From: Pseudanabaena mucicola str. Chao 1806 | GTDB taxonomy: Bacteria > Cyanobacteriota > Cyanobacteriia > Pseudanabaenales > Pseudanabaenaceae | Reading direction: 5' to 3' | NCBI RefSeq assembly: GCF_030323025.1 | Contig: NZ_CP097329.1 | Span: 1,829,001 to 1,893,000 of the forward strand | Length of the DNA: 64,000 nt | In this document: piece after piece, positions 1-64,000 of the stretch | Layout of the letters: every line of letters starts with the position of its first letter | Numbering within the stretch: position 1 is the stretch's first letter | Notes under the pieces: model-generated | What the model saw: only the letters and a program-made list of their open reading frames with translations | Told to the model about the DNA's origin: nothing | Databases searched by the model: none | Position numbers and translations under genes: made by a program

Positions 1-14
1 AAAGGAGACTAACC

Positions 15-1049
15 GTGATCGTCGTAACCAAGATTGGGACACCCGCAGAGGAAGTTGCGCGGATCTGCGATGAACTATCTAGTTGGGGGTTGTCACCTGA
101 AAAAATTGTTGGCAAGCATAAAGTTGTTTTAGGTTTAGTCGGTGAAACCGCCGACCTCGATCGCAATCGCATTGAAGAATTAAGTCCTTGGATAGAGTCT
201 GTGTTACGAGTAGAACGTCCGTTTAAACGCGCTAGTCGTGAATATCGTCATCATGAAGCCAGTGTCGTGATTGTACCGACACCAAATGGTGATGTAGCGA
301 TCGGTGAGCATTATCCCTTAACCGTTGTTGCTGGTCCCTGCTCTGTTGAGAATGAAGAAATGATCGTTGAAACAGCAATGCGCGTCAAGTCATCGGGGGC
401 TCAGTTTCTAAGAGGTGGAGCCTATAAGCCACGTACTTCCCCTTATGCTTTTCAGGGACATGGTGAGAGCGCTCTATCCCTATTAGCAGCAGCAAGAGAA
501 GCTAGTGGTCTAGGGATTATTACGGAAGTAATGGATACTGCTGATATTGAGAAGATTGCTGAAGTTGCAGATGTGCTGCAAATTGGTGCAAGAAATATGC
601 AGAATTTCTCATTACTCAAGCAAGTGGGTAAACAGAACAAACCGATTTTGCTCAAACGTGGCTTAGCAGCAACAATTGACGATTGGCTGATGGCAGCAGA
701 ATATATTCTTGCGGAAGGGAACCCTAATGTAATTCTCTGCGAACGTGGAATTAGAACTTTTGATCGCGAATATACTCGCAATACTCTAGATTTAGCAGCA
801 ATTCCTGTATTACGTAAGTTAACCCATTTACCAATCATGATCGATCCTAGCCATGGTACTGGTTGGTCAGATTATGTGCCATCCATGAGTCTTGCCGCGA
901 TCGCTGCGGGTGTAGATTCGCTGATGATCGAAGTGCATCCCAATCCCAAAAAGGCTCTCTCCGATGGTCCTCAGTCCTTAACTTTTGATGCTTTCGATAA
1001 GTTAATGTTTCAGGTTAATCGTATGGCTCAAGTAATGGGTAGAGCATAA
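15..1049 (+). CDS. aroF: 3-deoxy-7-phosphoheptulonate (DAHP) synthase, type I-beta
   Basis: Condenses phosphoenolpyruvate and erythrose 4-phosphate in the first step of the shikimate pathway, in the cytoplasm. The 344-residue protein has an N-terminal ferredoxin-like regulatory domain (about 1-75), then the TIM barrel. Visible signatures are GPCSVE at 107-112 (metal-ligand Cys109), RGGAYKPRTSPYAFQG at 133-148 (PEP binding), DPSHGTG at 277-283 (His280) and the C-terminal Glu306 and Asp317. The start is GTG at 15, preceded by a strong AAAGGAG at 1-7. This architecture is the single-domain cyanobacterial/Gram-positive form, without a fused chorismate mutase. aroA, a later step of the same pathway, lies at 54.1 kb. 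Family assignment is secure; feedback specificity cannot be read from sequence. Confidence 0.96.
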   Translation: MIVVTKIGTPAEEVARICDELSSWGLSPEKIVGKHKVVLGLVGETADLDRNRIEELSPWIESVLRVERPFKRASREYRHHEASVVIVPTPNGDVAIGEHYPLTVVAGPCSVENEEMIVETAMRVKSSGAQFLRGGAYKPRTSPYAFQGHGESALSLLAAAREASGLGIITEVMDTADIEKIAEVADVLQIGARNMQNFSLLKQVGKQNKPILLKRGLAATIDDWLMAAEYILAEGNPNVILCERGIRTFDREYTRNTLDLAAIPVLRKLTHLPIMIDPSHGTGWSDYVPSMSLAAIAAGVDSLMIEVHPNPKKALSDGPQSLTFDAFDKLMFQVNRMAQVMGRA

Positions 1050-1114
1050 TCAAAAGAAACTCCTTAGAAGCATAAGTATCTTGCGGATAAAAATGTCCCA
1101 CAAAGTTATCTAGT

Positions 1115-1162
1115 AGCTTCGACTTCGCTCAGCTAACGTTGGCTGAGCGGAGCCGAAGCCAT
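1115..1162. repeat. Palindromic spacer repeat (short hairpin)
   Basis: An imperfect inverted repeat reads GCTTCGACTTCGCTCAGC on one arm and GGCTGAGCGGAGCCGAAGCC on the other. A closely related hairpin lies at 35689-35732 and a degraded one near 23411-23461. It sits in the aroF to thioesterase spacer and could end aroF transcripts, but no T-tract follows. Confidence 0.6.
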
Positions 1163-1180
1163 AGGGCTTTTAAATTAATA

Positions 1181-1280
1181 AGTAGCTAGACATAAGTAAA
1201 CTAAAAACCGAGAGTTTTATTCCGCCCGCGTAGCGTGCGGAATAAAACTCTGGTTTGGGTTTTAATTAAGTTGAGCTACT
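1181..1280. mobile_element. TA-flanked MITE-like palindrome, family R1, copy 1
   Basis: A 100-bp element starts AGTAGCTAGACATAAG and ends GTTGAGCTACT, with a TA on each side (1179-1180 and 1281-1282). The two halves form a long imperfect hairpin around a GC-rich core (CCGCCCGCGTAGCG). Other copies lie at 5008, 15180, 18099, 32549 and 40378. This copy has a slightly changed core (ATTCCGCCCGC) and has drifted from the others. There is no coding capacity, so mobility would depend on a transposase supplied in trans. Confidence 0.85.
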
Positions 1281-1303
1281 TAGCAAATCCCTAAGGAGTT
1301 TCT

Positions 1304-1741
1304 TTGATTGGAAAAACGATGAATCAAGCATTTATTTATAATCGCACAATTAATTTTCGTGATACCGATGCGGCGGGAGTAGTTTACTTTGCCAATGGAT
1401 TAGCCCTTTGTCATGAAGCCTATGAAGCATCACTAGCTTCTTCAGGGATAAGCTTGCAATCTTTTTTTCGTGGAGATGTGATTGCTGTACCAATTACTCA
1501 TGCCAGCATTGATTTTTTTAAACCCATGTTTTGCGGCGATCGCATCGCAATCTCTTTGACTGCTACTCAGCTAAGTACGGAATCCTTTCAAATTACATAT
1601 CAGCTTTATTTGAGTTGTGCAGAGGATCGTCAAAATGCAATCGCTGAAGCTCTCACTAAACATACATGTATTGACACCAGCACTAGAAAAAGGTGTAGCC
1701 TTTCTAAAGAACTTTTGCAATGGATGAAAATGACGCAATGA
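1304..1741 (+). CDS. Hot-dog acyl-CoA thioesterase, probable 1,4-dihydroxy-2-naphthoyl-CoA hydrolase
   Basis: A 4HBT-family hot-dog thioesterase of 145 residues. The motif FRDTDAAGVVYFANGLALCH (residues 18-37) holds the catalytic Asp region. It matches the cyanobacterial enzymes that hydrolyse DHNA-CoA in phylloquinone synthesis, the quinone of photosystem I. The start is uncertain: TTG at 1304 has AAGGAG (1293-1298) at ideal spacing, while ATG at 1319 is about 20 nt away and would remove five residues. The next gene overlaps by ATGA, so the methyltransferase is translationally coupled. Family is sure; the substrate is inferred from cyanobacterial orthology. Confidence 0.85.
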   Translation: MIGKTMNQAFIYNRTINFRDTDAAGVVYFANGLALCHEAYEASLASSGISLQSFFRGDVIAVPITHASIDFFKPMFCGDRIAISLTATQLSTESFQITYQLYLSCAEDRQNAIAEALTKHTCIDTSTRKRCSLSKELLQWMKMTQ

Positions 1742-2367
1742 CAACGATTTTACGTGACTGGAGTTATCGCTATCAATGGTTTTATGACACTGTGTCAGCA
1801 ATGGCATCCCTGAGCGTTGGAGGTGAGTCTCGATTTCGGAAGCTTTTCCTCAAAGATTTACAGGTTAATCCTGAAGCAAAAGTTCTCGATCTTTGCTGTG
1901 GGGCAGGACAAGCCACGCGGGAATTGGTCAAACATTTTCAGCATGTCACTGGTTTAGATGCCTCGCCGATCGCCATTAAACGCGCTAAGCAAAATGTACC
2001 CCAAGCAGAATATGTCGAGGCTTTCGCTGAGAAAATGCCCTTTAGCGATCGCAGTTTCGATCTGGTGATTACGAGTACAGCGATGCATGAAATGCAATCG
2101 GAACAGTTACAGGAAATTATCCAAGAAGTGCAACGAATTCTCACTCCTGAGGGACAATTCATCATCATTGACTTTCATCGCCCCACAAATCCTTTGTATT
2201 GGCTACCGATCGCCACTTTTTTATGGCTATTTGAAACCGAAACCGCATGGCAATTGCTCAAAACCGATCTGCATCAGCTTTTAAATACATTTGGGCTAAC
2301 GGTTGAATCTTGTCAACTCTATGCTGGGGGCAGTTTGCAAGTTTTGCGATCGCGCAAAGTGTTTTAA
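1738..2367 (+). CDS. Class I SAM-dependent methyltransferase
   Basis: A Rossmann methyltransferase of 209 residues. Motif I is VLDLCCGAGQATREL (about 47-61), followed by the acidic ribose-binding loop GLDASP and the motif II region FDLVITSTAMHE. The start chosen is ATG at 1738, which overlaps the upstream stop as ATGA; an in-frame ATG at 1720 would lie inside the thioesterase gene. The fold resembles MenG/UbiE-like and other small-molecule methyltransferases. Coupling to a DHNA-CoA thioesterase would fit quinone metabolism, but that is inference and I cannot name the substrate. A strong terminator follows directly. Confidence 0.85.
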   Translation: MTTILRDWSYRYQWFYDTVSAMASLSVGGESRFRKLFLKDLQVNPEAKVLDLCCGAGQATRELVKHFQHVTGLDASPIAIKRAKQNVPQAEYVEAFAEKMPFSDRSFDLVITSTAMHEMQSEQLQEIIQEVQRILTPEGQFIIIDFHRPTNPLYWLPIATFLWLFETETAWQLLKTDLHQLLNTFGLTVESCQLYAGGSLQVLRSRKVF

Positions 2368-2377
2368 ATCAATTTCA

Positions 2378-2404
2378 ATAAAAAGGGGCTTCAGCCCCTT
2401 TTTA
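2378..2404 (+). terminator. Rho-independent terminator after the methyltransferase
   Basis: The stem AAAAAGGGGCT/AGCCCCTTTTT with a short TC loop is followed by T residues and lies 11 nt after the methyltransferase stop codon. Confidence 0.85.
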
Positions 2405-2424
2405 TCTGGCTAAAACTAGCGTTA

Positions 2425-2514
2425 TATAGCAATCCTAAATGGTTTTGTGGAAGCCACCCCTTCGGGGTGGCTTCCACAAAACCAAAAAACTACAAATGAT
2501 TTAGGGCTGCTATA
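2425..2514. mobile_element. TA-flanked MITE-like palindrome, family R2, copy 1
   Basis: Terminal inverted repeats TATAGCAATCCTAAAT and ATTTAGGGCTGCTATA bracket a perfect inner stem (TGGAAGCCACCCC, TTCG loop). Relatives lie at 10202, 23374 and 49702; their ends are conserved and their inner stems differ. Confidence 0.8.
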
Positions 2515-2572
2515 GTATAAACTATGAAACGATTATGAAAAGCTGTAACATTGCTTAATAAGCAATCAATAA

Positions 2573-2938
2573 ATGATGTCACTAAAATCTGAACCTAGAC
2601 TTGAAACTCTAGCTGAAAGCCAATTACAATCAGTATCACAACCCCAATCCCAGATCAAAGTAGAGCATTGGCAAATTGTGATTACTACCTTTATCACAGT
2701 TTTTTTAGCAGAAATTGGTGACAAAACGCAGCTAACCACCTTAATGATTGCCGCCCAATCGCATCAACCTTGGATTGTTTTTGCAGGAGCAGCGATCGCT
2801 TTGGTCTCGACTAGTCTCTTAGGCGTACTTGCTGGCAAATGGCTCGCCAAAACCTTTTCTCCCAATTTGTTGAATACCCTCGCAGGTTTAAGTTTTCTAT
2901 TTCTCTCCATCAGTTTATTGTGGGATGCCATCCTTTAG
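2573..2938 (+). CDS. Single-domain UPF0016/GDT1 transporter, first half of a hemi manganese-exporter pair
   Basis: A 121-residue membrane protein with a hydrophilic N-terminus of about 35 residues and one UPF0016 (GDT1/TMEM165) repeat. The hallmark E-x-G-D-K-T is AEIGDKTQLTT at about 45-55, followed by two more hydrophobic helices. Classical members (for example cyanobacterial Mnx) carry two such repeats in one chain; here the second repeat is the separate gene at 3087. The two products would have to form a heterodimer to make one transporter, probably exporting Mn2+ from the cytoplasm. Two-gene UPF0016 systems are known in other cyanobacteria (Hmx1/Hmx2). An R5 palindrome separates the halves. 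Confidence 0.85.
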   Translation: MMSLKSEPRLETLAESQLQSVSQPQSQIKVEHWQIVITTFITVFLAEIGDKTQLTTLMIAAQSHQPWIVFAGAAIALVSTSLLGVLAGKWLAKTFSPNLLNTLAGLSFLFLSISLLWDAIL

Positions 2939-2989
2939 CTAATGCAACCCTATTTCTCCGCAAGCATCAAAAATTCTCAGTAGTCATGC

Positions 2990-3057
2990 GATGTAATTGT
3001 GTTGCGGGCGGTTAGCGCCCGCAACACAATTACTAAAAAAATTACTTTGCAGCACTA
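2990..3057. mobile_element. Palindromic element, family R5, copy 1, between the two UPF0016 genes
   Basis: The stem GTAATTGTGTTGCGGGCG/CGCCCGCAACACAATTAC is followed by a shared tail CTAAAAAAATTACTTTGCAG. The same tail and stem occur at 19768-19836 (reverse orientation) and 49840-49903. It lies in the 148-bp gap between the transporter halves and may reduce readthrough between them. Confidence 0.75.
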
Positions 3058-3086
3058 CCAAATTCTCTAGTGATTATTTCAAAGAT

Positions 3087-3368
3087 ATGGACTGGCAATT
3101 ATTATTTCTGAGTTTCAGTACGATTTTCTTGTCTGAATTAGGCGACAAAAGCCAATTAGCAACTATGAGCTTAAGCGGCAGCTCGGCAGCACCTAAATAT
3201 GTATTTATTGGTTCTGCAGCCGCATTATTAATCGCCAGTGCCGTCGGTGTATTTCTCGGAGATAGTATCTCTGTATTTTTGCCAACCAAGTTACTGAAGG
3301 CGATCGCCGCAGGTTTATTTGCGATTATGGCAATGCGACTATTGATGGGTAATGGCAGCGAAGAATAA
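3087..3368 (+). CDS. Single-domain UPF0016/GDT1 transporter, second half of the pair
   Basis: A 93-residue membrane protein with the second UPF0016 signature, SELGDKSQLAT at about 16-26, and three predicted helices. The start is ATG at 3087; a longer in-frame reading from 2997 begins inside the R5 palindrome and is an artefact. It has almost no N-terminal extension, unlike its partner at 2573. It is inferred to pair with that protein to form a six-helix cation exporter. UPF0016 membership is clear from the motif; Mn2+ as substrate comes from characterised relatives. Confidence 0.85.
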   Translation: MDWQLLFLSFSTIFLSELGDKSQLATMSLSGSSAAPKYVFIGSAAALLIASAVGVFLGDSISVFLPTKLLKAIAAGLFAIMAMRLLMGNGSEE

Positions 3369-3403
3369 CCCTTCATTCAGAATGACAAATTCATTCTAAA
3401 CAC

Positions 3404-4987
3404 TTAGGGCTGATAGTCTCCACCAGAGCCATATTTCCAAGCATCGATTTGGCGTTGTAGTCGATATTGCTGTTCGGGTAAAAGATTAGCGATTACAGTC
3501 TCAGCTTGTTGACTGACTTGATTCAAAAAACTATAGGTTCCCAAACTGAGATAATGTTTCAGCCAATCTATTAAAGTGACAACACCAACCTGCTGCATGA
3601 TTTTAAGGACTAATACTGGATCAGCGATAGACATCGCAAGCATAGTCTGGGCTAATGGCACAAACTGCACGACATCTTGCAAAAATGGATAGAGTACCCG
3701 ATCGCCTAATTTCTCCATCGACGTAAACGTGACTCCTAGCAAATAATTAATGCGATCACGTTCAATTTTTTGATTAACAGCAACACTCATGGATTTTTGG
3801 AATAGCCAAGTAACTGAGAGATTTGGTTGATAGGGTTGTAGCGATCGTAAATCCGCTTGCGATAGCCAATCGCCATGTAATGCTGCATTAAGCCCATCGG
3901 TTAAGCGTGACAGATGACGCACCATAGAGCCAAATCCGCCAAAACTAAGTGGTGACTGCATTCCTGAACTGTCACCCACTTGTAAAATTCGATCCCAAGG
4001 GGTTTGCAAAGGATTATTTTGATAGGAAGGGAAAAATCCAAAGAGAACACGCTCAAATTGCAGTTGCTGAAGTTCGATTTCTTGATATTTGGGCAGCCAA
4101 AATAGATAGTCTTCCATTAGTTGAGCGAAACTAGGTCGCTGTGGGTCAGCATCAACATAGGTAAACATATAGGTAGTCCTACCATCCTTTGCAGGAAAAG
4201 CTTCCCAAAAATACTGACATTGATTTTGAATGGGTGTAAAGCTATAAATCAAGTCACCATAGGGTTTTTCAGGTATTCCCTTAGCACAACTGCCTACAAC
4301 CATACAGACACCATCAGGTTTGATATTGCCTTGTATTAGCGATCGCGCTTGCTTCGCAATTGGCGAGAAATGCCCCATTACATCCAGCAATAACCGCCCT
4401 GTAATTCTCTCTATAATAGCATTCTCCAGTTTAGGAATGATTTCTACGGATACACCGTTAGGATGCGTATTTGCTCTTTGAAATGCAGTTTGCTCAAATA
4501 ATTTACCGCCAGCATCAAGAAATTTTTGTTTGAGAACTGCTAACAAATAAACGGGGTCAATTCCAATATTAAGGATATCCCGTACCCATAAATCTTTCCC
4601 CCCTTGAAATCCAACTCTAGCAGGATTATAGACTGTGGCGATCGCCTGTTCTAGTTCCGCTTCTGTCAGCAAATCTAATTCCAGAAAAGCATTTAGCTCC
4701 TTACGAGAAATATTCCATTCCTGTACCCTACCTCGCAATATACCCTGCTCAATGACTACCACACTCCAGCCCCGTCGCTGTAATGCTGAGGCAATAAATA
4801 TCCCCAAGGTTCCCCCACAAACTATGACATCAAAGTTTAGATCTTGTAGTTGTTCTTGGGAATTATCAACTGCTTGGGGAATTGGTTGATCAAACTGCCG
4901 ATATTTAAACCAAAGGTTATCCATACGCTCTAATTGCGATGGAATTTCTACAGGCATTTGTGATCGCACAGTTTCAAATAAAGACAT
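3404..4987 (-). CDS. cruP: FAD-dependent lycopene cyclase family protein, CruP-like
   Basis: A 527-residue flavoprotein of the CruA/CruP group. The Rossmann dinucleotide site is at about 53-77 (VIVCGGTLGIFIASALQRRG) and ends in an acidic strand (VVVIEQG). A second conserved FAD-contact region is LQVGDSSGMQSPLSFGGFGS in the middle of the protein. Length and the absence of CruA-like extensions favour CruP, a conserved paralogue in cyanobacteria and chloroplasts whose cyclase activity is disputed and which has been tied to oxidative-stress protection. No other carotenoid gene is nearby. It could still be the functional CruA cyclase; a phylogeny would decide. Confidence 0.78.
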   Translation of the reverse strand: MSLFETVRSQMPVEIPSQLERMDNLWFKYRQFDQPIPQAVDNSQEQLQDLNFDVIVCGGTLGIFIASALQRRGWSVVVIEQGILRGRVQEWNISRKELNAFLELDLLTEAELEQAIATVYNPARVGFQGGKDLWVRDILNIGIDPVYLLAVLKQKFLDAGGKLFEQTAFQRANTHPNGVSVEIIPKLENAIIERITGRLLLDVMGHFSPIAKQARSLIQGNIKPDGVCMVVGSCAKGIPEKPYGDLIYSFTPIQNQCQYFWEAFPAKDGRTTYMFTYVDADPQRPSFAQLMEDYLFWLPKYQEIELQQLQFERVLFGFFPSYQNNPLQTPWDRILQVGDSSGMQSPLSFGGFGSMVRHLSRLTDGLNAALHGDWLSQADLRSLQPYQPNLSVTWLFQKSMSVAVNQKIERDRINYLLGVTFTSMEKLGDRVLYPFLQDVVQFVPLAQTMLAMSIADPVLVLKIMQQVGVVTLIDWLKHYLSLGTYSFLNQVSQQAETVIANLLPEQQYRLQRQIDAWKYGSGGDYQP

Positions 4988-5007
4988 ATTAGTAAAGCTT
5001 TGCTATA

Positions 5008-5108
5008 AGTAGCTCAACTTAATTAAAACCCAAACCGATAGTTTTGTTCCGCCCGCGTAGCGGGCGGAACAAAACTATCGGTTTTTAGTTTACTTATGTC
5101 TAACTACT
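5008..5108. mobile_element. TA-flanked MITE-like palindrome, family R1, copy 2 (reverse orientation)
   Basis: It starts AGTAGCTCAACTTAATTAAA and ends TTACTTATGTCTAACTACT, the reverse complement of copy 1. TA lies at 5006-5007 and 5109-5110. It sits just upstream of the CruP-like gene start. Confidence 0.85.
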
Positions 5109-5157
5109 TACTAATTTGTTGATGGTGCAGCTTCGCTGCACCATCAACAAATTAGTA
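5109..5157. mobile_element. TA-bounded perfect palindrome abutting R1 copy 2
   Basis: The stem CTAATTTGTTGATGGTGCAG/CTGCACCATCAACAAATTAG has a TTCG-type loop and shares its left TA (5109-5110) with the R1 element. Two elements meeting at one TA suggests sequential insertion at the same target. Confidence 0.7.
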
Positions 5158-5162
5158 TAGTC

Positions 5163-5681
5163 TTAACGCTGATACCTTGGATCACAATAGTCGCGCAACC
5201 ATTTATTCGTGGCATCAGCGATCGCAGCATCACTCACATCCACAGGCGGAGCTTGTCCAATTCGCATAAATGCCATTGCTAAACGCCATCCATGAGAAGT
5301 TGGCACGACAAATAACCAATAAGCGCGTTGTGAAGTTTCAACTTTGCCCGTTTGCCTTTCTAGTATCGAGAAAAAAATCTGCTGCGGTAAGCGATCACGT
5401 GGTTGATCAGGCGCAAGGGGCAAAGGCTCAAGATCTGGCTGACTAATTGTCATTACTTCCCGTTTCAGTCTGAGCCGAATGTAGGTACGATTAAGATAAT
5501 CTGGCAAGTCCTTAGCCAAGGATTTACTCAAATTAGGGAAATCAGCAGGGCAAACGCGATTATTGATATAGGTCTCCGCATTTACTGGGCTAGAGCCACG
5601 CATGGGCATAAAGACAAATAGAGCGATCGCTATTGCCATGCGGAACAAATTCTGGCGCTGATTCACCCAATTTATGAGCAT
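5163..5681 (-). CDS. Secreted protein of unknown function
   Basis: A 172-residue protein with a signal peptide (hydrophobic stretch about 13-27, cleavage likely after VNAET). The mature part carries three Cys (about 44, 166 and nearby), a DLPDYLNRTYIRLRLKRE segment and a C-terminal NKWLRDYCDPRYQR. I recognise no domain. It starts one nucleotide after the stop of the hybrid kinase gene, so it is almost certainly the last gene of that operon. That suggests a periplasmic accessory role in sensing, which is inference only. Confidence 0.75.
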   Translation of the reverse strand: MLINWVNQRQNLFRMAIAIALFVFMPMRGSSPVNAETYINNRVCPADFPNLSKSLAKDLPDYLNRTYIRLRLKREVMTISQPDLEPLPLAPDQPRDRLPQQIFFSILERQTGKVETSQRAYWLFVVPTSHGWRLAMAFMRIGQAPPVDVSDAAIADATNKWLRDYCDPRYQR

Positions 5682-5682
5682 A

Positions 5683-8670
5683 TTATCCTTCAGAAATTAA
5701 CAAAAAGCGAATGTGTTTCATACTCTGTTCAGTACGCAGAGACTGCACCTGCTGTGCTATTTTAGTACTAGCAATGATGATATCAGGTTGAGATGCTATG
5801 ACATTTACTAGTAAATCATCTTGAGGAGAAATCGTGATAGGTACAAAACCCTGACTTTGTAGCATTTCTACTAATAGACTAATTGAGACAAAGTTATCAT
5901 CAACGATAAGAATCCTTCTGTCCTTAGCGGATTTGTTAGTCAACAACAAGTTCATTTCTCGCAACAGAATTACCATATCAACTGGCTTCGTTACATAACT
6001 ATCAATTCCCAATTGGAAGCCTTGATTATTATCATCCAACGCCGACACGATAATAATGGGAATATCTAAAGTTACGGGATCGGATTTGAGAATAGAAGCC
6101 ACTTCATATCCATTAATCCCCTGCATGATGATATCAAGAGTAATCAAATCAGGACGAACTTCATGCACCTTAGAGAGAGCCGTTTGCCCATTGTCTGCCT
6201 CATAGACGACATACCCTTCAGTTTCTAGCTCCTGTCTCAGTAGACTCCGGACATTTTCATCATCGTCAACCACCAAGATTATTTTCGATTCACCCTCAGT
6301 AGTCTGTCCTTCCGATTGCCGATCCAGCATTACTCTCTTTTTAAGCTGCTCAATCAGCACCTCGAAGTTTATTGAAGTAATTGGAGCTTTATAATCCGCT
6401 TCCATCGCTGTCTGAACTGGCAATGTAAACGATAAGGTACTACCTTTACCCAGTTCACTTTCCACCCAAATTCTACCACCATGATGTTCAATAATTTCTC
6501 GCGAAATTGGTAAACCCAAACCAGTACCTTGGGGCTTATCAGTCAATGTGTCGCCAACCTGCTTAAATTTCTCAAATACTTTGGGTTGATCGGATTCAGT
6601 AATACCTACTCCCTGATCAGCAACACTGACTGTGATCGACTGGTGATTATGTTTGACGCGACAGGTAATACTCCCTTTTTCTGTGAATTTCACAGCATTA
6701 GAGATTAAATTGATCACCACTTGAATCAGGCGATCCTTATCACCATAGATATTGGGTAAATCGGGTGCAATTTCGCGGATTGGAACTAATCCCTTTTGCT
6801 CAAATAATGCCGAAGTTGCAGAGAAAGCACGATCAATTACTTCCGTAATCGATAAGGTATTCATGTTCCATTGCATCTTCCCTGATTCAATTTTGGCAAT
6901 ATCGAGGACTTCGTTAATTAACTTGGTAAGTCGAGTTCCTTCTGAAACAATAATTTCGATGTTTTCAGAAATTTGACGTACACTTCGCTTGACTTTTTTA
7001 TCATCGGTTTGAATCAAGGGGAAGATCGACTCATCTAGTTTTTTCTGAATTAATTTTGCAAAACCTAGCACAGAAGTAAGTGGCGTGCGTAATTCATGGG
7101 ATACGATTGAGATGAAGTCTGTTTTCATGCGATCTACTTCTTTTTCTGCTGTAATATCACGAATTAGGATGACCGTGCCCAGATAATCCACTCCTAATTT
7201 GGAAGATTTGCTAACTTCTCTAAAAATTGAGGTTGCTACCGCTTTTCCTATATGACGCTCAGTCAAGGCAAACTCAGCACTAAATACTTGGCGTGGATTT
7301 TCCCTGGTACTATTAATAATTGTGGAAATTTCTTCTGCTTTAAAGATCTCCTGATAGTTTTCTGCATTTGCGATCGCTTGACTACTTACTCCAATCATGC
7401 CAGCGATCGCAGGATTAAATTGGGTGATCCGATTCTCACTATCAACTACTACCAAGCCATCGACCATATTATCGATAATCGCTTTGATTTCACTAGTGCG
7501 TTGTTCGACCTTCTGCTCTAGGGTATGGCTATAGTCCGCAAGCTGTTCCCCCGAATTTTTGAGTTGCGATGTCATTTGGTTAAACGCGATTGCCAAAATA
7601 CCAATTTCATCCTCAGTCAAAACAGGCGCTTGTGCATTCAAATTACCACCCGAAACTTGGTTGGCTGCATCGGCGATCGCTAAAATGGGCTGAGAAATCC
7701 GACGGGCAATTAAATATACTGCCGTTAGCAAAATACCTGCGGAACTCAATCCAATTAGTAAAATGTCTCGTGCTAGGCGATCGGCAGGCTCAAAAGCTTC
7801 TGACTGCGATATTTCCGCTAACAAAGCGAGATTGAGATTATCAATCCATACGAAACTTCCTAATACAGGTACATTTTTATAGTTGCGATACAGACCCTCA
7901 CCATCTTTACCTTGGGCAGCCGCATTAATTCCTTCACTTTTAATATCTTTAGCAATTTCCTGATTATCTGTAACTGCTCCCGAAAGCAAAATGTTTTTGG
8001 CAGCTAATCTACCGACAATATAGGTTTCACCACTATTTCCTAAACCTGTATTTTGGCGAATGATGTCATCAACCCCTTGGAGATCAAGGTCAACTGCTAA
8101 CACGCCAATGCGATCATTAGCTTTGTTTGATAAAGGCGCAGCAAAGGTCATAGCCGCCTTACCTGAAATTGGGGAAATATAAAAGTTTGGAACGATTACA
8201 CGCGATTGGTCTCGAGTAAAGTAAGTGGTTGTATTACCTAAGGGCTGATATTTTCCTTCTTTTTGTTTATCCGTAGAGACAATCGTAATCCCATTATTTG
8301 TAAGAATCGAAATTTGTCGAATATTCGGCTTTACCGATGACACGTCTCCCATGAATTTTCTGAGTGATTCAATGGCAGTTTTAAATTCTGGAGATTCGCG
8401 ATCTTTGGTAAAAGTAACTTCTGAGTTCATTAAGAAATCTGGCAACTGAGTCATCAAAATTACATCACGACGCTGATTGTCAACCCATCGAGTGACCTGT
8501 GATTCCTTAAGTGATGTGGCAACGGCGAGGCGATCAATGGCTGAGCGTCTGAGAGCATCACGACTTCTGACATTAGCACTAACAGCTACGAGTAAAACGG
8601 TTACAATCGATAGAATTGAGAAATAACCCACAAGCTGGAGCAGCAGACGTTTCTTAAATAGGTTAAACAT
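5683..8670 (-). CDS. Membrane hybrid sensor histidine kinase (dCache-HAMP-PAS-HisKA-HATPase-REC-pseudoREC)
   Basis: A 995-residue kinase. In order: TM1 (about 13-32), a large periplasmic dCache-type sensor (35-300), TM2 (303-322), HAMP (322-375), a coiled coil, PAS (395-505), HisKA with phospho-acceptor His525 in SHELRTP, and HATPase_c with N-box Asn658 and GTGLGL at 715-720. The first receiver has DDD at 802-804, Asp846 and Lys895. A second receiver-like domain (918-995) keeps the acidic pair 924-925 but has Ser968 where the phospho-Asp belongs and ends early, so it is a pseudo-receiver. The gene lies 9 nt after a solute-binding lipoprotein gene and 1 nt before a secreted protein gene, so all three are one operon. 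Confidence 0.92.
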   Translation of the reverse strand: MFNLFKKRLLLQLVGYFSILSIVTVLLVAVSANVRSRDALRRSAIDRLAVATSLKESQVTRWVDNQRRDVILMTQLPDFLMNSEVTFTKDRESPEFKTAIESLRKFMGDVSSVKPNIRQISILTNNGITIVSTDKQKEGKYQPLGNTTTYFTRDQSRVIVPNFYISPISGKAAMTFAAPLSNKANDRIGVLAVDLDLQGVDDIIRQNTGLGNSGETYIVGRLAAKNILLSGAVTDNQEIAKDIKSEGINAAAQGKDGEGLYRNYKNVPVLGSFVWIDNLNLALLAEISQSEAFEPADRLARDILLIGLSSAGILLTAVYLIARRISQPILAIADAANQVSGGNLNAQAPVLTEDEIGILAIAFNQMTSQLKNSGEQLADYSHTLEQKVEQRTSEIKAIIDNMVDGLVVVDSENRITQFNPAIAGMIGVSSQAIANAENYQEIFKAEEISTIINSTRENPRQVFSAEFALTERHIGKAVATSIFREVSKSSKLGVDYLGTVILIRDITAEKEVDRMKTDFISIVSHELRTPLTSVLGFAKLIQKKLDESIFPLIQTDDKKVKRSVRQISENIEIIVSEGTRLTKLINEVLDIAKIESGKMQWNMNTLSITEVIDRAFSATSALFEQKGLVPIREIAPDLPNIYGDKDRLIQVVINLISNAVKFTEKGSITCRVKHNHQSITVSVADQGVGITESDQPKVFEKFKQVGDTLTDKPQGTGLGLPISREIIEHHGGRIWVESELGKGSTLSFTLPVQTAMEADYKAPITSINFEVLIEQLKKRVMLDRQSEGQTTEGESKIILVVDDDENVRSLLRQELETEGYVVYEADNGQTALSKVHEVRPDLITLDIIMQGINGYEVASILKSDPVTLDIPIIIVSALDDNNQGFQLGIDSYVTKPVDMVILLREMNLLLTNKSAKDRRILIVDDNFVSISLLVEMLQSQGFVPITISPQDDLLVNVIASQPDIIIASTKIAQQVQSLRTEQSMKHIRFLLISEG

Positions 8671-8679
8671 TTTCTATCC

Positions 8680-10056
8680 TCATTTCCACTTAGCAAAAAT
8701 ATCTTTAATTTGTGCGATCGCCGTATTCGCCGCTTGTTCAGGTGTAGCAATACCCTGAGCCACAAATTTGATAGCTTTACCCCATATTTTGTCTGCTCCC
8801 ACACCTGCATAAGCAGGATTCTGTGCTGTATAAAATGAGGTATTGTTTTGGAATTGTTTCGTTGCTGTTAATATATGTGGATCTTGTGAGTCTTTGTAAT
8901 AGGGATCTTCCAATAGTTTTGGCATAGTTGGGAAATATCGCCCGCCTGCTCCTTTTAAATATGTCAACAAATTATTAGGTTGGATGATATGTGACAATAA
9001 GCTCTTCGCCATAGCTTGATTATTAGAGCTTGCAAAAATAACAGCCTGCTTCACCGCAACTAAATAGTTCAGTGGCTTACCACTAGGGGCAAGCGGCCAT
9101 TCGGTCGTCACTAATTTCTTGTTATAAACTACCGAGTCAAACTGTTGAGAAGCAGGGATAGATAACCCTGGGTTTGCGGTCATAAATGAATTCTTGCTCA
9201 GAAAAACCTGATTGTTATCAGCGTCTGTCCATTGAGTCGCTTTAGGGGGTACAAAGCCACTCTTATAAAATCCCGCATACTTAGTTAATGCAGCTATTAT
9301 TCCTTCGCGATTGTTAGGAATATCAATTTGGAGTTGACCATTATCATCTAATAAATCCACACCATAGGCTTCCAGAAACTGTTCAAACATAAAGATGGTA
9401 TCAGTGTTAGTGGGGTCTGGAGACATGGGTAAGCCAATGCCATAAATGTCCTTTTTTCCCCTACTTCTGGCGCGATCTTGGGCTGTTTCCCAAAACTTCC
9501 AAAAGCCATCCCAATCCCTCGGAATGCTCGTATCACCTAGTCCCATATCAGCAAGTAAATCGCGCCAATAATGAATTCCCGCCGCAAGTTGAGCAATTGG
9601 GACTGCGTGATAACTACGTTTATTAGTGACTCCATTTTTATAGGAAACTGCTTTGAGAGCGATCGGGCTAAATAAATCTTTGACAGGTTCAACAACATCA
9701 GTTACATCTACTAAGTTGTTCTGCCATGCTAATTTGGGATATAGAGCAAATTCAGCAGTATTACTAAATAGAATGTCTGGGGGATTACCATTGTTTAGCG
9801 CATTTTCAGTATCACGATTAATTGCTCCATCGTTATAAAAAGTAATCTCTACTTTAGTGTTATTATTTCTTTCCCACTCAGCAACAATCTGCGAAAGTGC
9901 TTCAGTTTCGGCAGGATAAAAGCTCTGAATCCACCAGACACGAAATTTAGGATTTTTGGTTTGAGGTCGATAATTTAAGACCGAGGAATCACTACAAGCC
10001 GCCATTCCCAGACCTGCTAGAGATAGTGATAGTTGGTTAAACTGACGACGACGCAT
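8680..10056 (-). CDS. ABC-type extracellular solute-binding lipoprotein (family 1, sugar type)
   Basis: 458 residues. The N-terminus MRRRQFNQLSLSLAGLGMAAC has twin Arg and a lipobox ending at Cys21, indicating export (possibly Tat) and lipidation. The body matches family 1 (maltose/glycerol-3-phosphate type) binding proteins, with FRVWWIQSFYPAETEALSQI at the start of the mature fold, a PPDILFSN loop and a YAGFYKSGFVPP region. No permease or ATPase gene is adjacent. Instead it is the first gene of an operon with the hybrid kinase. It may therefore be a ligand receptor feeding the dCache sensor rather than a transport component. It could alternatively serve transporter subunits encoded elsewhere. 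Confidence 0.88.
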   Translation of the reverse strand: MRRRQFNQLSLSLAGLGMAACSDSSVLNYRPQTKNPKFRVWWIQSFYPAETEALSQIVAEWERNNNTKVEITFYNDGAINRDTENALNNGNPPDILFSNTAEFALYPKLAWQNNLVDVTDVVEPVKDLFSPIALKAVSYKNGVTNKRSYHAVPIAQLAAGIHYWRDLLADMGLGDTSIPRDWDGFWKFWETAQDRARSRGKKDIYGIGLPMSPDPTNTDTIFMFEQFLEAYGVDLLDDNGQLQIDIPNNREGIIAALTKYAGFYKSGFVPPKATQWTDADNNQVFLSKNSFMTANPGLSIPASQQFDSVVYNKKLVTTEWPLAPSGKPLNYLVAVKQAVIFASSNNQAMAKSLLSHIIQPNNLLTYLKGAGGRYFPTMPKLLEDPYYKDSQDPHILTATKQFQNNTSFYTAQNPAYAGVGADKIWGKAIKFVAQGIATPEQAANTAIAQIKDIFAKWK

Positions 10057-10108
10057 AAATTTCTTAAGATTAAGGAATTAATCAAAACAATAATTCAGTA
10101 AAAATTGC

Positions 10109-10205
10109 TATAGCGTTTTTCAATCAAGTGAGGTACATAAGTTTATTTCACCGCCGAAGGGGGTGAAATAAACTTATGTACCTTACCAGACTGGTAAACG
10201 CTATA
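10109..10205. mobile_element. Palindromic element, family R3, copy 1
   Basis: Ends TATAGCGTTTTTCAATCAAG and GGTAAACGCTATA enclose the stem GTACATAAGTTTATTTCACC/GGTGAAATAAACTTATGTAC. Its last four bases (TATA) are shared with the next element. Relatives lie at 14791, 22765 (degraded), 29700 and 35650. Confidence 0.75.
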
Positions 10206-10292
10206 GCAATTCTAAATAATTCGTATTTTTGGGATTTTGAGGAAGTTCACACCGAAAGTGTGAACTTCCTCAAAACATCTAGGATTGCTATA
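10202..10292. mobile_element. TA-flanked palindrome, family R2, copy 2
   Basis: Ends TATAGCAATTCTAAAT and ATCTAGGATTGCTATA enclose the stem TTTTGAGGAAGTTCACAC/GTGTGAACTTCCTCAAAA. It adjoins R3 copy 1 through a shared TATA and lies just downstream of the HAD gene stop. Confidence 0.75.
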
Positions 10293-10301
10293 TAGATAGA
10301 A

Positions 10302-10952
10302 CTAGGCACCACTTATAGCAGTTTCAAGCTGTGTTAAGTCTGGCAAAACAACAGTTTCTATGCTAAAGGGATAGGTTTGCGGATATTGCAACACCCTGCC
10401 TATAAATTTTACACCTGCACCGATCGCGCCTTCATAATCAGCGATCGCATCACCAACCATTAACACGCGATCAGGGTTAAACCCATGATTTGTTAGAATC
10501 TTTTGAATAATAGCGCTTTTTTTGGTAGGAGAACCATGAACAGAGACAAAATAATGGTTCATGTTACGGAATGACACAATCCGTTTCAGTTCTTCATCTG
10601 GAGTGCCAGAGGCAACAAATAGAGGAATTGATTGGTAATACTTTTCGAGAAAATCATCGGCTCCTAATACATAGGGCGATGCTATTACTGCACTTTCAAC
10701 ATATTGGGAAAAGCGATCGCCAAGTTGTATCTCCTCCTCCTTCGTTAATGTCTTTCCCAGCAGGGCTTCGTGATAATAGCGAAATTTTTCAAAGCGCGAG
10801 ATGCCATTGTTCAAAAGATGGTAGTTCTCAACCTGCTTTACTATTTGCTCTCCATATTCTTTATACAGAGCAGCAAAGGCTCTAGTTTTGACATCTACTG
10901 ACTCAACGATGACTCCATCAAAGTCAAATACAATCGCATCATATTTTTTCAT
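10302..10952 (-). CDS. HAD-superfamily phosphatase (IA subfamily, phosphoglycolate phosphatase/beta-PGM-like)
   Basis: 216 residues from the ATG at 10952; an ATG four codons upstream (10964) is also possible. HAD motif I is FDFDGVIVES near the N-terminus. Motif II is the Ser/Thr in VASGTP, motif III the Lys of SPTKKSAII, and motif IV MVGDAIADYEGAIGAG. An alpha-helical cap separates motifs I and II, as in subfamily IA. It likely dephosphorylates a small sugar or organic-acid phosphate in the cytoplasm. It is the most downstream gene of a same-strand set with a 2-hydroxyacid dehydrogenase, an AEC transporter, an SDR and a cupin. The substrate is unknown. Confidence 0.82.
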   Translation of the reverse strand: MKKYDAIVFDFDGVIVESVDVKTRAFAALYKEYGEQIVKQVENYHLLNNGISRFEKFRYYHEALLGKTLTKEEEIQLGDRFSQYVESAVIASPYVLGADDFLEKYYQSIPLFVASGTPDEELKRIVSFRNMNHYFVSVHGSPTKKSAIIQKILTNHGFNPDRVLMVGDAIADYEGAIGAGVKFIGRVLQYPQTYPFSIETVVLPDLTQLETAISGA

Positions 10953-10992
10953 AGTATTTCCCATTTATTTTCTCATTTATTTTTTATAAGAA

Positions 10993-11085
10993 TAGGACTT
11001 ACGCAAAACGAACGAATTTCTGAGGATTGAGGTAGATGTGGTGCGGTCAAAGCCCGCACCACATCTACCCAATGCGTAAGTCCTA
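10993..11085. mobile_element. TA-flanked palindrome, family R4, copy 1
   Basis: Terminal arms TAGGACTTACGCAAAACGAA and AATGCGTAAGTCCTA enclose the stem GTAGATGTGGTGCGG/CCGCACCACATCTAC. A near-identical copy at 17726-17818 truncates an ORF, and a degraded copy lies at 27791-27863. Confidence 0.8.
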
Positions 11086-11114
11086 AAGAAATTTTATACA
11101 AAGAATTTTCGTAA

Positions 11115-11146
11115 AAAAAGAGAGTGCCAAGCACTCTCTTTTTTTA
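11115..11146 (-). terminator. Rho-independent terminator at the end of the hydroxyacid dehydrogenase gene
   Basis: AAAAAAAGAGAGTGC/GCACTCTCTTTTTTT is a perfect stem with A/T tracts on both sides, so it works in either direction. It overlaps the stop codon region of the minus-strand dehydrogenase. Confidence 0.85.
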
Positions 11147-12076
11147 TTGCGCTAAACCAAGCTCAACAAGACCATCAAAGAGATGTTGTGCAGATTCTTC
11201 TTCCATTAGTGCTCTCGCCTCCCTAGCATAGGAACCCATATGTGGAGTCAAAATAACTTGTGGAAGACTTGCCAACTTGCCAGTGTAGGGTTCCTCTTCA
11301 AAGACATCAAGGGCTGCTCCTGCTAAGTGCCCTGATACGAGCGCATCATATAAAGCTTCTTCATCAATGATGCCCCCTCTCGAAGTATTGATTAAAATAC
11401 TGCCTGCCTGCATCTTATTAATAAAGTCGCGATCGACTAAATGATGATTTTCCTTGCTATAGGGAATATGAATTGTCACTACAGTTGCCATAGCCAGAAA
11501 TTCATCTAGTGATGCTACACTCACAGTATCAGCAAATAGTGAACTACTAGCTATATCATAGGCAACTCTTTTGGCTCCAAAAGTTTTCAGAAGTTGCCCC
11601 ACTCGATTACCAACTCTTCCATAACCCAATAAGCCAATAACTTGAGATGCAATGAGTCTTCCCATTAATGGCTTCCATGTTCCTGTCCGCAGTTGGCGAT
11701 CGGCTTCTGCAATTCGTCTTAATGAAGCAAGTATTAAACTTACTGCTAGTTCCGCTACTGCAATTACTGGCGCTGTAGGCGTTATATGCACGGGAATACC
11801 CATTTCTGCTGCTGCGTGGAGATCGACGCTATCAGTACCAATTCCGCATCGTGAAATAATTTTGAGAGACTTAGCTGAGGAGAGAACATTACGTGTGATT
11901 GGTTCTACACCTGCAATCATGCCCACAACATCATCACTGAGTAATTCTAAAAGTTCTGATTCTTTTAGTCTCCTACCATAGGGATTTAAAATAATCTCAA
12001 ATCCTTGCTGTTGAAGCTTTTGCAAAATCTGATTGCTTTGCAGATCGAAAGAAGAAGTACTAATCAGTAGTTTCAT
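11144..12076 (-). CDS. D-isomer-specific 2-hydroxyacid dehydrogenase (phosphoglycerate dehydrogenase-like)
   Basis: 310 residues. The NAD-binding motif is GLLGYGRVGNRVGQLL (about 148-163), with Asp175 of VAYDIA giving NAD preference. The catalytic Arg lies in NTSRGGIIDEEAL, the Glu in FEEEPYTGKL and the His in LTPHMGSYARE. It lacks the C-terminal ASB/ACT domains of biosynthetic SerA, so it is a short stand-alone enzyme that probably interconverts a D-2-hydroxyacid and a 2-oxoacid. With the HAD, SDR and cupin genes on the same strand it may belong to one uncharacterised small-molecule pathway. The family is certain, the substrate is not. Confidence 0.85.
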   Translation of the reverse strand: MKLLISTSSFDLQSNQILQKLQQQGFEIILNPYGRRLKESELLELLSDDVVGMIAGVEPITRNVLSSAKSLKIISRCGIGTDSVDLHAAAEMGIPVHITPTAPVIAVAELAVSLILASLRRIAEADRQLRTGTWKPLMGRLIASQVIGLLGYGRVGNRVGQLLKTFGAKRVAYDIASSSLFADTVSVASLDEFLAMATVVTIHIPYSKENHHLVDRDFINKMQAGSILINTSRGGIIDEEALYDALVSGHLAGAALDVFEEEPYTGKLASLPQVILTPHMGSYAREARALMEEESAQHLFDGLVELGLAQ

Positions 12077-12272
12077 GTATTAATTGTCTAATTTTTGGTT
12101 GTTTCTTTAGTATGTAAAAAAATAATATGACATTAAGTGCAAGATTATAAGCAATTTAAGTAATTTTTTTTTAATATGTCTTGAATATATTGGACAACTT
12201 ATTTTTTATGTTTAAATAGAATTGATAATTACATTTAAGTAGACTTAAATTTAATATTTAAACTCATATTCT

Positions 12273-13295
12273 TTATGAAAATAACCATAGCCAAATAGGT
12301 ATAGTAAATAACAGCAACACGACACCAAAGGCTAAGGTCGTAACCGTCAGGTCTCGGTCAAGATTATAGGCTTGAGCTATAACTAGGGTAGAAAAGGCTG
12401 GAGGCATTGCCATTTGCAAGACCATTGCTAGCCGAGGTTCTCCTGTAACTCCAAAAAACATCAAGCCAGTACCCACCACTAATGGGGTGAGTAGCATTTT
12501 GATTGATAGACAAGTGAGTGCTTTTTTGATGTTTTTGAAGGTCTGTAACTGACTAAGCTGCATCCCAATCATTACGAGTGAGAGGGTAACAGTTGTCCAT
12601 GCGATCGCATTCATTCCCGAAGTAATTACTGTTGGCAATGGGACAAATCGCATACCAACACCGATGGGTAAACTCCATAACGCTGGAGTCTTTGCCATTG
12701 ATACAAGTGGATTTGGTTTCGGCAGGTTGTTAGCTGTGCTGCCAAAACGACTTGCCAAAGCAATACCAACGGAATAGGCGGCGATCGTTGAGCCAATTAG
12801 GTCATAAAATAGTGACCATGCAAAATAACGAGGTTCCACTAGGGCAAGACTTACAGGATATCCCATAAAAGCAGTATTTCCTAAAGTCATTGCAAGCAAA
12901 AAACTGCCTTGAGTTGGTCCTGACCATGCACTTTCTTGTTGGATGGTTGTGTTTGTCCCAGATGTTACTTCAACAGTTTTTTCGCGAGATGTGATCCCCC
13001 TAGATAAAGCCTGAAACCTTTCATCACTCACACCTAAATCGATCCAAATCCAAGCCAAGCCTGCACCTACAAAAATTGCTACCCAAGCCGTCGTTGGTGC
13101 AATCACAATCCATCCTGATAAATCAGCTTGACGCAAAAAGGAAACAATTCCAATAGGAATTCCCACAAACAGTAAAGCTTTGCCTAGATAGCTGATGTAG
13201 ACATTGGGTAGGAGTTTTCCTAATACATATCCCAAAAGAGTCCATCCAATTAATCTCACATACAGCATGACGAGGGGATTTTCTAATGTAAACAT
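12273..13295 (-). CDS. AEC (auxin efflux carrier) family transporter
   Basis: 340 residues with about ten hydrophobic helices in two halves, and an intracellular loop of polar sequence at about 95-130. Family features are the repeated Asn/Pro-broken helices (TLGNTAFMGYPVSLAL and MPPAFSTLVIAQAYNLD). Bacterial AEC proteins export or import organic acids such as malate, or amino-acid derivatives. The gene sits between the SDR and the hydroxyacid dehydrogenase and could move the substrate or product of those enzymes. Spacers of 174 and 196 nt on its two sides mean that co-transcription is not certain. Confidence 0.83.
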   Translation of the reverse strand: MFTLENPLVMLYVRLIGWTLLGYVLGKLLPNVYISYLGKALLFVGIPIGIVSFLRQADLSGWIVIAPTTAWVAIFVGAGLAWIWIDLGVSDERFQALSRGITSREKTVEVTSGTNTTIQQESAWSGPTQGSFLLAMTLGNTAFMGYPVSLALVEPRYFAWSLFYDLIGSTIAAYSVGIALASRFGSTANNLPKPNPLVSMAKTPALWSLPIGVGMRFVPLPTVITSGMNAIAWTTVTLSLVMIGMQLSQLQTFKNIKKALTCLSIKMLLTPLVVGTGLMFFGVTGEPRLAMVLQMAMPPAFSTLVIAQAYNLDRDLTVTTLAFGVVLLLFTIPIWLWLFS

Positions 13296-13469
13296 AGAAT
13301 TATACGTACAAACTAAGTGTGAGAGTTACCAAGCCAAACTGTAGAGGTTTTCATTGTCTCTGAATCACAATGAAAGCTTCAATCTGGACTTTATAGGAGT
13401 TACCAGTATAGTGAAGTACAGACTTGATTTCACTCCTTCGGCAGAGAAAAACCATTTAGGATTGCTGTA

Positions 13470-14231
13470 TTAGAATTGTCCTCCATTGACATCAATGATC
13501 GCACCTGTCATATAACTGGATAGATGTGATGCGAGAAATAGAATGACATTTACCTGCTCCTCCATGGAAGCAATTCTGCCCAAGGGGATGGAATCAATCA
13601 ATTTTTGTTCAGCTTCTGGCGGCAAAGTTGCTGCCAACATTGGGGTATAGGTTTGACTGGGGCAAATCGCATTAACATTAATTTGAAAGGGGGCTAGCTC
13701 GTAAGCAAGCTGTCTAGTAAAGCCCACCACTCCAGCTTTGGAAGCAACATAGTGAATTCCTGATATTTTGCTTCTAAAATGCCCTGCGATCGAAGAAACA
13801 TTGATAATGTTGCCATTTCTTTGTTGCTTCATGATCGGTACTACATATTTACAGCACAGAAACTGACTGGTGAGATTGGTTGCCATGACGCGATTCCAAT
13901 CCTCAAGGGAAATATCTTCAATCTTGGCAAGTTGATTGATGGCGGCATTGTTGATCAGGATATCAATGCGCCCATATCTCTCAAAAACTGTAGCGATCGC
14001 TTGTTTAACTTGAATCTCGTCAGTGACATCACAGGGCAGAGATAGAGCCGATTTATCTGCGGCATTGAGCGCAGAAGCGATCGCTTCTGCGCCACTACGA
14101 GAAATAAATACGGTATGAGCATCACAATTTGCGATCGCTTCTGCCACAGCTTGACCAATACCACTACTTGCACCAGTAATAATTGCTACCTTTCCCTTGA
14201 AATCTTGGGGAAAGTCACGGAATTTGGTCAT
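13470..14231 (-). CDS. Short-chain dehydrogenase/reductase (FabG-like)
   Basis: 253 residues, classical SDR. The cofactor motif is TGASSGIGQAV at 20-30, the NNAAI motif at about 92-96, catalytic Ser in NVSSIAG, and the Tyr-x-x-x-Lys pair in HYVASKAGVVGFTRQ, followed by CPSQTYTPM. The C-terminal GAIIDVNGG is typical. It lies 14 nt after the cupin gene, so the two are probably co-transcribed. It is not next to acpP/fabF (19.4 kb), which argues against a housekeeping FabG role. It more likely reduces or oxidises a carbonyl/alcohol in the pathway of this cluster. Confidence 0.87.
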   Translation of the reverse strand: MTKFRDFPQDFKGKVAIITGASSGIGQAVAEAIANCDAHTVFISRSGAEAIASALNAADKSALSLPCDVTDEIQVKQAIATVFERYGRIDILINNAAINQLAKIEDISLEDWNRVMATNLTSQFLCCKYVVPIMKQQRNGNIINVSSIAGHFRSKISGIHYVASKAGVVGFTRQLAYELAPFQINVNAICPSQTYTPMLAATLPPEAEQKLIDSIPLGRIASMEEQVNVILFLASHLSSYMTGAIIDVNGGQF

Positions 14232-14245
14232 GATTGCTACATCAA

Positions 14246-14695
14246 CTAATTTTGGGCAAAAACGTGATCTTCTACAAAAATGTGATTGACATCGGGCTTA
14301 CCGATCGCTAGACGAATCGATGGCTGATCACCCACAACGCGGATATTATGAATCACCTTACGTGGAACAAAAACGATGTCATCTTTTTTGGCGTGATAGG
14401 TTCCATAACCATCTACATCCCACTCAAGTTCACCTTCCATGATTACCCACCATTCATCCTCATTGGCATGATAGTGAGTGCGATTGCTTTCACCAGGCTT
14501 TTGGCAAATCATCACAGCACTCATCATATCGGTGTAAATGAGGCGCACTGACCAAGATGGTTCACCCATCTCTTTTTTAATGTCTTCTAAACGATTGAAG
14601 ATGCGATTGATACTGTCATGGGTGTTTGCCTTAGCAACTCCATCATTTTTCATCACGCTAGCGAGGTCTTTGTCTTGAGTAGCGATCGCGGTCAT
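14246..14695 (-). CDS. Cupin-domain protein
   Basis: 149 residues. A single conserved beta-barrel carries the metal-binding pattern in TRTHYH-type form: NRTHYHANEDEWWVIMEGE (His, His, Glu) and a second His in VPRKVIHNIRV. The N-terminal 30 residues are polar and may be disordered. Cupins of this size act as isomerases, dioxygenases or sugar epimerases. Being first in a cupin-SDR pair fits a step in small-molecule or sugar metabolism. A second methionine, at residue 15, is a possible later start. No specific activity can be assigned. Confidence 0.8.
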   Translation of the reverse strand: MTAIATQDKDLASVMKNDGVAKANTHDSINRIFNRLEDIKKEMGEPSWSVRLIYTDMMSAVMICQKPGESNRTHYHANEDEWWVIMEGELEWDVDGYGTYHAKKDDIVFVPRKVIHNIRVVGDQPSIRLAIGKPDVNHIFVEDHVFAQN

Positions 14696-14790
14696 AAGTT
14701 ATTTCTCCATCAATCATTAAGTACTTTGTGTTTACTTAAAATCCTAAAATATTTTTGAGAGTGACACTTTGTGCCATTTTCAGAAATATT

Positions 14791-14885
14791 TATAGCATTT
14801 ACTAGTCTTGTGAAGTACAGGTTTGTCTCCTCGCCTTTTTCGGGGAAACAAACCTATGTACCTCGCTTAATTGAAAAACGCTATA
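14791..14885. mobile_element. Palindromic element, family R3, copy 2
   Basis: It starts TATAGCATTTACTAG and ends TTGAAAAACGCTATA, around the imperfect stem GTACAGGTTTGTCTCC/GGAAACAAACCTATGTAC. The ends match R3 copy 1 at 10109. Confidence 0.7.
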
Positions 14886-14964
14886 TGTAATTCAAAAAGC
14901 CTCAGTAGACTATTACCCTAACTAACAATATTAGTTAGGGTTTATCTTATGGATCATACAACTT

Positions 14965-15062
14965 ATTGGGGTTTTCATTTTGCCGTAAGTAAAATGAAAA
15001 TTCAAATCCCTTAATATGATTGTTTTTGTTTTCAAATGAGTCCACACTCATTTGAAAACTGC
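14965..15062. repeat. Double-hairpin unit, family R9, copy 1
   Basis: One stem is TTTTCATTTTGCC/GTAAAATGAAAA and a second is GTTTTCAAATGAGT/ACTCATTTGAAAAC. The same pair of hairpins, in the other order, lies at 29700-29804, and a variant lies at 21169-21267. Confidence 0.65.
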
Positions 15063-15179
15063 AATATCTGCTGTTTTTAAGAGAAGCTTTGCTTAACAAA
15101 AATCCTCTCAAAAACTACTTTAAATTACCTCTAGTTCACACTAAATAAGTAACTAGTAAAGCAATCTATTACCGATTTA

Positions 15180-15279
15180 AGCAGCTAGACATAAGTAAAC
15201 TAAAAACCGAGAGTTTTGTTCCGCCCGCGTAGCGGGCGGAACAAAACTCTGGTTTGGGTTTTAACTAAGTTGAGCTACT
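15180..15279. mobile_element. TA-flanked MITE-like palindrome, family R1, copy 3
   Basis: A 100-bp copy starting AGCAGCTAGACATAAG and ending AAGTTGAGCTACT, with TA at 15178-15179 and 15280-15281. It shares the AGCAGCT end variant with the copy at 18099. Confidence 0.85.
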
Positions 15280-15288
15280 TATAATTAA

Positions 15289-15397
15289 TTACTGATGTTA
15301 CGTGGAAGTTTCTAAGACCCTCACCCCTGCCCCCTCACCCATCAAGGGAGAGGGGGCAGGGGGGTGAGGGTGATATTTGTTCCGCGTAACATCAGTT
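15289..15397. mobile_element. Composite palindrome with a CCTCACCCC core
   Basis: Outer arms ACTGATGTTACGTGGAA and TTCCGCGTAACATCAGT surround the inner stem CCCTCACCCCTGCCCCCTC/GAGGGGGCAGGGGGGTGAGG. The inner motif is related to the insert inside mfd at 61901-61939. The element ends three bases before the porin stop codon and may act as its terminator. Confidence 0.75.
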
Positions 15398-15399
15398 AC

Positions 15400-17070
15400 T
15401 TAGAAAGTGAACGTTGTCCGAATTACACCAACAGTTGCTGTCGGATTGGTGCTGACACCTTCAGGATTGAAAACCCAGAAAATCCCAGGGGTGATACTGA
15501 TGTTTTTGCTGATACGATAACGATAGAACAACTCTAAATGATAAGGAGTGGAATTAACTGCTCCTAAAGTTGCTGTGCCACTTACAGATGAGCGATTGAT
15601 GGGCTGACCAAAAAGAATGCTTCCTGCACTGCCTTCGCTAAACAAGTCATTGAGGGTTAACCCAGTAATCCAACTAGTAAAGGTAGTCGATGCAGAAGCA
15701 TTTACTGCATCTGCAAAAATCACCGTTCCCCATGTATGGAATGTCAACTTAGGTGTGATTTTCCAAGCTAAATTACCTGCGATCGAGTTAGCTCTGGTTG
15801 AACCATTTACAGCGTTAGTCCCATCGGTAGTAATAAATTCTGAACTGGTTAAACCAGTACCTAAAGTACTTCTACCATTACCTCCAAACTGTTGATAAGT
15901 ATTAGCATAGGTAATAGAAGTATCTAGATTATCAGCAGGTTTGAATAAAAGCTGCACTAGAGCAATGGTCGAGCCTCCAAATAATCCACCTGTTCCACCA
16001 GGAGAAGCTGTAGCAGGTGCAGATGATCCATAACCTGCTTGAAGTCTCACTTTGTCTGTGATTGCCCAATCAAACGCAAACAAAGAAGATGTAGCTGCAA
16101 TCCGCATTAATGGATCAAAACGCCCAAACCTAGAAATGGAACCTTGACCATTGCTTGCCACAGGAGAAAGCACTGTGAAGAATTCATCAGGGAAGCTAAT
16201 GGGGGCGATGTAGAGGTTGACCTTACCATCAAAAATCGGGAATTTGTAGTCCAGTAAGCTTAGATTAAATGTATTTACGGGAGAGTTGCCAGGTAAACTG
16301 GTTGTTCCCGTGTTACCAGAACCTGGACCAATTCTGGCTGTGTTAGTTCCTAGTAAAGCGGCAAGGCTGGAAGTATCAGCTGTACTACCTAAGTTGTTAC
16401 CTGCTTCGAGGCGAGTTCTGAGTAAGTCTTTACCTGTAAAACTGGTGTTGAGTACAAGGCGAGCTCGATATCCCAACGTGACATTAGAGTTAGCGTTATT
16501 GGGACCACCAGTACCTGCAGTAGTAGAGAAGATAACTTCACCTGTAAGTTTAGTGGTGGTCGAAAATTGTTGTGCTTCTAGCTTAGTGACTTTGGCATCG
16601 AGGGCATCAACACGACCACGTAGAGTGGCAAGTTCTGCGGCAAACTCTTCCTGTAGTTTTTGGAGAGTAGCGAGATCTTCTTTGCTAACTTTGTCAGCCA
16701 GACCTGCGGAGATGATCTCGTTGATTTTATCGAGACAAGCATTTAAGCCTGCGGCAAATTCATAGCGACTGGTGGCTTGCTTGCCGCGAAAAGTGCGATC
16801 AGGATAACCAGCAATACAACCATAACGCTCAACTAGGGATTGTAGAGCCGTAAAAGCCCAATCAGTGGGCTTGACATCACTTAGTTGGGATACGGATGTA
16901 ACGTTCTGTGCTTGTTTTTGTATTTCTTGCTTCAGTTCAATAGCCTTGAAGGGATCGCCATTGATAAAGGATGAAGTGGTTTCAGCTTGTGCAGTACTTG
17001 GAGCTAGAGCTATTGCTGATAGTAAGGAAAGGCTAGCTACAGTATTTACAGATTTATTGAGCTTGATCAT
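15400..17070 (-). CDS. SLH-domain OprB-type porin (iron-uptake porin, SomA-like)
   Basis: 556 residues from the ATG at 17070, which has AGAGGAG 7 nt upstream; a longer in-frame reading from 17121 lacks a ribosome site. A signal peptide (about 1-29, cut after AQA) precedes one SLH domain (about 50-115: DVKPTDWAFTALQSLVERYG and GYPDRTFRGKQATSRYEFA). A coiled coil (about 130-175) with RGRVDALDAKVTKLEAQ follows, then an OprB-like beta-barrel ending in Phe. This is the standard cyanobacterial outer-membrane porin, anchored to peptidoglycan-linked polysaccharide by the SLH domain. Relatives are major outer-membrane channels, and one subgroup is needed for iron uptake. Specificity cannot be read here. 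Confidence 0.9.
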   Translation of the reverse strand: MIKLNKSVNTVASLSLLSAIALAPSTAQAETTSSFINGDPFKAIELKQEIQKQAQNVTSVSQLSDVKPTDWAFTALQSLVERYGCIAGYPDRTFRGKQATSRYEFAAGLNACLDKINEIISAGLADKVSKEDLATLQKLQEEFAAELATLRGRVDALDAKVTKLEAQQFSTTTKLTGEVIFSTTAGTGGPNNANSNVTLGYRARLVLNTSFTGKDLLRTRLEAGNNLGSTADTSSLAALLGTNTARIGPGSGNTGTTSLPGNSPVNTFNLSLLDYKFPIFDGKVNLYIAPISFPDEFFTVLSPVASNGQGSISRFGRFDPLMRIAATSSLFAFDWAITDKVRLQAGYGSSAPATASPGGTGGLFGGSTIALVQLLFKPADNLDTSITYANTYQQFGGNGRSTLGTGLTSSEFITTDGTNAVNGSTRANSIAGNLAWKITPKLTFHTWGTVIFADAVNASASTTFTSWITGLTLNDLFSEGSAGSILFGQPINRSSVSGTATLGAVNSTPYHLELFYRYRISKNISITPGIFWVFNPEGVSTNPTATVGVIRTTFTF

Positions 17071-17329
17071 TCTAGAGTCTCCTCTTCTACACCTAGCACA
17101 AGATTCTAGTTTGGTTAGCATTGTTTGTCAAAGGTATATTTGGCAAGTCAGTACTAGAGAGTGAAAAAAACTTCTTGCCGCCTTCGAGCCTTGATGGTAG
17201 CAAAATTCACCCTTATGTCAGCAGCAGATAGTATTTCACACATTCCACACGAATAACTTATACAGGGTAGGCACAAATAATTAGCTTGCCCTGGTTTTTA
17301 TGGATATGGAGACTTAATCTGCATTTCTT

Positions 17330-17709
17330 TAAGGGAAAAGACCGAAACGAATCCATAGTTGTGGAGCAGTTACTTGAGCAGCACTATTCATCTGCAAATT
17401 CTCAACAGTGACCTTCCCGACATCAGTAATTGCTACAATTACACCAGTTTCAGAATCAATCCCAAAATGCTCGTCTCAATGATTTTGTCTTAGGAGAAAA
17501 AACAAAACTTCCCCATTTGCATCAGAAACATTACCACTAATACGAGTTCCCTTACCAAGATTGCAAGATCGACAGGCAAGTGCTAAATTCGACTCATCAT
17601 TTGTACCTTGTCGAAAGATCGGGACAATATGCTCAACCTCAAATGGAAAATTAAAAACTAATTCTGGAGCATGACAATATTCACAGCGATGGTTAGCTCA
17701 TTCCGAGAT
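17330..17709 (-). pseudogene. HNH endonuclease remnant with two in-frame nonsense codons
   Basis: Reading the minus strand gives a good HNH nuclease: NHRCEYCHAPE, then FEVEHIVPIFRQGTNDESN and LALACRSCNLGKGT, with the two CxxC pairs and the central His. One frame is kept to the natural end at 17330, but TGA occurs at 17698-17700 just before the first Cys pair and again at 17476-17478, after RQNH and before DEHFG (where related proteins have Trp). The N-terminal coding part is missing; an R4 palindrome lies there instead. This is a decayed selfish or defence nuclease. Confidence 0.8.
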
Positions 17710-17725
17710 CGCCCTTTAGTATGGA

Positions 17726-17818
17726 TAGGACTTACGCATTGGGTAGATGTGGTGCGGGCGAAGCCCGCACCACATCTACCTCAATCCTAAGAAATTCGTT
17801 CGGTTTGCGTAAGTCCTA
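17726..17818. mobile_element. TA-flanked palindrome, family R4, copy 2
   Basis: It carries arms TAGGACTTACGCATTGGG and GTTTGCGTAAGTCCTA, with the same stem as the copy at 10993. It separates the HNH remnant from the truncated small partner ORF, and its own sequence supplies the last 13 codons and stop of that ORF. Confidence 0.8.
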
Positions 17819-17982
17819 ATGGATTCATTAAAAAACTGATCGGGATTAAAGTTTTGGATAACAAGTAGCGCCGTAAATCCAGATTCACCCAACTCAGTTA
17901 TTAAGCTATCTAAAGCTTGTCCCGCAGTTTTACCAACACTATACTTACTTTCCAGAAATCGCCCGATAAGAATTTTCGCCAT
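17819..17982 (-). pseudogene. 5' fragment of a small HNH-associated ORF, truncated by an R4 element
   Basis: It encodes about 54 native residues (from MAKILIGRFLESKYS to NPDQFFNES), then runs into the R4 palindrome, which adds foreign residues to a stop at 17776. The sequence resembles the N-terminal half of small cyanobacterial proteins commonly encoded just before HNH nucleases like the one at 17330; this recollection is not a database result. The C-terminal half is lost, so the gene is probably dead. Confidence 0.6.
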
Positions 17983-18029
17983 TCACACTAGCGATCGGCA
18001 AGATAGATACTGTAGTCATTTTTGTTAAC

Positions 18030-18302
18030 TCAATAGATCTCATTATCCAAATCTTCAGAAAGAAGTAAAGCATGAGTTACATAATACATCGCATAGTAAG
18101 CAGCTAGACATAAGTAAACTAAAAACCGAGAGTTTTGTTCCGCCCGCGTAGAGGGCGGAACAAAACTCTGGTTTGGGTTTTAATTAAGTTGAGCTACTTA
18201 AGCATGAGATATAGACGAGCGATAACGACCGCGATCGTAAAGTAACTGTGCAGTCTTCAGATGATCATCAGACAAAAACAAGAATTTTGCCAATTCATTC
18301 AT
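18030..18302 (-). pseudogene. HEPN-domain gene interrupted by an R1 MITE
   Basis: Minus-strand codons from ATG at 18300-18302 give MNELAKFLFLSDDHLKTAQL and then LYDRGRYRSSISHA. After the element the same gene continues as YYAMYYVTHALLLSEDLDNE to a TGA at 18030. The join SISHA-YYAMYY is the classic HEPN helix. Removing the 100-bp R1 element and one TA (102 bp) restores one frame. The protein would still be only about 60 residues against the usual 120 or more, so its C-terminus was lost too. It was probably the HEPN half of an MNT/HEPN toxin-antitoxin pair. Confidence 0.8.
18099..18198. mobile_element. TA-flanked MITE-like palindrome, family R1, copy 4, inside a HEPN gene
   Basis: A 100-bp copy (start AGCAGCTAGACATAAG, end AAGTTGAGCTACT) with TA at 18097-18098 and 18199-18200. 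Because the disrupted gene can be read on both sides, the target duplication is visible as exactly TA. That is the signature of IS630/Tc1-mariner-type transposition. Confidence 0.88.
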
Positions 18303-18472
18303 ATAGTAAAACAGACAATCGTTGGTTAGGAATTGTTTTCATCAATTTTGTTAACTCAATACATCTTATAATTATCCGTATTATTAAGATTGCACCCTAA
18401 TAACATTCTTCCCTCCCTGTTGTCACGAAATACATCCCTAATAACCTGATAACTCCTTTAAGCGTATACAAT

Positions 18473-19318
18473 TTGTTTGAACAAAGCTTGTCCCGATCGC
18501 TAGAACTAGCCAAGAATGAATCTCTGAAGGGAAAGTTACCAAGCTATATCCCACTTTTATCTCAAGTTGATCCACAGACGATCGCGATCGCCATACAACA
18601 TCTACAAGAAAATAAATCAGAAGCGGCAGGTGATATTACCAATACTTTTCCTTTGATGAGTGTAATCAAGCCATTTTTGCTGTTGTATTTATTAGAAAAT
18701 CTTGGGTTTGATCAGGTTTTTCAGCTTGTCGATCGCCTACCTAGTCAAGAAGCATTTAATGCAATCCCAGAGGGCAAACCTCATAATCCGATGTTAAATA
18801 GTGGCGCGATCGCCCTTTCATCATTACTGCCATCTTCAGAGACTTTGCGAAATTGGCTAAATGTGAGAGCCGATGCAAATTTGGAGCTTGATCAATTAAT
18901 GTTGAATTCAGTGCGATCAGTTGCCAATCGTCGTAATTTAGCGATCGCTGCCCGTTTGCAGGAGTTGGGCTTAATTGCTAACCCTGAGCAAGCTTTGGCT
19001 ATTTATGAAGAAATTTGTTGTTTGCGGGGCAATGTGCAGGACTTAGCCCAAATTGGGATGTTGTTAGTAAATACCCAGCGATCACCTTATATTTCTATAA
19101 TTTTAGAAATCATGACAAAATGTGGAATGTATGAAGCTTCTGAAGAATTTGCCCAAGATATCGGACTACCCTCCAAATCTAGTGTGAGTGGGGCAATTTT
19201 ATCGATTGTGCCAGATTTGGCAGCGATCGCTAGCTATAGCCCCACCCTTGATGCGATCGGTAATTCCGTAGGCGGTTTATTTCTCATTCGTCAGGTAGCG
19301 ACTTATTTGGGATATTAA
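18473..19318 (+). CDS. Glutaminase-family protein (GlsA-like, divergent)
   Basis: 281 residues, somewhat shorter than typical glutaminases (about 305-310). Recognisable are GKLPSYIPLLSQV (20-32), the Ser-x-x-Lys catalytic pair in FPLMSVIKPF (Ser63, Lys66), HNPMLNSGAIAL (104-115), NRRNLAIAARL, LPSKSSVSGAI and SPTLDAIGNSVGG. The Glu that usually stands in the segment before the RN motif is not evident, so activity is uncertain. A canonical enzyme would hydrolyse glutamine to glutamate and ammonia. The start appears to be TTG at 18473 with no clear ribosome site. A hairpin follows the stop. Confidence 0.75.
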   Translation: MFEQSLSRSLELAKNESLKGKLPSYIPLLSQVDPQTIAIAIQHLQENKSEAAGDITNTFPLMSVIKPFLLLYLLENLGFDQVFQLVDRLPSQEAFNAIPEGKPHNPMLNSGAIALSSLLPSSETLRNWLNVRADANLELDQLMLNSVRSVANRRNLAIAARLQELGLIANPEQALAIYEEICCLRGNVQDLAQIGMLLVNTQRSPYISIILEIMTKCGMYEASEEFAQDIGLPSKSSVSGAILSIVPDLAAIASYSPTLDAIGNSVGGLFLIRQVATYLGY

Positions 19319-19350
19319 AGTGACTGTTTTCGCTTCGTCACTTTAATATA
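19316..19350 (+). terminator. Hairpin terminator after the glutaminase-like gene
   Basis: The stem TTAAAGTGAC/GTCACTTTAA with a pyrimidine-rich loop begins at the stop codon. Confidence 0.6.
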
Positions 19351-19442
19351 GAGTGTTTTAAATCATGTATCTACAGCTACCGTTATCCGATAAAATTAAA
19401 AACGCTAAAAAGTTTTATTGGTTGTAAGCAGAGAATAATTAA

Positions 19443-19682
19443 ATGAGTAGTACCTTTGAGCAAGTTCAAGAGATCGTTGCATCCCAACTAGGCGTTGATA
19501 AAGACGAAGTTAAGCCTGAAGCTAGCTTTGCCAACGACCTTGGCGCTGACTCTCTCGATACTGTCGAACTAGTTATGGCTTTAGAAGAAAAATTCGGTGT
19601 GGAAATCCCCGACGAAGACGCAGAAAAGATTGCCACTGTTGAAGATGCAGTTAAGTATATTGATGAGAAACAAGCTGCTTAA
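19443..19682 (+). CDS. acpP: Acyl carrier protein
   Basis: 79 residues, acidic and helical. The phosphopantetheine attachment site is Ser37 in [19 protein letters not shown]. It carries growing acyl chains in fatty-acid synthesis. It lies upstream of fabF on the same strand (215-bp gap with a terminator hairpin and an R5 element), the usual acpP-fabF order. The N-terminal [20 protein letters not shown] is typical of cyanobacterial ACPs. The hairpin after the stop probably lets acpP be transcribed at a much higher level than fabF. Confidence 0.97.
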
Positions 19683-19696
19683 GCAATTGTTTTTAA

Positions 19697-19734
19697 ATAA
19701 AAGCTTTGTTGCTTAGCAACAAGGCTTTTGTTTT
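19697..19734 (+). terminator. Terminator hairpin after acpP
   Basis: The stem AAAAGCTTTGTTGC/GCAACAAGGCTTTTG is followed by TTTTC, starting 15 nt after the acpP stop. Confidence 0.75.
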
Positions 19735-19767
19735 CTAGCCGAATCTTCTCACCTAATCTTAAAATGC

Positions 19768-19836
19768 TAGTGCTGCAAAGTAATTTTTTTAGTAATTGTG
19801 TTGTGGATGCCTCGCTCCCACAACACAATTACATTG
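19768..19836. mobile_element. Palindromic element, family R5, copy 2 (reverse orientation)
   Basis: GTGCTGCAAAGTAATTTTTT leads into GTAATTGTGTTGTGG/CCACAACACAATTAC. This is the reverse of the unit at 2990 and 49840. Confidence 0.7.
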
Positions 19837-19897
19837 CATACCTAACCTTAAAATTAGATTAAATTAGAAAATTTTTGACAAACTAATTCCAAACGAA

Positions 19898-21154
19898 ATG
19901 CAAAACCCCCAGCCCCTCTCTCGCGTCGTTGTCACTGGACTAGGTGCAATCACACCGATCGGTAACACGGTCGAAGAATATTGGCAAGGTCTAGTTGATG
20001 GTAAAAACGGGATTACAGAAATTACTCGCTTCGATACAACTGATCATGAATGTCGTGTGGGCGGCGAAGTTAAGGATTTTGATCCACTAACTTATATTCC
20101 CGCTAAAGAATCACGACGGATGGATCGCTTTGCTCAATTTGGTGTTAGTGCCAGTATTCAAGCATTGCGCGATGCTAATCTCGAAATTACGCCAGTCAAT
20201 GCTGCTCAAATTGGTGTATTGCTAGGTACTGGGATTGGTGGCTTACAAGTCCTTGAAGATCAGCACGAAATTATTCGCACTAAAGGACCTTCTCGCTGTA
20301 GCCCATTTATGATTCCGATGATGATCGGCAATATGGCGGCAGGTTTGACAGCAATTCACACGGGCGCACAAGGTCCTAACTCCTGCACGGTGACAGCTTG
20401 TGCGGCTGGTTCTAATGCGATCGGCGATGCGTTTCGTTTGGTACAAAGTGGTTTTGCTCAAGCAATGATTTGCGGTGGGACAGAAGCCGCGATTACCCCT
20501 CTAGGCTTTGCGGGATTTGCCTCTGCTAGAGCCATGTCGCGTCGTAATGATGATCCTGCCCATGCGTCACGTCCCTTTGATAAGGATCGTGATGGCTTTG
20601 TAATGGGTGAAGGCGCAGGCATTTTAATCCTCGAAAATCTTGAACATGCTCTAGCGCGTGGAGCAAAAATCTATGCGGAGATCGTTGGCTATGGCTGTAC
20701 TTGCGATGCCTATCATATGACTTCTCCTTCCCCCGATGGTGAAGGTGCGATCCGTGCGATGTCCCTTGCCCTGAAGGATGCTGAGGTCACTCCTGAGATG
20801 GTGGACTACATCAATGCTCATGGGACAAGTACTGCTGCCAATGATAAGACCGAAACAAAGGCAATCAAGCAAGTTTTAGGCGATCATGCTTATAAGGTGG
20901 CGGTTAGTTCTACTAAGTCGATGACAGGTCACTTGCTCGGTGGTTCAGGTGGTATTGAGGCAGTAGCAACGGTTCTGGCTGTTAAAAATGACATTGCACC
21001 GCCAACCATGAACTTAGAAAATCCTGATCCTGAATGTGATCTCGATTATGTCCCGAACCAGTCCCGTCCAATGACAATCAATGTGGCGACTTCTAACTCC
21101 TTTGGATTTGGTGGTCATAACGTAACTCTAGTTTTCAAAAAATACCAAGCATAA
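19898..21154 (+). CDS. fabF: 3-oxoacyl-[acyl-carrier-protein] synthase II (KASII)
   Basis: 418 residues, full length. The decarboxylative condensing enzyme of type II fatty-acid synthesis extends acyl-ACP with malonyl-ACP. The active-site Cys is in [15 protein letters not shown] (about 167), and the catalytic His residues are in [14 protein letters not shown] (about 307) and [15 protein letters not shown] (about 344). The C-terminal [15 protein letters not shown] glycine loop is intact. Its position after acpP is the standard arrangement. No anomaly seen. Confidence 0.97.
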
Positions 21155-21168
21155 TCACGCATAACTCA

Positions 21169-21267
21169 TTTTCATTTTGCCTAAGACAAAATGAAAATTT
21201 AAAACCTTTACTGTGATTGTTTTTTGTTTTGAGAAGGAGGATATCCTCCTTCTCAAAACGTTATAAC
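21169..21267. repeat. Double-hairpin unit, family R9, copy 2
   Basis: The stem TTTTCATTTTG/CAAAATGAAAA is followed by the stem GTTTTGAGAAGGAGGATATC/GATATCCTCCTTCTCAAAAC, just after fabF. The first stem matches those at 14965 and 29767; the second is unique. Confidence 0.65.
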
Positions 21268-21337
21268 AAAACTTTATAAATAGAGATAAATAGAGATTTT
21301 TAAGCATGACACCTCTTGTCGCTCTTAAAGTTTTAAC

Positions 21338-22732
21338 TTAGCGTAATGGCACAAAGTCATAGCCTACGCCTGCTCGATCGCCTTTGCTTACTTTGACCAA
21401 AATCGAAGCATTAGCCCGATCACCTGATGGTTGAAATGTGATTTTGCCTGCAGCACCGTCAATCTCAAAACTGGGATTAGATAAAGCTTGCTGTAGCCCT
21501 TCCCGATTAGCACTTTTTTTCAAACCACCAATAATGGCTAAAGTTGCATCGTAGCTAGTTGCTGAGCGCCAATTGACATCACCGCCCCATAACTTCACGG
21601 CAGTAGCAGAAAAGGGATTATTTGCAAAAAAGTCAGGATGCCAAGGCACACTTAACACCATATCGGCGATCGCTCCTTGTCCTAGTTGCAAAGTTTTGAA
21701 AGTATACAAAGTTGAGTCGCCCAACAATAACAGACGATTTCTAGCAATAATGGCGATTTCTGCTCCCTTTTCGATCTTTTCGACACCTGGTGATAACAAC
21801 AGAGCATCAACGCGATCACCTAACATATCCTCAACTACCTTGTCAGCATTAAAGCTGGGACTGGCAACATCGCAATTAATCCGACTAACTTTAGCTCCGT
21901 CCGAAAATATAGCCGTTGTAAATTCTTCCTTGAGCGATTGACTAGCCTTAGCCTCAGAATTAAAGCAAATGCCAATATTTTTCTTATTTAGTTTCTTGAC
22001 AGCGTAATGCGATAGCGAATCGGCTTGGAATCTGACACTGGGTACTGTCCGAAAAATATAGCTACCCATTCCTGAAAGTTCCTTGGCGGTACTTGTAGAG
22101 GATATCATCACTAGTCCTCCTGCTTGATAGGTCGGCACTGTGGCAATAGAAACCTCGCTAGAATTATGTCCGATCACCGCAAGGATCGTTTGATCTTGAA
22201 CTAGAGCCTGCGCTACTTTTACACCAATATCAGCTTTATTGTCATCATTAACGATCGCGATTTTAAGTTGCATTCCATTAATGCCACCCTGATTATTCAC
22301 CTCAGTTTGGGCTTGGGCAACGCCCCGTAAAATTTCCTTTGCAACATTCAGGTTGCCGCCAATGGGCACACTCACGGCAACTTTTAAGGAGGGGCGATCG
22401 CCAATCTTGGCATTATTCAAATAAATTAAAGCTTCAGGATCGTTACGTTGCTTACTGAGTGAGTCTTCCAATTTAGCTGTGGCAGTGGCGTAGTCCTTTT
22501 TAGCAATCGCGGCGATCGCCGCATCCTTGTCAGCATTTGACTCAGCAATAATCAGCAATTTTTCGCCTTCACTTTTGCGGGTAGTCAAGTCAAAGTTTGC
22601 TTTACTAAGCGATGAAGAGGCATTAGGGTTAGATTTACCTTGATTAAAAAATAAAAAACCACCGACAGCTAGTCCGCCAAAGATGGCTAAAGTTATACCC
22701 AAAACCACTAGTTCTTTCTTATTGTTTGCCAT
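21338..22732 (-). CDS. Membrane-anchored ABC substrate-binding protein (branched-chain amino-acid/LivK type)
   Basis: 464 residues. An uncleaved N-terminal helix (about 9-28: VLGITLAIFGGLAVGGFLFF) is followed by a linker and a helical segment (about 60-110). A type I periplasmic binding fold then starts at LKVAVSVPIGGNLNVAKEIL. Family marks are GINGMQLKIAIVNDDNK, VIGHNSSEVSIATVPTYQAG and YIFRTVPSVRFQADSLSHYA. Similar cyanobacterial proteins often accompany kinases or caspase-like proteins. No permease or ATPase is adjacent, so it may be a sensor-type binding protein. The ligand is unknown. Confidence 0.83.
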   Translation of the reverse strand: MANNKKELVVLGITLAIFGGLAVGGFLFFNQGKSNPNASSSLSKANFDLTTRKSEGEKLLIIAESNADKDAAIAAIAKKDYATATAKLEDSLSKQRNDPEALIYLNNAKIGDRPSLKVAVSVPIGGNLNVAKEILRGVAQAQTEVNNQGGINGMQLKIAIVNDDNKADIGVKVAQALVQDQTILAVIGHNSSEVSIATVPTYQAGGLVMISSTSTAKELSGMGSYIFRTVPSVRFQADSLSHYAVKKLNKKNIGICFNSEAKASQSLKEEFTTAIFSDGAKVSRINCDVASPSFNADKVVEDMLGDRVDALLLSPGVEKIEKGAEIAIIARNRLLLLGDSTLYTFKTLQLGQGAIADMVLSVPWHPDFFANNPFSATAVKLWGGDVNWRSATSYDATLAIIGGLKKSANREGLQQALSNPSFEIDGAAGKITFQPSGDRANASILVKVSKGDRAGVGYDFVPLR

Positions 22733-23594
22733 AATTGTCTGCGCGAAATGCTGTTCAGTGATTATATAGCGCTTTTTAGTGAGGTAGAGGTTTGTTCTCT
22801 CGCATTAGACAGGAACACAAACACATCTGGGAAATGCTTTAGCGATTTGTGTGTGGTAACTTACGATTAGGTTTATCTAGTTTAGAATTTGTCAGAAAAA
22901 GCTAGAAAAAATGATCTGGCTTTTTCTGTTCCCATAACTTGCTTGTTAATGTCTTAATTATTGCCATGAAATATCATAAATTTTATCGTTAAAAACAAGT
23001 TTGAGTAAGCAAAAAAATATTGTCAAAGCCCGAAAACCTTACTAATAAATGTTTTTAAGGTTTACATCTATACAATTTCCTTGCATAACAAGTTTAAATA
23101 AACTGTGCTAACTTAAAAGCCATAGAAAACCTTGAGTTCTCTAACTTATTCTCTAGTTCGCAATCTAAATTTTCTGACGAGTTTAATGAATGGTGAGTAA
23201 TTACCAACTTGATTAAGCAATCCTAATTATTATTTTAGTAAATGTGTTGGCAATAGTATTTTTGACGTGTTGAGTACAAGCTATTAGATGATTGATAGTT
23301 TGTTTAACTAGCTAGATGGAGATTTAGTTAGGAAGTTCCAACCTAAAATAATCAATTAGGATTAAACCCTATCTATAGCAGTCCTAAATCATTTGTGAAT
23401 ACCCTTGGCTTTGAATTCGCTCAGCTATCGGTTTATGATTGGCTAGTCGAAGCCGAAGCCAATATCATCTCATTTAGGATTTTTATACAAAGCAAATAGG
23501 TCTAAATAATATCTTTTTCTGACTCGTTAGTTTTTGATAGAGAGCATCTAGGCATGAATAATTAATGACAATTTAGTGGATTGTGAGGAAAACA
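22733..23594. other. 862-bp gene-free, AT-rich region upstream of the vMAP-type gene
   Basis: It contains a degraded R3 element (about 22765-22850: TATAGCGCTTTTTAGTGAGG), R2 copy 3 (23374-23487) and otherwise AT-rich unstructured sequence. No ORF, tRNA or known riboswitch was recognised. It is divergent between the two flanking genes and so must hold both promoters. Confidence 0.6.
23374..23487. mobile_element. TA-flanked palindrome, family R2, copy 3 (degraded, possibly composite)
   Basis: Ends TATAGCAGTCCTAAATCATT and CATTTAGGATTTTTATA match R2. The interior carries a degraded GCTTTGAATTCGCTCAGC/GAAGCCGAAGCC hairpin like those at 1115 and 35689, so one element type may be nested in another. 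Confidence 0.6.
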
Positions 23595-24119
23595 ATGACT
23601 ATTGATGACGCACTCAATATTGTGGACACCGTTTTGGGAAACAAGAGCCTTAGCACAATCCAAGAGGCTATTTTTCGCCAAACTTGGGAGGGCAAGACCT
23701 ATTCTGAAATCGCTGAAAAAGCTGGTTATGATGCGGCTTATATTCGCGATGTGGGTTATAAATTGTGGCAATTACTATCAGAAGCTTTTGGCGATCGCGT
23801 AACTAAAAATAATTTGCAAGTGGTATTGCGCCGCTATAGCAGTCGCTCTATTCAGGATCGTTCACTACAGGTTAGTAATGCTAGCCAGATGAATATGAAT
23901 TACTCTAATATTCCTGTGAATTTACCGATCGCCACGGAATCCTTCAGTCAAGAAATTAGTAATGGAGCTGCAAAGCTCTTGCAATTGCTATCGCGTCTTT
24001 TGACTGAACCGATTGGCGATCGCCATGTTAATCAATATTTGCAGCAGATGCATGACGCAAGTGCAGACTCGTCTTTAAAACTGACGATAACAGTAAATCT
24101 GAGCATGGCAGCAGAATAA
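23595..24119 (+). CDS. vMAP-type N-terminal helix-turn-helix protein
   Basis: 174 residues from the ATG at 23595, with GAGGAAAAC upstream; an in-frame GTG at 23583 is less likely. Residues about 1-90 match the N-terminal domain seen in vWA-MoxR-associated and WD40/NB-ARC cyanobacterial proteins: LSTIQEAIFRQTWEGKTYSE, IAEKAGYDAAYIRDVGYKLW and a helix ending LQVVLRRY. Here the effector part is missing; the remaining 80 residues are low in hydrophobic content. In relatives this HTH begins multidomain conflict-system proteins. A stand-alone copy could be a regulator or an adaptor. Confidence 0.72.
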   Translation: MTIDDALNIVDTVLGNKSLSTIQEAIFRQTWEGKTYSEIAEKAGYDAAYIRDVGYKLWQLLSEAFGDRVTKNNLQVVLRRYSSRSIQDRSLQVSNASQMNMNYSNIPVNLPIATESFSQEISNGAAKLLQLLSRLLTEPIGDRHVNQYLQQMHDASADSSLKLTITVNLSMAAE

Positions 24120-24152
24120 AGAAAAACCGCGCAATGCGCGGTTTTTCTTTAG
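24119..24152. terminator. Bidirectional terminator between the vMAP-type gene and purD
   Basis: AAAGAAAAACCGCGC/GCGCGGTTTTTCTTT is a perfect stem between convergent genes, with A/T runs on both sides. Confidence 0.9.
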
Positions 24153-25423
24153 GTAATAGCTTTGCTAGCAATGTCTTTGCGGTAATACATGCCATCATAA
24201 GCAATAAAGTCAACAGCGCTATAAACATTCGTAATTGCCTTACGAATGTCATCACCTAGGGCGGTCACACCTAGAACTCGACCTCCATTTGTGACTAAAG
24301 CATTATTCTTGAGCTTAGTCCCAGATTGAAAGACAAAAGCACCGACGTTTTCGGCTTTACCGATACCTGTGACGAACTGACCAACTTCTACCTTATCTGG
24401 ATAGCCATCGGCGGCAGTAACTACACATACAGAAGTCTGGTTTTTCCATTTTAGGGGTGCAAAACTTTCGAGTCGCCCTTCGACGCAGGCTAAGAGTAAA
24501 TCATCGAGGTTGTCGTCTAGTAAGGGCAAAACAGCCTGTGTCTCAGGATCGCCAAATCGACAGTTAAACTCCACCACCTTGGGTTCACCTTCGGGAGTGA
24601 CCATTAACCCTGCATAGAGACAGCCGCGATAGTCAATACCTCTAGTATTCAAAGCGGCGATCGCAGGTTCTAAAACTTGTGCCTGTACCTTTGCCATTAA
24701 ATCAGGTGTGGCGATCGGTGCAGGTGCATAGGCTCCCATGCCACCTGTGTTAGGACCTGTATCACCATCTCCGAGACGCTTGTGATCTTGGGCAGGAATT
24801 AAAGGGCGAATAGTTTTGCCGTCAGTAATTGCAAGGACAGATACTTCCTGCCCTGTCATAAACTCTTCAATGACTACCGTTTCACCTGCGGAACCAAATT
24901 GTCCCGAAAAGATGCGGTCTAGAGCAGCGATCGCTTCATCTAGATCCATTGCTACGGTTACACCCTTACCACTGGCTAACCCATCAGCCTTAATGACTAT
25001 TGGTGCTCCTTGCTCACGCACATAGGCTTGAGCGAATTCAAGATTATTGAAGGTGGCACTAGCTGCTGTAGGAATATTTGCTTCCTGCATGAGTTGCTTA
25101 GCCCAAGACTTACTTGACTCAATCTGAGCACCTTCTTTAGTGGGACCAAAAATTAAGGCTTTTGCAGATTGGAAGTAATCAACAATACCAAGCGCTAATG
25201 GTAGTTCAGGGCCCACAATCGTGAACCCTACCCCCTGTACCTGAGCAAAACGCAACATTCCTTCAAAGTCATCGATACTCAGAGAAACGTTTTGACAATT
25301 GGGCATGGTTGCCGTACCACCATTTCCTGGTATGCAAAAGACGCGATCAATATTTGGAGATTGCAGCAGTTTCCAAGCTAAGGCGTGTTCTCTACCGCCA
25401 CTGCCAACTACGAGGACTTTCAA
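24149..25423 (-). CDS. purD: Phosphoribosylamine-glycine ligase (GAR synthetase)
   Basis: 424 residues, full length. It makes glycinamide ribonucleotide in purine synthesis, using ATP. Seen are the N-terminal VLVVGSGGREHALAWKL (2-18), the ATP-grasp loop IKADGLASGKGVTVA (about 143-157), the metal-ligand region VVEFNCRFGDPETQ and GPNTGGMGAYAPAP. The start is TTG at 25421-25423; translation must begin there because conserved VLVVGSGG follows directly and no ATG lies nearby. A TTG start on a housekeeping gene implies reduced initiation. Confidence 0.95.
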   Translation of the reverse strand: MKVLVVGSGGREHALAWKLLQSPNIDRVFCIPGNGGTATMPNCQNVSLSIDDFEGMLRFAQVQGVGFTIVGPELPLALGIVDYFQSAKALIFGPTKEGAQIESSKSWAKQLMQEANIPTAASATFNNLEFAQAYVREQGAPIVIKADGLASGKGVTVAMDLDEAIAALDRIFSGQFGSAGETVVIEEFMTGQEVSVLAITDGKTIRPLIPAQDHKRLGDGDTGPNTGGMGAYAPAPIATPDLMAKVQAQVLEPAIAALNTRGIDYRGCLYAGLMVTPEGEPKVVEFNCRFGDPETQAVLPLLDDNLDDLLLACVEGRLESFAPLKWKNQTSVCVVTAADGYPDKVEVGQFVTGIGKAENVGAFVFQSGTKLKNNALVTNGGRVLGVTALGDDIRKAITNVYSAVDFIAYDGMYYRKDIASKAIT

Positions 25424-25456
25424 ATTACACCTTTAATGCTCACACTAGTTATGCTT

Positions 25457-25506
25457 CCTTGGGGTTATGGTATGTGGCACTTTGCGCTGCACACCATAAC
25501 TTTCAT
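25457..25506. repeat. Palindrome upstream of purD
   Basis: GGGTTATGGTATGTGGC and GCTGCACACCATAACTTTC form an imperfect stem. It has the same size class as the other spacer palindromes but no match elsewhere in this window. Confidence 0.5.
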
Positions 25507-25642
25507 GCAATTTGCAACTTCAGAAAGCTCTGGTTGATCAGATTATTTGTAATTAGTCGCTACCCGATTTAACTATTCGAGCAGCATCAGAAGTTCAAAA
25601 AATCTAATTTGACAGGAATTAATTATACCTAAGGAATAGATC

Positions 25643-26257
25643 CTATGCGAATTTCACGGTAATTTCATCACTAAAACTTGCCTTTTTGCTGAATTCAAAA
25701 GCACCCGCGACAGAACCCCAGATCAGTTCATCGGTTTCGACGCTATAGCCACGATCAAGACTGCTGTATCTGTTTTCCGTAACTTCAAAGTCAATCGTGA
25801 GGTAGGTATTGACACCTTTGCGATTCAGACAGCAATTTTTGCCTGGTTCAACAGTGCCCTTAAAGGTCTTTTCATCGGCACGATGTACCCATTGTGTGCA
25901 CCCATGAAGTTGATCGATCGCATCGGCATCAATTGACGCTAAGCGATCGCGATTGCGACTTGCCCCAAAAAAAGCTTCTGCACTTTTTAGACGATAATTG
26001 ATGATTTCAATGCGATCGTTGGCATAGGTTACATGCAATATGGCTGTGCGATAGGGACGATTGATCTCATAGTCATAGGCTTGCTCAAGGTAGAGCCACA
26101 CACCATCTTCAGTAATCGGATTGGGCAAGGCGCGAACACCCACACGGATATGCGCGAAAAATGGGGGATTTTCGATCGCCTGATCCCAATTACTATGATC
26201 ACCTGCTAGCCATTGAGAGAGAACATAAACATCAGTGGGATTAGTTACAACTGTCAT
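25643..26257 (-). CDS. cpcT: CpcT/CpeT-family phycobiliprotein lyase
   Basis: 204 residues, a lipocalin-like beta-barrel lyase. Family marks are the N-terminal LSQWLAGDHSNWDQAIENPP, the conserved VWLYLEQAYDYEINRPYR, the IINYRLKSAEAFFGASR strand, LHGCTQWVHRADEKTFKG and the C-terminal ELIWGSVAGAFEFSK. CpcT attaches phycocyanobilin to Cys-beta155 of phycocyanin and phycoerythrocyanin; CpeT acts on phycoerythrin. No phycobiliprotein gene is in this window, so I cannot tell CpcT from CpeT; the symbol is given for the more widespread member. Confidence 0.88.
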   Translation of the reverse strand: MTVVTNPTDVYVLSQWLAGDHSNWDQAIENPPFFAHIRVGVRALPNPITEDGVWLYLEQAYDYEINRPYRTAILHVTYANDRIEIINYRLKSAEAFFGASRNRDRLASIDADAIDQLHGCTQWVHRADEKTFKGTVEPGKNCCLNRKGVNTYLTIDFEVTENRYSSLDRGYSVETDELIWGSVAGAFEFSKKASFSDEITVKFA

Positions 26258-26463
26258 GGTTTATTAAAAAAGCTAAAAAATAAAAAATTAGGGTTACACA
26301 ATTTAGTAAGGAAACCGATTTTTGATGGTTTGGCAAAACCACATCATCAAAACCAGTTTCTTATCTTATGGCGAAGCCCCTATATATATTCTTGGCAGTT
26401 TAGCTGCATCCAGATATTTTATCCCTCAATCTAGCTAATACAGCCTATTTAGGATTTGAGTAT

Positions 26464-26517
26464 TACAGAAATATTTTTAAAAGTGTCGCCAAGCGACACT
26501 TTTAAAAATATTTCTGT
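26464..26517. mobile_element. Palindrome, family R8, copy 1
   Basis: CAGAAATATTTTTAAAAGTG/CACTTTTAAAAATATTTCTG with core TCGCCAAGCGA. The same arms lie at 33160-33208 with a different core. Confidence 0.75.
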
Positions 26518-26642
26518 TTTTTAAGTAAGCGCAAAACGATGTAAGTTGCATTATGCCTTTGATGGTAATGGGGTTACTGATGAGGTCAATCATGCACATA
26601 ACATCTGGATAAGCTTGTCGATCCTCAGCCATGGAAAACAAA

Positions 26643-26714
26643 CCAAAGCATGGGTCGCCAGCTATGCATGCGACCCATGCTTTGGTTTTGAGTTTTAATT
26701 TGTCAAGCTACTTA
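26643..26714. mobile_element. Degenerate R1-like element with a replaced core
   Basis: The inner palindrome CCAAAGCATGGGTCGC/GCGACCCATGCTTTGG is followed by GAGTTTTAATTTGTCAAGCT and ACTTA, close to the R1 right arm (GGGTTTTAATTAAGTTGAGC). This looks like an R1 relative whose core has changed completely. Confidence 0.5.
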
Positions 26715-26744
26715 TTGTTAAGCTTTTGCGGACTAAAAATATTG

Positions 26745-26802
26745 TGGTAAGGATGGTCGGCGCGAAGCGCCGACCATCCTTACCTATTTAGCTCTACCAA
26801 AA
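26745..26802. mobile_element. Palindrome, family R7, copy 1
   Basis: GTAAGGATGGTCGGCGC/GCGCCGACCATCCTTAC followed by CTATTTAGCTCTACCA. Relatives lie at 41393 and 51162. Confidence 0.7.
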
Positions 26803-26804
26803 TA

Positions 26805-27766
26805 CTATTCAACAAACAGAACTGAGCGATTTCTTCCTTGATGTTTCGCTTCATAAGGTGATGATGAAAGTGCGTTGACTACTAGGCAAATGCAAAGTTT
26901 CTTCAAAACTAACAGCAATACCCTCAAAAATTGCTTGCAATTCCATATCACGAATTATTTTTACTGCTTCATGGGAAAAGAGATCGTAGTCCTTTTTACC
27001 AACAATCTTTTCATAATCAGCCTGCATCCAATAAGCAAATTCTTGGTTAATTGATAAGTAGGTTCCTTCTAAATCTTTGATTGAGATTGGGGTTGGTGCA
27101 TTATCTAAAAAAGCTTGTAATCTTGATTCAATCTGACGCAGTGCTTCTTCGGTATGTTTAAGCCCACTGATATCCACATAGGTAATCAATCGCCACTCCA
27201 TATCCCTCCAGAGGAATTGGAGTTGCACTCACACTCAACCAACGCACATTCCCTAGATCATCCAATAGTCCCATCTTCACATTGTCGATTTCGCGATTTT
27301 CAGCTAAGGCTCTGACACTTGCATATTCATTACTGGGCATAGGTGAGCCGTCAAACCGCACAATCTGCCATTCATGCGAGTCATAAGTCCGTGATGTTAG
27401 TTTTTGATTAGGAACTTTTAAAATTTTCTCCGAGGCAAGATTACCTGCTATAAGGTTCCCGTTAGGATCGGTAATAGAAATTCCTATGGGCAAAATATCA
27501 AAGAGCGTCTTATAATTTCTGTTTGAGGCTTCCAGAGAAATCTCAATATGCTCAATCTTTTGTTTAATCCATCGATAAGCAAAAACACCAAATGCTATAG
27601 ATAGCAATAGCATCATGCCACAGATTAGAAATGTCCAATAATAATTTGATAGAGTTGTAAGTAAGGCAATTGTCCCAATCAATTGCATCACAAATGGAAG
27701 TAACAGGATCCATTCTAGGGGAATATTAAGGGTATGCAATTGCTGTTGTTTCCGTTTGACTGCCAT
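26805..27766 (-). pseudogene. Broken membrane PAS-PAS(-GGDEF) signalling gene
   Basis: From ATG 27766 the minus strand gives two TM helices (ILLLPFVMQLIGTIALLTTL and WTFLICGMMLLLSIAFGVFA), a coiled segment and a PAS domain (YKTLFDILPIGISITDPNGN). The frame breaks near 27160-27210, after SVSATPIPLEGYG. The next frame continues with DISGLKHTEEALRQIE and a second PAS, stopping at 26851. In yet another frame, codons 26805-26855 read YEAKHQGRNRSVLFVE and stop, which is the usual C-terminal end of a GGDEF domain. So the GGDEF body was deleted. This is a dead diguanylate-cyclase-type receptor. Confidence 0.8.
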
Positions 27767-27790
27767 ACATGAAACTCTTATTACACTTAA

Positions 27791-27863
27791 ATTAGGATTT
27801 ACGCCTTGAGTGGTTATGATGAGGGAGCGACTACCCCACATCTACCCAATGCGTAAGTCCTAA
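27791..27863. mobile_element. Palindrome, family R4, copy 3 (degraded)
   Basis: The ends TTAGGATTTACGCC and CCAATGCGTAAGTCCTAA match R4 at 10993 and 17726. The inner stem is largely lost. It lies between the broken PAS gene and the DUF3352 gene. Confidence 0.6.
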
Positions 27864-27874
27864 TTATTAGAAAA

Positions 27875-29575
27875 TTACTTAAGAGTAAAGAAAAGTTCAC
27901 CATGCTCCATATTATTTGCACCACTTGTGCTAGCAAAGCCTACAATTTCTATGTGTTTAAAAATTGAGGTAAGTGAAGAATGACTGATCTTTGAAGAGAT
28001 TTCTTGAATTTTGAGATCAGAGGAAATAGTCTCTAACCAATTCAAATTAAACTGCTGAGCAAGATATCCGTAGGCATGGTAATCTCGTGGCAATTTTCTT
28101 ATGATAGTTTTAAAACTCTGAGATGAAGCGATCGCCTGATTACTTTTGAGATTTAATGCTAACTCCAAAGATGGGAGTGAATTGGATAGATAAATATAAT
28201 TGGAAGTTTGAGCATGGACTACAATTACCTTTCCTAATACATCAGCATTGTTAGGATAACCAGAAGCATTATTGAGACTAGCACTCAAATTTGTCCAAAC
28301 TGTAACAGGCTGATTTTTGAGATTGATTTCCCCTACGGTGATTTGCTTTCTTGCAAGATCATCAAGAGTTGCGATCGCTGTTGCGGAGGCTTTAGCATCA
28401 TTTACTTTTGCTACTAGTAACCAGTCTGGTGTGCTATTGGGCTGAGCATTACGCTGAGGGAATAAAGTAATTGCAAAATCATCCTGTGCCCATGCTAATG
28501 CATCTTGATTTAAGGGTATGGGAGCGATCGCTTTAGTAATCACCTTGAGCCATTCAGGAGGAAGGGAGGCTTGAACCTCTTGTAAAGTTTCACCGAGATT
28601 CTTACCAATAATTACTGCATTTCCTGAAGGTATGGCAGTTGCAATATTGGCATTAGATTTGGATGCGGGCTTTGTTGTGGGATTGGTTCGGGATAATGGC
28701 TCGTTAGCATTAGGCTCATTAGTAGATACTAAAGCCTGAGGCGATCGCTCTTCATGCCAGAGCGTTTTAGCTCTGATCCCTGACTTATCTAAACCGAGGC
28801 TCATTAACAAACTTGCTTTCGGTAAATCCTCACCTAGCTCTCCTAAATTGGCATAGGCAAAGGCAATTTTACCCTTATTGATTTGGGCAAGGCGATCACG
28901 ATAATGTTCAAGACTGGGTAATGCCAAATTAGGATCTTTCAAATTGTCAATTGCTTGGCGTAGTACTCGCACATCATTAGCAAATAGTACAAATTTGTCC
29001 ACAATCGTTCCCGCGATTGTCGGTTGATTTTCCGCAAAACTCGTATTTAAAATCGATACACCCTGATATTGCTCAAATCCTAGATCGGAGCCATTCACCG
29101 CTAAATCTTGCCAAAAAGCATCGATTGTCGCCTTGGCAAGATCAACATCTTTAGCAGTCAAGGCAAGCAAATATCCTGTTTGCCAACCATTAGCTGACTG
29201 GTGATCAAGATCGACATCGGTCACAGCTAGAGTAATCTCTTGATCCAGCCAAGGCTGAATATCGCGTTCATAGTCTAATAACCAGTTTTGTCGTAATTGC
29301 TGCTTGAGCTTGGCTAATTCATGGCGCACATCACTGCGATCGCTAGGTTTTGCCGCTAACTGGGTGAATAGTCCTAATTTCTCTGGATTCGCCAAAAATG
29401 AGACAAATAAAGGCGTTCGCTTGGGCAATAGTTGCACTGTGATAGGCTGAGTTTTGACTCCTATTAATAGATCCCTTGGATTTGACGCAAGTACCTTAGC
29501 GATCGTAGTTAAACTTAATACCAAGAGCAAAGCACCAAGTACAGCAATTCCCGCAAAAACAGGCTTGATTTTCAT
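27875..29575 (-). CDS. DUF3352-family membrane-anchored protein
   Basis: 566 residues from the ATG at 29575; an in-frame TTG at 29608 would add 11. One N-terminal helix (about 5-25: FAGIAVLGALLLVLSLTTIA) anchors a large periplasmic or lumenal domain. Family-like segments are LPKRTPLFVSFLANPEKLGL, NWLLDYERDIQPWLDQEI, LALTAKDVDLAKATIDAFWQ and GVSILN. A Ser/Pro/Asn-rich linker lies near the middle (PNANEPLSRTNPTTKPASKS). DUF3352 proteins are conserved in cyanobacteria and have no firm function. The broken PAS gene lies just downstream on the same strand. Confidence 0.78.
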   Translation of the reverse strand: MKIKPVFAGIAVLGALLLVLSLTTIAKVLASNPRDLLIGVKTQPITVQLLPKRTPLFVSFLANPEKLGLFTQLAAKPSDRSDVRHELAKLKQQLRQNWLLDYERDIQPWLDQEITLAVTDVDLDHQSANGWQTGYLLALTAKDVDLAKATIDAFWQDLAVNGSDLGFEQYQGVSILNTSFAENQPTIAGTIVDKFVLFANDVRVLRQAIDNLKDPNLALPSLEHYRDRLAQINKGKIAFAYANLGELGEDLPKASLLMSLGLDKSGIRAKTLWHEERSPQALVSTNEPNANEPLSRTNPTTKPASKSNANIATAIPSGNAVIIGKNLGETLQEVQASLPPEWLKVITKAIAPIPLNQDALAWAQDDFAITLFPQRNAQPNSTPDWLLVAKVNDAKASATAIATLDDLARKQITVGEINLKNQPVTVWTNLSASLNNASGYPNNADVLGKVIVVHAQTSNYIYLSNSLPSLELALNLKSNQAIASSQSFKTIIRKLPRDYHAYGYLAQQFNLNWLETISSDLKIQEISSKISHSSLTSIFKHIEIVGFASTSGANNMEHGELFFTLK

Positions 29576-30095
29576 AAAAATTCTAAATTTGCTATTAATT
29601 TTTTTCAATATAGAATCCCTAGAACTATATTAGAAAGATATCTGAATTGCTTTCCAATATTCTGGTTCTAAAATTCCTACTAGCCCTAAGATTCTCTAAT
29701 ATAGCGGTTTTCAAATGAGTGCGTACTCATTTGAAAATCTAGAATCAATCCCAGTGAGTGTTTTGAGTTTTCATTTTGCCGTAGGCAAAATGAAAACCGC
29801 TATAATTGACAATTTATAGAAGAAAAAAGGAGTAGGGTAAAAATAGGTTCAGAAAAAGTTTGACAGGCGTAAACAGATAGTTCTTTGACCTATACACAGA
29901 TTACTTAATTAGTAGTTTTGGGAAAGCAACGGCAATATGACTATCAGAATTACCAGAGGGAACTAAACCATGACCAAATTACAAGTTGATTGAGACAAAT
30001 TATCAGCAGATTAATGAGAGTTGTGGCAATTGGTCAAAAGGAAAAAGGAAAAAGGAAAAAATAATTACCAATCATCAGAAGCTAATAGCTATTAG
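29576..30095. other. 520-bp gene-free region
   Basis: It holds the R3/R9 composite at 29700-29804 and a short A/G-rich direct repeat (AAAAGGA units, about 30038-30060) before the permease stop. A similar AAAAGGAAAAAGG tract lies at 58046-58083. No ORF is supported. Confidence 0.6.
29700..29804. mobile_element. Palindromic composite, R3 ends with two R9 hairpins
   Basis: It starts TATAGCGGTTTTCAAATGAG and ends CAAAATGAAAACCGCTATA. The inner hairpins TTTTCAAATGAGT/ACTCATTTGAAAA and GTTTTCATTTTGCC/GGCAAAATGAAAAC are those found at 14965-15062. So R3-type ends can carry R9-type hairpins. Confidence 0.7.
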
Positions 30096-31124
30096 CTAAT
30101 AACGAATCCTCGGATCAATCCAAGCATTCACAATATCTACGAGAATACTAGTAACCGTGACGATTATTGCGAAAAATACAACAATGCCTTGGACTACGGG
30201 ATAGTCACGCCCAACGATCGCTTCAAATAAGCGATTAGCTAGCCCAGGCCAAGAAAATGTAACTTCAGTTAACACTGCACCTCCAAGCATCGAAGCAAGG
30301 GTCAAGCCAAGAATAGTAATGACAGGAATCATTGCATTTTTTAAGGCATGGTTAAATAAAATTGCACTCGGTTTAATCCCTCTTGCCTTAGCTGCTTCCA
30401 CATAGTCTGACTGCAAGGTTTGACGCAAATTTACCCGCATAATTCGCTCAAAAATCCCACTAATGACAATCCCTAAGCTCGTAGCTGGTAAGATCAGATA
30501 TTGAAGACTTATCCAAAAGTTTTTCCAATCCGATTTGAGCAAAGCGTCAAGAGTATAGAGTCCGAATACTTTCATCGGGGGGTCTATGCTAGCAGGAAAT
30601 CTTGTACCAATCGGCAACAAACCCAGTTGTACTGAGAAAACTAATTGCAGAATCATGCCGACCCAGAAAAGGGGTAAGGAATAGGTAATAATGCCAAACA
30701 GCCTGCCACCAACATCCCATTTAGTATTTGGGCGCAGCGCCGCAATAATGCCTACGGTTAGCCCTACGACTAAAGCAACTATTAGGGCATAAATTGCCAA
30801 TTCTGCGGTGGCGGGGAAAAAGTTCTTAATAATTTGCCAAACAGTTTGCTCACGGGTGCTGATCGATTTGCCAAGGTTGAAATGCAGCAAATCCTTCATG
30901 TAGCCCCCATATTGCGAAAATAGAGAACCTGTCAGCCCTACTTGTTCACGTAGGGCAACTTTGACATCTTCAGGTGCACGGGGACCTAAAATTGCATCAA
31001 TGGGATCACCAGGAGTCGCCCGCATTAATAAAAAAACAACTGAGGCGATCGCCCATAGCATAACTGGTGCAAGCAATAACCGCGCCGTAATATAGTAGAA
31101 CAGTGCTTTGAGGCGACTAGACAT
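30096..31124 (-). CDS. ABC transporter permease, DppB/OppB type
   Basis: 342 residues. The N-terminal helix (about 14-33) is followed by ATPGDPIDAIL, the usual peptide/nickel permease motif. Five more helices follow, with the BPD_transp_1 EAA loop in YVEAAKARGIKPSAILFNHA. The C-terminal IVNAWIDPRIRY matches DppB endings. It would form a membrane channel for di/oligopeptides or nickel with a DppC partner, ATPases and a binding protein. None of these is next to it, so the permease is an orphan in this window and may assemble with subunits encoded elsewhere, as is common in cyanobacteria. Confidence 0.9.
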   Translation of the reverse strand: MSSRLKALFYYITARLLLAPVMLWAIASVVFLLMRATPGDPIDAILGPRAPEDVKVALREQVGLTGSLFSQYGGYMKDLLHFNLGKSISTREQTVWQIIKNFFPATAELAIYALIVALVVGLTVGIIAALRPNTKWDVGGRLFGIITYSLPLFWVGMILQLVFSVQLGLLPIGTRFPASIDPPMKVFGLYTLDALLKSDWKNFWISLQYLILPATSLGIVISGIFERIMRVNLRQTLQSDYVEAAKARGIKPSAILFNHALKNAMIPVITILGLTLASMLGGAVLTEVTFSWPGLANRLFEAIVGRDYPVVQGIVVFFAIIVTVTSILVDIVNAWIDPRIRY

Positions 31125-31228
31125 AAACAGGTTTAATAGTTATTTATTGGACTTAATAAATTCCTTAACTATAGCGCTTTGAGCAATCTTCAAGAGAAGT
31201 CGATTTTGCCTAAGATTTTTTTGATAAG

Positions 31229-31287
31229 TAAAGAACTAAATTTTATGTGGCATGGCGAAGCCATGCCACATAAAATTTAGTTCTTTA
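31229..31287. mobile_element. TA-bounded palindrome at the pfkA stop codon
   Basis: TAAAGAACTAAATTTTATGT and ACATAAAATTTAGTTCTTTA are perfect arms around GGCATGGCGAAGCCATGCC. The right-hand TA plus one element base form the TAA stop of pfkA, and the hairpin can act as its terminator. Confidence 0.75.
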
Positions 31288-32379
31288 AAGAAGTTGATCG
31301 ATTTCGCCTACATAAGTTCCTAAACCGACTGCCGTACGAATCAATGTTCCATGTACATCCACGGCTCTATATTTGGCGATCGCATCAGCAATTGGGACAT
31401 CGATCACTTCACGGTTGACCCACGCCACCATGCGATCATATTTCTTCTCTGCAATCAAATCTACAGCCGCCACACCAAAAGTTGCTCCTAGAATGCGATC
31501 TAAAGGCGATGGCATACTGCCCCTCTGCACATGTCCCAAAATTGTGACACGACTTTCTAAGCCTGTGCGGGTGCTGATCTGATCACCGAGATATTGCCCA
31601 ATGCCTCCATAGAGAGTTTGTCCAAGGCTATTGGTATATTTTACAGGTTCACCAGTTGGTGTTTTCACCGCTTCCGCAACGACCATTGTACTGAAAGGGA
31701 ATCCACGCAGAGCTCGATTCATGAGGCGATCGCAGACTTCATCAAGATTATAGGGAATTTCGGGAATTAATACCACATGAGCACCCCCTGCAATCCCTGC
31801 ACTCACTGCAATATGTCCTGCATCCCGACCCATCACTTCTAAGATCATTACCCGACTATGACTGATCGCCGTATACGTTAGGCGATCAAGTGCTTCCACT
31901 GCCACACTCACCGCTGTATTAAAGCCAATTGAATTCTCTGTTGCTCCTAAATCATTATCAATGGTCTTCGGAACTGCCACCAAGTTCATATTGCCCTGCT
32001 GCGCTAGTCGTCGCAAAATCGCCAAACTGCCATCACCACCAATGCCAATAAGGGCATCTAATCCCAGTTTATGGTAGCCATCAATCACTTCTTCGGAGCG
32101 ATCGACTAGTTTACCGTCAGGCATCGGATAAGCAAAAGGATTCCCTTTATTTACAGTTCCCAAAATCGTACCACCGTAGCGTAAAATTCCTGATACCCGT
32201 TTCATATCCAGCAATTCTGCTTCCACTGGACGATTCAGTAATCCTTGAGTTGCACCTTTAATTCCATAAATTTCTATATCATAGTCGCGAGCGCGGCGCA
32301 CAACAGCCCGAATGACAGCATTGAGACCTCCACAGTCTCCACCACTGGTCAAAATACCAACACGCTTAGGCTTTGTCAT
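31285..32379 (-). CDS. pfkA: 6-phosphofructokinase
   Basis: 364 residues. It phosphorylates fructose 6-phosphate, the committing step of glycolysis. Seen are GILTSGGDCGGLNAVIRA (8-25), RYGGTILGT, GIGGDGSLAIL (Gly after GGD, as in ATP users), AVPKTIDNDLGATENSIGFN (Lys in place of the Gly of E. coli PfkA) and VMGRDAGHIA. The Gly/Lys combination occurs in a mixed subgroup, so the phosphoryl donor should not be assumed to be ATP. Its stop codon lies at the edge of a palindromic element. Confidence 0.93.
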   Translation of the reverse strand: MTKPKRVGILTSGGDCGGLNAVIRAVVRRARDYDIEIYGIKGATQGLLNRPVEAELLDMKRVSGILRYGGTILGTVNKGNPFAYPMPDGKLVDRSEEVIDGYHKLGLDALIGIGGDGSLAILRRLAQQGNMNLVAVPKTIDNDLGATENSIGFNTAVSVAVEALDRLTYTAISHSRVMILEVMGRDAGHIAVSAGIAGGAHVVLIPEIPYNLDEVCDRLMNRALRGFPFSTMVVAEAVKTPTGEPVKYTNSLGQTLYGGIGQYLGDQISTRTGLESRVTILGHVQRGSMPSPLDRILGATFGVAAVDLIAEKKYDRMVAWVNREVIDVPIADAIAKYRAVDVHGTLIRTAVGLGTYVGEIDQLL

Positions 32380-32548
32380 AAATCTTCAGATTCTCAATAT
32401 CCAAAAAGGGCACGGATAATTATTCCGCTTTGACCTATTATCACGACTTATCGCAACAAGATATGGTTTGGATTTTTGAATATTTGTGAACTTCCCTTAG
32501 CATTGCCTAGATTTCCTAACATAACAATTCCGCTTATCTAGGGAAGTA

Positions 32549-32648
32549 AGTAGCTCAACTTAATTAAAACCCAAAACAGAGTTTTGTTCCGCCCGCGTAG
32601 CGGGCGGAACAAAACTCTCGGTTTTTAGTTTACTTATGTCTAGATACT
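32549..32648. mobile_element. TA-flanked MITE-like palindrome, family R1, copy 5 (reverse orientation)
   Basis: A 100-bp copy, start AGTAGCTCAACTTAATTAAA, end TTATGTCTAGATACT, TA at 32547-32548 and 32649-32650. It lies just left of a transposase fragment. Confidence 0.85.
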
Positions 32649-32683
32649 TAGGTGAAATGGCAAAATAGTAGGAAGTCATTTTC

Positions 32684-33097
32684 ATGAATCGACAGAATGG
32701 GACATTATTGTCTTGGCGACATCGCATCCAACAACGAGGATTTGCCAATTTGATTAATAGTAGCTTGCTCGATGCTGAAGATGAAGATGGAGATGGCTTT
32801 TACGAGGTACATTGCAATACGATGGATGGGATTTGGGGCGGTTTACGCAATTTCCTGCATCCCTTTCGCGGTATTCACAAAAAGTATTTGTATCTGTATG
32901 TAGCTTTGTTTGAGTGGGGACACAATCTACGTTGGTTTGATTTTGACTTCCTGCGTCGCATTCTTTTTCCGCATTCCACCTATTTAACGCGAGTTCGGGA
33001 TAATTTGAAACAGGCTTTGAGAGAGGGTTTGCGTAGCAAACCCTCTCTCAAAGCCCAAAAGGGTAAAAGCCTTGCTAAGCAAGGCTTTTACCCTTAG
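32684..33097 (+). pseudogene. C-terminal fragment of an IS1595/ISXO2-like transposase, ending in an R6 element
   Basis: 137 codons from ATG 32684. The middle (about 38-95) reads YEVHCNTMDGIWGGLRNFLH, then PFRGIHKKYLYLYVALFEWG, the typical C-terminal part of ISXO2-like DDE transposases, in which the His/Asn-Thr-x-Glu region is near the last catalytic residue. The N-terminal catalytic core is missing, and where other family members have Glu here it is Asp (NTMDG). From about residue 101 on, the ORF reads through the R6 palindrome at 32985. It is probably a dead relic. Confidence 0.7.
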
Positions 33098-33135
33098 GCT
33101 TTTAAAATTTACCAGCTTAACCCGAACTGACGTTA
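32985..33135. mobile_element. TA-bounded palindrome, family R6, copy 1
   Basis: Ends TAACGCGAGTTCGGG and CCCGAACTGACGTTA enclose two hairpins: GGCTTTGAGAGAGGGTTTGC paired with its complement, and GGGTAAAAGCCTTGC/GCAAGGCTTTTACCC. It is 151 bp. The second copy is at 51174-51322. Its left part provides the last codons of the transposase fragment. Confidence 0.8.
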
Positions 33136-33159
33136 TTTACCTAGATGAGCGAACCTAGA

Positions 33160-33208
33160 AATATTTTTAAAAGTGGTGCTTCGCGTCACTTTTAAAAATA
33201 TTTCTGTA
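33160..33208. mobile_element. Palindrome, family R8, copy 2
   Basis: AGAAATATTTTTAAAAGTG/CACTTTTAAAAATATTTCT with core GTGCTTCGCGT. The arms match those at 26464. Confidence 0.75.
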
Positions 33209-33460
33209 CTAATCAAAGCCTCAATAGGCTGTACTTAAATAAAAATTTGCAACTATGTTGGGAACTTATAACAAACTGAAACATCATAACAAGTTGAGTC
33301 TAGGTTAAGATTAGGTTAATAAAAATCGTTCACATCTCTAAAACCTAAATAGCTGCCAAAAAAGGTCATAACCAGCACTAAATGTGCCATCTCACCTTTC
33401 AGGATTTTAAGGCTACCTAAAATCTAGTTACCCTGAGTTGCCATCCAAGGAGGGAAAATC

Positions 33461-33682
33461 ATGTCTACCGCAACCAAAGTTATGTTTCCCCGTTCTCGTT
33501 ACTACGGTAAATTTACACCCGAGAACTTAATGTTTAACTCCAACCTGCAAGAGTTTTCGCATCGGGTCAGTATTATTTGTGCCTTAGAAACTGGTGGTAA
33601 GCTCTCATCTCAAGAGGCGTATACACAAATTGCTGAGCTATGGAAGCAACTCGAGACATCTAAACAAAAACTCGCAATATAA
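33461..33682 (+). CDS. Small conserved cyanobacterial protein (DUF7219-like)
   Basis: 73 residues starting at ATG 33461 with GGAGGGAA (33450-33457) upstream. It contains FPRSRYYGKFTPENLMFNSN, LQEFSHRVSIICALETGGKL and SSQEAYTQIAELWKQLETSK. I recognise this as a short family conserved across cyanobacteria, without known function; the DUF number is from memory. No signal peptide or membrane helix is present, so it should be cytoplasmic. It has its own promoter region (about 250 bp upstream) and a strong terminator, so it is a monocistronic gene. Confidence 0.8.
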   Translation: MSTATKVMFPRSRYYGKFTPENLMFNSNLQEFSHRVSIICALETGGKLSSQEAYTQIAELWKQLETSKQKLAI

Positions 33683-33719
33683 AGAAGGCAGCCTAATGGG
33701 CTGCCTTCTTTATATTTTT
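33683..33719 (+). terminator. Rho-independent terminator after the small protein gene
   Basis: AAAGAAGGCAGCC/GGCTGCCTTCTTT with loop TAATG, followed by a T-rich tract. Confidence 0.9.
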
Positions 33720-33820
33720 AGCGTGCTATACCAAAATCGTAGTCCCCTTATGTGTGGATTTGCCAACAATTAGTCTAAGTTCTGGTTTAAATTTCGCGCT
33801 TAGTGCTAATGTATTAAATG

Positions 33821-33912
33821 GCTCGGATCTATGCGATCTTAACGCCCGAATCGTGTCAGGGTCGGAAGACAGCAGCACTAAGGGATGCTTGAGGTAGGCG
33901 TAGTACCCGGGC
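33821..33912 (+). ncRNA. ffs: Signal recognition particle RNA, small bacterial (4.5S) type
   Basis: The conserved domain IV sequence is present: GTGTCAGGGTCGGAAGACAG, then CAGCACTAAGGGATGC. This contains the GGAA-type tetraloop and the asymmetric Ffh-binding loop. The ends GCTCGG (33821-33826) and CCGGGC (33907-33912) pair perfectly, closing a rod of about 92 nt, and TACTTTTTTT follows as a terminator. The RNA joins Ffh to deliver nascent membrane proteins to FtsY. The gene sits 39 nt before argG, so argG either has its own promoter or relies on readthrough. Confidence 0.92.
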
Positions 33913-33951
33913 TACTTTTTTTAGGTTTAGAAATCGGTTGAGGAGAGATCC

Positions 33952-35151
33952 ATGGGTCGGGCGAAAAAAGTCGTACTTGCGTATTCGGGCGGCGTTGATA
34001 CATCTGTTTGCATTCCTTATCTGAAGCAAGAATGGGGTGTTGAAGAAGTCATTACCCTTGCAGCAGATCTAGGACAAGGCGATGAATTAGCACCGATTAA
34101 ACAGAAGGCTCTAGACTCAGGGGCTTCGGTTTCTCTAGTTAGAGATGTTACTAAAGAATTTGTTACTGACTATGCCTTTCCTGCGATTAAGGCAAATGCG
34201 CTCTATGAAAATCGCTATCCTTTAACTACGGCTCTAGCACGCCCTCTCATTGCTAAAATTTTAGTGGAAGCTGCTGAAGAATATGGTGCAGATGCAGTAG
34301 CTCACGGTTGTACAGGTAAGGGCAATGACCAAGTGCGCTTTGATGTGTCGATCGCTGCACTTAATCCAGATATTAAGGTGCTCGCCCCTGCCCGTGAATG
34401 GGGGATGAGCCGCGAAGAGACGATCGCCTATGGAGAGAAGTTTGGCATTCCTTCTCCAGTTAAGAAATCTTCACCTTTTAGTATTGATCGCAACTTACTT
34501 GGACGTAGCATTGAGGCAGGTCCTCTAGAGGATGCTTGGAATGAGCCACCTGAAGAAATTTATGACTTCACTAAGGCGATTGCTGATACCCCCGATGAGC
34601 CTACCTACACTGAAATTGGCTTTGAGAAAGGGCTGCCCGTGTCACTGGATGGTCAAGCCCTTGAGCCAGTGGAATTAATTACCAGACTGAATGCGATCGC
34701 TGGTGGTAATGGCTATGGACGCATCGACATGGTAGAAAATCGTTTGGTTGGGATCAAATCCCGCGAGATCTATGAAGCCCCTGCTATGTTGGTGTTAATC
34801 CATGCTCATCGTGATCTTGAAAGTCTTGCCTTGCCCTCAGACTTAGCCCAATACAAGCGTGGTGTAGAGGAAAACTATGGCAAGATCATTTACAACGGCT
34901 TGTGGTATAGCCCTCTCAAAGCAGCCCTTGATGCGTTTATTGATAAAAGTCAGGAGCGCGTCACAGGTGTGGTTCGCGTTAAATTCCATAAAGGTAACGC
35001 CATCATCGTTGGTCGTAAATCCGTGAATTCTCTATACGACGAAGACCTAGCCACCTACACCAGTGCCGACCAGTTCGACCATAAAGCTGCCGAAGGCTTC
35101 ATTTATGTTTGGGGACTACCAATCCGTGTATGGGCTCAGAAAAACAGATAA
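33952..35151 (+). CDS. argG: Argininosuccinate synthase
   Basis: 399 residues, full length. It joins citrulline and aspartate with ATP in arginine synthesis. Seen are the PP-loop [15 protein letters not shown] (10-24), the [14 protein letters not shown] region, [31 protein letters not shown] and the C-terminal [15 protein letters not shown]. The start is ATG 33952 with GAGGAGAG 5 nt before it. A strong terminator follows after 3 nt. Confidence 0.97.
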
Positions 35152-35187
35152 ACTAAAAAGGAGCGCTAGACGCTCCTTTTTAGTTTA
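35152..35187 (+). terminator. Rho-independent terminator after argG
   Basis: AACTAAAAAGGAGCG/CGCTCCTTTTTAGTT is a near-perfect stem with a TAGA loop. Confidence 0.9.
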
Positions 35188-35197
35188 TGTACTAACT

Positions 35198-35635
35198 ATG
35201 TCAAAAGTCCCTTTACCCGAAGAACGTATTTTGTTTAAAGGTCATCCTGCTGTAATTGGTAGCATGACTAGGTTATTGGTTGCCGTATTGACTTTAGGAA
35301 TTGGTGCGATTTGGTTTTGGCTAAAATCGACTAATACTCAATATTTAATTACTACCCAGCGAATTGTGATTGAAACTGGGATCTTTTCAAGAGCAATCGA
35401 AACTCTCGAAATTTATCAAGTTGATGATATTCATCTAGAAAAGCCATTAAATCAACGGATTATGGGTACAGGGAATATCCTGTTGACTACCCGAGATTTG
35501 TCAGCCCCGAAATTATTATTAGAAAGATTACCCATAGATGTCAGGGAACTTTACGAACAAATGCGTCCCTGTATTCAAGAAGCAAGATTTCGCTTTCATG
35601 TTCGTGATGAAGAAAATCCTAGAGAATTTAGCTAA
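35198..35635 (+). CDS. PH-domain (bPH2/YdbT-like) membrane protein
   Basis: 145 residues from the ATG at 35198; a longer in-frame reading overlaps argG and its terminator and is rejected. A short hydrophobic segment (about 27-43: LLVAVLTLGIGAIWFWL) precedes the bacterial PH domain: TNTQYLITTQRIVIETGIFS, LEIYQVDDIHLEKPLNQRI and GTGNILLTTRD. Such proteins sit in the cytoplasmic membrane and are linked to envelope stress or secretion, without a defined activity. It has no evident partner gene. Confidence 0.82.
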   Translation: MSKVPLPEERILFKGHPAVIGSMTRLLVAVLTLGIGAIWFWLKSTNTQYLITTQRIVIETGIFSRAIETLEIYQVDDIHLEKPLNQRIMGTGNILLTTRDLSAPKLLLERLPIDVRELYEQMRPCIQEARFRFHVRDEENPREFS

Positions 35636-35649
35636 AGATAGGACTTACA

Positions 35650-35818
35650 TATAGCGTTTAGGGACTTGCGATTAATTGAAGTACCTACAGCTTCGACTTC
35701 GCTCAGCTAACTTTGGCTGAGCGAAGTCGAAGCCATACAAACTCGGTAGTACCTTTTTCCTCGTCAAGCCCCTAGTCACTCAACTCATTATTCATCTTGT
35801 GGTTAGAAAAACGCTATA
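35650..35818. mobile_element. R3-ended element carrying a nested hairpin
   Basis: Ends TATAGCGTTTAGGGACTTGC and TTAGAAAAACGCTATA are R3-like. Inside, GCTTCGACTTCGCTCAGC/GCTGAGCGAAGTCGAAGC (35689-35732) is a strong hairpin that also occurs at 1115. At 169 bp it is longer than simple R3 copies, consistent with one element inserted in another. Confidence 0.65.
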
Positions 35819-35852
35819 TTTAGCATGTTTAATCATCTAGTGCGCTAAGCTC

Positions 35853-36452
35853 ATGTCTGAACCCATCTGGTCATATGTCACGCCTGGTATTCCTGACGAA
35901 CTCTTCGAGCGCCTGCCTGGTATTCCTATGAGCAAATGTGAAACTCGCCTGCTAATTTTGGGGCAACTACGTTTAAAGGTAGATTCAATTCTTTGGGACA
36001 TTGGCGCAGGTACAGGAACAATTCCCGTGGAGATAGGTTTGCTCTGTCCTAAGGGAAAAATTGTGGCGATCGAACGTGATGAAGATGTAGCAGGGTTGAT
36101 TGCGACCAACTGCAAAAAATTTGACGTGAATAATGTTGAAATTAGAGTTGGTAGTGCACCTGAATGTTTAACTGACTTGACTGTAGCTCCTGATCGTATT
36201 TGTATCGAGGGTGGGCGATCTGTATCAGAAATTCTGGAATATGGTTGGGAGCGTTTGCAATTTGATGGTCGAGCGATCGCTACTACTAATAGTCTCGAAG
36301 GTTTGTATGCAATTTCGGAAAGCTTTGCGAAACTGCACGCCCGTAACGTGGAAGTAGTGCAGTCTTCTGTCAACCGCCTAGAAACTCGTGGCAATCGTCA
36401 AGTTTTTGCTGCTGTTAGTCCAATATTTATTATTAGTGGTGAAAAAATTTAA
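35853..36452 (+). CDS. cbiT: Precorrin-6B C15-methyltransferase (decarboxylating), CbiT subunit
   Basis: 199 residues. A SAM-dependent methyltransferase of cobalamin (corrin) synthesis that methylates C15 and decarboxylates the acetate at C12. Marks are the N-terminal TPGIPDELFERLPGIPMSKC, LWDIGAGTGTIPVEIGLLCP (motif I, about 48-67), IVAIERDEDVAGLI and the GGRSVSEIL segment. Stand-alone CbiT, not fused to CbiE as CobL, is common in cyanobacteria. cobK of the same pathway lies 9.3 kb away, so pathway genes are scattered. Confidence 0.92.
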   Translation: MSEPIWSYVTPGIPDELFERLPGIPMSKCETRLLILGQLRLKVDSILWDIGAGTGTIPVEIGLLCPKGKIVAIERDEDVAGLIATNCKKFDVNNVEIRVGSAPECLTDLTVAPDRICIEGGRSVSEILEYGWERLQFDGRAIATTNSLEGLYAISESFAKLHARNVEVVQSSVNRLETRGNRQVFAAVSPIFIISGEKI

Positions 36453-36474
36453 CTTTCGCTCAATCCTAAAGGTC

Positions 36475-37116
36475 TTACAGAAGTGAACTGCTCTGTGATT
36501 TACTTTGTACAGCTTTTAGAAAATCATGAGGTGTGTTGCAGTTAAAAAGCATGTCTAATGGTACATAGGGAATTTCTACAACTTCTTGAGTATCTAGCCA
36601 TTTCTGAAACGATCGCTCGCCCTTTTCGATAACCTCGGCCAGTGACGCTTGACATTGCCATCGATAAAAGCCGCAGAGAGGTTCCCATTGCTTGGGTGAT
36701 TGATTAGAATCGCTTTCCACATGGTGAGGTAAATAGGCGATCGCAGTTTGAGGCAAATTATCTAACTGGCTAGCCCAAGTTTGGAGAATATCGCTTTGGA
36801 TGTTGGGTAAATCGCAGGCTAATAATAGTAACCAATCTGGAGGAGAATTAGCGATCGCCTGAATTCCCTGCCAAAATCCCATTAATGCACCATCAAGTTT
36901 TTTGTCAACAACTAAATGAATAGATTTTAGATGGTTGGTAGTGAGATGTTGATATTGTTGCTGACTACGAGCCACGATATAGACAGAATCAGCTACTAGC
37001 AAGGCGATGTGACTTGTTCTTGATAATAATGTTTCACCCTTAATTTCTAATAGAGCTTTATCGCTTCCCATCCGCGAACTTTTACCACCCGCAAGTGCGA
37101 TCGCTGTAATCTTCAT
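36475..37116 (-). CDS. mobA: Molybdenum cofactor guanylyltransferase
   Basis: 213 residues from ATG 37116; a TTG at 37128 is in frame but less likely. The nucleotidyltransferase signature LAGGKSSRMGSDKALLEI (about 9-26) binds GTP, LLACDLPNIQSD carries the metal-binding Asp, and GALMGFWQGIQAI is typical of the family. It attaches GMP to molybdopterin to form the bis-MGD cofactor of enzymes such as nitrate reductase. It lies 17 nt after the protein kinase gene and is probably co-transcribed with it, an unusual pairing. Confidence 0.9.
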   Translation of the reverse strand: MKITAIALAGGKSSRMGSDKALLEIKGETLLSRTSHIALLVADSVYIVARSQQQYQHLTTNHLKSIHLVVDKKLDGALMGFWQGIQAIANSPPDWLLLLACDLPNIQSDILQTWASQLDNLPQTAIAYLPHHVESDSNQSPKQWEPLCGFYRWQCQASLAEVIEKGERSFQKWLDTQEVVEIPYVPLDMLFNCNTPHDFLKAVQSKSQSSSLL

Positions 37117-37133
37117 AGGGTTACTCAATCATC

Positions 37134-38990
37134 TTACTGTCTCTTAGTTTCATTGATTTGCCATTGTTTTGAGGTTTCATTCCAAAGCAAACTTATTCGC
37201 AAAATCTCAGAACTAATTTTTTTCCCTTGTTTGTAGGTCAAACTGATATTTATGACAGCCGAGTTATCTTTCAATTCAATAATATTCATACTATCGACTG
37301 TTACTTGATCAACACTTTGCCACCAATTTGTAAAACTGTTAATTCCATTTGCTCCATCACGTTGAAATTTTGGAGTAAGATTCTGCCATGCTGCTGTGAG
37401 TTGTTGAGTGTTGATCAAACTGTAATATTCTTTGATAAATTCCTCAGGAGAAGCCTTAGACTGTTTTGTCGGAGATGGATTTAGAGGTGGAGGTGGAGTT
37501 ACAGTCGTTTTTGTTGTATCTAGAGTTGGAGTTGTAGACGGAGTAGTATTTGTTTTTGGAATTGAACTTGGGGTTTGATCTGATAGGGATTCATAGGCTA
37601 AGACTTTTACCGAAAATTTATCTTTTGTAAGTCCATCAGGAGTAGCCAAGGCACAATACGCATCAGAAACAGATCTTTTGTATTCTACAAGTTTGACGAA
37701 ACAACTTTGACGATCTGGGAAGTAATCAACATACACTTGCTGTAGTAAACCATCACCACCAAATACTGAAAATACTGCTGCATTCTTATATCCTTTTGAT
37801 TGCAACCTTTTGACTTGATCATTAGCTTTGTCTACATCAACAAAAGCTGAATCTGCAAGAAAAATAAATGGAGCTTTTGGAACTGATTTATTAAAGGGAG
37901 AGATTTTATTCCAGAAGGCGATGATGCCGCCATTTTGCGAAATGACAACACCTAGGGCGATCGCTGCACCAATTGCACCCCCCACGATCATCGTGGCTAA
38001 TGCTTGACCAAGGATTTTCTTCTTAGGATCATTTTGAGGCTGATAGACGTAGATATCAGGTTGATTTTGAATTGTAGATGTATAGTTTCTTGGCGTTACA
38101 GCTAATGTCTGCATATAAGACATGGCAGCTTGGTCAGGAACCTTAGTTGCATTTACTTGATTTGGGGATTGATTAACCTGCAAAGCATTCAACATTTCTC
38201 GCGCCGAACTGTAGCGATCGCGGGGATCAAATTGGAGTGACTTTGCAAATATAGTTTTTAAATCAGCACTAATACCAGTAACTTGGTTCTGCCAAAGCAC
38301 TTCACCAGTTAGGTGATCAGTACCTAATTCTTGTGGATATTTGCCCGTCAGTGCGAAGATCGCGGTTAAAGCAAGACTGTAGAGATCGCTAGCGAAAAAT
38401 GGTCTACCTGCCGCCTGTTCCGAAGCCATAAACCCAGGTGTCCCAATCACAATTGAGTGAGCCTGTTGAGCAGAACTGCGGATTGTGCTTACATTTAAAG
38501 TTTCTTTGACTGCGCCAAAATCAATCAGTACGGGTTCACCAGAACGCAGAATAATATTGTCGGGTTTAATATCACGATGAATGATGCCCCTTTCATGGAC
38601 ATAGATCAATGTTTGCAGGATGCTACTCATTAAGTAGCGCACAGCATCTTCATTCCATTTCCCATTCCTCTCTATAGTTTCCGTTAAAGTTAGACCATCA
38701 ATCCATTCTTGGACTAAATAGAACAGTCCATTTTCTATGAAATTAGCATAGAGTTTAGGAATGTAGCGACTTTCCTCGCCTAAAGTTTCCAACACCACCG
38801 CTTCACGATGAAATCGTTGCTTTAATAAGTCATACATTTGAGGATTATCGGCAACGGGCTTGAGTTGCTTGATTACACAACGACGATTAGAGGGCATTTT
38901 GGTATCTTCTGCCAAATAGGTCTCGCCAAAGCCACCACTACTGAGGACGCTAGTGATGCGATAGCGGTTATCTAAAAGGTTTGACATCAT
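37134..38990 (-). CDS. Membrane Ser/Thr protein kinase with SPOR-like and NTF2-like extracytoplasmic domains
   Basis: 618 residues from the MM at 38987-38990; ATG 39014 would add eight. The Hanks-type kinase domain (about 7-270) has the Gly loop LSSGGFGETYLAED, Lys41 in CVIKQLKP, HRD at 138-140 (HRDIKPDNI) and DFG at 157-159. One TM helix (about 330-352) is followed by a SPOR-like segment (ADSAFVDVDKANDQVKRLQ), a Thr/Pro-rich linker and a C-terminal NTF2-like domain (SPEEFIKEYYSLINTQQLTA). Catalysis is cytoplasmic and sensing is probably periplasmic. mobA follows after 17 nt. Substrate unknown. Confidence 0.9.
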   Translation of the reverse strand: MMSNLLDNRYRITSVLSSGGFGETYLAEDTKMPSNRRCVIKQLKPVADNPQMYDLLKQRFHREAVVLETLGEESRYIPKLYANFIENGLFYLVQEWIDGLTLTETIERNGKWNEDAVRYLMSSILQTLIYVHERGIIHRDIKPDNIILRSGEPVLIDFGAVKETLNVSTIRSSAQQAHSIVIGTPGFMASEQAAGRPFFASDLYSLALTAIFALTGKYPQELGTDHLTGEVLWQNQVTGISADLKTIFAKSLQFDPRDRYSSAREMLNALQVNQSPNQVNATKVPDQAAMSYMQTLAVTPRNYTSTIQNQPDIYVYQPQNDPKKKILGQALATMIVGGAIGAAIALGVVISQNGGIIAFWNKISPFNKSVPKAPFIFLADSAFVDVDKANDQVKRLQSKGYKNAAVFSVFGGDGLLQQVYVDYFPDRQSCFVKLVEYKRSVSDAYCALATPDGLTKDKFSVKVLAYESLSDQTPSSIPKTNTTPSTTPTLDTTKTTVTPPPPLNPSPTKQSKASPEEFIKEYYSLINTQQLTAAWQNLTPKFQRDGANGINSFTNWWQSVDQVTVDSMNIIELKDNSAVINISLTYKQGKKISSEILRISLLWNETSKQWQINETKRQ

Positions 38991-39193
38991 GGAGTTAATT
39001 AATCGCCTATTCATCGCCTATTATTAATTTTGGAAACCACGCAAGTTTGCCAACACTTTTGCGGTTTGGTATTACAGATCCTTGCGTTGAAGTAAAAACC
39101 AAAAAAATTTTGGAAAGTCTAATCTAGTAACACTTTCAATAAAAATATCGTGGTTTATTTAGGCGCAGAGGACTGTAATTGTTATTAGCGTTA

Positions 39194-40306
39194 TTAGCGA
39201 TCGTACAACATAAATAGTGTTTTGCGTTGCTTACAAGGTTCTAGGGTTTGCTTACCTATGAGTTCAAGCTGTTTCTTAATCTCTTGTTTGAGATTGTAAA
39301 AATCTGATTTTTGAGATACCAAAGGATCATCAATGGAATATACCTCTACGATCGCCTCTCTGCCTTTAGCAAAGAAATCACCCATTTTTAATAATTTCCA
39401 GTGATCACTGAGTTCCTCACTTACTGCTGCCGAAAATACTAAAAATCTATTTAACTTTCTAGTTAGCGATTCGATTCTGGCGGCGACATTAACAGCATCA
39501 CCGATGATTGTGTACTCTTTTTTGGTTTGAGAACCGATATTTCCTTCTAAAACTGTTCCCTTAGATAGCCCAATCCCAACGTAGAGAACTCGCAATGGGC
39601 TATTAACAGGTGCGCGATCGCGTAAAACCTCTAACTCTGCCAGAATATTGAGACTAGCTTGCAAAGCTTCATTTGCGCGATCTCCATCAAAATATGCCAT
39701 CACACAATCACCTATAAATTTGGTTACTTCACCACCTTTAGCCGCAATCTCTGAGGTGCAAACTGTAAAAAATTGATTGAGTAACTCCACAACTTCAGTT
39801 ACTTGTAGTTTCTCAGTGATACTGGTAAAACCCATAACATCTGCGAAGAAAATTATTTTTTCGGAATAGCGTGGAATCAGAGTAAGCGGATTAATGCCAT
39901 TTTCGATCGCTTGCAAAACCCCTGAATGGGTATAGTTTGCTAAAGCCATTTTTGACTCACTCAAGGTTTGCAGTAATACTTTGAATGGTTTAAGCAAAAT
40001 ATCATTATTTTCATCCAATACGATTACTTTCATCGACCAGTCAGGAAAGTATCTTTCATTTATATCTAGTTGTAATTTAAGACATAAAACTTGCTTATGA
40101 CGATCATCTCTTAAAATTTTTTCGTACAGTAAATCTACTCGCTCATCATCCCCTTCCAAAATCTGAAAGAAAATCCCACTACAACTCAGTAAAATGCCTG
40201 TAATCCCTTCCCTAACATTATTTGTTTGTGAAACAATTTCAATATTTTCTATTTCTTTTCTGGTTAATGAGCGTGAGAAATTACTAATATAGGTTAGCCT
40301 TTTCAT
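39194..40306 (-). CDS. BLUF-domain photoactivated adenylyl cyclase (OaPAC/bPAC type)
   Basis: 370 residues. The N-terminal BLUF domain (1-95) binds flavin; Tyr6 (KRLTYISNFSR), Gln48 (GIFFQILEG), Trp90 and Met92 (FPDWSM), the photochemical residues, are all present. A linker helix (100-135) leads to a class III cyclase domain (about 147-345). It has metal Asp156 (FFADVMGF) and Asp200 (KFIGDCVMAYF), Lys196 and Thr266 expected for ATP rather than GTP, and Asn273 and Arg277 (DAVNVAAR). Length and order match the Oscillatoria photoactivated adenylyl cyclase. Blue light is predicted to switch on cAMP synthesis. The gene is monocistronic, with R1 copy 6 upstream. Confidence 0.95.
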   Translation of the reverse strand: MKRLTYISNFSRSLTRKEIENIEIVSQTNNVREGITGILLSCSGIFFQILEGDDERVDLLYEKILRDDRHKQVLCLKLQLDINERYFPDWSMKVIVLDENNDILLKPFKVLLQTLSESKMALANYTHSGVLQAIENGINPLTLIPRYSEKIIFFADVMGFTSITEKLQVTEVVELLNQFFTVCTSEIAAKGGEVTKFIGDCVMAYFDGDRANEALQASLNILAELEVLRDRAPVNSPLRVLYVGIGLSKGTVLEGNIGSQTKKEYTIIGDAVNVAARIESLTRKLNRFLVFSAAVSEELSDHWKLLKMGDFFAKGREAIVEVYSIDDPLVSQKSDFYNLKQEIKKQLELIGKQTLEPCKQRKTLFMLYDR

Positions 40307-40651
40307 AGAATTGCAATATTTTTGTTAATAAAAGAAGTCAATTTCTGATGCAATTAAAGACCCCTACAACACTTGTAAGTAGCTAGACATAAGTAAACTA
40401 AAAACCGAGAGTTTTGTTCCGCCCGCGTAGCGGGCGGAACAAAACTCTGGTTTGGGTTTTAATTAAGTTGAGCTACTTAACTCAAATGTCAACAGAAGTG
40501 TAATCAGCAATAAAGCGTAACTGTTTTTATAGATACTTACAATATAAATGTATTATAAATCACATTTTGCTTAAACAGTTTCTCGGTATCTGCTCACTGG
40601 TTGCGATAGGATTAAAATTGCTGCTTTTACGTTGATAAATCATTATTTCCC
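40307..40651. other. Divergent spacer between the photoactivated cyclase and rpiA
   Basis: 345 bp containing R1 copy 6 (40378-40477) and AT-rich flanks. Promoters for both genes must lie here. I see no recognisable CRP-type palindrome (TGTGA-N6-TCACA) or riboswitch. Confidence 0.5.
40378..40477. mobile_element. TA-flanked MITE-like palindrome, family R1, copy 6
   Basis: A 100-bp copy, start AGTAGCTAGACATAAG, end AAGTTGAGCTACT, TA at 40376-40377 and 40478-40479. It is the best-preserved copy, with a perfect CCGCCCGCGTAGCGGGCGG core. Confidence 0.88.
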
Positions 40652-41365
40652 ATGAGTATTTCTGCTGAAGATATTAAAAAGTTAAAACAAGAAGTTGGTA
40701 TTGCGGCGGCGCAACGAGTCCAGTCAGGTATGGTAGTGGGTTTAGGTACTGGCTCAACTACTGCCTTTGCGATCGAGGAGTTAGGTAGACGCATTAGCGC
40801 AGGCGAGCTAACCGATATTGTTGGTATTCCAACATCATTCCAAGCCTCCGTATTAGGAAAAAAATATGGTATTCCCATCCGTAGCCTTGATGATGTTGAT
40901 CGCGTAGATGTGGCGATCGATGGTGCTGATGAGGTTGATCCCCACAAGACCTTGATTAAGGGTGGTGGTGCAGCCCATACGCGCGAAAAGGTGGTTGATT
41001 CCCTCGCCAGCCTGTTTATCGTTGTCGTTGATGAATCAAAATTAGTTGATAAGCTAGGTTCTACCTTTGCTGTGCCCATCGAAGTTTTGCCTATGGCTGT
41101 TGCACCTGTAACTAGAGCCGTCGAAAAGCTTGGTGGTAAGCCTGAACTGAGAATGGGTGTAAAAAAAGATGGTCCTGTGATTACGGATCAAGGCAATATG
41201 GTCTTAGATGTCACCTTTGATGCGATCGTTGATGCGGCTGAACTAGAAAAGACCTTAAATAATATTCCCGGTGTCGTTGAAAACGGTCTCTTTGTTGGCG
41301 TTACCGATCTCATTCTCGTTGGCGAATTTAAAGACGGCAAGCCTCAAATTCGTGAAATTTCTTAG
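40652..41365 (+). CDS. rpiA: Ribose-5-phosphate isomerase A
   Basis: 237 residues. It interconverts ribose 5-phosphate and ribulose 5-phosphate in the Calvin cycle and pentose phosphate pathway. Visible are [20 protein letters not shown] (28-47), [20 protein letters not shown] (the catalytic Asp/Glu region, about 90-110), ESKLVDKLG and PIEVLPMAV. It converges with cysK across an R7 palindrome. No anomaly seen. Confidence 0.96.
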
Positions 41366-41392
41366 TTTTATAGAAGCTTCCACTTTGCCTAA

Positions 41393-41443
41393 CTAAATAT
41401 TTGGGTAAGGATGGGCGGCGCTTCGCGCCGCCCATCCTTACTT
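41393..41443. mobile_element. Palindrome, family R7, copy 2, between convergent rpiA and cysK
   Basis: GTAAGGATGGGCGGCGC/GCGCCGCCCATCCTTAC with a TTC loop ends three bases before the cysK stop. It probably serves as a bidirectional terminator. Confidence 0.75.
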
Positions 41444-42397
41444 CTAGCTAAGTGCTAGCAGTTCAGGATCTTGGAATAGCGGTGTACTTAAGTAACGTTC
41501 GCCAAAACTAGGCTGGATCATCACAATAATTTTGCCTTCATTCTCAGGACGCTTTGCAATCTGAATTGCTGCATAGAGAGCTGCTCCACTGGAAATTCCT
41601 GACAGCAAACCTTCCTCACGGGCTAGTCTGCGTCCAAAAGTGATCGCTTGATCATCACTAACAGGAATAATTTCATCAATCAATTCCGTTTTCAATACCT
41701 CGGGTACAAACCCTGCACCAATACCTTGAATTTTGTGAGGACCAGGGCGACCACCAGATAATACAGGGCTATTGGCTGGCTCAACTGCGATCGCCTTAAA
41801 AGATGGCTTTCGGGACTTAATGACTTCGGAAACCCCTGTAATTGTCCCCCCAGTACCAACCCCCGAAATCAAGAAATCAATCTGTCCATCAGTATCTTCC
41901 CAAATTTCTTCGGCAGTAGTTTTGCGATGAATGGAAGGATTAGAAGGATTGCGAAACTGTTGCAACATATAGGCGTTGCTCGTAGTTTCAGAAATTTCCT
42001 TAGCGCGACGGATTGCACCGCCCATACCTTCACTACCAGGGGTCAATTCGAGTTCGGCTCCATAGGCTCGTAACATGGCTCGACGTTCTAAACTCATGGT
42101 TTCTGGCATAGTCAGAATTAAGCGGTATCCCTTGGCTGCTGCTACCATTGCTAGAGCAATACCTGTATTGCCTGAAGTTGGCTCGACTAGGATGGTTTTA
42201 TTTGGGGAGATTAAGCCCTGCTCCTCCGCTTCTTGAATCATGTTGACTCCGATGCGATCCTTAACGGAAGCAGCAGGATTCATGCTTTCAAGTTTAACGA
42301 TAATTCTTCCCACACAGCCTTCAGCTTTAGGGATACGTTGCAATTCAACTAAGGGGGTACGTCCGACTAATTCAGTAATATTATTAGCGATTTTCAT
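41444..42397 (-). CDS. cysK: Cysteine synthase A (O-acetylserine sulfhydrylase)
   Basis: 317 residues, PLP-dependent. It makes cysteine from O-acetylserine and sulfide. The PLP Lys lies in [14 protein letters not shown] (about 41-54). The phosphate-binding loop is [14 protein letters not shown], the Asn loop [12 protein letters not shown], and the C-terminal Ser loop [11 protein letters not shown]. The start is ATG 42397. The gene is monocistronic by position. Confidence 0.96.
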
Positions 42398-42605
42398 AGG
42401 TAAGAGCTTGAATGATTGCTGGTAAATGAGCCTGTTGTCAACTTTAGAGCATTTTTGAGAGGTTTGGGATTTCTTGCTATTAAGTGGCGATCGCTACTTT
42501 TATGCCCCAAAAGCTACACACACTAACTCTTTTCGGGTTTAATAGGGATATTGCGATCGCAAAAAAATTTCACAACATCATCACAAACTTATTAATTAAC
42601 CAACT

Positions 42606-43004
42606 ATGGCTGCTACTTTAAAAGATTTTTTAGAAGAATGTCACACTCTCGGCTTAGTACGTCTCATCGTCACCAGTGATGCGGGTGTGCTAGAAGCAAG
42701 GGTAAATATCGAGAAACTTTTTTACGCGGAACTCCCCAAGGGTAAGTATGCGAATATGCACTCTGAGCATATCGAGTTTCATCTCAATATGGACAAAATC
42801 ACCGATGTCCGCTTTGAAACCGCCGAAGCCAAACGCGGCAATTTCACCACCTACGCGATCCGTTTCCTCGATGCCGACGACAAGGCGCAAATGAGCGCTT
42901 TCTTGCAATGGGGTAAACCAGGGGAATATGCTGAAGGACAAGTCGAGGCATGGTCTACTCTCAAAGACAAATACGGCGAAACTTGGAAGCCTGAACCTGT
43001 TTAG
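42606..43004 (+). CDS. Conserved cyanobacterial protein, ChuX/HutX-like
   Basis: 132 residues: LKDFLEECHTLGLVRLIVTS, VEARVNIEKLFYAELPKG-like strands, SEHIEFHLNMDKITDVRFET and TYAIRFLDADDKAQMSAFLQ. The pattern resembles ChuX/HutX-like heme-binding folds that are annotated in cyanobacteria; this is recollection of a family, not a search result. There is no signal peptide, so it is cytoplasmic. No heme gene is nearby. A role in heme or tetrapyrrole handling is possible but unproven. Confidence 0.65.
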   Translation: MAATLKDFLEECHTLGLVRLIVTSDAGVLEARVNIEKLFYAELPKGKYANMHSEHIEFHLNMDKITDVRFETAEAKRGNFTTYAIRFLDADDKAQMSAFLQWGKPGEYAEGQVEAWSTLKDKYGETWKPEPV

Positions 43005-43163
43005 AGTGAGTATACTGAACCCATCAAGACTGAACCTGTCAACACTAAAAGAGGAAATACTTAGCAAATTCTAAATTTTTATCTTAAAGAGCAGAATGAA
43101 AATTTTTACCCAAAGATTTTAATACCTTCAAGTATTAGAAAAGCTCTGACTGCTAAGCATGAC

Positions 43164-43880
43164 ATGAAAGAAACTGAAAGATTTGGAGAAATCAGTTTCT
43201 TAGCTGGAGCATTAGGAGTAGCATCTCTATTTACTCCCATTGGATGGGTTGGATTACTTGGGGCAGGGGCAGCCATCCTTTATGATTCCACTGAAGGATA
43301 TCGAGAAAGAGATATTGAAACTCAAAAGGAAAACCAAAAAGCTCAAGAAATCCTTAGTAATGCAGATGCAATGCAACAATATATGCAGTCAAGTCTAGCA
43401 GATGCTCTCAATTCAACTAATTCCAATTTAGAGGGAAGTGATGCCAGATTGGGTAGGTATGACAGTACTCTCTTAAATGCACTCAAAAATATCCCTGAGT
43501 GTGTCGTTAAAAGTGGTGAAGGTTTAAATCTTGGTTATACCTTTACTCCAGATGTCATTATTCATATTCCTTCATTGAATTTATGGATTGATGTAGAAGT
43601 TGATGAACCTTGGTTCTTAAATGATCTAGGTCAAAAGCAAGCTATTCATTACGTTGGTAAAGATAGATATAGAGACACAAGTTTTCTAAATGCTAATTGG
43701 GTCGTAATTCGATTTGCAGAAGAACAAGTTGCTAAACAAGCTAACTCCTGTGCAAAGGAAATTGCTGATTTTTTAACCTTATTCAACATGAATGCATATC
43801 AAAAATTTCATGATGTGATTAATTTAAAAAGAGTTAAATGCTGGGATGAACAAGAAGCAGCAACAATTCCAAGATACTAG
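43164..43880 (+). CDS. Membrane-associated PD-(D/E)XK (DUF559/Vsr-like) nuclease-fold protein
   Basis: 238 residues. A hydrophobic hairpin lies at about 11-40 (SFLAGALGVASLFTPIGWVG and LLGAGAAILY), followed by a charged coiled segment (46-100). The C-terminal domain (110-210) has FTPDVIIHI (Asp130), WIDVEVDEPW (Asp143, Glu145, Asp147) and KDRYRDTSFLNANWVVIRF, the spacing of DUF559/Vsr-like endonucleases. A nuclease with an N-terminal membrane hairpin is typical of phage-defence effectors. Codon use is AT-rich and lacks HIP1 sites, unlike neighbouring core genes, which suggests acquisition. The function is inferred. Confidence 0.6.
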   Translation: MKETERFGEISFLAGALGVASLFTPIGWVGLLGAGAAILYDSTEGYRERDIETQKENQKAQEILSNADAMQQYMQSSLADALNSTNSNLEGSDARLGRYDSTLLNALKNIPECVVKSGEGLNLGYTFTPDVIIHIPSLNLWIDVEVDEPWFLNDLGQKQAIHYVGKDRYRDTSFLNANWVVIRFAEEQVAKQANSCAKEIADFLTLFNMNAYQKFHDVINLKRVKCWDEQEAATIPRY

Positions 43881-43958
43881 AGAATAAATCAACAGTTATT
43901 AGTCTTAAAAAACATAATTAATCAAGTACAAAATAATCTTTTATCCATATATTTCAGA

Positions 43959-44756
43959 TTAGCAGATATCGCGATCTGTTTTTTGTAAATTTTCTAGCAG
44001 GATTTCTATATTTTGTTTAGTATCTTCCGTCAGAAAAATATTTGAATCATAATTAAATATTTCTAAAAACCTAAAGGCGCATTCACAAAATGTATTCCAA
44101 CAAATAAGTAAAGGCACATACCAATCTCTAGATCTTATTCCTGTGTCACATTTATACATCCAAGTTGCCGAATGTTTTCCATGTACACCAATAGATAGTT
44201 CTCGGTAAAGTGGATATCGTTTCTCTCTTTCAAGTTCTCTTAGCAACTGTTGAAACTTGTCATTCTTTTCGATTTTTAAATATCTGTCTGACAGCCTTCG
44301 TCTAATTTCATTATAGTAGTTTTGAACTTCCTTCACATCGTCCCTACGTTGATTAATGCATGATTCATTAATATTGAGAGAAATTAATTCTCGAATGCAT
44401 AGTTCACGCCCTGCTATTTCATTGTGTAAAATAGCAAGTAGTCTATTTTCTCTATCAATATACTCATCTGGTAACATTAGCCAAGTGATATGTATACTCA
44501 ATTCAAAAATAGACCTTGTAGTAATGAGTGCTGATGGTAGAAGTGAAAGATCTACATTCGCGATACACACAACTCCCTCTATATTATTCATTAACAACTT
44601 CATGTAGTGAGCAATTGTTACGTCTGATTCATATTTCCTTGGATTTATTAAGAATGAATTTATGATGTTTGCAAATTTATGGATTGTTTCTTCAAGAGGA
44701 TTAGTTATATCTTGAATCTCTTTTGTTGGATGGAATTTTATATATTTTTTTGACAT
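43959..44756 (-). CDS. DUF5677-like alpha-helical protein
   Basis: 265 residues, mostly helical. The segment LLPSALITTRSIFELSIHIT, then LHNEIAGRELCIRELI and a late YRELSIGVHGKHSATWMY, recall DUF5677-type proteins, which are scattered in genomic islands; this is a moderate-confidence match by eye. No signal peptide or membrane helix. It is AT-rich with almost no HIP1 octamers, like the nuclease gene it converges with, so the two were probably acquired together. It could be a defence or abortive-infection component, but that is speculation. Confidence 0.55.
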   Translation of the reverse strand: MSKKYIKFHPTKEIQDITNPLEETIHKFANIINSFLINPRKYESDVTIAHYMKLLMNNIEGVVCIANVDLSLLPSALITTRSIFELSIHITWLMLPDEYIDRENRLLAILHNEIAGRELCIRELISLNINESCINQRRDDVKEVQNYYNEIRRRLSDRYLKIEKNDKFQQLLRELEREKRYPLYRELSIGVHGKHSATWMYKCDTGIRSRDWYVPLLICWNTFCECAFRFLEIFNYDSNIFLTEDTKQNIEILLENLQKTDRDIC

Positions 44757-44928
44757 ATTTTTTTTACTTAGATATTTTAGAAATCTAGGTCATTTTAACA
44801 TTGAGATTGTAAATAAATTGTAATTAGCCGAAGAGGTAGTGGGAGAAGAAATTCAGAAAATAACTACACCCTGATCTTCTCGTATGACCCCTATGTTATT
44901 CTATGAATAGATACTAGGAAAAAAAGTG

Positions 44929-45120
44929 ATGACTGCTGTAGTACAAGAGCTTCTAAATACCTTTGACAACCTCACATACTCAGAAAGATTAGATTTGTTG
45001 TCAGAAATCCTAAGACGCACAGCCTATATCGATTTTGAGCCATTATCTGACGAAGAATTAACACTCAATGCCGAAGATGTATTTTTGGCACTAGATGAGC
45101 AGGAATATAAATATGAGTAA
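44929..45120 (+). CDS. Putative antitoxin of a PemK/MazF pair
   Basis: 63 residues from ATG 44929 (GTG at 44926 is in frame too), with AGGAAAA upstream. Content: VQELLNTFDNLTYSERLDLL, SEILRRTAYIDFEPLSDEEL, then an acidic C-terminus (LNAEDVFLALDEQEYKYE). The acidic tail is typical of antitoxins that plug a MazF-like dimer. Its stop overlaps the toxin start (ATGAGTAA), the classic coupled order antitoxin then toxin. The fold family of the N-terminal half is not recognised. Confidence 0.78.
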   Translation: MTAVVQELLNTFDNLTYSERLDLLSEILRRTAYIDFEPLSDEELTLNAEDVFLALDEQEYKYE

Positions 45121-45448
45121 TCCTGAAAGAGGGGATGTGTGGCTAGTCGATCTTGGTTATGTCGCAAAAGTAAGACCATGCTTAGTAATCAGCATTCCTG
45201 CACAATATCAAGATCGAGCATTAGCCACTCTAGTGCCGCATACAACTAGTCTACGCGATTCGAGATTTGAAGTAAAAATCAAAACGAAATTCCTTCGTGA
45301 AGGATCCTTTGACGTACAAAACATCATCACAATCCCTCACGCCAAACTTTTACGCAAATTGGGAGAACTAACATCAGAGCAAATGCAAGACTTAGAAGAT
45401 GTTTTGCTTATATGGTTAGGATTTGAGTCTGAAGAGGATGAAGACTAA
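45113..45448 (+). CDS. PemK/MazF-family mRNA interferase toxin
   Basis: 111 residues from ATG 45113; an upstream in-frame ATG at 45095 lies inside the antitoxin gene and is less likely. Family signature: PERGDVWLVDLGYVAKVRPC (3-22), the Arg-Pro pair and a conserved Ser/Thr strand VLSIPAQYQD-like (CLVISIPAQYQDRALATLVP), then VQNIITIPHAKLLRKLGELT. Such toxins cut free mRNA at short motifs when the antitoxin is degraded. The cluster lies beside two other accessory genes. Confidence 0.9.
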   Translation: MSNPERGDVWLVDLGYVAKVRPCLVISIPAQYQDRALATLVPHTTSLRDSRFEVKIKTKFLREGSFDVQNIITIPHAKLLRKLGELTSEQMQDLEDVLLIWLGFESEEDED

Positions 45449-45477
45449 ATATGGAAAACGTTGACATTTGGAGGAAA

Positions 45478-45752
45478 GAGATCGCCGTTTGATTTTTGAT
45501 GAGGTGGCGATCGTGATGTTGAGGTTTTGAGGGAGCGATCGCTGATTGAGGTTTTTGGAGTGGCGATCATGATTTTGGGTGTTGATGAGGCGATCGCTGG
45601 TTGATTTTTTGAAAAGGCGATCGCGATTTTGGGTGTTGCGGGGGAGCGATCGCTGTTTGATTTTTTGGGAGTGGCGATCGCGATATTTTGGGTATTGAAG
45701 AGGCGATCGCTATTTGATTTTTATGTAGGGCGATCGCAATATTTTGTGGCGT
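45478..45752. repeat. Tandem array of about 56-bp units, each carrying HIP1 octamers
   Basis: About four and a half imperfect units follow one another, each built as TTTTTG-GGAGTGGCGATCGCGA, then TTTTGGGTGTTGA and GGCGATCGCTGTTTGAT. There are seven perfect GCGATCGC sites in about 275 bp, plus several one-off variants (GGCGATCGTG, GGCGATCATG). A minus-strand ORF here (45567-45770) only translates the repeat. It lies between the PemK toxin and cobK. No promoter or CRISPR structure is evident. Confidence 0.85.
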
Positions 45753-45763
45753 TAGGATATTAC

Positions 45764-46522
45764 TTAGCATCTATTATCTAATTGAGAAGATAACCATAAC
45801 ATTACCTCTTCAATACTCGTCACCTTCTCACCTTCAGGCATCTGAGGACGTTGCACCATTACAATCGGAATTCCTAATTCCCTTGCCGCCGTAACCTTGG
45901 CATAGGTTGCCTTGCCACCACTATTTTTACTGACGATCACTTCAATTTGATATTCACGTAATAATTTGCGTTCTTGTTCTAAACTAAAGGGACCTCGATC
46001 CAGTAAAACAAGACTATTAGGAAGCTCAATATCAGGTGGGTCAATGGAACGTATCAAATACCAAGTAGCTGGATAAACTTGCGATCGCTGCAAAAATGGC
46101 TCTAGTTGCTGTCTACCCGATGTAATAAATACGCGATGTATAGATGCAGGAATTGACTGAGCGGCAGCTTCCACAGATTCTACTTCAATCCAATAATCGC
46201 CAGCTATCTTTTCCCATTGTGGACGCACGAGCATAAGATGAGGAATTTGAGCAATCTGAGCAGCGATCGCCCCGTTTATCGTAATTTGTCCAGCACAGGG
46301 ATGGGTCGCATCGATTAGAAAATCAATAGCATTCTCTCGTAAGTAGTTCGCTAATCCTTCTGCACCACCAAAACCGCCAATTCTAACCTGTCCAACCAAC
46401 GCAGATGGCTTTTTAGTCCGTCCTGCGAGGGAGCTAATTACTTCTATTTGAGGAATACTTTCCAGTTTAGTGGCTAGCTTTACAGCATCACCCGTACCAC
46501 CTAAAATTAGGATTTTTCTCAT
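45764..46522 (-). CDS. cobK: Precorrin-6A reductase
   Basis: 252 residues from the ATG at 46522, which puts MRKILILGGTGDAVKLATKL at the N-terminus; in-frame ATGs at 46531 and 46564 add residues unlike the family. It reduces precorrin-6A with NADPH in cobalamin synthesis. Marks: GGTGDA loop, DATHPCAGQITINGAIAAQI and VSKNSGGKATYAKVTAAREL. The last step region ends RPQMPEGEKVTSIEEVMLWL. It is monocistronic here, with the HIP1 array just downstream. Confidence 0.9.
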   Translation of the reverse strand: MRKILILGGTGDAVKLATKLESIPQIEVISSLAGRTKKPSALVGQVRIGGFGGAEGLANYLRENAIDFLIDATHPCAGQITINGAIAAQIAQIPHLMLVRPQWEKIAGDYWIEVESVEAAAQSIPASIHRVFITSGRQQLEPFLQRSQVYPATWYLIRSIDPPDIELPNSLVLLDRGPFSLEQERKLLREYQIEVIVSKNSGGKATYAKVTAARELGIPIVMVQRPQMPEGEKVTSIEEVMLWLSSQLDNRC

Positions 46523-46688
46523 AAACAGCATAGGAATGAGGATCAAGTCTAAAAAGCAATCCATAAGTAAACTTACTTAAACAATCGAAGTAAAATTTGC
46601 TTACTAATCGGGGAAATTATGCTCTAATTTTTAGTTTAATCACGCAGAGCTACTTATAATCTTAAAATCACGATTCAATCCGCGTCCT

Positions 46689-48788
46689 ATGCAGAAGCCT
46701 GAAATTTTAGAAAATGAAGCAAAACGTCTAAATGCTCTGAGACGCTACAAAGTTTTAGATACGCTCCCCGAACGCGAATTTGACGAATTAACTCAACTAG
46801 CATCATTCATTTGTGAAACACCAATTGCCTTAATTTCTCTAGTAGATCGCGATCGCCAGTGGTTTAAGGCAAGGGTAGGTATTGATGTAGAAGAGACTTC
46901 ACGAGATATTTCCTTTTGCGCTCATGTAGTTGCAAGTTCACAAATGTTGATTGTTGAAGATGCAACTCAAGATATACGCTTTGCTGATAATCCATTCGTA
47001 CTTCAAGAACCGAAAATACGCTTTTACGCGGGTGCACCCCTCGTTACATCTGATGGATTTGTTTTAGGAACCCTATGCACCATTGATCTAGAACCAAAAA
47101 CACTTTCTCAGAAGCAGATAAGGCATCTAGAAGCCCTTAGTAATCTTGTCATCAGTCAATTAGAGCTAAGAATCAAGCAAGAAAATTCGCAATTACTTAC
47201 TGCTACAGTTGAATGTTCGAGTGATGCGATTATCACAATGACCTTAGATGGTGTGATCAACAGTTGGAATCTTGCTGCTGAAAAGATATTTGGCTATACC
47301 TCAGACGAAGCGATCGCTAAAAATATTTCTATACTTTTTGCACCCGATCAAAGTGAGCATTTGCAATTATTAGCCAAAATTAAACACGGACAAAGTTTAG
47401 AGAGCTTCAATACTATTTTAATTCATAAAAATGCTACAGAAATGGATGTTTCACTGACCTTATCTCCTTTAAGAGACAAACTAGGACAGTCAATAGGCAT
47501 ATCTATAATTGTAAGAAACCTCACGAATCGGATCTTTGCCGAAGTTTCCTTAAAAAGGAGCAATGATCTGCTTTCCTGCATTAGTAAAGCACAGTCTCAA
47601 TTTATTGCTGCTGCCGATCGTTTGACTATATTTGAAGATCTGTTAAGCAATTTGTTGGATTTAACTAATAGTGAATATGGTTTTATAGGCGAAGTACTCT
47701 TTCGTAAAGACGGTAGTGCCTTTATAGAGGATAGCTTGATGAAAATTCGAGGTGTCCCCTATCTCAAAACGCACAGTATTACTAACATCTCTTGGGATGA
47801 TACCACTCAAAAATTTTATGAAGAAAATTATGAAATTGGTATGGAATTTACGAATATGCAAACCCTGTTCGGAGCCACAATCATGACAGGAAAGCCTGTA
47901 ATTGCTAATAGTCCTCGCACCGACCCTAGGCGTGGTGGGGTTCCCGATGGACATCCTCCGCTTAACGCTTTCTTGGGATTACCCTTCTATAAAGGTTCCC
48001 AATTAATTGGGATGGTGGGCATTGCCAATCGTCCCAATGGATATAGCGAAGAAATAATAGAATATCTTCAGCCATTTTTAGTTACCTGTAGTAACTTGAT
48101 AGAAGGATATCGATTAGAGCGACAACGCAATATCGCAGAATCTGCACGTACTATGGCAGAGCGCAAAAAAGAAATTTTACTTAAGGAAGTCCATCACCGA
48201 GTCAAAAATAATCTCATGATTATTGGAAGTCTGTTGAATTGGCAAGGCGAGTCAGTGCAAGACCCGAAACTACTCAGCATTCTTGAAGATAGCAAAAAGC
48301 GGATCAATAGTATTGCACTTATTCATGAAAAACTCTACCGTTCCCCAGATTTAGCTAAAATTGATTTTGGCGAATATCTCCATAGTCTTGTTCAACAGGT
48401 TTTTTCAACGTTTAGCCTAAGTCATGAGCGAGTGCGTTTACATTGTGAAGTCGCTTCGATTTTCTTAAATATTGAAACTGCAACTCCGTGTGGACTGATT
48501 ATCAACGAACTAGTTTCTAATGCTTTAGAACATGCTTTTCCTGAACATAGCTCTGGTGAACTTTTTGTTAGTCTCAGTCATGATGAAAGAGATCAAATTA
48601 TTCTCATGGTGGCAGATAATGGAGTAGGATTTCCAGAGGGGGTTGATTTCCGTCAAACTGAGAGTTTGGGCTGGCAGTTAGTATGTCTACTTACAGAACA
48701 GCTTGAAGGTGATGTGCAGCTATTTCGCGATTCTGGTACACGGGTAGTTATTTCTTTCTCAGAACTCAATTACCAATGGAGATTTTAG
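46689..48788 (+). CDS. Soluble GAF-PAS-GAF sensor histidine kinase (HisKA_2 type)
   Basis: 699 residues with no membrane segment. GAF1 at about 25-165 (PEREFDELTQLASFICETPI), PAS at about 170-280 (LTATVECSSDAIITMTLDGV, EKIFGYTSDEAI), GAF2 at about 295-475, a short coiled coil, then a HisKA_2 dimerisation domain with the His in LLKEVHHRVKNNLMIIGSLL and an HATPase_c (LVSNALEHAF, VADNGVGFPEG). GAF2 lacks the obvious chromophore Cys-His pair, so a bilin is not indicated. Bases 48166-48772 are almost identical to those of the kinase gene at 49948. The REC-GGDEF gene follows directly. Confidence 0.92.
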   Translation: MQKPEILENEAKRLNALRRYKVLDTLPEREFDELTQLASFICETPIALISLVDRDRQWFKARVGIDVEETSRDISFCAHVVASSQMLIVEDATQDIRFADNPFVLQEPKIRFYAGAPLVTSDGFVLGTLCTIDLEPKTLSQKQIRHLEALSNLVISQLELRIKQENSQLLTATVECSSDAIITMTLDGVINSWNLAAEKIFGYTSDEAIAKNISILFAPDQSEHLQLLAKIKHGQSLESFNTILIHKNATEMDVSLTLSPLRDKLGQSIGISIIVRNLTNRIFAEVSLKRSNDLLSCISKAQSQFIAAADRLTIFEDLLSNLLDLTNSEYGFIGEVLFRKDGSAFIEDSLMKIRGVPYLKTHSITNISWDDTTQKFYEENYEIGMEFTNMQTLFGATIMTGKPVIANSPRTDPRRGGVPDGHPPLNAFLGLPFYKGSQLIGMVGIANRPNGYSEEIIEYLQPFLVTCSNLIEGYRLERQRNIAESARTMAERKKEILLKEVHHRVKNNLMIIGSLLNWQGESVQDPKLLSILEDSKKRINSIALIHEKLYRSPDLAKIDFGEYLHSLVQQVFSTFSLSHERVRLHCEVASIFLNIETATPCGLIINELVSNALEHAFPEHSSGELFVSLSHDERDQIILMVADNGVGFPEGVDFRQTESLGWQLVCLLTEQLEGDVQLFRDSGTRVVISFSELNYQWRF
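48166..48772 (+). repeat. Duplicated kinase module, copy 1 (99.5% identical to 50417-51023)
   Basis: 607 bp covering the HisKA_2 and HATPase_c domains differ from the second copy at only three positions (48498 A/G, 48623 A/G, 48731 T/G). Identity starts and ends abruptly with the flanks unrelated. This indicates recent duplication or gene conversion. Confidence 0.95.
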
Positions 48789-48790
48789 TT

Positions 48791-49693
48791 GTGACTGAGC
48801 AAAAAATTTTGATTGTAGAAGATGAGTTACTCATTGCTCGGGATTTATCCCAAAAACTCAAGGAAATTGGGTATCAAATTGTAGCGATAGTTTCATCGGG
48901 TCAAGCCGCATTAAATGTGATTGATAAGAATCCGCCTGATCTAGTTCTCATGGATATAGTCATTAAAGGCGATCGCGACGGTATTGACACAACCCAAGTA
49001 ATTAATGAAAAATTTGGCATTCCTGTTATCTATATCACTGCCTATGCTGATGAGGACACACTAGATCGTGCTGAAAAATCTGGAGCCTATGGTTACATTC
49101 TCAAGCCTTTCAATTATAGAGAACTTCATGCATCAATCAAACTAGCTTTGCATAAAGCTCAGAATTATAACGTGCTAGCGTACCAAAGTACAAGGGATGC
49201 ACTTACCAATCTCTATAATCGACACTACTTCCAAGAGTCTTTATATCAAGAGTGCCTCAAAGCTATACGTCAAGCTAGTTGCTTCAGTTTACTGATGCTT
49301 GATATTGACTTCTTTAAACGATTTAATGATACGTTCGGACATGATGCAGGAGATTATGTCCTCAAAGAAGTGGGAGCACTACTAAAAAGATTAGTACGAG
49401 CCTCTGATGTCGTCTGTCGCTATGGTGGCGAAGAGATGATCATTCTTCTTCCTAATTGTGACGAGATTCAAGCAGAAGTGATTGCAAATCATATCCGCGC
49501 AGAATGTCAAGCTCTCAATCCCATTTATCAAGATCGCTACTTAGGGGAAATCACTGTATCGATTGGTGTAGCTACTTTCCCAAAGCACGCTTGCACAGAA
49601 ACTACTCTGCTCAAATCTGCTGATGATGCTCTTTATCGAGCCAAGGTGGAAGGACGAAATCGTGTACTTGTTGCTCTGGAGCTAATCGATTAA
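48791..49693 (+). CDS. Response regulator diguanylate cyclase (REC-GGDEF)
   Basis: 300 residues from GTG 48791, which has GGAG at 48778-48781; the in-frame ATG 48776 overlaps the kinase stop and adds five. The receiver (about 5-120) has the acidic pair EDE, phospho-Asp in PPDLVLMDIVIKG and Lys in GYILKPFNYREL. The GGDEF domain has the active site RYGGEEM and a complete I-site RxxD (RASD) five residues before it, so it should make c-di-GMP and be product-inhibited. It is adjacent to the GAF-PAS kinase, its likely phosphodonor. Confidence 0.92.
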   Translation: MTEQKILIVEDELLIARDLSQKLKEIGYQIVAIVSSGQAALNVIDKNPPDLVLMDIVIKGDRDGIDTTQVINEKFGIPVIYITAYADEDTLDRAEKSGAYGYILKPFNYRELHASIKLALHKAQNYNVLAYQSTRDALTNLYNRHYFQESLYQECLKAIRQASCFSLLMLDIDFFKRFNDTFGHDAGDYVLKEVGALLKRLVRASDVVCRYGGEEMIILLPNCDEIQAEVIANHIRAECQALNPIYQDRYLGEITVSIGVATFPKHACTETTLLKSADDALYRAKVEGRNRVLVALELID

Positions 49694-49701
49694 GACTAAC
49701 T

Positions 49702-49794
49702 TATAGCAATCCTAAATGGTTTGTGGAAATACACCCCGAAGGAGCACGCTTCCACAAACCCCAAAATTTACAAATGATTTAGGACTGCTTTATA
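49702..49794. mobile_element. TA-flanked palindrome, family R2, copy 4
   Basis: Ends TATAGCAATCCTAAATGG and ATTTAGGACTGCTTTATA around an imperfect TTTGTGGAA/TTCCACAAA stem. It lies just after the diguanylate cyclase gene. Confidence 0.75.
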
Positions 49795-49814
49795 TAAGCT
49801 ATTGAGATTTTAAG

Positions 49815-49941
49815 TAGTACAGAAATACTTTTGCAATGTAATTGTGTTGCAAGCGCTTCGCGCCTGCAACACAATTACTAAAAAAATTACTTTGCAGCAC
49901 TACCGTATTTCTGGATTTTAAGTAAGCGCAGAGCGCTGTAT
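49815..49941. mobile_element. Composite R5 within R8-like arms
   Basis: Outer arms AGTACAGAAATACTTTTGC and GTATTTCTGGATTTTAAGTA resemble R8. Between them lies an R5 unit (GTAATTGTGTTGCAAGCG and ATTACTAAAAAAATTACTTT). A nested insertion is the simplest reading. Confidence 0.6.
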
Positions 49942-49947
49942 CAATGA

Positions 49948-51039
49948 ATGAGCTTCAAAATAGGTACTAAATTAGTGAATGCACATGAACTTATTCTCAT
50001 AGTAGATGATATACCTAGCAATTTAGTTGTTCTTTCAGAGACACTAAATGCGGAAGGTTATGATGTGGCGATCGCTACTAGTGACGAACGTGCATTAAAG
50101 CAATTGGAACAGATCTTGCCAGACCTAATTTTGCTAGATATTCAAATGCCCAATATGGACGGCTTTACTGTCTGCCAAAAGCTCAAAATTAATCCTCGCA
50201 CTTGCCAAATCCCAACTATCTTTATGACCGCTTTAAATGATTTAGATAGCAAAATGAAGGGCTTTGAGCTTGGAGCCGTAGACTATATTACTAGACCCTT
50301 TCAATATCGCGAGGTTATCGCCAGAATCAGAACCCATTTACAGTTGAGAAGGTTAACCTTCAGTCTTGAAAAGGAAGTTTCTGCTCAAACAGCCTCACTC
50401 CAAAATGCTGTTCATGAAAAAGAAATTTTACTTAAGGAAGTCCATCACCGAGTCAAAAATAATCTCATGATTATTGGAAGTCTGTTGAATTGGCAAGGCG
50501 AGTCAGTGCAAGACCCGAAACTACTCAGCATTCTTGAAGATAGCAAAAAGCGGATCAATAGTATTGCACTTATTCATGAAAAACTCTACCGTTCCCCAGA
50601 TTTAGCTAAAATTGATTTTGGCGAATATCTCCATAGTCTTGTTCAACAGGTTTTTTCAACGTTTAGCCTAAGTCATGAGCGAGTGCGTTTACATTGTGAA
50701 GTCGCTTCGATTTTCTTAAATATTGAAACTGCAACTCCGTGTGGACTGGTTATCAACGAACTAGTTTCTAATGCTTTAGAACATGCTTTTCCTGAACATA
50801 GCTCTGGTGAACTTTTTGTTAGTCTCAGTCATGATGAAAGAGATCAAATTATTCTCATGGTGGCAGATAATGGGGTAGGATTTCCAGAGGGGGTTGATTT
50901 CCGTCAAACTGAGAGTTTGGGCTGGCAGTTAGTATGTCTACTTACAGAACAGCTTGAAGGTGATGTGCAGCTATTTCGCGAGTCTGGTACACGGGTAGTT
51001 ATTTCTTTCTCAGAACTCAATTATCAAAGAAGAGTTTAG
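49948..51039 (+). CDS. Response regulator-histidine kinase hybrid (REC-HisKA_2-HATPase_c)
   Basis: 363 residues. The receiver (about 14-130) has DD at 20-21, phospho-Asp in LPDLILLDIQMPNMDGF and the Thr/Lys region IFMTALND; position of the usual Lys reads YITRPFQYRE, with Arg in place of Lys. A coiled linker (EKEVSAQTASLQNAVHEKE) leads to the HisKA_2/HATPase_c pair that is shared at 99.5% DNA identity with the gene at 46689. A receiver placed upstream of a kinase suggests the kinase is switched by phosphorylation from another histidine kinase. Confidence 0.9.
   Translation: MSFKIGTKLVNAHELILIVDDIPSNLVVLSETLNAEGYDVAIATSDERALKQLEQILPDLILLDIQMPNMDGFTVCQKLKINPRTCQIPTIFMTALNDLDSKMKGFELGAVDYITRPFQYREVIARIRTHLQLRRLTFSLEKEVSAQTASLQNAVHEKEILLKEVHHRVKNNLMIIGSLLNWQGESVQDPKLLSILEDSKKRINSIALIHEKLYRSPDLAKIDFGEYLHSLVQQVFSTFSLSHERVRLHCEVASIFLNIETATPCGLVINELVSNALEHAFPEHSSGELFVSLSHDERDQIILMVADNGVGFPEGVDFRQTESLGWQLVCLLTEQLEGDVQLFRESGTRVVISFSELNYQRRV
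50417..51023 (+). repeat. Duplicated kinase module, copy 2
   Basis: The partner of 48166-48772, offset 2251 bp. The three differences give Ile to Val, a silent change and Asp to Glu. The C-terminal five codons have diverged. Confidence 0.95.
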
Positions 51040-51161
51040 TCAGGGTTATCGCCAAATCATAATCATTATTGATTGCCTCGATTTCCAAAAATTTAGCGTA
51101 GTTGCAGAAATTCTTGCTCCAGATACCATGCAAAAACTTTCCCACAAGATCATTAGATCTT

Positions 51162-51368
51162 GGTAGTGCTAAATAACGCTAGTTCGGGATAATTTGAAAC
51201 GGGCTTTGAGAGATGGTTTGCTACGCAAACCATCTCTCAAAGCCCAAAAGTAAAAGCCTTGCTTAGCAAGGCTTTTACTTTTGGGCTTTTAAAAATTGCC
51301 AGCTTAACCCGAACTGACGTTAAATAAGTAAGGATGGGCGGGTTCATCCTTACTTATTTAGCACTACC
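51162..51368. mobile_element. R7 element interrupted by an R6 element
   Basis: Outer arms GGTAGTGCTAAATA and TATTTAGCACTACC match. R6 sits after GGTAGTGCTAAATA, and AAATAAGTAAGGATGGGCGG resumes on its right. The R7 hairpin itself is shortened (GGGCGGGTTCATCC). Confidence 0.7.
51174..51322. mobile_element. TA-bounded palindrome, family R6, copy 2
   Basis: Ends TAACGCTAGTTCGGG and CCCGAACTGACGTTA with two inner hairpins, as in the 32985 copy; 149 bp. Confidence 0.8.
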
Positions 51369-51433
51369 GATCATTTATGGTGCTTCATGTCATCAATGAA
51401 CTTAGATTTTTGTATTGCAACGCAAGATTTAGA

Positions 51434-51506
51434 TAGGACAAGTCAAAACCCAAAATTAAAGTGGCGGCACTTTGTGCTGCCACTTTAATTTTGGGTTTAT
51501 GTCCTA
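51434..51506. mobile_element. TA-bounded long palindrome
   Basis: TAGGACAAGTCAAAACCCAA and TTGGGTTTATGTCCTA bracket AATTAAAGTGGCGGCAC/GTGCTGCCACTTTAATT. No other copy in this window. Confidence 0.65.
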
Positions 51507-51658
51507 GTCAACTTTTGCGGAGATACAGGAAAAATTCTAGGACGTTGCGACACAATACCTTGAGAAAAGCTATGTAATATGTAGCTTGATAGTCGCAATA
51601 AAGTAACTAAAGTCATTAATATAGTCTACTGTGCTGTTTATTTGCCGAATTTTTCACC

Positions 51659-52198
51659 ATGAAACATACTCTCTCCGTTGTCGTCCAAGATGAGGCAGGT
51701 GTACTGACCCGTATTGCTAGCTTGTTCGCCCGCCGAGGTTTTAATATCGAGAGCCTTGCGGTCGGGACGGCTGAGCAAGATGGATTTACGCGCATTACGA
51801 TGGTTGTCTCAGGCGACGATCACACGATTGAGCAGATCACTAAACAGTTGCACAAACTGATCAATGTGATCACTATTCTTGACTTTACCGATATTCCTTG
51901 TGTTGAGCGTGAGTTGATGCTTGTGAAGGTAAATGCTGCTCCGAATGTGCGTTCCGAAATTATTGAAATCTCGCAAATTTTCCGTGCCCGTATCGTTGAT
52001 GTGGCTGATGATTTTTTAACTATCGAGGTAGTGGGTGATCCTGGTAAGATGGTTGCGATCCTAAAGATGTTAAACAAGTTTGGCATTCGCGAAATTGCCC
52101 GTACAGGCAAGGTTTCGCTCACCCGTGAATCTGGGGTTAATACGGAATACCTAAAAGTTGCCAAGGATACGGCTAAAAATCCAATTTCTAACTTCTAG
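51659..52198 (+). CDS. ilvN: Acetolactate synthase small (regulatory) subunit
   Basis: 179 residues. The N-terminal ACT domain ([20 protein letters not shown], then [20 protein letters not shown]) binds valine for feedback inhibition. The C-terminal domain (about 80-160: [20 protein letters not shown]) completes the IlvN/IlvH fold. It regulates the catalytic IlvB subunit, which is not in this window; separated small-subunit genes are usual in cyanobacteria. A terminator follows 6 nt after the stop. Confidence 0.95.
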
Positions 52199-52202
52199 TA
52201 AA

Positions 52203-52232
52203 ATACAAAGCACCCCATGGGTGCTTTTTTTG
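52203..52232 (+). terminator. Rho-independent terminator after ilvN
   Basis: AAAGCACCC/GGGTGCTTT with an ATG-type loop and a run of seven T. Confidence 0.85.
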
Positions 52233-52253
52233 TAGCCAGCATGTGTAACTACT

Positions 52254-53378
52254 ATGCGTATCGCCATATTTACCGAGACATTTCTGCCTAAAATCGATGG
52301 CATCGTCACCCGCCTCAAATATACCGTTGAGTATTTGGTCAAGTTTGGTAATCAAGTATTGATATTTTCGCCCGATGGAGGGTTTACGGAATATTGCGGT
52401 GCTCAGATTTATGGGGTATCTGCTTTTGATTTTCCCCTCTATCCAGAACTAAAACTCGCTTTACCAAGACCATCGATTGGGTATGCATTAGAAAAATTCC
52501 AGCCTAATCTAATCCATGTCGTCAATCCCGCAATTTTGGGAATGGCTGGCATCTATTATGCCAAAAAGCTGAATTACCCCTTGATGGCTTCTTACCATAC
52601 GCATTTGCCGCAATATTTGCAGCATTATGGTTTAGGCTTTCTCGAAGGTGTGATGTGGGATTTGGTAAAGAATACACACAATCAAGCGATGCTCAATCTC
52701 TGTACTTCTACAGTGATGATCGATGAGTTACGATCGCATGGAGTGGAACGCCTTGATCTGTGGCAGCGTGGTGTGGATACGGAGCAGTTTCATCCAAGAT
52801 TTAAAAGTGATGAAATGCGATCGCATCTGACCCAAGGACATCCCGAAGATACTTTATTTTTATATGTAGGTAGGCTGTCTGCGGAGAAAGAGATTCAGCA
52901 GATCCTGCCCGTATTACAGGCTATTCCCAATTGTCGTCTTGCCCTTGTCGGTGATGGTCCCTATCGTCAGGAGCTAGAGAAAATCTTTGCAGGGACAAAT
53001 ACTCATTTTGTCGGTTATCTGCGTGGTGATGATCTTGCATCTGCCTTTGCTTCTAGCGATGCCTTTCTATTCCCATCTCGCACCGAAACCCTCGGCTTAG
53101 TGCTATTGGAAGCAATGGCGGCAGGTTGTCCCGTTGTTGCCGCGAACTCAGGTGGTATCCCTGATATTGTGACCAATGGCGTTAATGGCTATTTATTTGA
53201 GCCAAGCGATCGCGATGGATTGGTGACAGCTACTCAAAATCTGTTTTATGATCGACATGAAGCAATGTGCTTTGCAGCCCGTCACGAAGCTGAAAAATGG
53301 GGATGGGAATCTGCTACAAAGCAGTTACAAAAATATTACGAACAAACGGTTAAGGCTGCTCAGCTAGCTTTAGCCTAA
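52254..53378 (+). CDS. sqdX: UDP-sulfoquinovose:diacylglycerol glycosyltransferase
   Basis: 374 residues, GT-B fold, family 4 glycosyltransferase. It makes the thylakoid sulfolipid SQDG. The N-terminal Gly-rich donor loop region (IFTETFLPKIDGIVTRLKYT) and SYHTHLPQYLQHYG are typical of SqdX/SQD2. The C-terminal donor site has LYVGRLSAEKEI, the SSDAFLFPSRTETLGLVLLE EX7E segment and AANSGGIPDIV. The partner sqdB is not in the window. It overlaps the end of the convergent Yip1-like gene by four bases. Confidence 0.93.
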   Translation: MRIAIFTETFLPKIDGIVTRLKYTVEYLVKFGNQVLIFSPDGGFTEYCGAQIYGVSAFDFPLYPELKLALPRPSIGYALEKFQPNLIHVVNPAILGMAGIYYAKKLNYPLMASYHTHLPQYLQHYGLGFLEGVMWDLVKNTHNQAMLNLCTSTVMIDELRSHGVERLDLWQRGVDTEQFHPRFKSDEMRSHLTQGHPEDTLFLYVGRLSAEKEIQQILPVLQAIPNCRLALVGDGPYRQELEKIFAGTNTHFVGYLRGDDLASAFASSDAFLFPSRTETLGLVLLEAMAAGCPVVAANSGGIPDIVTNGVNGYLFEPSDRDGLVTATQNLFYDRHEAMCFAARHEAEKWGWESATKQLQKYYEQTVKAAQLALA

Positions 53379-54010
53379 AAGCTGATACTCACTAGTAAAT
53401 TGATCGTGTTGCCGAGCCAAATGAGGGCAACGACACCACCAGCGATCGCTAAAGGAATGATCGCCAAAGTTTTCCAGCTTTTAATACCGAGGGCTACCGA
53501 TGCGCTCCATACCTGCCAGACGATAAACCAGATGATCACAGCGATCGCGCCAAGAAAACGGGATTGGGGTGGCAAGCTGAGGGCAGGAGCCATGAATATC
53601 CAAGGTAAGCTCGCAAAACCTGTGAGGGTCAGTAACTCCAGCATCTCAACATTTTTTTGAAACACATTAGCTAATTGTTTCAACAAAAAAGTGAAAAATA
53701 CCCAGCCAATGCTGCCACCAATCACCGAGCCGACAATTCTCACAATCGATAAATGATCAAGGCGAATAGTCTCCAAAGCATTAACTAAAGCAATCACGAT
53801 CGCGGCTTGCACAAATGACGGATGTGCTTTGAGTTGCTCAAAGGTGACTTGGGGCAAAAATAATGTCCCATATAGGCGATCGAGAAATGTCCCTAAATTT
53901 TGTGGTGGTGAGGGAGGCGTAACACTTTCAGCGTTGGTATTGGTATTGCTATCGGTGCTGCTATCGGACGCGATCGCATTAATATCTTCAGGATTGGGCG
54001 TGGCATTCAT
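53375..54010 (-). CDS. Yip1-like multi-pass membrane protein
   Basis: 211 residues. A polar, Ser/Asn/Pro-rich N-terminus (1-45) precedes FLDRLYGTLFLPQVTFEQLK and about five hydrophobic helices, including AAIVIALVNALETI, IVRIVGSVIGGSIGWVFFTF, LLTLTGFASLPWIFMAPALS and LAIIPLAIAGGVVALIWLG. The arrangement matches bacterial Yip1-family proteins, which have no established function. It converges on sqdX, with its stop codon inside the sqdX end, and diverges from aroA. Confidence 0.8.
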   Translation of the reverse strand: MNATPNPEDINAIASDSSTDSNTNTNAESVTPPSPPQNLGTFLDRLYGTLFLPQVTFEQLKAHPSFVQAAIVIALVNALETIRLDHLSIVRIVGSVIGGSIGWVFFTFLLKQLANVFQKNVEMLELLTLTGFASLPWIFMAPALSLPPQSRFLGAIAVIIWFIVWQVWSASVALGIKSWKTLAIIPLAIAGGVVALIWLGNTINLLVSISF

Positions 54011-54132
54011 GGTTTCTTCCTATGAGCAACTATTCTTGAAAGGGTTATTTAGCAACGCTTTCAACAAAACTCTATGTTTTACGGAGAGCGCAAAGCACTG
54101 TAATCTAATAGTAATTGCTAACTGACTTTAAC

Positions 54133-55470
54133 ATGATTGACCTTGCAACTACGCACCCCAACCATATCCTAACTATTGACTCTAGCCATTTGCCTCAGGG
54201 GTTACGGGGCAGAATTACGATCCCGGGGGATAAATCCATTTCACATCGGGCGTTGATGCTTGGCTCGCTAGCCGAAGGCGAAACGCAAATTCACGGTTTA
54301 CTACTAGGGGAAGATCCTCGCAGTACCGCCGCTTGTTTTGCAGCGATGGGTGCGGAAATATCTGAGCTAAATTCAGATTTAGTGATCGTCAAGGGGATCG
54401 GGCTAGGCAATCTCAAGGAACCTGTAGATGTGCTCAATGCTGGCAATTCAGGCACTACGCTACGGTTAATGTTAGGAATTTTAGCGAGCCATCCCGATCG
54501 CTTTTTTACAGTTACAGGTGATGCCTCATTGCGATCGCGCCCTATGTCCCGAGTCGTCAATCCTTTGCGCCAAATGGGAGCTAGTATTTGGGGTAGAGAA
54601 AATGGAGCGCGTGCGCCCCTCGCCATTTCAGGACAAAATCTTAAAGCAATTCACTATCAATCCCCCGTTGCTTCGGCACAGGTCAAGTCCTGCATCATGC
54701 TGGCAGGTTTGATGACCGATGGCGAAACGATTATCACTGAGCCAGAGCGATCGCGTGATCACAGTGAAAGAATGTTGGCTGCTTTTGGCGCGAATGTTAG
54801 TGTTGATGTTGATACCAATACGGTCTCAGTTAAGGGTGGTGCAAAGTTAGTTGGTCAAGAAGTAACCGTCCCTGGAGATATTAGTTCCGCCGCTTTTTGG
54901 CTAGTCGCTGCATCAATTGTTCCCAACTCTGATTTAGTAATTGAGAATGTGGGAATTAATCCGACTCGTACAGGAATTTTAGAGGTTCTTGCGGAAATGG
55001 GAGCCGACATTACCTATGAAAATGAACGCGAAGTTACAGGCGAACCCGTTGCTGATTTACATGTGCGTTCGGCATCTCTCAAGGCTTGCCGCATCGGTGG
55101 TGCAGTTATTCCGCGTTTAATTGATGAGATTCCCATTTTAGCGATCGCTGCTAGCTGTGCCGAAGGAACAACCATCATCGAGGATGCCGAAGAACTGCGG
55201 GTCAAAGAAAGCGATCGCATTGTGGCAATGGTGAAGGAATTAACCAAACTCGGCGCAAATGTAACCGAGCGTCCCGATGGTATGGAAATTGTCGGAGGTA
55301 AAGCGCTGACGGGTACTGAGGTTGATAGCTATGACGATCATCGTGTGGCGATGAGTTTAGCGATCGCAGCTCTAGTTGCCAAAGGCAAAACCTCAATCAA
55401 CCGTGCCGAATCCGCCGCAATTTCCTATCCTTCCTTTATTCCAACTCTACAGAGTTTATATTCCAAGTAA
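54133..55470 (+). CDS. aroA: 3-phosphoshikimate 1-carboxyvinyltransferase (EPSP synthase)
   Basis: 445 residues from ATG 54133; an in-frame TTG at 54115 is rejected. The sixth step of the shikimate pathway, joining shikimate 3-phosphate and PEP. Seen are the N-terminal [58 protein letters not shown], a [10 protein letters not shown] segment with catalytic Asp, and [16 protein letters not shown]. The LNAGNSGTT loop shows Ala after the first Gly region, which places it near class II (glyphosate-tolerant) enzymes, as many cyanobacterial copies are less sensitive. Confidence 0.95.
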
Positions 55471-55502
55471 AAAGAGAGGCGCAAAGCGCCTCTCTTTTTA
55501 TT
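55471..55502 (+). terminator. Rho-independent terminator after aroA
   Basis: AAAAAGAGAGGCGC/GCGCCTCTCTTTTT with an AAA loop starts right after the stop. Read on the other strand, it also ends the convergent REase-HEPN gene. Confidence 0.9.
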
Positions 55503-56193
55503 TGTTAATTAAATTAGCAGAATCTTCTAACTTCCAGCCACTTATTAAAGCTTTTACTGTTTGATGAGCTAGAGTCAGCATATCGCATGTCGAATTTATA
55601 GGTATCATCAACCCATGAGTAATCTGATTTCTCAGCTTTAAAAAATCCTTGAAAACGTCAAACTGATCCATCGAAATTTCTCCCCTTGAATAAAGATGAT
55701 CCAGTAAATTACTCGCGGGAAGCCGTTCGATGGGAATATTTTCTATTACTGCTTTTTTACGCAATAGTAACTCTAGAATGCTCCAAAGAAATAAAATAGC
55801 TGGTTCAAAAAGTGATGATTGAATGAGAATATCTACTTTTGACAATCGAGATTCTAAATCTTGCAAATATGGAAAATCTTTTGCTTCTAATGGGAAAACA
55901 TCCTCACCCTCATCATCCAAAGTGATTAATACAAACCGCCATCCATTATGGGATGCAATTTGTTCTGCAAGGTTTTGCAATCGATCAATAGAAAGACGTT
56001 TGCAACTAGTTTTAATCTCAAAAATTATACCTTGATCATTTTTAGTGGCAATTAAATCTGGAACGTAGTTACCTAGGTCAAACGGTAAATCTGATTTCGA
56101 TGGCTCAGTAATAACTCTATATCCGCTTTCTTGTAATTGTTGAGCAGTGTGCTGAATTTTCTGCTCATGTAAAGATTGAGTTATCGTAGTCAT
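55498..56193 (-). CDS. REase-fold (PD-(D/E)XK) plus HEPN fusion protein
   Basis: 231 residues. The N-terminal half (about 1-95) is a nuclease-like fold: YVPDLIATKNDQGIIFEIKT has PD (45-46) and E-x-K (Glu59, Lys61). The C-terminal half (115-220) is all helical with FLWSILELLLRKKAVIE and the RNx3H active-site motif of HEPN RNases (LRNQITHG, Arg188 to His193). Such pairings occur in defence or toxin systems. Its start overlaps the stop of the broken rusA-like gene (ATGA), so it was translationally coupled to it. Function is inferred from domains only. Confidence 0.72.
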   Translation of the reverse strand: MTTITQSLHEQKIQHTAQQLQESGYRVITEPSKSDLPFDLGNYVPDLIATKNDQGIIFEIKTSCKRLSIDRLQNLAEQIASHNGWRFVLITLDDEGEDVFPLEAKDFPYLQDLESRLSKVDILIQSSLFEPAILFLWSILELLLRKKAVIENIPIERLPASNLLDHLYSRGEISMDQFDVFKDFLKLRNQITHGLMIPINSTCDMLTLAHQTVKALISGWKLEDSANLINK

Positions 56194-56596
56194 AGGTATA
56201 CCTCTAAATTTTCAGACAAACTAACGCTTACATAAACACATTCTTCGCCAGACTCAGCACCTCGGATTAAAAGTCTTGGCAAATTTGTTAGGTCAATGCC
56301 ATCTGTAATAAATCTTCTATGGCTATCGACATCCGTAATAAGAGAATCATCAGCATATACAACTCCTACCAAGGCATCTTGTATAGGTTTAACTATATTA
56401 TCTATATCGGCTGGAGAATCGTCACATAAATACACTAAGGTTTGACGAAGCCCTGATTTTCATAGGGAGTCCCACCTTCTCAATCGTTTCTGCCGCGACC
56501 ATACACATAATCTTTCCAAGCTTGTAAATTATGATTTTTTGCCTGAAGTGATAACGGTCGTTTGGGGATGAGCATTTCAAATAGCTTGTCTTTCAT
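56190..56596 (-). pseudogene. rusA: RusA-type Holliday-junction resolvase gene with two frameshifts
   Basis: Three successive reading frames of the minus strand make one RusA-like protein. From ATG 56596: MKDKLFEMLIPKRPLSLQ and NHNLQAWKDYV. In the next frame: VAAETIEKVGLPMKI. In the third: TLVYLCDDSPADIDNIVKP, then IQDALVGVVYADDSLITDVD. The DIDN...K..QD...G.VY.DD pattern is the RusA catalytic signature. Frame breaks lie near 56500 and 56440. The 3' piece alone remains open from GTG 56435 (81 codons). It starts 3 nt after the ictB stop. Confidence 0.8.
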
Positions 56597-56599
56597 TCC

Positions 56600-57991
56600 C
56601 TAATTTTCGATTTCTACTTCCTGCTTAGCTACAGGATTAATGTAAAAACTACTGATAATGGCGATCGCTAACCACCAGAGTAACTGAACTTGTGGACGAT
56701 ACCAGACTGTATCAACTAGACCATGAACGAGCATCCCCACTAAAGTGGCGATCGCCCCTATAATCCATAAACCACTCGACTCGCGATCGCCTCTTAAGCG
56801 ATTTAATGCCAGTAAACCTTGACGGAAGACTGTAAAGACTAGCCAACCATAGCAAATTACGCCGATAATTCCCGTTTCTACAGTGATTTCCAGTGGCACT
56901 GAATAAGTCCCTAGGGCGCTATAGCCTGATCGCTGATAGAGCGGATAGATTTGATTAAAAGCTTTGTTTCCTGGTCCAATCCCTAAAATTGGCTTGGCTC
57001 TGATCATATTCAAAACCGATTGCCAAACATTGACCCGAAAGGCATTACTACTATCATCGGTTCCAAAAATACTAAATACCCGTTTTCGCAATGTGGGGAC
57101 GAGAATTGTACCAATCACGATCGCCCCAGCCATACCGCCGAAGACCGTAGGAAAAGTCCACTTCGGCAACCGCTTGCCCCACCAATACACCAATAACAAA
57201 ACTAGAGTCAAGCTTGCTGCCGCTAAGCCCATCAGTCCCCCCCGACTTTGGGTTTGCGTAATGCAAAATGTTCCAAAAATTGCCGTAATAATTCCTAACG
57301 CCTTCAAGCCCCAACCACGCCAATGAATAGCAGCGATCGCGCCTAAAGGTAACGCTGGCATTAAGTATCCTGCAAATAAATTAGGATTACCCAAAAAACT
57401 ATAAACACGGGTCACGCCTGCGGTCTCAGAAGTAGGATCTGTCCATGTAGCGAGTTCGGGTGCGCCGAGATACCATTGCTGCACACCATAGGCACTGGCA
57501 ATCAGTGCCGAGCCTAAATATGCCCCAATGAAAATTGATCGCCATCCCAAACGCATCAACCGACTCATCGACACAAAGGCAAGCATATATAGCGTGAGTT
57601 TGACCATGCCATCGACCGCCGCTACCCGCACGGGTGAGACCAAAGTGGCAACAAAAGCGATCGCCCAGTAGCTAATTAAAGGCGTATGTATGGCAGTCCA
57701 AATCGGTACTGTTTGCTCCTGTTCGTTGCGGAGATCGCTAAGCCATAGTAATAACCATGCGATCGCTACTGCTGCACAGATTACCCCTGTCTGAGCATTT
57801 TCCAAAAAGGGCAAAGTCACCAGCATCACCACTAGCAAGCCGCCCAAAAACTTAGCACTTAACAAGCGACTACCTTCACGCCATGCTTGCAATGGGCTAA
57901 TTATTTGAAAAAATTTAGCTTGGCTGCTGAGCCACCATGATTGCAGGGTTTGCAAAAACTTGGGCATCGGTAGTTTGAGCTTGGAATTCAT
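56600..57991 (-). CDS. ictB: IctB-family membrane protein (O-antigen ligase superfamily)
   Basis: 463 residues with about ten membrane helices and a large periplasmic loop near residues 315-360. Features: NAQTGVICAAVAIAWLLLWL, AYGVQQWYLGAPELATW, VYSFLGNPNLFAGYLMPALP and TQSRGGLMGLAAASL, and IGPGNKAFNQIYPLYQRSGY of the Wzy_C/O-antigen-ligase domain. Cyanobacterial orthologues are called IctB and were first proposed to take up bicarbonate; current evidence does not establish transport. It may take part in polysaccharide ligation. The rusA relic and REase-HEPN gene follow on the same strand. Confidence 0.88.
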   Translation of the reverse strand: MNSKLKLPMPKFLQTLQSWWLSSQAKFFQIISPLQAWREGSRLLSAKFLGGLLVVMLVTLPFLENAQTGVICAAVAIAWLLLWLSDLRNEQEQTVPIWTAIHTPLISYWAIAFVATLVSPVRVAAVDGMVKLTLYMLAFVSMSRLMRLGWRSIFIGAYLGSALIASAYGVQQWYLGAPELATWTDPTSETAGVTRVYSFLGNPNLFAGYLMPALPLGAIAAIHWRGWGLKALGIITAIFGTFCITQTQSRGGLMGLAAASLTLVLLLVYWWGKRLPKWTFPTVFGGMAGAIVIGTILVPTLRKRVFSIFGTDDSSNAFRVNVWQSVLNMIRAKPILGIGPGNKAFNQIYPLYQRSGYSALGTYSVPLEITVETGIIGVICYGWLVFTVFRQGLLALNRLRGDRESSGLWIIGAIATLVGMLVHGLVDTVWYRPQVQLLWWLAIAIISSFYINPVAKQEVEIEN

Positions 57992-58154
57992 AGAGCAATC
58001 AGCATATTTGAACTTACGGTAAAGTTATTTTGACACCTTAATGTCCAAGGAAAAAGGGAAAAGGAAAAAGGGAAAAGGAAAAAATTTGCTTCCACATCAC
58101 TAAAAGCTAAAAGACAACAGCTAACAGCTAACAGCCAATCACCAATCACCAACT
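57992..58154. other. Short spacer with a purine-rich AAAAGG tract
   Basis: GGAAAAAGGGAAAAGG units (58046-58083) lie upstream of the TPR gene. They resemble the tract at 30038-30060. They may be simple-sequence remnants. Confidence 0.4.
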
Positions 58155-58475
58155 ATGGAAACCCTAAATTCAGCAGCAGCTTACAACGATCGCGGCATAC
58201 AACGTGCCGAAAATGGCGACTATACTGGGGCGATCGCTGACTATACCGAAGCGATCGCAATCGATCCCAATTATGCTGAGGCATACTACAACCGCGCCTA
58301 CGATCGCTCAGAAATCAAGGACTATAAGGGTGCGATCGAGGATTACACCAAAGTCATCGAGTTAGCTCCCGATGCTGCTCCAGCCTATTTCAATCGCGGC
58401 ATGGCAAAGGCAAAAATCGGTGATGCTGAAGGCGCAAATGCTGACTGTGAGTATGCAAAGAGTCTTGGATTGTAA
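58155..58475 (+). CDS. Small TPR-repeat protein
   Basis: 106 residues made of three tetratricopeptide repeats: AAAYNDRGIQRAENGDYTGA, YAEAYYNRAYDRSEIKDYKG and APAYFNRGMAKAKIGDAEGA. There is no signal peptide and no catalytic domain, so it should be a cytoplasmic protein-binding adaptor. The repeats contain several HIP1 octamers, as expected for a native gene. Partner unknown. Confidence 0.88.
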   Translation: METLNSAAAYNDRGIQRAENGDYTGAIADYTEAIAIDPNYAEAYYNRAYDRSEIKDYKGAIEDYTKVIELAPDAAPAYFNRGMAKAKIGDAEGANADCEYAKSLGL

Positions 58476-58760
58476 ATCTATGTATGCCAAGGTGCAAAAA
58501 TTGGTTAATAGCTAAGGCATCAGGTTAAGCATGGAGATATTGGCACAAGCAAATATTGTGATTGGTGACGATCTAGAAATTTTTACTTCACAAGATCAAA
58601 TAGTCATAGTTAAACAGAATTTTTTCGTCTAATATCATAGTTAGACTTCTTTTTAGTCTGTTAGTCGTAACGAAGGTTAAATCTAGGATGAGTCTTTCCT
58701 AGATGATTAAGACTGGATCAGAACAAACGTTGAATAACAGATCATCTCAAGGAAAAATCC

Positions 58761-59174
58761 GTGAAAAGCTCAAGATTATTTTTTAGCTCTTTAGTTGCTT
58801 CCTTTTCCCTGACTATTGTATGCAGTCTAAATGCAAGTGCTCAGTCTTCAAGTGATTGGGTAGATCAAGCTCTCGGAAACTATCAAAGTCGAATTTTGAG
58901 TGCAGGTAGTTTAGTATCTGGAACAACAGAATTTAGGAAAACTAGAGAAGACTCTTTAGAAGGTAGCTACGCGATGGATGAGCAAGGGAAAGTGGTATTC
59001 GGCACATTGTCTCAATGCCAAGTAATGCAGGTTCTTGTTATGCGATGTGTTTGGAATGATAAATATGGAACTGGGAATCTTGAAGTGACCTTTTCGGAGA
59101 ATTTCTCTAGTTTTAATGGCTATTGGGGAGAAATAGGTTCCGAACCAGTATTTCGCTGGAGTGGCTCACGATGA
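58761..59174 (+). CDS. Secreted protein of unknown function
   Basis: 137 residues, GTG start at 58761 with AAGGAAAA upstream. A signal peptide (about 1-27: LFFSSLVASFSLTIVCSLNA, cut after ASA) precedes a 110-residue mature part with two or three Cys (QCQVMQVLVMRCVWNDKYGT) and a Gly/Trp-rich end (FNGYWGEIGSEPVFRWSGS). The pattern G-x2-G-x-W-N-x-K-Y-G resembles small periplasmic proteins of cyanobacteria, but I recognise no named family. It is monocistronic by position. Confidence 0.75.
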   Translation: MKSSRLFFSSLVASFSLTIVCSLNASAQSSSDWVDQALGNYQSRILSAGSLVSGTTEFRKTREDSLEGSYAMDEQGKVVFGTLSQCQVMQVLVMRCVWNDKYGTGNLEVTFSENFSSFNGYWGEIGSEPVFRWSGSR

Positions 59175-59277
59175 AATTCTAACAAGTAGCTGAAGCGAAC
59201 TGCCAAAAACCTTGGTATTAAACTCAACGTAAATTACAGCCGCTCAAGGGAAGGTTAGATATGACGAAATGATGATT

Positions 59278-60207
59278 TTATCGGAATAGTTTTTTGCCTT
59301 CTAGGGAACGGAAATAAAGAGTTCCCATCGTTGATAGGAAGATGCAATAACTGACAATCTGAGTTGTGTATAACTTATCAGAATAGCCAAATAGCGTTGA
59401 GAAGATAATTCCAGGGAATTTATCAGCAGGTAAGATTGATGAAGTATCTGTAATCTGAGAACCGAGGGTAAACCACTCAACTACACGATGGGGTGGATCG
59501 AGGAACTCATAGGATTGAGTTATGGGATTGAAGACTTTATCAACGGTATTAGCCAGATCAAAAGCGGAAAGAGAAGTAATTACTAGTCCTGACACAATCA
59601 ACAGGAGAATTACTCCTAAAACTTGAAAGAAAGCACGAATATTCAGTTTCACACCAAATTTAAACATAGCAAGCCCGATCGCGATCGCTACAATAATTCC
59701 TGTAAAACAACCGATCGCTGGTGCATATTGCGCTAAGCCTGATTGCGTCGGGTCAGGGGTTAATGTACCTGTGATAAAAAGAACAGTTTCCGCACCTTCC
59801 CGTAGAACTGCCACGGCGATGAGAGTAAATACCCCCCAACCTGCTTTACGAATTTCTACTGAACTGATGGCTTTTTCAAGACTAGATTGAACTTGATGGC
59901 GCATAGTTTTGGCTTGCTGCGTCATCCAAATCAACATCCAACTCAGCATCACGATCGCCGCAACCGAGAAAATACCTTTCGTCAAATAATAGACCGTACC
60001 GCTAAAGCCACCAATCAAACTTTGAGCGATCGCGCCCATAATACTACTGATGAATAGCCCTGCCGCCGCTCCTAAATAGACCCATTTTTGGAGGACAGAT
60101 TGTTTTGCTTGTATCAAGTAAGCTAATACGATCCCCACAACCAAAGTTGCCTCTGTACCTTCTCTAAGGGTGATTAAGAAGGTTGGCAGTGCGCTACTAA
60201 AATCCAT
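59278..60207 (-). CDS. FTR1/EfeU-family iron permease
   Basis: 309 residues with seven hydrophobic segments. The two Fe-binding motifs are REGTE (15-19) in helix 1 and REGAE (136-140) in helix 4, the R-E-G-x-E hallmark of FTR1/EfeU. It is a cytoplasmic-membrane importer of Fe3+, or of Fe2+ with an oxidase partner. Here the upstream gene, seven bases away, encodes an HHH lipoprotein instead of the usual cupredoxin or EfeO/EfeB. No multicopper oxidase is visible in the window. Confidence 0.9.
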   Translation of the reverse strand: MDFSSALPTFLITLREGTEATLVVGIVLAYLIQAKQSVLQKWVYLGAAAGLFISSIMGAIAQSLIGGFSGTVYYLTKGIFSVAAIVMLSWMLIWMTQQAKTMRHQVQSSLEKAISSVEIRKAGWGVFTLIAVAVLREGAETVLFITGTLTPDPTQSGLAQYAPAIGCFTGIIVAIAIGLAMFKFGVKLNIRAFFQVLGVILLLIVSGLVITSLSAFDLANTVDKVFNPITQSYEFLDPPHRVVEWFTLGSQITDTSSILPADKFPGIIFSTLFGYSDKLYTTQIVSYCIFLSTMGTLYFRSLEGKKLFR

Positions 60208-60214
60208 ACTTTCC

Positions 60215-60613
60215 CTACTTGGTTTCAGTGGTAACTAGATTCTGAATTAATTTGAATTCTTCGGCAGAGATTGCCTTTTTGGTTACAAGATCATCAATTT
60301 GTTTATATGGTCTACCACCTTCAATTCGCTCGGATAACGAAGGCTTAGTGCCTGGTAACTCTAGCTTGTCCAACTCAGCATTGGTAGCTGTATTAATATT
60401 GATTTTGCTGGATTTCGCTGACTTGGGGTCGGCAGCATCAGGAGTAGCAGAGGGAGTTGCTTTTGGCTCGGCGGCGGGAGGCGCGGCAGATGACGAAGTT
60501 TTAACAGCTTCAGGTTTAGTTGCCTCTGGGATCGTTGTACAGCCACCAGCTATTAATGCCAAAACAAATCCAGAAAGTAATATACGAGTAAATGAAAAGG
60601 TAGATTTAGTCAC
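60215..60613 (-). CDS. Lipoprotein with a helix-hairpin-helix (ComEA-like) domain
   Basis: 132 residues. A lipoprotein signal peptide (about 1-25) ends in the lipobox LIAGGC (Cys25). A Pro/Ala/Ser-rich linker (30-70) follows, then an HHH motif (ININTATNAELDKLELPGTK, PYKQIDDLVTKKAISAEEFK). HHH proteins usually bind DNA, as ComEA does, but in this position 7 nt before an iron permease gene it is more likely a periplasmic component of the same operon. The same HHH-plus-FTR1 pairing is a testable cyanobacterial pattern. Confidence 0.82.
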   Translation of the reverse strand: MTKSTFSFTRILLSGFVLALIAGGCTTIPEATKPEAVKTSSSAAPPAAEPKATPSATPDAADPKSAKSSKININTATNAELDKLELPGTKPSLSERIEGGRPYKQIDDLVTKKAISAEEFKLIQNLVTTETK

Positions 60614-60979
60614 ACGTATAATTCAGACATAAAGATGTTAATTCTCAAAAAGCTATACAAAATTTTAGGCAGTGACCTTGTTATCAGCTTTAATGCGAAT
60701 AGATCGCAAATTTAATCCTCAATAAATACTTATACACTATTTAAGTGAGAATTAATTGCAATAAACCAAGAAATTGTCAATAACATTATATTATAGATTA
60801 TTCATATGTAATAGTGTTTGATTATTCTTTGGGGGATGATCTGGCACTTTTCGAGGCGTTCATGCTGGATAATTCATGTTTGACTTAATATCACTCCTCC
60901 CTAAAAATTATTGTTAGGCTTAGGTAATAGTACTGTTAGCCATCTCTAAATCTAAATTCAACCATCAATTACCTATTCC
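60614..60979. other. Divergent promoter region between the iron operon and mfd
   Basis: 366 bp, AT-rich, without palindromic elements. I see no unambiguous Fur box or other operator by eye. No gene is evident. Confidence 0.5.
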
Positions 60980-63900
60980 ATGCCATTTCCCTCTGTAATT
61001 CGTTCATTAATCCGATCGCCACTCACTGATGAACTAGAGAGTAAACTGGCGAGGAATCATCAACTAACGCTTTCAGGCTTATCGCGCGTAAGCAAAGGTT
61101 TAGTTAGCTCAACCCTGAGCCAGCGCCAAGAAAGATTAATGCTGGTGATTACCTCCACAATTGAGGAGGCAGGACGCTGGGCAGTGCAGCTTGAGACGAT
61201 GGGCTGGCATACGGTGCATTACTATCCCAATTCCGATATGTTGCCCTATGAGCCATATCAGCCTGAGTCAGAGGTAATCTGGGGACAGATGCAGGTATTG
61301 GCGGATTTAGCGGATTGGGATCAACTGGAAGGGGAAAAGAAAAAAATGGCGATCGTGGCAACCGATCGCGCTCTTCAAAAACATTTACCCAGCCCCCAAA
61401 AATTTAATGACTATTGTGCTCAACTTGAAGTTGGTTCCGAGATCAAGTTGCGGGATTTAGCCGAAAATCTCACGATCATGGGTTACGAAAATGCTTCTAC
61501 CGTTGAGACTGAGGGGCAATGGGCAAGGCGTGGGGACATCATCGATATTTTCCCTGTATCTAGCGAAATGCCTGTGCGGATTGATTGGTTCGGTGATGAG
61601 ATTGAGAGAATTCGCGAATTTGATCCTGCCACGCAGCGAGCCTTAGATAGCATTCCTTCAGTTTTACTAACTCCCATTAGTTACGGACATATTTTAGGTA
61701 GTTTAGAATTTCCTGATCAAGATGCTGAAGACGAATTTAGCAGCAAGGGCTTTGCTGTCCATCCGCTTTCTAGCGCTTCGCTCTTAGACTATTTACCCAA
61801 GCCAGAGCAATGCATCATCGTCATTGATGAATTAGAGCAATGTCAAGCCCATTGCGATCGCTGGTACGAATCCGCCGAAGAACTTTTCCCAGCTTTCTTA
61901 CACCCCTCTCCCCATGGGAGAGGAGCTGGGGGTGAGGGCAAACTCCATCGCTCCTTTGCGGAATGTTTAGCAGAAATCACTAAATTCGATCGCCTTGATT
62001 TATTTGAACTTGCCGAAGAAAATCGTGGCATAAATATGTCAAGTCGTCCTGTGCCAGCGATTCCGCATCAATTCGGTAAGATTGCTCAGACAATCCGTGA
62101 CTATCGTGAACAGAAGTACAAAATTATTCTCATTTCGGCACAACCATCACGCACAGTTGCCCTATTACAAGAGCATGACTGCCAAGCGCAATTTATCCCT
62201 AATGTGCGAGATTATCCTGCGATCGAGAAAACCCATAACCTGCGAATAGCCGTAGCTTTGAAATATTCAGGTATTGCCGAGATTCAAGGGTTTGTGTTGC
62301 CGACTTATCGTATTGTCGTCATTAGCGATCGCGAATTTTTTGGACAGCATGCCCTTGGTACACCCAATTATGTGCGAAAGCGCCGCAGAGCAACTTCTAA
62401 GCAGGTTGACATAAATAAGCTCTCCCCAGGGGATTACGTCGTCCACAAAAATCATGGTGTGGGGCAGTTTATCAAATTAGAGAAGTTGACTGTTAATAAT
62501 GAAACTCGCGAATATCTCGTTCTTAAATATGCGGATGGATTATTGCGCGTCGTAGTCGATCAGATGTCGATTCTGTCACGCTATCGGGGAATGCATGAGG
62601 CAAAACCTGAACTGCATAAAATGACGGGCAAGGCTTGGGCGAATACCACGACCAAGGCAAAGAAAGCTATTAAGAAAATTGCCTTTGATTTGCTAGAACT
62701 CTATGCCAAGCGATCGCAACAGGCTGGTTATGCTTTCCCGCCTGATAATCCTTGGCAACAGGAAATGGAAGATTCTTTTCCCTATCAACCCACACCTGAC
62801 CAACTCAAGGCAACTCAAGATGTCAAGCTAGATATGGAAAGTTCCCGACCAATGGATCGCCTTGTGTGTGGTGATGTTGGTTTCGGGAAAACAGAAGTTG
62901 CGATTCGGACGATCTTTAAAGCAGTAACTTCTGGTAAACAGGCGGCACTACTCGTTCCCACAACGATTCTCGCGCAGCAGCATTACCACAGCCTCCAAGA
63001 GCGCTATGCTGCCTATCCCGTGAATATAGCCCTACTGAACCGCTTTAAGAGTACTTCCGAAAAGAAAGAAATTATCCGCAAGCTGAAAACAGGTGAATTA
63101 GATATTGTCGTGGGTACGCACCAGCTTTTAGCTAAGGATGCAGAATTTAAGGATTTGGGTTTACTTGTCATTGACGAAGAGCAACGCTTCGGGGTGGCAC
63201 AAAAAGAGAAAATTAAAACTATGAAAACGGAAGTGGATGTGCTGACTCTCTCGGCAACACCAATTCCCAGAACCCTCTATATGGCTATGTCGGGCGTGCG
63301 GGAAATGAGTCTGATTACGACCCCACCACCATCGAGGCGATCGATCATAACCCATTTATCTCGCTATAATCTCGAATTAGTTCGCGCTGCCATTCGTCAA
63401 GAACTCGATCGTGGTGGTCAGATTTTCTATGTAGTATCGCGCATTGATGATATTGATGAAGTTGCAGCGAAAGTCCATGAAATGTTGCCATCGGTACGCA
63501 TGGCGATCGCCCACGGCCAGATGCCCGAATCAGAGCTAGAGTCAACCATGCTTAGCTTTAGTAGTGGCGAAGCGGACATGATGATCTGTACCACGATTAT
63601 CGAATCAGGCTTAGACATTCCAAGGGTAAACACCATCATTATCGAAGATGCCCAACGCTTTGGACTTGCTCAGCTTTATCAGTTGCGTGGTCGTGTCGGT
63701 CGTGCAGGCATCCAAGCCCATGCATGGCTCTTTTATCAAGAAAAGGGCGAACTCACCGATGTGGCTCGGAAACGTCTCAAGGCAATTCAAGAATTTACCC
63801 ATCTTGGCTCAGGCTATCAGTTAGCGATGCGTGATATGGAAATTAGAGGTGTCGGCAATCTCCTCGGTGCGGAACAATCTGGACAAATTAACACAATTGG

Positions 63901-64000
63901 CTTTGATCTCTATATGGAAATGCTCCAGGAAGCGATCGCGGAAATACGTGGCTCGGAAATCCCTGAAGTCGATGATACGCAGGTAGATCTACCGATTACC
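60980..64000 (+). CDS. mfd: Transcription-repair coupling factor (partial, runs off the right end)
   Basis: 1007 codons of Mfd from ATG 60980; the C-terminus is beyond the window. It removes stalled RNA polymerase and recruits UvrA. In order: a UvrB-like N-terminal module (about 1-330: [20 protein letters not shown]-like text [20 protein letters not shown]), the RNAP-interaction domain (about 480-545, [20 protein letters not shown]), and the RecG-like translocase with Walker A GDVGFGKT at 631-638, DEEQ at 732-735 and [11 protein letters not shown]. An in-frame CAC-CCC-rich repeat insertion lies at residues 308-320. Confidence 0.95.
61901..61939. mobile_element. Palindromic repeat inserted in frame inside mfd
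   Basis: CACCCCTCTCCCC and GGGAGAGGAGCTGGGGGTG form an imperfect inverted repeat coding for [13 protein letters not shown]. The same class of motif (CCCTCACCCC...GGGGTGAGGG) lies at 15313-15375. Length 39 nt is divisible by three, so the protein stays intact. Confidence 0.75.

What the first reader, a model, noticed from the sequence alone, without database searches (positions are those of the whole stretch)
39194..40306. A complete BLUF-adenylyl cyclase: predicted blue-light-switched cAMP source
Seen: a BLUF domain fused to a class III cyclase in 370 residues. Tyr6, Gln48, Trp90 and Met92 of the BLUF photocycle, metal Asp156 and Asp200, ATP-selecting Lys196 and Thr266, and Asn273/Arg277 are all present. 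Known: this architecture defines the photoactivated adenylyl cyclases of Beggiatoa and Oscillatoria. Inference: a functional light-to-cAMP converter. Natural members are few and differ in dark activity and photocycle speed, so each divergent homologue is of real interest.
Basis: partly seen in the sequence, partly recalled or inferred. Interest (0 to 1): 0.85.

Follow-up and report, generated by a model that had tools for sequence, protein, structure and literature searches.

The report
Blue-light-switched cAMP enzyme in Pseudanabaena
This cyanobacterial gene encodes an intact relative of a well-studied enzyme that makes the messenger cAMP when lit with blue light; the protein is a familiar kind, but it belongs to a tail-bearing branch that arose by gene duplication in this genus and has been lost or broken in some strains.

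Summary
Window 39194-40306 encodes 370 residues: BLUF domain (1-93) plus class III cyclase (146-319). The closest characterised protein is OaPAC of Oscillatoria acuminata, 188 of 353 residues identical; bPAC is next. It is a photoactivated adenylyl cyclase by sequence: a new member of a known kind.

Surroundings add more. The genome is a Pseudanabaena; 23 of 26 genomes of the genus searched have a match, some truncated. Two paralogous branches exist, in tandem in seven genomes. The window has only 'PacB', marked by a conserved 22-residue C-terminal tail (9 of 9); PacA has 4-14 residues in 18 of 19. In OaPAC a tail damps activity (PMC6937261). PacB is broken in a same-species genome, lacks its BLUF domain in another and is a relic of about 40 residues in a third. 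A repeated hairpin element sits in this gene's leader, so expression is uncertain. Light-dependent activity is inferred, not shown.

The parts
39194..40306 (-). photoactivated adenylyl cyclase gene (PacB branch), 370 aa, stop included
   Evidence: ORF; Pfam BLUF and Guanylate_cyc; OaPAC 413.7 bits and bPAC 358.5 bits
40028..40306 (-). BLUF domain, residues 1-93, with Tyr6, Asn30, Gln48, Trp90, Met92
   Evidence: Pfam PF04940 E 2.2e-26; residues
39932..40006 (-). connector helix alpha-3, residues 101-125; Phe108 unique to this sequence in the set
   Evidence: helix 101-125 in the AlphaFold2 model, low confidence there; Phe108 against Ile in 38 of 38 others
39350..39871 (-). class III cyclase domain, residues 146-319, with Asp156, Lys196, Asp200, Thr266, Asn273, Arg277
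   Evidence: Pfam PF00211 E 9e-19; model residues 145-347 fit bPAC cyclase 5mbg with Z 28.6, rmsd 1.2 over 192 residues
39197..39262 (-). C-terminal tail, residues 349-370, PacB-specific, ending KQRKTLFMLYDR
   Evidence: 22 residues in 9 of 9 PacB sequences that reach the C-terminus; 4-14 residues in 18 of 19 PacA; aligned codons
40378..40480 (.). about 103-bp palindromic repeated element in the leader of the gene, with a terminator-like 19-pair stem
   Evidence: copies and upstream alignment; RNA fold of 40370-40490 -60 kcal/mol, z -12; terminator pattern on the minus strand 40448-40408
37134..39014 (-). Ser/Thr protein kinase gene downstream, same direction; beside PAC in 21 of 24 Pseudanabaena loci examined (some genomes counted twice)
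   Evidence: ORF; family matches, none over an NCBIfam cut-off; synteny
40652..41365 (+). gene upstream, divergent; called rpiA (ribose-5-phosphate isomerase) here from recall
   Evidence: ORF; conserved neighbour; the name was not tested by a family search

Best explanation
The gene encodes a photoactivated adenylyl cyclase of the OaPAC/bPAC type, working as a homodimer. The BLUF domain binds flavin. Blue light drives electron and proton transfer from Tyr6 and a rearrangement around Gln48, Trp90 and Met92; the signal passes along the alpha-3 helix bundle to the paired cyclase domains, which make cAMP from ATP with Asp156/Asp200 (metals), Lys196/Thr266 (adenine choice) and Asn273/Arg277 (catalysis). 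Shown here: architecture, homology, residues, purifying selection, predicted fold. Inferred from the family: flavin binding, light switching, dimer, ATP use. It belongs to the PacB branch, one of two paralogues found in tandem in Pseudanabaena; the PacA partner is absent from this genome. Further inferences, much less sure than the 0.9 given for the enzyme itself: the PacB tail restrains the cyclase, as the C-terminus does in OaPAC, and a hairpin of a repeated element in the leader lowers expression.
For: ORF and domains. OaPAC 413.7 bits over residues 1-353; bPAC 358.5 bits over 1-343; 188 of 353 residues identical to OaPAC. AlphaFold2 model, mean pLDDT 79.3, pTM 0.64; the 19 best structural rows are all OaPAC or bPAC entries, Z 27.4-31.4. 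Among 39 aligned sequences, Tyr6, Gln48, Trp90 and Met92 in 38 of 38 that have the column, Asp156, Lys196 and Asp200 in 39 of 39, Asn273 in 38 of 38. dN/dS 0.08-0.12 for the seven pairs of the window with other PacB, cyclase part 0.05-0.09. PacB clade of 8 rows with support 100/100. One BLUF match in the whole genome. Synteny. Roles of Tyr6, Gln48, Trp90, Met92: PMC11533990, passages. Tail effect in OaPAC: PMC6937261, abstract and text parts 1-2 of 4.
Against: No experiment on this protein is known to me. A same-species genome (L005/G228) has the gene interrupted, and the shared leader carries a terminator-like hairpin, so the gene may be weakly expressed or on its way out. Most whole-chain structural fits have rmsd 13-14 because the model's domain arrangement differs; residues 71-120, which hold Trp90, Met92 and most of the connector, have block pLDDT 48-64. 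The OaPAC tail did nothing when moved to bPAC (PMC6937261), and the PacB tail shows no likeness to it, so damping by the PacB tail is a guess.
Confidence: 0.9

Rival explanations
1. A decaying photoreceptor: the protein could work, but in this lineage the gene is scarcely expressed and no longer selected, after a hairpin element landed in its leader.
For: The element is shared by the window and the same-species L005, and absent from the three relatives whose upstream region aligns with it (L079, L080, L081). It matches a terminator pattern in the direction of the gene. L005's reading frame is broken by another copy. Of 11 genomes in which a PacB gene or relic can be judged, 3 have it broken.
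Against: Window and L005 differ at 3 of 360 codons compared, 2 of them synonymous: too few to show relaxation. dN/dS of the window against relatives is no higher than among other PacB pairs. The promoter is not located; it could lie in the roughly 70 bases below the element. Loss is not special to PacB: all 19 PacA found are full-length, but PacA is wholly absent from 7 of 26 genomes of the genus, four of which have or had PacB alone with no PacA trace found. For that reason I lowered this odds from 0.25 to 0.2 on re-checking.
Confidence: 0.2
2. PacB is tuned to work as a heterodimer with PacA, and the lone PacB here has kept, or regained, full homodimer activity.
For: In 6 of 6 tandem genomes that can be judged, exactly one partner carries a change at a substrate or catalytic residue (Thr266Ala in PacB of G002, G003, G021, G022 and in PacA of G017; Arg277Lys in PacB of G006), while the three PacB-only genomes with an intact gene (G000, G004, G015) keep both residues. 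G003's PacB lacks its BLUF domain.
Against: Few independent changes: three of the four PacB Thr266Ala rows form one supported clade, and the fourth (G003, too partial for the tree) is 96% identical to them. Two single-copy PacA (G018, G023) also have Ala266, so Ala is tolerated without a partner. No evidence of physical contact.
Confidence: 0.1
3. A light-switched guanylyl cyclase or a cyclase of mixed specificity.
For: Glu264 replaces the Asp264 of OaPAC next to the base pocket.
Against: Lys196 and Thr266 are kept; Glu264 is in all 28 Pseudanabaena sequences that reach the position; the full-length solved relatives are adenylyl cyclases.
Confidence: 0.04

Closest known systems
OaPAC, photoactivated adenylyl cyclase of Oscillatoria acuminata (PDB 4yus, 5x4u, 9f1w)
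   Different: Lys63 for Arg63 and Asn29 for Lys29 near the flavin; Glu264 for Asp264; Gly159 for Ser159; Phe108 for Ile108 in the linker helix; a different C-terminal tail of 22 residues after position 348, against 18 in OaPAC (PMC6937261)
bPAC of Beggiatoa sp. (PDB 5m27)
   Same: Same architecture; 358.5 bits over residues 1-343; structural Z 31.4
   Different: bPAC has only three residues after the conserved Glu348 (PMC6937261); more distant by score
PacA paralogue of Pseudanabaena (named here), e.g. L058:1495-2568, L053:348-1421
   Same: 68-76% identical in the 11 PacA of the alignment; same locus next to rpiA and the kinase in many genomes
   Different: Tail of 4-14 residues in 18 of 19; near-fixed differences at residues 57, 306 and 346
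Euglena PAC-alpha/PAC-beta
   Same: BLUF plus adenylyl cyclase; two kinds of subunit in one organism (PMC6937261 text)
   Different: Each Euglena subunit has two BLUF and two cyclase domains

Membership tests
BLUF-type photoactivated adenylyl cyclase (OaPAC/bPAC) | N-terminal BLUF domain and C-terminal class III cyclase in one chain | tested here: met
   Pfam matches 1-93 and 146-319; collinear with OaPAC and bPAC
BLUF-type photoactivated adenylyl cyclase (OaPAC/bPAC) | BLUF photocycle residues Tyr6, Gln48, Trp90, Met92 and flavin contacts Asn30, Asp67 | tested here: met
   All present; contacts taken from PMC11533990 passages. A further contact, Arg63 of OaPAC, is Lys here
BLUF-type photoactivated adenylyl cyclase (OaPAC/bPAC) | Catalytic set: metal Asp156/Asp200, Lys196/Thr266, Asn273/Arg277 | tested here: met
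   All present; role assignments of the metal Asp and Asn273 recalled; effects of bPAC K197, T267 and R278 mutations in PMC8522238 passages
BLUF-type photoactivated adenylyl cyclase (OaPAC/bPAC) | Fold of OaPAC/bPAC | tested here: met
   VIA-align 2: the 19 best rows are OaPAC or bPAC, Z 27.4-31.4; whole-chain rows have rmsd 13.2-14.2 (domain arrangement differs), the cyclase-only row 5mbg 1.2 over 192 residues
BLUF-type photoactivated adenylyl cyclase (OaPAC/bPAC) | Homodimer through the alpha-3 helix bundle | not tested
   Only a monomer was modelled
BLUF-type photoactivated adenylyl cyclase (OaPAC/bPAC) | Flavin binding, light-induced red shift, light-dependent cAMP from ATP | not testable with these tools
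   Needs protein
PacB branch of Pseudanabaena (defined here) | Placed in the supported clade and carries the 22-residue tail | tested here: met
   Clade of 8 rows 100/100; tail

The most novel reading that the evidence does not exclude
Pseudanabaena evolved, by tandem duplication, a natural pair of light-to-cAMP converters with different gain: PacA with a short C-terminus and PacB with a conserved 22-residue tail that acts as a built-in brake. In each pair one partner may also be altered at the active site (Thr266Ala or Arg277Lys). The window strain runs on the braked copy alone.
Probability: 0.2. Interest if true: 0.6.

Novelty: new member of a known kind. Interest (0 to 1): 0.42.

Why it matters
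PACs are used to raise cAMP in cells with light, and what sets their gain is not understood (PMC6937261) while dark activity is a practical problem (PMC8522238). One genus with 27 full-length natural versions (19 PacA, 8 PacB), natural Thr266Ala and Arg277Lys changes and two tail types gives a ready comparison set. It also offers a genus in which the natural role of a BLUF cyclase could be tested, since genomes with both, one or no copy exist.

Tried and rejected
Guanylyl cyclase: considered and put low because Lys196 and Thr266 are kept. A remnant of PacA in the window: tblastn of all collected PAC proteins against the window gave nothing outside the gene better than E 0.27; the whole genome has one BLUF match.

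The upstream PAC-like hit in L003/L004 (33% over 140 residues) is, in L003, a separate cyclase ORF of 558 aa, not a PacA remnant.

cAMP receptors in this genome: ten cNMP_binding matches. A motif scan from recall and reading the frames did not settle which bind cAMP; left open.

NCBIfam has no match for the PAC protein at E 0.001. Rfam has no match at the hairpin element at gathering scores. The promoter scan found no more than shuffles give (4 found, mean 6.0). Literature searches: 31 papers, 30 listed, on PAC, BLUF and cyanobacteria; 'Pseudanabaena' with 'BLUF': 1 paper, titled on orange carotenoid protein; 7 papers; 0 papers; 236 papers, 12 listed, none of the 12 with the word Pseudanabaena; 33 papers, 15 listed. 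No listed title is on PacA/PacB pairs. That is not proof that the pairs are unpublished, since only openly licensed papers are held and lists were cut.

A dN/dS contrast between the branches: PacB pairs gave 0.08-0.16 (10 pairs), PacA 0.03-0.08 (25 of 28 pairs with a defined value), but most PacA pairs have saturated dS, and at similar dS near 1 the gap is small (0.080 against 0.060-0.074). I do not build on it.

Rows dropped: L001, L037, L049 (same gene as the window) and L005 (broken) were left out of the sequence set, and identical rows were merged; the two partial PacB rows (L064_614, L065_504) were left out of the tree. Alignment A1 holds 24 of the 39 sequences, chosen by me.

Full report
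What is there. Window 39194-40306, minus strand, holds a 370-codon ORF; the plus strand in frame 1 has many stops. Pfam finds BLUF at residues 1-93 and Guanylate_cyc at 146-319, both far over their cut-offs. The best solved relatives are OaPAC (413.7 bits, residues 1-353) and bPAC (358.5 bits, residues 1-343). Identity to OaPAC is 188 of 353: 55 of 98 in the BLUF core, 23 of 47 in the linker, 104 of 180 in the cyclase, 6 of 28 near the C-terminus. The AlphaFold2 model (mean pLDDT 79.3, pTM 0.64; residues 80-86 and 355-370 under 50; blocks 71-120 at 48-64) has helix 101-125 as the connector. Its 19 best structural matches are all OaPAC or bPAC entries. The whole-chain fits have rmsd 13.2-14.2, so the domain arrangement of the monomer model should not be trusted, while the cyclase domain alone fits bPAC at 1.2 over 192 residues.

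Residues. In the set of 39 aligned sequences (19 PacA, 10 PacB, 10 others), Tyr6, Gln48, Trp90, Met92, Asn30 and Asp67 never vary where the column is present; Asp156, Lys196 and Asp200 never vary; Thr266 is Ala in 7; Arg277 is Lys in 1 and Ser in 1. Differences of the window from OaPAC near the flavin are Asn29 and Lys63 (Lys63 is in 9 of 9 PacB and 13 of 19 PacA); Glu264 replaces Asp264; Gly159 replaces Ser159. Phe108 in the connector helix is unique (38 of 38 others Ile). In bPAC, changes at the residues matching Lys196, Phe197, Thr266 and Arg277 alter dark or light activity (PMC8522238, passages); the window has the bPAC wild-type letter at all four (numbering offset of one).

Which organism and how common. 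Relatives place the window in Pseudanabaena. The window is 99.6-99.9% identical to L005, contig JADBWH010000047.1 of Pseudanabaena sp. M53BS1SP1A06MG, in the three aligned blocks over 2 kb. The genome handle G228, reported as same species, has the same truncated match at coordinates that fit that contig, so I take G228 and L005 as one genome. Of 388 genomes of the class searched with the family profile at E 1e-70, 23 match, in 1 of 160 genera; within the genus 23 of 26 match, G228 included, and G010, G016 (76% complete) and G019 do not. One search also found members in Laspinema, Oscillatoria, Phormidium, Planktothricoides and Oscillatoriales records, and one in a MAG labelled Omnitrophota.

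Two paralogues. Seven genomes carry two PAC genes side by side: G002, G006, G017, G021, G022 with both full-length, G003 and G009 with a partial second copy. The tree puts the window in a clade of 8 (100/100), here called PacB; it groups with five PacA rows at 88/85, so that PacB is nested in PacA only with moderate support. Nineteen genomes have PacA; twelve have PacB or a piece of it; seven have both. PacA is wholly absent from seven of the 26: G000, G228, G004, G015, G019, G010, G016. The locus is conserved: rpiA, PAC gene or genes, Ser/Thr kinase; the order is rpiA-PacA-PacB in G006, G009, G017 and rpiA-PacB-PacA in G002, G003, G021, G022. The kinase lies beside PAC in 21 of the 24 loci compared (some genomes twice). 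In G004 and G015 a hit to another cyclase lies upstream in place of rpiA, and in G007 and G011 the kinase is on another contig.

The tail. After the position of the conserved Glu348, PacB has 22 residues in 9 of 9 sequences that reach the end, with KQxKTLFxLYD kept; PacA has 4-14 in 18 of 19 (one, L067, has 22 of a different sequence); in the outgroup L017-L021 and L025 have 18, and the other four 4-11. The window and L055, 78% identical overall, share the last 12 residues exactly while 3 of the 12 codons differ silently. In OaPAC, photoactivity was inversely proportional to C-terminal length, and the last nine residues were inhibitory; moving 15 residues of the OaPAC tail to bPAC had no effect (PMC6937261, abstract and parts 1-2 of 4). 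A damping role of the PacB tail is therefore a hypothesis.

Active-site differences in pairs. In the 6 tandem genomes where both members reach residue 277, exactly one member is altered: Thr266Ala in PacB of G002, G003, G021, G022; Thr266Ala in PacA of G017; Arg277Lys in PacB of G006. G009 cannot be judged (PacB cut by a contig end at residue 204). Two single-copy PacA (G018, G023) also have Ala266, and the four PacB cases are close relatives, so this is a lead, not a statistic.

Signs of loss. PacB is broken in L005/G228 (30 bases, residues 296-305, replaced by about 85 bases of a hairpin element), lacks its BLUF domain in G003 (only residues 104-370), and survives in G019 only as about residues 330-370 between rpiA and the kinase. 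That is 3 of 11 PacB that can be judged. All 19 PacA found are full-length, but PacA has vanished without trace from seven genomes, so it is not shown that PacB is the more readily lost. Selection on both is purifying; the branches' dN/dS cannot be compared fairly, because dS is saturated in most PacA pairs. L005 and G003 are draft assemblies, and an assembly error is not excluded.

The leader. A 103-bp palindromic element lies at 40378-40480, about 70 bases above the start codon. It has 6 copies in the window and at least 40 places in the genome (40 of 211 first-look candidates were scored). As RNA the stretch folds at -60 kcal/mol, z -12, and fits a terminator pattern towards the gene. L005 has the same element at the same place; the relatives L079, L080 and L081 align in part upstream but lack it. 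The start of transcription is unknown, so whether the element dims the gene is open.

Context. The genome has 11 Guanylate_cyc matches, this gene included, and 10 cNMP_binding matches, so light-made cAMP would probably join a pool fed by other cyclases (inference).

Verdict. The finding is a true and intact photoactivated adenylyl cyclase gene by sequence, an ordinary member of a known and important kind. The less ordinary parts are its paralogue history, the conserved tail and the marks of loss.

Noticed in passing
window 40378-40480; also 1179-1282, 5006-5111, 15178-15281, 18096-18201, 32547-32650: A palindromic repeated element of about 103 bp, at least 40 places in the genome, without an Rfam match; a copy breaks the PAC gene in a same-species genome.
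   Followed up: partly
L024:1808-2869: A PAC in a MAG labelled Candidatus Omnitrophota has Tyr197 and Ser277, the positions at which bPAC changes F198Y and R278A cut dark activity (PMC8522238); the label of the contig was not checked.
   Followed up: partly
L065:504-1304 (= L012:7004-7804): PacB of G003 has lost its BLUF domain but keeps an open cyclase frame from residue 104, a possible light-blind cyclase.
   Followed up: partly
L095:5759-5881, minus strand: Relic of the last 40 or so PacB residues between rpiA and the kinase in G019, a genome without a PAC.
   Followed up: yes
L003:3930-5606: In the PacB-only genome G004 a second cyclase ORF of 558 aa lies just upstream of PacB; G015 (L004) has a like match.
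   Followed up: no
window 33820-33916, plus strand: Bacterial small SRP RNA (RF00169, 58.6 bits).
   Followed up: no
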